Under the pieces are notes generated by a model. That model ran no database searches, was not told the DNA's origin, and worked only from the letters and a program-made list of their open reading frames with translations. Source: Stephanodiscus triporus (lineage: Eukaryota; Bacillariophyta; Thalassiosirophyceae; Thalassiosirales; Thalassiosiraceae). Taken from it: a stretch of DNA of 11,926 nucleotides. A program made the translations under genes and the position numbers. The stretch lies in NCBI GenBank assembly GCA_036939755.1, contig JALLAZ010000815.1:1-11926 (forward strand), written 5' to 3'. Below are positions 1-11,926 of the stretch, piece by piece (within the stretch, counting starts at the first letter, position 1; every line of letters begins with the position of its first letter).

Positions 1-69
1 TTGGCCGATGCTGCCAACATTCTCCGTACTGGTGGGATCCTCAAGCAGCCTCGTTACCCTCATGTTTGA
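1..69 (+). CDS. 3' end of an unidentified upstream gene (partial)
   Basis: Frame 1 is open from the window edge for 22 codons and ends at a TGA at 67-69. It reads LADAANILRTGGIL followed by KQPRYPHV, which has a protein-like composition, and a T-rich stretch suited to a 3' untranslated region follows. I do not recognise the family. Frames 2 and 3 are also open over this short distance, so length alone proves nothing. The compact gene spacing and the clear start of the next gene at 327 make a gene end here plausible. It could equally be non-coding. Confidence 0.3.
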   Translation: MADAANILRTGGILKQPRYPHV

Positions 70-326
70 TATTGTTTTTTCGATTGTTTTGTGCGGATCA
101 CGCATGCGGGAAGGTTTCGGTCGTTGTACTTGCTTTGTGAGAGTCTTGTTTTCTGTGTGAAGATTCGGGTTCTGACCCTCACCACACGACTGACGCCAGA
201 ACAAACTCTCTCCGGAGCTCCCCCAAGCAAGGGATCACACAATCAAAGAACAAAAGCTACCTCCACAACCAAACCTAAAAAACGCAACCCGACAATTATC
301 ACTGGACAACGAGACAGATAATTATA
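70..326 (+). promoter_or_regulatory. 5' flank of the oxidoreductase gene
   Basis: This 257-bp stretch lies between the putative upstream stop and the ATG at 327. It holds no convincing gene. It begins T-rich, as expected of a 3' flank, and becomes A/C-rich over about 180-326, as expected of a 5' untranslated leader. I see no clear TATA box. The assignment rests on position only. Confidence 0.3.
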
Positions 327-1641
327 ATGAAGCCGGCATCCGACAACCCTCTGCGCATTGCCATCCTTGGTTGCGGAATGATGGGCCAAGGTGCGTGCTG
401 ATTGCTGATGCGATGTATCGCATTTCTAAATGCATTATTTCGTCCGTGACACTCTCCCCGCACGTGGCTGACTGACTTCCAACGTCTCCTCATCATTAGA
501 ACACATCTCGTACATTCATAAGTATCCCAATCTCGCAATAAAATTCTTGTGCGACCCGACCGAGTCTTCCATAAATACCGCTCTGGCCATGATCAAAGAA
601 GAAGCAATGATCGGCAACCCGGAGACACCGACCGTTTTTCGCGACGAGGAGCAGATGCTCGAACACGTCGACGAGATCGACCTCCTTGTGATCGCCTCCC
701 CGAACTACATGCACACGCCGCAGCTCATCCGATGGGGACGATACGATATCACTATCCTGGTCGAAAAGCCGGTTGCCATCAGCGAGAAGCAGATCTCTGA
801 CCTCAAGGCCGCGAATTTGAGGGCCCAAATTTGGGTGGCGATGGAATACAGGTTCATCCCAGCTATCAATAAGCTCCTTCAACTTCTACCGGAGGTCGGG
901 CCGATAAAGAAGGTGACTATTCGTGAGAATCGTTACCCTTTTTTGTCCAAGATTGAAGAATGGAACAAGGATGTTAACAAATCCGGCGACACACTCGTCG
1001 AGAAGTGTTGTCACTTCTTTGATTTATTTCGCTTGATTACTGGTCAAGAAATGAACTCATGTGTATCGAAGGTGCACCGGGGGCTGTTATGGGACCACTA
1101 TGGATATCAAGATCACGAGGACAAGGAGGTCGTTCCGATCATAGATAGCGCGTACGTGCTCCTAGACTTCGTGGAAATGAAAGGAGTCGCGACGACTTCC
1201 AATTCTGTTGAATCGGAAGCACCACCAAAACGACGTGCAGTGCAGCATTCTACGATCGGATGCCTTGAGTTGTGCATGTTTGCGGAGGGCTCTCGTCACC
1301 AGGAAGAAATAATTGTGACCGGTATGAAGGGCCGCGTCGAGGCATACCTGCCCGAGAACAAGGTATTTCTATACCAACGACCAACTCCGCATGGCCTATG
1401 GAAGGACAAGAGTAAGCCCCCGCCTTCGGAATCCTTTACCGAAGAGATCTTTGACTGTTCCGATCTTCGACAGGTTTATGACTTTGCCGACACTATCCCG
1501 AAAATGCACTCCGGATATCATTATTGCTCGACCGCAATCGAATGGAAGTATTTGATCGATGCCATCAAGGACTCCAAGGAAGGAAGGAAATTCATTCCCA
1601 AAGTTACATTGGATGACGGAAATCGTAACAAAATGAAATAG
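327..1641 (+). CDS. Gfo/Idh/MocA-family NAD(P)-dependent oxidoreductase, two exons
   Basis: Exons at 327-390 and 500-1641, joined by a 109-bp GT-AG intron, give 401 residues. The intron joins the Rossmann fold: exon 1 ends in the dinucleotide-binding loop GCGMMG (residues 15-20) and exon 2 continues with EHISYIHKYPNL. The family signature EKP is at residues 110-112, following a beta strand that reads DLLVIASPNYMHT. The second-domain motif GDTLVEKCCHFFDL (about 184-197) carries the Lys/His pair typical of inositol-dehydrogenase-like and sugar-dehydrogenase-like members. A hydrophilic, low-conservation insert at about 235-255 (ESEAPPKRRAVQHS) looks like a loop. Length fits the family (350-400). 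No signal or transit peptide is visible, so the protein is probably cytosolic. The substrate cannot be told from sequence; a polyol, inositol or sugar derivative is the usual choice. Its 3' end faces the broken oxygenase-like gene, 73 bp away. The start is the only ATG that places the GxGxxG loop near the N-terminus. Confidence 0.9.
391..499 (+). other. Intron in the oxidoreductase gene
   Basis: Donor GTGCGT after CAAG and acceptor CATCATTAG; 109 bp, phase 1. Its removal joins the split codon G/AA (Glu22) and restores the Rossmann loop and the following helix, which otherwise lie in different frames. Confidence 0.85.
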
Positions 1642-1714
1642 AATGATGAACTAGACTTTCTCTTTATATCACGTCAGCACGCTGTAACCCCAATTGTAAG
1701 GAAATTCTCGTTCA

Positions 1715-2969
1715 CTACATGAACCTCATGATGCTAGTTCGATACGCGACGTCCAGGGCCGAGTGCAGGACGTCAACATCCCGAAATGCAAAAATCTTGC
1801 TGCCCCTGGCAAACCTGGGCCGAACCACGTACTTGTCGTCCACGATCAGGTCGGGGTAAACTATCGGCTCGCCGGATGTCGTTCATTCTTGAGCTTCACG
1901 ACGTGGTTGAACACTCCCGGGCCATCGTATTCGTCCTCCCTTGGAAAACCCAGCAGGACCGTCCACACATTGCCGCTGTCCGGACACGTGCCGGTATCCT
2001 GATGCCAGAAGTGGGATATCCTGTGGCCCACGATGCCCACGATGTCGATCCAGTGTCCCGTTGCGCCCGATCCGCACATGCCGCCAACCACGCCGTCTTC
2101 GCCACCCCCATCCTTGTCATTCTCCTCCCCTTCGAGGCAACGTCAGCGCCACGATCCCTGCAACGACGAATCCGGAAGCAGTAGCATCCTCCTCACCCTC
2201 TCCGACATGTTCGCGTACGTGGGGGACAAGTCGAACACACCCTCCCTCATCCCGTCGCGAAATTTGTTCCAGAACGCGCCGTCCGAGCAGAACTTCAACG
2301 AGAATTCAAGGTTCGGGAACAGGTCGTCCAACCCGATCGAGACGAACGTGGCCTCATTGTCACGCGGCGCGCCCGCGCAACCTGCGACGACGATCGTCGG
2401 TGAAGACGACGATGAACGGACGACCCCGTCGAGTTCCCGGGGGGGGGAAGGCGTACGATGGCGCGTCCGTGTTGTGACTCTGGGACATGACGATTGTCTG
2501 CGGATCTTCCAAGAACGGTCGATCGTTGGCCTCGGCGTGGTCAAATTGGTGAGGCGCCCACCCTTTCCTTGCGGCGGGGGGGGACGACGACGACGACGAC
2601 GACGACAACGATGATGATGACGACGATGATGACGACGATGATGACGACGACGACAACAACAACGAGGACGACTTCCGTCATCCGATGACAATGACTGCAT
2701 TCTCCTCCCCGCGGCGCGGCGGGGGGGGGTCGTCCTCGTCGTCATCGTCGTCGCGGCAGTCGTGGTTGGCGTCTCCCTCCCCCCCCATTGGCCGCCCGAT
2801 CGAGCGACGAGAGGATTGTCGTCGTCGTCCGCGTCCTCCTGGCCGCCGTTGCACGGCGAGGGGGAAACGACGAAGCGCACGGCGGCGGGACGGGGAGGAG
2901 GGATGACGCAGGAGCGGGGCATAGGAGGAGGACGAGTAGGAGGAGCGACGGCGTAGTAGGCGTCATCAT
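1715..2969 (-). pseudogene. Broken 2-oxoglutarate/Fe(II) oxygenase-like gene
   Basis: Protein-like sequence runs along the minus strand in several frames. (1) From the ATG pair at 2964-2969: a signal-peptide-like N-terminus, MMTPTTPSLLLLVLLLCPAP then ASS, followed by an R/S/P-rich stretch. (2) A low-complexity Ser-rich part encoded by GTC/ATC runs. (3) About 2460-2570: WAPHQFDHAEANDRPFLEDP. (4) About 2146-2440: a stretch including DNEATFVSIGLDDLFPNLEF and VFDLSPTYANMSERV. (5) About 1880-2142, same frame as (4) but after a TGA at 2143-2145: HRISHFWHQDTG and WTVLLGFPREDEYDGPGVF. (6) 1715 to about 1875, another frame: GSKIFAFRDVDVLHSALD then VAYRTSIMRFM and a TAG stop. HQD plus the late H...R fits the metal-binding and 2-oxoglutarate-binding residues of phytanoyl-CoA-hydroxylase-like enzymes. 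The change (3) to (4) falls at a nine-G run (2439-2447), and the changes before (3) lie among 8-9-base G/C runs, which suggests miscounted homopolymers. The TGA and the last shift have no such excuse. It may be a true pseudogene or an error-laden copy of a working gene. Confidence 0.6.
2583..2672. repeat. GAC/GAT trinucleotide microsatellite
   Basis: About 90 bp of GAC units mixed with GAT and AAC on the + strand. On the minus strand it would encode a Ser-rich linker (TCG/TCA), or Val/Ile or Arg/His runs in other frames, inside the broken oxygenase-like gene. It sits between G-homopolymers at 2576-2583 and 2721-2729, so frame assignment here is unreliable. Confidence 0.85.
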
Positions 2970-3072
2970 AATATCGTCATCGAACGATGCGCCATGGCGT
3001 TGGGATTGCCTAAATTTTTGGCGAGGAGGGCCAATCCTATGCGCGACTGGAAAAAACACAAAAAAAAGCAAT

Positions 3073-3197
3073 CCCCATAGTGCCATGGGGACTCCCCATA
3101 GCGCTATGGGCAGGGATTCATGAAAATTACAAATCGGGGAGTCCCCATAACGCTACGGGGATCCCCATAGCGCTACGGGGGCCATTGCGCTTTGGGG
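3073..3197. repeat. Cluster of five 18-bp palindromic repeats
   Basis: Five related units sit at 3073-3090, 3094-3111, 3143-3160, 3163-3180 and 3180-3197. The consensus is CCCCATAGCGCTATGGGG, its own reverse complement; unit 2 has a perfect 16-bp palindrome at 3095-3110. On a larger scale, 3071-3099 is an imperfect inverted copy of 3133-3162: GGGGACTCCCC at 3087-3097 pairs with GGGGAGTCCCC at 3136-3146. The whole could fold into a stem with a loop near 3102-3132. It lies between the divergent starts of the oxygenase-like and ALKBH7 genes. It may be a miniature inverted-repeat element or an array of protein-binding sites. Confidence 0.85.
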
Positions 3198-3245
3198 ACT
3201 AACATGTCTACTCTAGAGAGAAGAAAGGCACTTCGGACTAACATC

Positions 3246-4298
3246 ATGTTGGCAATCCGACGCGGCGTCGTATGCTACGCCAAGCTTGGACATCGCCCTC
3301 TTTCAAATACAGCTACAGCTACAACTACAGCTACAACTACAGCTACAGCTACAGCTGATGCTGCTTTGGTCGTCGCTTGTTCCGAAAGATACGTCAATAT
3401 CCGAAATGCGCCGGAAGGATTTGATGCGGCCTCCGCAGGTGTGTATGCGGGTGTGGAAAAACATACTCTAAGATATTCTTAGCACATTCATTTAGTTTAT
3501 GCCACCTTTTTCTTACATCGTTGATACTCACGTAGATGAGTTTATGCAATCTCAGTTGTGTATCCTGGGTTTATTACTGAAGCGGAAGGGAGATCTCTTG
3601 TCGAAGAAGCTGGTCGCCGGCTGAAACGCCGCCGTTTTGAAAACGGACATTGGGATTCGGTCATCACCGGTTACAGAGAAATAGAGTTCTCGACGCCTGA
3701 TGACCAATATCCGCAACAGGGTTTAGATATTGAGAATGGAGCAACTGTGCCGCCGTATGTGAAAGCGATTCAAAGGACTCGAAGTCACCTTGAAAATCAC
3801 CATTTCAACAGTCGTGGAGACTGTGCAGATGCTTTTTCCAACAATATACGATGGCTTCCGTGTCATGCAATCGATCTGTCAGCGAATGGTGAATTGAAAC
3901 CTCACGTGGATTCCGTGAAATTCTCAGGGAAAGTCGTGGCTGGAATTAGTCTTCTTTCTGACGCGATAATGCGATTGAGACCGTCCGCAAAGGAATGGGA
4001 GAGCGAGGAAAAGGACACCAATCACAGCGCAGTACTCGGTGCCTCCGATAGATACGTGGATTTATATCTTCCAAAGTTATCACTCTACGTTCTATCCGGG
4101 ATGAGCAGATACTCTTTTACCCACGAACTACTTCCTTCCAACACAACGTTTGAATATATGGAAAAGAAATGCATGCTGTGTCAGCATGAAGATAAAGGCG
4201 CAGAAGTTGTTGAAAAAAATGGATGCGAAAATAAAAGTATTGATGTGTTAAGAGGGCGGCGCCTCAGCATCATCTTCCGAGATGCAAAGAAAGTTTGA
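3246..4298 (+). CDS. ALKBH7: ALKBH7-type 2-oxoglutarate/Fe(II) dioxygenase, two exons
   Basis: Exons 3246-3438 and 3556-4298, joined across a 117-bp intron, give 311 residues. The junction creates DAASAVVYPGFITEAE, which closely resembles my recollection of the start of the human ALKBH7 core, supporting the splice. Family marks follow: RRLKRRRFENGHWD, then KPHVDSVKFSGK with the metal ligands His181 and Asp183, AGISLLSDAIMRL, the distal ligand His254 in YSFTHELL, and 2-oxoglutarate-binding Arg in GRRLSIIFR (about 298-306). Human ALKBH7 is a mitochondrial AlkB relative linked to programmed necrosis and lipid metabolism, with mitochondrial tRNA demethylation also reported. The N-terminus MLAIRRGVVCYAKLGHRPLS is basic and free of acidic residues, as a mitochondrial presequence should be. 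The Thr/Ala repeat (residues 22-37) and a Cys-containing insert at about 265-295 are not in the human protein, so this one is longer (311 versus about 221). An in-frame ATG at 3204 would add 14 residues. The stop lies 4 bp from the XRN stop. Confidence 0.9.
3309..3356 (+). repeat. Coding hexanucleotide repeat (ACAGCT/ACAACT)x8
   Basis: Eight hexamers, exactly 48 bp, in phase with the ALKBH7 reading frame: ACAGCT, ACAGCT, ACAACT, ACAGCT, ACAACT, then three ACAGCT. They encode 16 alternating Thr/Ala residues just after the predicted mitochondrial presequence. Gain or loss of units would keep the frame, so length variation between alleles is likely. Confidence 0.95.
3439..3555 (+). other. Intron in the ALKBH7 gene
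   Basis: Donor GTGTGT after GCAG and acceptor ATCTCAG, 117 bp, phase 1 (G/TT, Val65). A stop in the exon 2 frame at 3537-3539 shows that the frame does not extend upstream without splicing, and the exon 1 frame ends at 3480-3482. Only the spliced product joins the presequence to the AlkB core. Confidence 0.85.
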
Positions 4299-4302
4299 CC
4301 CT

Positions 4303-7286
4303 TCATGATTTTCTGAAGGCAGTTTTGTATGGAATGTCGTGAACAGATCCCTGAATTCTACTGCTATTTCCTTTCCCTTCAGAGTCCTCGGAAAAGTCGG
4401 TTATTTTTGCATCTCTTAGACGTTCGACTTGAGTCTTTGCGAGGATCTTGGTTGCCCTTATCCTTGAGTTTCTCCGTAGTCGGGGAACTCTGTCTGAAAA
4501 TGGCTCTGGTGGATCGAACGGATCCTCCAACGGAAGGCTCGAGCGTGAAATTACTGTCCAGAACTTGCTACCTACGTGAATACGCCTGCCCTTCGAACTG
4601 CTTTGACCGGACACAGTAGGTTTCTTTGTTCTTCCAATCTTTTTCAAAGCCTCATTGCACTTTCTAGAAAAACTCTCGATATCGAATGCTCTGGTCTCTG
4701 GATGAAAACAACTGTTATAAAGATCTTCGAAACTTTCTTTCCTGGAAGGATCAACAAGCCAGCTGTAGGGCTCAGGCACGATGTGCCACGCCTGTGGTGG
4801 TACTGCTGCGAGACAAGATAATCCATCGCTGATTGGTGCAACGGTAGTCCGGCCAATCAAATCGGCGCAATCGATTTTGAGCTTTCCCTGTTTGTCAATA
4901 CTCTCTAGATATTCAACCAGCTACAACATAATCGTGGGTACACATTCTAATCATTATTTGGCAAAAATTAGCAGTCACTAGATTCACATACCTCGAATGG
5001 GGTGGGAGAGGCACGGCTGCCGTAGTCGTAGCCGTAGTTACTACAGCAGCCGTGTAGATAAGTTTCAAGATTCCACAGCAAACCGCCAAGATAAGACGCG
5101 GCATCAGATTTAGCAAGTCCTTGCTGCTTTTACATTTCAACGGCCGGAGGTCAGCAAGTTTGAATGAGATGTAAATATCAATGAAAATAGCGTTATCTTA
5201 CCTTCTCACAAAACGAGGCGCTGTCGGTTGTTCCCGAGTCGCCTTCGTCTTCCCCTTCAAATAGTGTATCCACATTCTCCCGTCCAAATATTTCTTCGAG
5301 TGCTAGACGTGAAAGTCTCTCTTTCGTGTTTTTCATGGAACTTTTGGGTAAGATTGTAACAAAATGAGAACTCGAGAGAGATATGAGAACGATCCCAAAG
5401 TCACCACAAACTACGCTTACCTTTGTTGTCTATGAGGAACCTCGAAAAGATAAGCTCGACCTTCCCCGGTCGTGATTGGCTTTTCACTCCTTATCATACG
5501 CGATATAACACCACGACCATCACTTCCTCCTAAGAAGGTAGTGAATATTTCTTCACTTAAAGATCCAGCATAAGTTGTCGTATTTGAGGAAGCAACATAA
5601 TCCTCAGGGAATCGGCCTAGTGTCAACCTAACAATTTCAACTCCATCATCAGCAAATACTTCACTCATTACACGTGATGTGTTTTGTTTTAACTTTGAAT
5701 TCATCTCCCACAACTCTTGTTGAAAAAAGGAGTCTATGGGGCTGACAGTATTGAATCTGATTGGGCCAGGGAGGATCTTTGCTTCAACGAGATTGTTTAG
5801 ATTTCCCAACTGTGATTGTGGCGATGATGAATAATCCGATGATGGTACGATTTCGGCATTCGAGGCCAGCGCACGAAAGAATTTCATGGCGAATTGGACA
5901 TTCATCTGTAGTTCGCCGTTGTTGTCCAGATTGATCAAAAACGAATCCTCATCGTCATTTCCGTTTCGCCTGTCCATCCATGACTTCACTAGATCCAAAT
6001 ATACTGGGAAAAAAGAATCAAACCCTGCCCTGCATCCCTTCACTTTTGGAAGATAGTCGTTTCCATTCAGTATGATGAGTAATGTTGTATCGATCCTGAT
6101 TTGATTGATTTGATTCAGAGTTAACGATCGCTTTCTCCTGATATTGGATTTTCTAATTTTTTTTGAGCCATATGAATATGTTGCAGTACCCTCTATCATG
6201 TTGGCCATGATCCTAGTAGTTTCCCAAATCGATGCAACCAAGCTCTCGCCTTTCTCCCCCGGTAAAATAACATGAATATTGTGCGTTATTGACGGCGGGA
6301 CGACTAATCCCATAAGGACGAGATCGGAATCACCTCCAAGGATGGCTACAGTTTCGTTTGGTTTCACATTCATGCGGTGGTATTGAGATGAAGATGACTG
6401 ATGACCAAAGGTTATCCAATCTAGCAACTTTACCTCCCCTTCTCCGTGCACAGAACTTGGGCTCATGTACACTTTAACTCTAGGATATCGGGAAACGTGT
6501 TGCCATGACCAATATAGCAGCGCATTTGTGACTTTATCCATGAAAGCAGTTCCAGGCGTGATGTTGAGTGTCACCCGCTCTCTATCATGCTTTTGTTTAA
6601 GCGGGTCGTTTCTATTCTTTTTAACGGTATTGTAAAATCCAAAATCATTATCTCTCCACCCTTTTAGCCTCAAAACTTCTATTTGCCGTTCTTGTAACTC
6701 TGCTTTTTTATAGATGGAATACCTGCGCTTTCTCTGTCTGTCAAGCTTGGCTGCCCCTGGTGATCCATCTATCAGACAATTGAGAGGCCGAAAAAAAATG
6801 AAGTCAGCGGAAAGTTGGAAAGGCTGGTAAGCCCGAAATGTTGCATTTTGGATACGACTTACCAATCGCAATAACGAGACTTTTCCTCGGTACGGCAGTT
6901 GTTGTCGTGATACGGTTGATCTCTTTGATGAAAAGGAGTAGAGAATACTCAATAATATCATCATCGAGATGTTGCTTCCCAGTAGTCGAGAATTTCGCTC
7001 TGCGGTTGTATGCCCTTCGTAAAGTCGTATGGAGAAATTGATTGGCGTCGATGAGCACGTGATCGAACGTCTCGGGTCGAAATTCGCTACCACCGGCACC
7101 GCGGCGATCTGGGTTGATGGTTGTCACGGCAGATGGAAACGCGGATTCGAACCAGGATCGGAACCCCTTGATCCCAAACAGATTCGTTCTGCGGGTATTG
7201 TGGGAAGTGCACGGCGAAAAGGCATCGGCGCGAATGATGAGTAATGTGGCGAGAATGGCGTGCGATGCCGCCCATGAGATCGTCAT
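4303..7286 (-). CDS. XRN-family 5'-3' exoribonuclease with plastid-type presequence, five exons
   Basis: Exons on the minus strand are 7286-6863, 6768-5421, 5340-5202, 5123-4992 and 4920-4303. Introns are 94, 80, 78 and 71 bp, all GT-AG, with phases that agree; total 886 residues. XRN enzymes degrade RNA with a 5'-monophosphate. Motifs in order: GIKGFRSWF (38-46), the counterpart of the usual N-terminal MGVPxFFRW; FDHVLIDANQFLH (74-86); SLVIAIDGSPGAAKLDRQRKRR (136-157, across intron 1); NITPGTAFM (210-218); GEGEVKLLDW (250-259); LGGDSDLVLMGLV (285-297); ILNGNDYLPK (374-383); and YLGGLLWNLETYLHGCCS in exon 4, matching the middle domain. The acidic residues of the active site are present. Unusually, the protein begins MTISWAASHAILATLLIIRA then DAFSP: a signal-peptide-like hydrophobic stretch ending in an A-x-A-F site (Phe23), the diatom plastid import signal. 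No Met lies next to GIKGF, and a stop precedes the ATG at 7286, so the extension appears real. It converges with ALKBH7 and diverges from the SET gene. Confidence 0.92.
4921..4991 (-). other. XRN intron 4
   Basis: Donor GTATGTG after TTCGAG and acceptor TATGTTGTAG; 71 bp, phase 0. It joins SPTPFE to LVEYLESIDKQGK and then to ISDGLSCLAAVPPQAW, which continues the XRN middle domain. Confidence 0.85.
5124..5201 (-). other. XRN intron 3
   Basis: Donor GTAAGA after GAGAAG and acceptor AAAAGCAG; 78 bp, phase 0. An alternative AG three bases upstream would add one Gln. Splicing puts exon 4 in the frame QGLAKSDAASYLGGLLW, which matches the XRN family; the other frames do not. Confidence 0.85.
5341..5420 (-). 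other. XRN intron 2
   Basis: Donor GTAAGC and acceptor CCCAAAAG; 80 bp, phase 2. Exon 3 then reads SSMKNTKERLSRLALEEIFG, an acidic/basic linker before the middle domain. Confidence 0.8.
6769..6862 (-). other. XRN intron 1
   Basis: Donor GTAAGT directly after GCGATTG and acceptor CTGATAG; 94 bp. Removal makes AIDGSPGAAK, the conserved acidic motif of XRN enzymes, which unspliced reads into a different and non-conserved sequence. Confidence 0.9.
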
Positions 7287-7692
7287 ATGAAAGACTCAAA
7301 TCTCGTGTGGCGCGGCGATGACCGAGTTCTCGACTCCTGCAGCCGGTGTGGGGGTGGTGGCGTACAACATATGAGTACGTCGAGCAGACAGATAGATATT
7401 GGAGTGTGGCGGTTGTTTGCCTCAAGTAGATTCCTTTTAAGGAAGGGCGGTTGTTGCGCCGACAGCAAGTAGATTCCTAATTTCAAATATGATTCCTATG
7501 TAGATTCCTGTGCGCACACCCCCGTCTCGTCCCTGCGTCGCGTCCCTCTTCCCCTTTTCTCCTCCCTCTCATCTCCCCCACAACGGGCACGCGCCAAACC
7601 TCCGTCCCGTTGCTGCCCCCGCTTTTCCTCTGTGAACGGCAAATAAGCGGCGGCCGCGTCCGTACTTGTTCGCCGCTGTCATAATAAATTCG
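7287..7692. promoter_or_regulatory. Divergent promoter region between XRN and the SET gene
   Basis: 406 bp separate the two start codons, which point away from each other, so both promoters must lie here. The right part is C/T-rich (about 7515-7630), as expected of the SET gene leader. The centre holds a short local duplication (7408-7509). I see no coding sequence and no firm TATA box. Confidence 0.55.
7408..7509. repeat. Local duplication with TAGATTCCT units
   Basis: Two imperfect copies at 7408-7435 and 7446-7478 both begin GGCGGTTGTT and end CAAGTAGATTCCT. Two further partial units follow: ATGATTCCT at 7489-7497 and ATGTAGATTCCT at 7498-7509. It lies in the shared promoter region and could be a duplicated regulatory site or simple replication slippage. 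Confidence 0.75.
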
Positions 7693-8936
7693 ATGAAACT
7701 ACCTCCCCTCGTGGCGCTCTCGTTCTTGCCGTGGGGATCGTCGAGCGCATCGTCATCGCCGCCCTCGTCGTCATTCGCACGGAGTCGACGCGCCGCCGCC
7801 CTCCTCCCCGCCCCGTCGCGTCTCATCGGCCGCCATCGCGACGTCGACGCCGGGAGGAGGGGCCTTCGTCGTCCGTCGTCCGTCGTCGTCTGCGTCGGCG
7901 GCGGCGGCATCGTCGGCATCGACGACGAAGGGGGTGACGACGATGACGTCCGCCGGCGGACGCTCGACGCCGCCCTCGTCAAGATGAGATCGATCGACGA
8001 GGTCGCGTTCGGTTCGAGGTTCAACGGGCGTCGGATGAGGTTGGTGGAGGTCAGGGAGTCGTCGATACCCGGGGCGGGACTCGGCCTGTTCGCGAGGTCG
8101 AGCATACGGTCCGGCACGATAATCACGTTCTATCCCGTCCACTCCATAGGGATCGTGGACGCGGTCGACGGCGGCGTCACGCGGGTGTGCATGGACGCCG
8201 GCACGGGTCGGACGTACGAACGCCCCGACGACGACGACGACGACGACGCGTATCTGCTGCACGTGCTCGGCGGCCGACCCCTGATGGACGCCGACGTGTC
8301 GAGGGATCTCGGCGGACGATCGATCTTCGTCGACGTCGACGTCTCGAACGTCGACCCTCGCCGTATCGGCGACGGCGGCGCGATCGCGTCGTGCGGATTC
8401 GACGGGCACGGGGCGAACGACGGGGCGCGACCGTTCTCGTGAACGACGAGGGCGGCGCGTTGGCGTACTACCGCGCGTTGCGCGCGGCGAGGAACTGCGT
8501 CCACGTGCCGTTCGGGCCGTCGCCCCTGCTCGCGTTGGTGTCGACCAGGAAGATAAGGAGGGGCGACGAGCTGCTCACGACGTACGGCTGCTCGTGTGAG
8601 TAGTGGAATAATGATTTTCGCGTGCTCTCGTGTGTACGATTCATGCGCGAGACGTGTTGTGCGTGCGACGTTTTTTTGGTCGGGCCAGAACCCCCCCCCC
8701 CCCCCCCTCCCAACGGCCCCTTTCTTTTTCTATTCCACCATCGACGAACGAAAAAATCAGACTGGCTCGATTCCCTGATGAGGGAAACGGGCGAATCGGA
8801 GGAGACGGACATGACGGAATCCATCCTCGTGGAGGCGAGGGAGGTCGCGATGGACATCCTGAAGGGGATGAGGAGCGCGGCGGCCACGCACGCGAGTGAG
8901 GCGGAGGAACTCCGGTCCATCTTCGATGCTCGTTGA
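7693..8936 (+). CDS. SET-domain protein with N-terminal signal, two exons, one apparent frameshift
   Basis: Exon 1 runs from the ATG at 7693 to 8595 and exon 2 from 8761 to 8936. SET domains usually methylate lysine side chains. The N-terminus (MKLPPLVALSFLPWGSSSAS) is hydrophobic, then Ser/Arg-rich with SSSFARSRR, which could be a secretory or plastid presequence. SET marks are IPGAGLGLFARSSIRSGT (about 125-142), GHGANDGA (238-245), RNCVHVPFGPSPLLALVSTR and IRRGDELLTTYGCSYW. The last motif is completed only by splicing, which brings in YWLDSLMRE and a helical acidic tail ending at the TGA 8934-8936. The frame changes at 8425-8427: the frame-1 stop at 8440-8442 is avoided, and the SET domain continues in the next frame as TVLVNDEGGALAYY. 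One missing base or two extra (a GC dinucleotide in GCGCG) would explain it. A run of seven Asp lies at about 179-185. The gene is probably functional with a sequence error, but a recent mutation is possible. The methylation target cannot be told. Confidence 0.75.
8596..8760 (+). other. Intron in the SET gene
   Basis: Donor GTGAGT and acceptor AAAAATCAG; 165 bp, phase 1 (T/AC, Tyr). It contains a run of 17 C at 8691-8707. Splicing completes the conserved SET end motif TTYGCSYW; unspliced, the frame stops at once with Cys-Glu-stop. Confidence 0.88.
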
Positions 8937-9203
8937 AAGATGGACGAAAAGGCCGTTTCGGGGTCCAGCGGTAGGCGCGGAAGAAGCCAAAACTTGGTCG
9001 AATTCAGATTGTTTTTTGCTTCTATCCGTGTTGTATCGTAATTTGAGATCACTGCTCATCTCGCACAGGCGCCAATGGCACACACATAATTTTAATGAAG
9101 TAGTTCTGTGTATTTTAAAGAGAAACTAGACCGGCATTCGTCCCCAGCAAAAGCAGCAAGAGATTATGGCGACAATAGGAGGAAGGAATCTGAGGTCTCC
9201 TAA
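8937..9203. other. 3' flank of the SET gene, no gene seen
   Basis: Composition falls from GC-rich to AT-rich within this stretch. It probably holds the 3' untranslated region of the SET gene. No reading frame or repeat here can be supported. Confidence 0.4.
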
Positions 9204-9790
9204 AGTATCGCAGTGGCTTCTCTGTTGCACCTGCGCAAGTATGATGGTGAAACTATAAATGTTACAAGGTGTTATGGGTAAATGGTGACCCACTCATAGT
9301 TTACTCCACTAGGTGTAAGTATGGTGAAATTAGCAGCCAAATAATGCTACTTGTCTTTGGTTGATGGAGGCATTTGATCATTGATCGGCTAGGGGCAAGG
9401 GCGATGGATTTCAGCATTGATGTGCCATTCAAGTTGAGAATGACACTGTCAATAGATGGAAAGGATTAATTGTTGGGGTCCATTCAAGAGGAGCAGAAAG
9501 ACGAATCATGTGTGTGTGTTGCATGACCAACTTGATGCAACCCTCCACCCAAACTAATTAGGTTGGGGCTCCTGAGGAAGACCCGGAAACACAGACTCCA
9601 ATTTGTTTTGGTCCTAGCATTTTGGCAAGTGGGGGCATGTTAAACACACTTGTATCCACCTTGAATACAAGATGCATATCAAAGCATCCATCTTACTTTG
9701 CATCCCCTACTAACGTAGCCTGTAACAAAATAAATTCTAATTGCCGTGGGCATAGATCAGCAGATCATATCAATTCCTCAGTTACAATAA
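9204..9790 (+). pseudogene. Possible decayed coding remnant, family unknown
   Basis: Several longish open stretches follow one another on the + strand with breaks between them. 9204-9278 reads SIAVASLLHLRKYDGETINV and on. After a one-base shift, 9278-9361 reads VNGDPLIVYSTRCKYGEISS and on. The same frame continues past a TGA through 9365-9466 as WRHLIIDRLGARAMDFSIDV and on. Another frame is open for about 72 codons from 9562 (VGAPEEDPETQTPICFGPSI). In AT-rich DNA these runs are somewhat longer than chance, but I recognise no domain. It may be an old transposable-element gene or coincidence. Confidence 0.2.
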
Positions 9791-9974
9791 TCTAAACCAC
9801 ATGCAGCCCTACTACTCAAAAAAGCTTATTCTCCAAGGTCTCCTTAAACCCTTATTGCGTTCATCACATGGAGGTCAATTTTTCATTTGCTTAGATGATA
9901 ACACAATACAAATACATCTTGAGGCTGCATCATCGTAGCCCCCTACAAGAGATGAAAAAAATCCACCATCCATT
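9791..9974. other. Non-coding stretch before the first satellite
   Basis: No gene is visible. The last 60 bases (from CTTGAGGCTGCATCATCG near 9918) weakly resemble the end of the satellite unit that follows, including GATGAAA and CCATTCCATAC, so this may be a worn first copy. Confidence 0.35.
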
Positions 9975-10560
9975 CCATACATATGAAAGGTGATTAACAA
10001 CCTTCATATGCTGTGGATAAGGACATATATCCAACATCATACCATTTCCATCACACCTGTTGGCCCAGATTTGGGAAGTCTTGGGTCGAAATCCTTGATC
10101 CTTGCAAGGTGCTACTTGAGGCCATCCTGCTGTGGTTGAGGCCATAGACCCACATGAAATGGTTCCCACATCAACTCCATACATATGAAAGGTGATTCAC
10201 AAGTCACAACCTTCATATGCTGTGGATGGGGATATGGATCCATCATCATGCCATTTCCACCACACCTGTTGCTGTTGGCCCAGATTTGGGATGTCGGCTG
10301 AAATAGTGACCCGGGGTCACTTCCAGGTGCTACTACTTGAGGCCATCCTGCTGTGGTTGAGGCTATAAACCCAGATGAAATGGTTCCCGCAGTCACTCCA
10401 TACAGATGAAAGGCGATTGAAAACCTTTATATTCATATTTTGTGTCTGTGGATGGGGATATGGATATGGACCAATATGGATCTATCATTGTGCTGTTTCT
10501 TCCACCACACCTGCTGTTGGCCTAGATTTGGGAAGTTAGCTGAAATTCTAGCCGTAGACA
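9975..10560 (+). repeat. Tandem satellite A, about 200-220-bp units
   Basis: Units start at CCATACATATGAAAGG (9975), again at 10177 and, as CCATACAGATGAAAGG, at 10398, giving lengths of 202 and 221 and a partial third. Shared blocks in order: CTTCATATGCTGTGGAT, CACACCTGTTG, GGCCCAGATTTGGGA, GAGGCCATCCTGCTGTGG, GAAATGGTTCCC. Two minus-strand open frames run through the units, but they lie in different frames from one another, so a repeat-encoded protein is not supported. Confidence 0.9.
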
Positions 10561-10974
10561 AGGGTAAGGGGTAGGGTTGGCAACTATATGATGGAGCTGC
10601 TTCTTATTTGGCCCATCAATGGTGGCTAGCTTTCTTGATTTGGAGAGGAGGCAGCAGAATGGCATGCTGAGGTCTTCAGCGAGCAGCGACAGCGAGAGTG
10701 AGAGGTTATTAGTTTTTTAGATATTCTGTGGGTGTGGGGCAAAACTATGAATTCAGAACAGAACAACTTAGAAATTAGGTAAATTACTGAGATACTACCT
10801 AGACAAGTTTAACCATATCAGAGTCTTTATACGCCACATTCATAATCATAATAACTATGTAAGGGATAAGTTAAAGACCCTATGTAGATTTGTACTGTTG
10901 TGATAGTAACATTTTTTGCAATTCATGAGTACTGGGGGTGTTACCATGCACCATACAAAATATTACCAAACACC
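10561..10974. other. Non-coding stretch between satellite A and the transposon-like fragment
   Basis: No gene or clear repeat is visible. It includes GACAAGGGTAAGGGGTAGGG near 10558-10577 and a GAGCAGCGACAGCGAGAGTG stretch near 10680. It may be worn element sequence. Confidence 0.35.
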
Positions 10975-11249
10975 TCACTTGTGCAAAACCTCTTCCACCA
11001 GATTCCTCTTTTGTGATGGTATCTCATATACCTTTTGTGTCATTCCAGTAACATTTCCACAATAACACAAAGGTTTCCTACATCTACCTTTGTACATTCA
11101 ACATTGTCAAGTGACACCAGTACAATGTCCCCTTCTTTGAACACCAATTGCGGAGATTTGGTCAACAACTTGGACTTCATTGCGTGTGCATTCCTAGTCA
11201 TATATGCTGCTGCTTTGTTATGGAGGATGAGGCGCCGTGGTGGTACCAC
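10975..11249 (-). mobile_element. Degenerate fragment of a transposable-element protein (C-terminal part)
   Basis: From about 11249 down to a TGA at 11040 the frame reads RRLILHNKAAAYMTRNAHAM, then KEGDIVLVSLDNVECTKVDV, then GNLCVIVEM. The pattern 'xEGDxVxVxxxxVxxxKVDxGNLxxVIVE' is one I associate with the C-terminus of abundant diatom transposon-encoded proteins, normally followed by a short beta-rich segment. That segment appears in a shifted frame as TQKVYEIPSQKRNLVEEVLH, ending at the TGA 10975-10977. A TAG also lies two codons upstream of the first GTG. The frameshift and stop mark it as dead. The family name is uncertain and comes from memory of similar sequences, not a search. It lies between two satellites of opposite orientation. 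Confidence 0.45.
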
Positions 11250-11305
11250 TTGTGGCTATCTCAAGTCGTGTACAAAAAGAATCCACAAACGTTTTTGAGG
11301 GGTAC

Positions 11306-11926
11306 TTGTCAAACACCTTTTATATATATGACATTGATGTGAGATGAATATGGATTGGGTGTACAGCCTCAATCACCGCGTTTCACTATCAGCTATTGCC
11401 TGGGAGTTGCCCGATTTGTAGCAAAATTCCAAAAGCTTGGTTGGCATAAGCGGCAGTAGTGTGGTGAGGACACATGCATATGCACATCCACAGCATATAA
11501 CAGTTGTCAAACACATTCTATACATTTAATTGATATGAGATGAATATGGATTGGGTGTACAGCCTCAATCACTGCATTTCACCATGAGTTAGCCCAGATT
11601 TTAAATGTCAAAATTCCAAAAGCTTGGTCGGCATAAGCGGCAGTAGTGCGATGGGGACACATCCATATGCCCATCCACAGCATATAAAGGTTGTCAAACA
11701 CATTATATATATATGACATTGATGTGAGATGAATATGGGTTAGGTGTACAGCCTCAATTACTGCATTTCACCACCACTTATTGCCTGGGAGTTTCCCACC
11801 AGATTTCTAGCAAAATTCCAAAAGCTTGGTTGGCATGAGTGGCAGTAGTGTGGTGAGGACACATCCATATGCCCATTCACAGCATATAAAGGTTGTCAAA
11901 CACTTTATATATATATGACATTGATG
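11306..11926 (-). repeat. Tandem satellite B, 177-208-bp units, runs off the right edge
   Basis: Units begin at TTGTCAAACAC at 11306, 11514, 11691 and 11893, giving lengths of 208, 177 and 202 and a truncated fourth. Shared blocks: GAGATGAATATGG, GGTGTACAGCCTCAAT, AAAATTCCAAAAGCTTGGT, GGCAGTAGTG, CACAGCATATAA. Copy 2 has internal deletions. Read on the minus strand, the end block gives TATGCTGTGGATGGGCATAT, which matches satellite A. The array continues beyond this window. Confidence 0.92.

Follow-up and report, generated by a model that had tools for sequence, protein, structure and literature searches.

The window, the whole stretch of 11,926 nucleotides analysed here, is one contig (C805) of a 21.65 Mb, 1324-contig assembly from the diatom Stephanodiscus triporus, and its minus strand carries a gene for a protein of the XRN 5'-to-3' exoribonuclease family, with 5 exons, 887 codons and introns that are all GT...AG. 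The predicted precursor opens with MTISWAASHAILATLLIIRADA-FSPCTSHNTRRTNLF-GIKGFRSWF, in which Phe is residue 23 and the match to the XRN_N domain runs from Gly38. The gene is laid out as follows:

7296..7298, minus strand: in-frame TGA 5' of the start codon
6863..7286, minus strand: exon 1, with the leader and the beginning of XRN_N, followed by a GTAAGT donor
7221..7286, minus strand: signal-peptide-like stretch, residues 1-22, a hydrophobic segment whose cleavage position is inferred from the motif
7176..7220, minus strand: transit-peptide-like stretch, residues 23-37, starting with Phe and ending TNLF
7173..7175, minus strand: codon of Gly38, the predicted first mature residue, from the end signature and as structural counterpart of FEN1/EXO1 residue 2
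6299..7175, minus strand: XRN_N domain, residues 38-298, interrupted by intron 1
5421..6768, minus strand: exon 2, with the bulk of XRN_N and the catalytic acidic residues
5202..5340, minus strand: exon 3
4992..5126, minus strand: exon 4, for which the AG at 5123, 3 bases inward, would serve equally well
4303..4920, minus strand: exon 5, closed by the stop codon TGA (4305-4303)

An earlier note on this DNA had described exon 1 and a plastid-type leader within it, an observation that is confirmed and is now firmer than first stated. The exon boundaries it gave are exact on the minus strand, with the GTAAGT donor next to them, and the stop said to lie just upstream of the ATG is the TGA at 7298-7296, four codons away. 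Where it read a hydrophobic start ending in RADAFSP with Phe at +1 we find ADA-FSP, the Phe being residue 23, and the basic, Ser/Thr-rich stretch reported after this motif is FSPCTSHNTRRTNLF, with Ser or Thr at 5 of its 15 positions, 2 Arg, no Asp or Glu and a net charge of +2. GIKGFRSWF does begin at residue 38 with no Met nearby: the Pfam match starts at this Gly, and the first Met after Met1 is residue 218. Since that Met lies within the nuclease domain, no internal start yields the enzyme, and together with the upstream TGA it makes the leader obligatory in the present gene model. On the same two grounds a wrong start codon is ruled out within this model, and a leader-free enzyme from the present transcript is excluded on the available sequence, barring an undetected upstream exon.

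Several other frames lie in the window. A 2OG-Fe(II) oxygenase-like frame at 3540-4298 on the plus strand (PF13532, 28.5 bits, slightly below the cut-off) is convergent with the XRN gene, and as the two stop codons are separated by 4 bases the transcripts probably overlap. A divergent neighbour at 7693-8603 on the plus strand opens with the hydrophobic MKLPPLVALSFLPWG and shows SET-like motifs by eye; three pieces of it gave no Pfam match, and its product may be another leader-bearing protein. The plus-strand frame at 472-1641 is of the Gfo/Idh/MocA oxidoreductase type (PF02894, E 2.5e-9; PF01408, E 1.3e-7), with a short first exon from about 327 by eye.

A Pfam search of the window protein (threshold E 0.001) returned XRN_N (PF03159) as its sole match, with an E-value of 8.5e-35 and 120.7 bits against a cut-off of 22.9. 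All seven acidic metal ligands, on what we take to be their XRN1 numbering, are kept (D80, D142, E251, E253, D288, D290 and D379), as is the 5'-monophosphate pocket (K149, Q153, R156 and R157, which we presume to match the Lys, Gln, Arg and Arg of XRN1), with H86 as the stacking His. The structural alignment to human XRN1 covers chain residues 3-641. With the catalytic and 5'-phosphate-pocket residues kept and an XRN core fold predicted, the enzyme looks catalytically competent. It resembles XRN1 and XRN2/Rat1 in its XRN_N domain, metal ligands, 5'-phosphate pocket and predicted core fold, but differs from them in its plastid-type leader and its divergent second half; Pfam did not recognise XRN_M (PF17846) in the window protein and matched it weakly in 9 of 26 relatives. 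The handling of substrate may therefore differ from that of ordinary XRNs. Known XRNs are, to our knowledge, nuclear or cytosolic. Those of yeast are so described (PMC5862402, in excerpt).

Placement in the FEN/EXO1 family instead of among the XRNs was ruled out by the profile and fold scores. FEN1 and EXO1, which are 5' nucleases, have the superfamily fold in common with the diatom protein, and their N-terminal Gly aligns with its own. The first non-XRN row in Foldseek, Plastid-localized exonuclease 1 (PDB 9l56, E 5.2e-3), is a plastid nuclease too, but it is short (312 residues) and a poor match at 10% identity; we found no paper with this phrase in the open-licence literature. It is conceivable that the diatom protein is stromal and has DNA as its main substrate, serving plastid replication or repair as a 5' nuclease of the FEN/EXO1 kind, although we consider this improbable.

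Three protein searches (the best 120 of 204 matches, all 97, and the best 120 of 219) yielded at least 168 distinct relatives, not counting P0138, which looks like a canonical XRN. Most rows among the matches listed are nameless, and those bearing organism names are all diatoms, from Thalassiosira, Detonula, Skeletonema, Cyclotella, Conticribra, Fragilaria, Cylindrotheca, Amphora, Seminavis, Epithemia, Nitzschia, Pseudo-nitzschia and Fistulifera; the closest named relatives of the window protein belong to Detonula and Thalassiosira. Among these same listed and mostly nameless matches (best 120 of 204, 97, best 120 of 219), no non-diatom relative is named, nor are Phaeodactylum tricornutum and Thalassiosira pseudonana. 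The group has a sharp edge, its last member in the 97-match search standing at 1.2e-44 and P0138, which follows, at 1.0e-6. In a quick tree, a very long branch with full support splits 115 family rows from the two canonical XRNs of the window's genome. It says little on the group's origin because the outgroup consists of these two rows, rough partial gene models with very long branches in which the alignment misplaces the last catalytic Asp. Public records label three rows (P0096, P0159 and P0161, from Fistulifera and Seminavis) as '5'-3' exoribonuclease 1' or '2', labels that mask the separate group.

The two other XRN loci in the assembly, C406 and C847, both match XRN_N and XRN_M. C406 starts MGVPKFFRWLSERYP and has no leader, its MGVPKFFRW directly following a short in-frame run that is itself preceded by a stop. 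At C847 the start is ambiguous: if translation began at an in-frame Met further upstream, the protein would gain a short hydrophobic stretch, MRVSDVHANLGLLIISS, that is without the xAF motif. Only C406 therefore serves as a clean leader-free control. Light-harvesting proteins of the same genome carry an AAFAP-type leader in 17 of the 23 inspected (27 matches in all).

The earlier note had raised the question of whether orthologues lack the extension, and the family argues that they do not. Among 169 rows, window included, 36 are without a recognisable XRN start and 22 have fewer than 25 residues ahead of it, most of these starting at or near MGIKGF, so that 58 are uninformative or nearly so for the presence of a leader. 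A hydrophobic segment is found in 107 of the 111 rows with a testable leader (again with the window) and no strong one in 4, and a small residue plus Phe follows the hydrophobic core within the tested span in 95 of the 107, many of these leaders being read from unspliced ORFs of metagenome contigs, with starts that are guesses. Rows from MMETSP transcripts (P0002-P0005, P0042 and P0123) bear the leader too. Of the 12 leaders in which the small residue and Phe are missing from the tested span, inspection by eye places an AF motif beyond that span in five (P0063, P0067, P0078, P0094 and P0136) and Leu in place of Phe in two (P0030 and P0133). Two Thalassiosirales rows, P0022 and P0028, fit the leader pattern poorly.

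An unsupervised motif sampler, applied to the 84 non-redundant leaders among 91 in a set of 138 rows, returned [VIA][SD][AS]-F-[VL]-[P], with the Phe in 72 of 84. The motif scored 7.30 units per sequence (30 restarts), against 4.94-5.26 in eight shuffled sets (10 restarts each). The published rule for diatom plastid proteins is Phe, or else Trp, Tyr or Leu, at +1 in an ASAFAP-like context (PMC4329603, in excerpt). In the 95 leaders the distance from Phe to the XRN core has a median of 29 residues (range 14-80), and the stretch between them has a mean net charge of +2.9 (positive in 88, zero in 4, negative in 3), with 26% Ser+Thr and 2.7% Asp+Glu; the corresponding values for measured Thalassiosira pseudonana transit peptides are +2.6, 32% and 0.9% (PMC3774753, in excerpt). 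Because the layout recurs throughout the family it lies beyond chance, and a chance signal-like stretch in a single gene is ruled out by this conservation.

A second signature, missed in the earlier note, adjoins the XRN domain, where the window protein has TNLF directly ahead of GIKGF. Among 100 non-redundant leaders, 88 have Leu at -2, 98 have Leu, Ile or Met there, and 82 have Ser or Thr at -4; at -3, -4 and -6, Leu, Ile or Met occurs in 0, 3 and 1. Ser/Thr at -4 and Leu/Ile/Met at -2 are found jointly in 80 of the 100, compared with 4.1 on average and 11 at most in 2000 shuffles of the leaders' last 20 residues. The 63 mature N-termini measured by Huesgen et al. 2013 are described as having very strong Leu at -2 and hydroxylated residues from -3 to -6, with Leu/Ile scarce at -1 and from -3 to -6, small or amidated residues favoured at -1 and, for +1, a preference for Met, Ala or Ser (PMC3774753, in excerpt). 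In the main, the end of the XRN leader resembles this diatom stromal processing site. It departs from it at -1, which is often Met, Phe or Tyr in the XRN family, and at +1, which is Gly in all 106 rows, the search pattern itself having demanded Gly.

Plastid targeting of the XRN, as judged from its sequence, is well supported, and a stromal location is preferred to a periplastid one because of the large hydrophobic +1 residue and the stromal-processing-like end of the leader. The earlier proposal of a plastid or periplastid XRN therefore stands in its plastid half, the whole two-part leader being conserved, and loses ground in its periplastid half. Periplastid proteins are usually without an aromatic residue at +1, and the window protein has Phe23 at its predicted +1. 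An XRN retained in the periplastid compartment for RNA decay at that place would use a signal peptide to enter the same route, but Phe is at +1 in most leaders and the end of the leader looks stromal. We know of no nucleomorph in diatoms and therefore of no RNA source in this space, and regard a periplastid enzyme as very unlikely. For passage across the inner three membranes, a large hydrophobic +1 residue is described as indispensable (PMC3774753, in excerpt).

Equally slight, in our view, is the prospect that another transcript form, or an inner MGIKGF start in some species, makes a nuclear or cytosolic enzyme of which the leader form is a minor product. Met does stand at -1 in 28 of 106 relatives, and a few codons ahead of Gly38 the window shows by eye a pyrimidine-rich tract closed by CAG, at which an upstream exon could in principle join. 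However, the Met at -1 is not conserved, the window has none between residues 1 and 218, the genome has two other XRN genes and the leader pattern is strongly constrained. That the segment opening the leader is a plain secretory signal, sending the nuclease to the ER or vacuole or out of the cell, is scarcely credible, as such a signal requires neither the Phe, nor the basic hydroxylated stretch, nor the end signature that are conserved together with it.

The gene thus encodes a eukaryote-type XRN with a conserved, predicted address for the chloroplast interior, where XRNs are not known to work. We think it likely that the diatom XRN with the two-part leader acts as a stromal 5'-to-3' exoribonuclease whose mature form begins at Gly38; its import, the exact cut, exonuclease activity on RNA and a plastid substrate are what we infer. 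In this model, the precursor would be made in the cytosol and enter the ER by its signal peptide, and the Phe-first transit peptide would carry it into the plastid stroma. There the stromal processing peptidase would cut directly ahead of the invariant Gly of GIKGF, and the mature XRN would degrade or trim 5'-monophosphorylated plastid RNA from its 5' end. In the open-licence literature we came across no publication about a diatom plastid XRN.

Such a cut would leave the invariant Gly first, as Met removal would in ordinary XRNs, where it would expose the equivalent residue. In P0001, Gly32, the counterpart of Gly38 in the window protein, is the first residue aligned in the structural alignment, against residue 2 of FEN1 and EXO1. 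In FEN1 the processed N-terminus has Gly2, which is assigned to the active site and for which a part in activating the attacking water has been proposed (PMC5490271, in excerpt), and the catalytic pocket of EXO1 is described as including Gly2 (PMC7993637, in excerpt). Should XRN depend on a free Gly in the way that FEN1 does, its precursor would stay inactive up to the stromal cut.

In plant chloroplasts, 5'-to-3' decay is credited to RNase J. The role proposed here for the diatom XRN would be that of RNase J in the chloroplasts of plants and green algae, but the metallo-beta-lactamase/beta-CASP fold of RNase J is unrelated to that of XRN, and its core was not found in the window protein, XRN_N being the sole domain there. 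In an exon-wise profile search of the window's genome, the RNase J, RMMBL and RNase E/G models had no match, PNPase was found strongly and only one beta-CASP gene was found. RMMBL should occur in CPSF73 as well. That it was missed, and that a single beta-CASP gene was found, points either to gaps in the assembly or to genes that the search overlooks, and the absence of RNase J is correspondingly weak. Both RNase J and RNase E are described in plant chloroplasts (PMC7154860, in excerpt). A precedent for a eukaryote-specific organellar 5'-to-3' exoribonuclease is Pet127 of fungal mitochondria, which, unlike the diatom XRN, is a mitochondrial PD-(D/E)XK nuclease (PMC9181182, in excerpt).

We hypothesise that XRN replaced RNase J in diatom plastids. 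A fuller version, in which a eukaryotic XRN took over from the bacterial-type RNase J and the import step also switches the enzyme on, with the stromal processing peptidase rather than methionine aminopeptidase freeing the catalytic Gly and the nuclease silent before the plastid, is a tentative idea that we hold to be rather unlikely as a whole. If diatoms do have a conserved stromal XRN, plastid RNA decay in this ecologically large lineage would rely on a eukaryotic enzyme, 5'-end processing in red-lineage algal plastids would become testable through one gene, and there would be a simple means of holding a nuclease inactive until import.

PAP, a chloroplast retrograde signal, is described as inhibiting XRNs and stacking on His41 of human XRN1 (PMC11834196, in excerpt). 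The counterpart of this His is invariant in the 74-row alignment, so control of the diatom XRN by PAP is possible. Given that PAP is a chloroplast stress signal inhibiting plant XRNs, a stromal XRN would raise the question of whether PAP acts on it within the organelle itself.

Tandem repeats also occur in the window, namely GAC x 30 (2583-2672), a 20-base unit x 2.2 (3135-3180) and TACAGC x 8 (3308-3356). From about 11450 to 11926, segments of a few hundred bases appear by eye to be repeated, with common stretches such as ggttgtcaaacac and ccaaaagcttggt.
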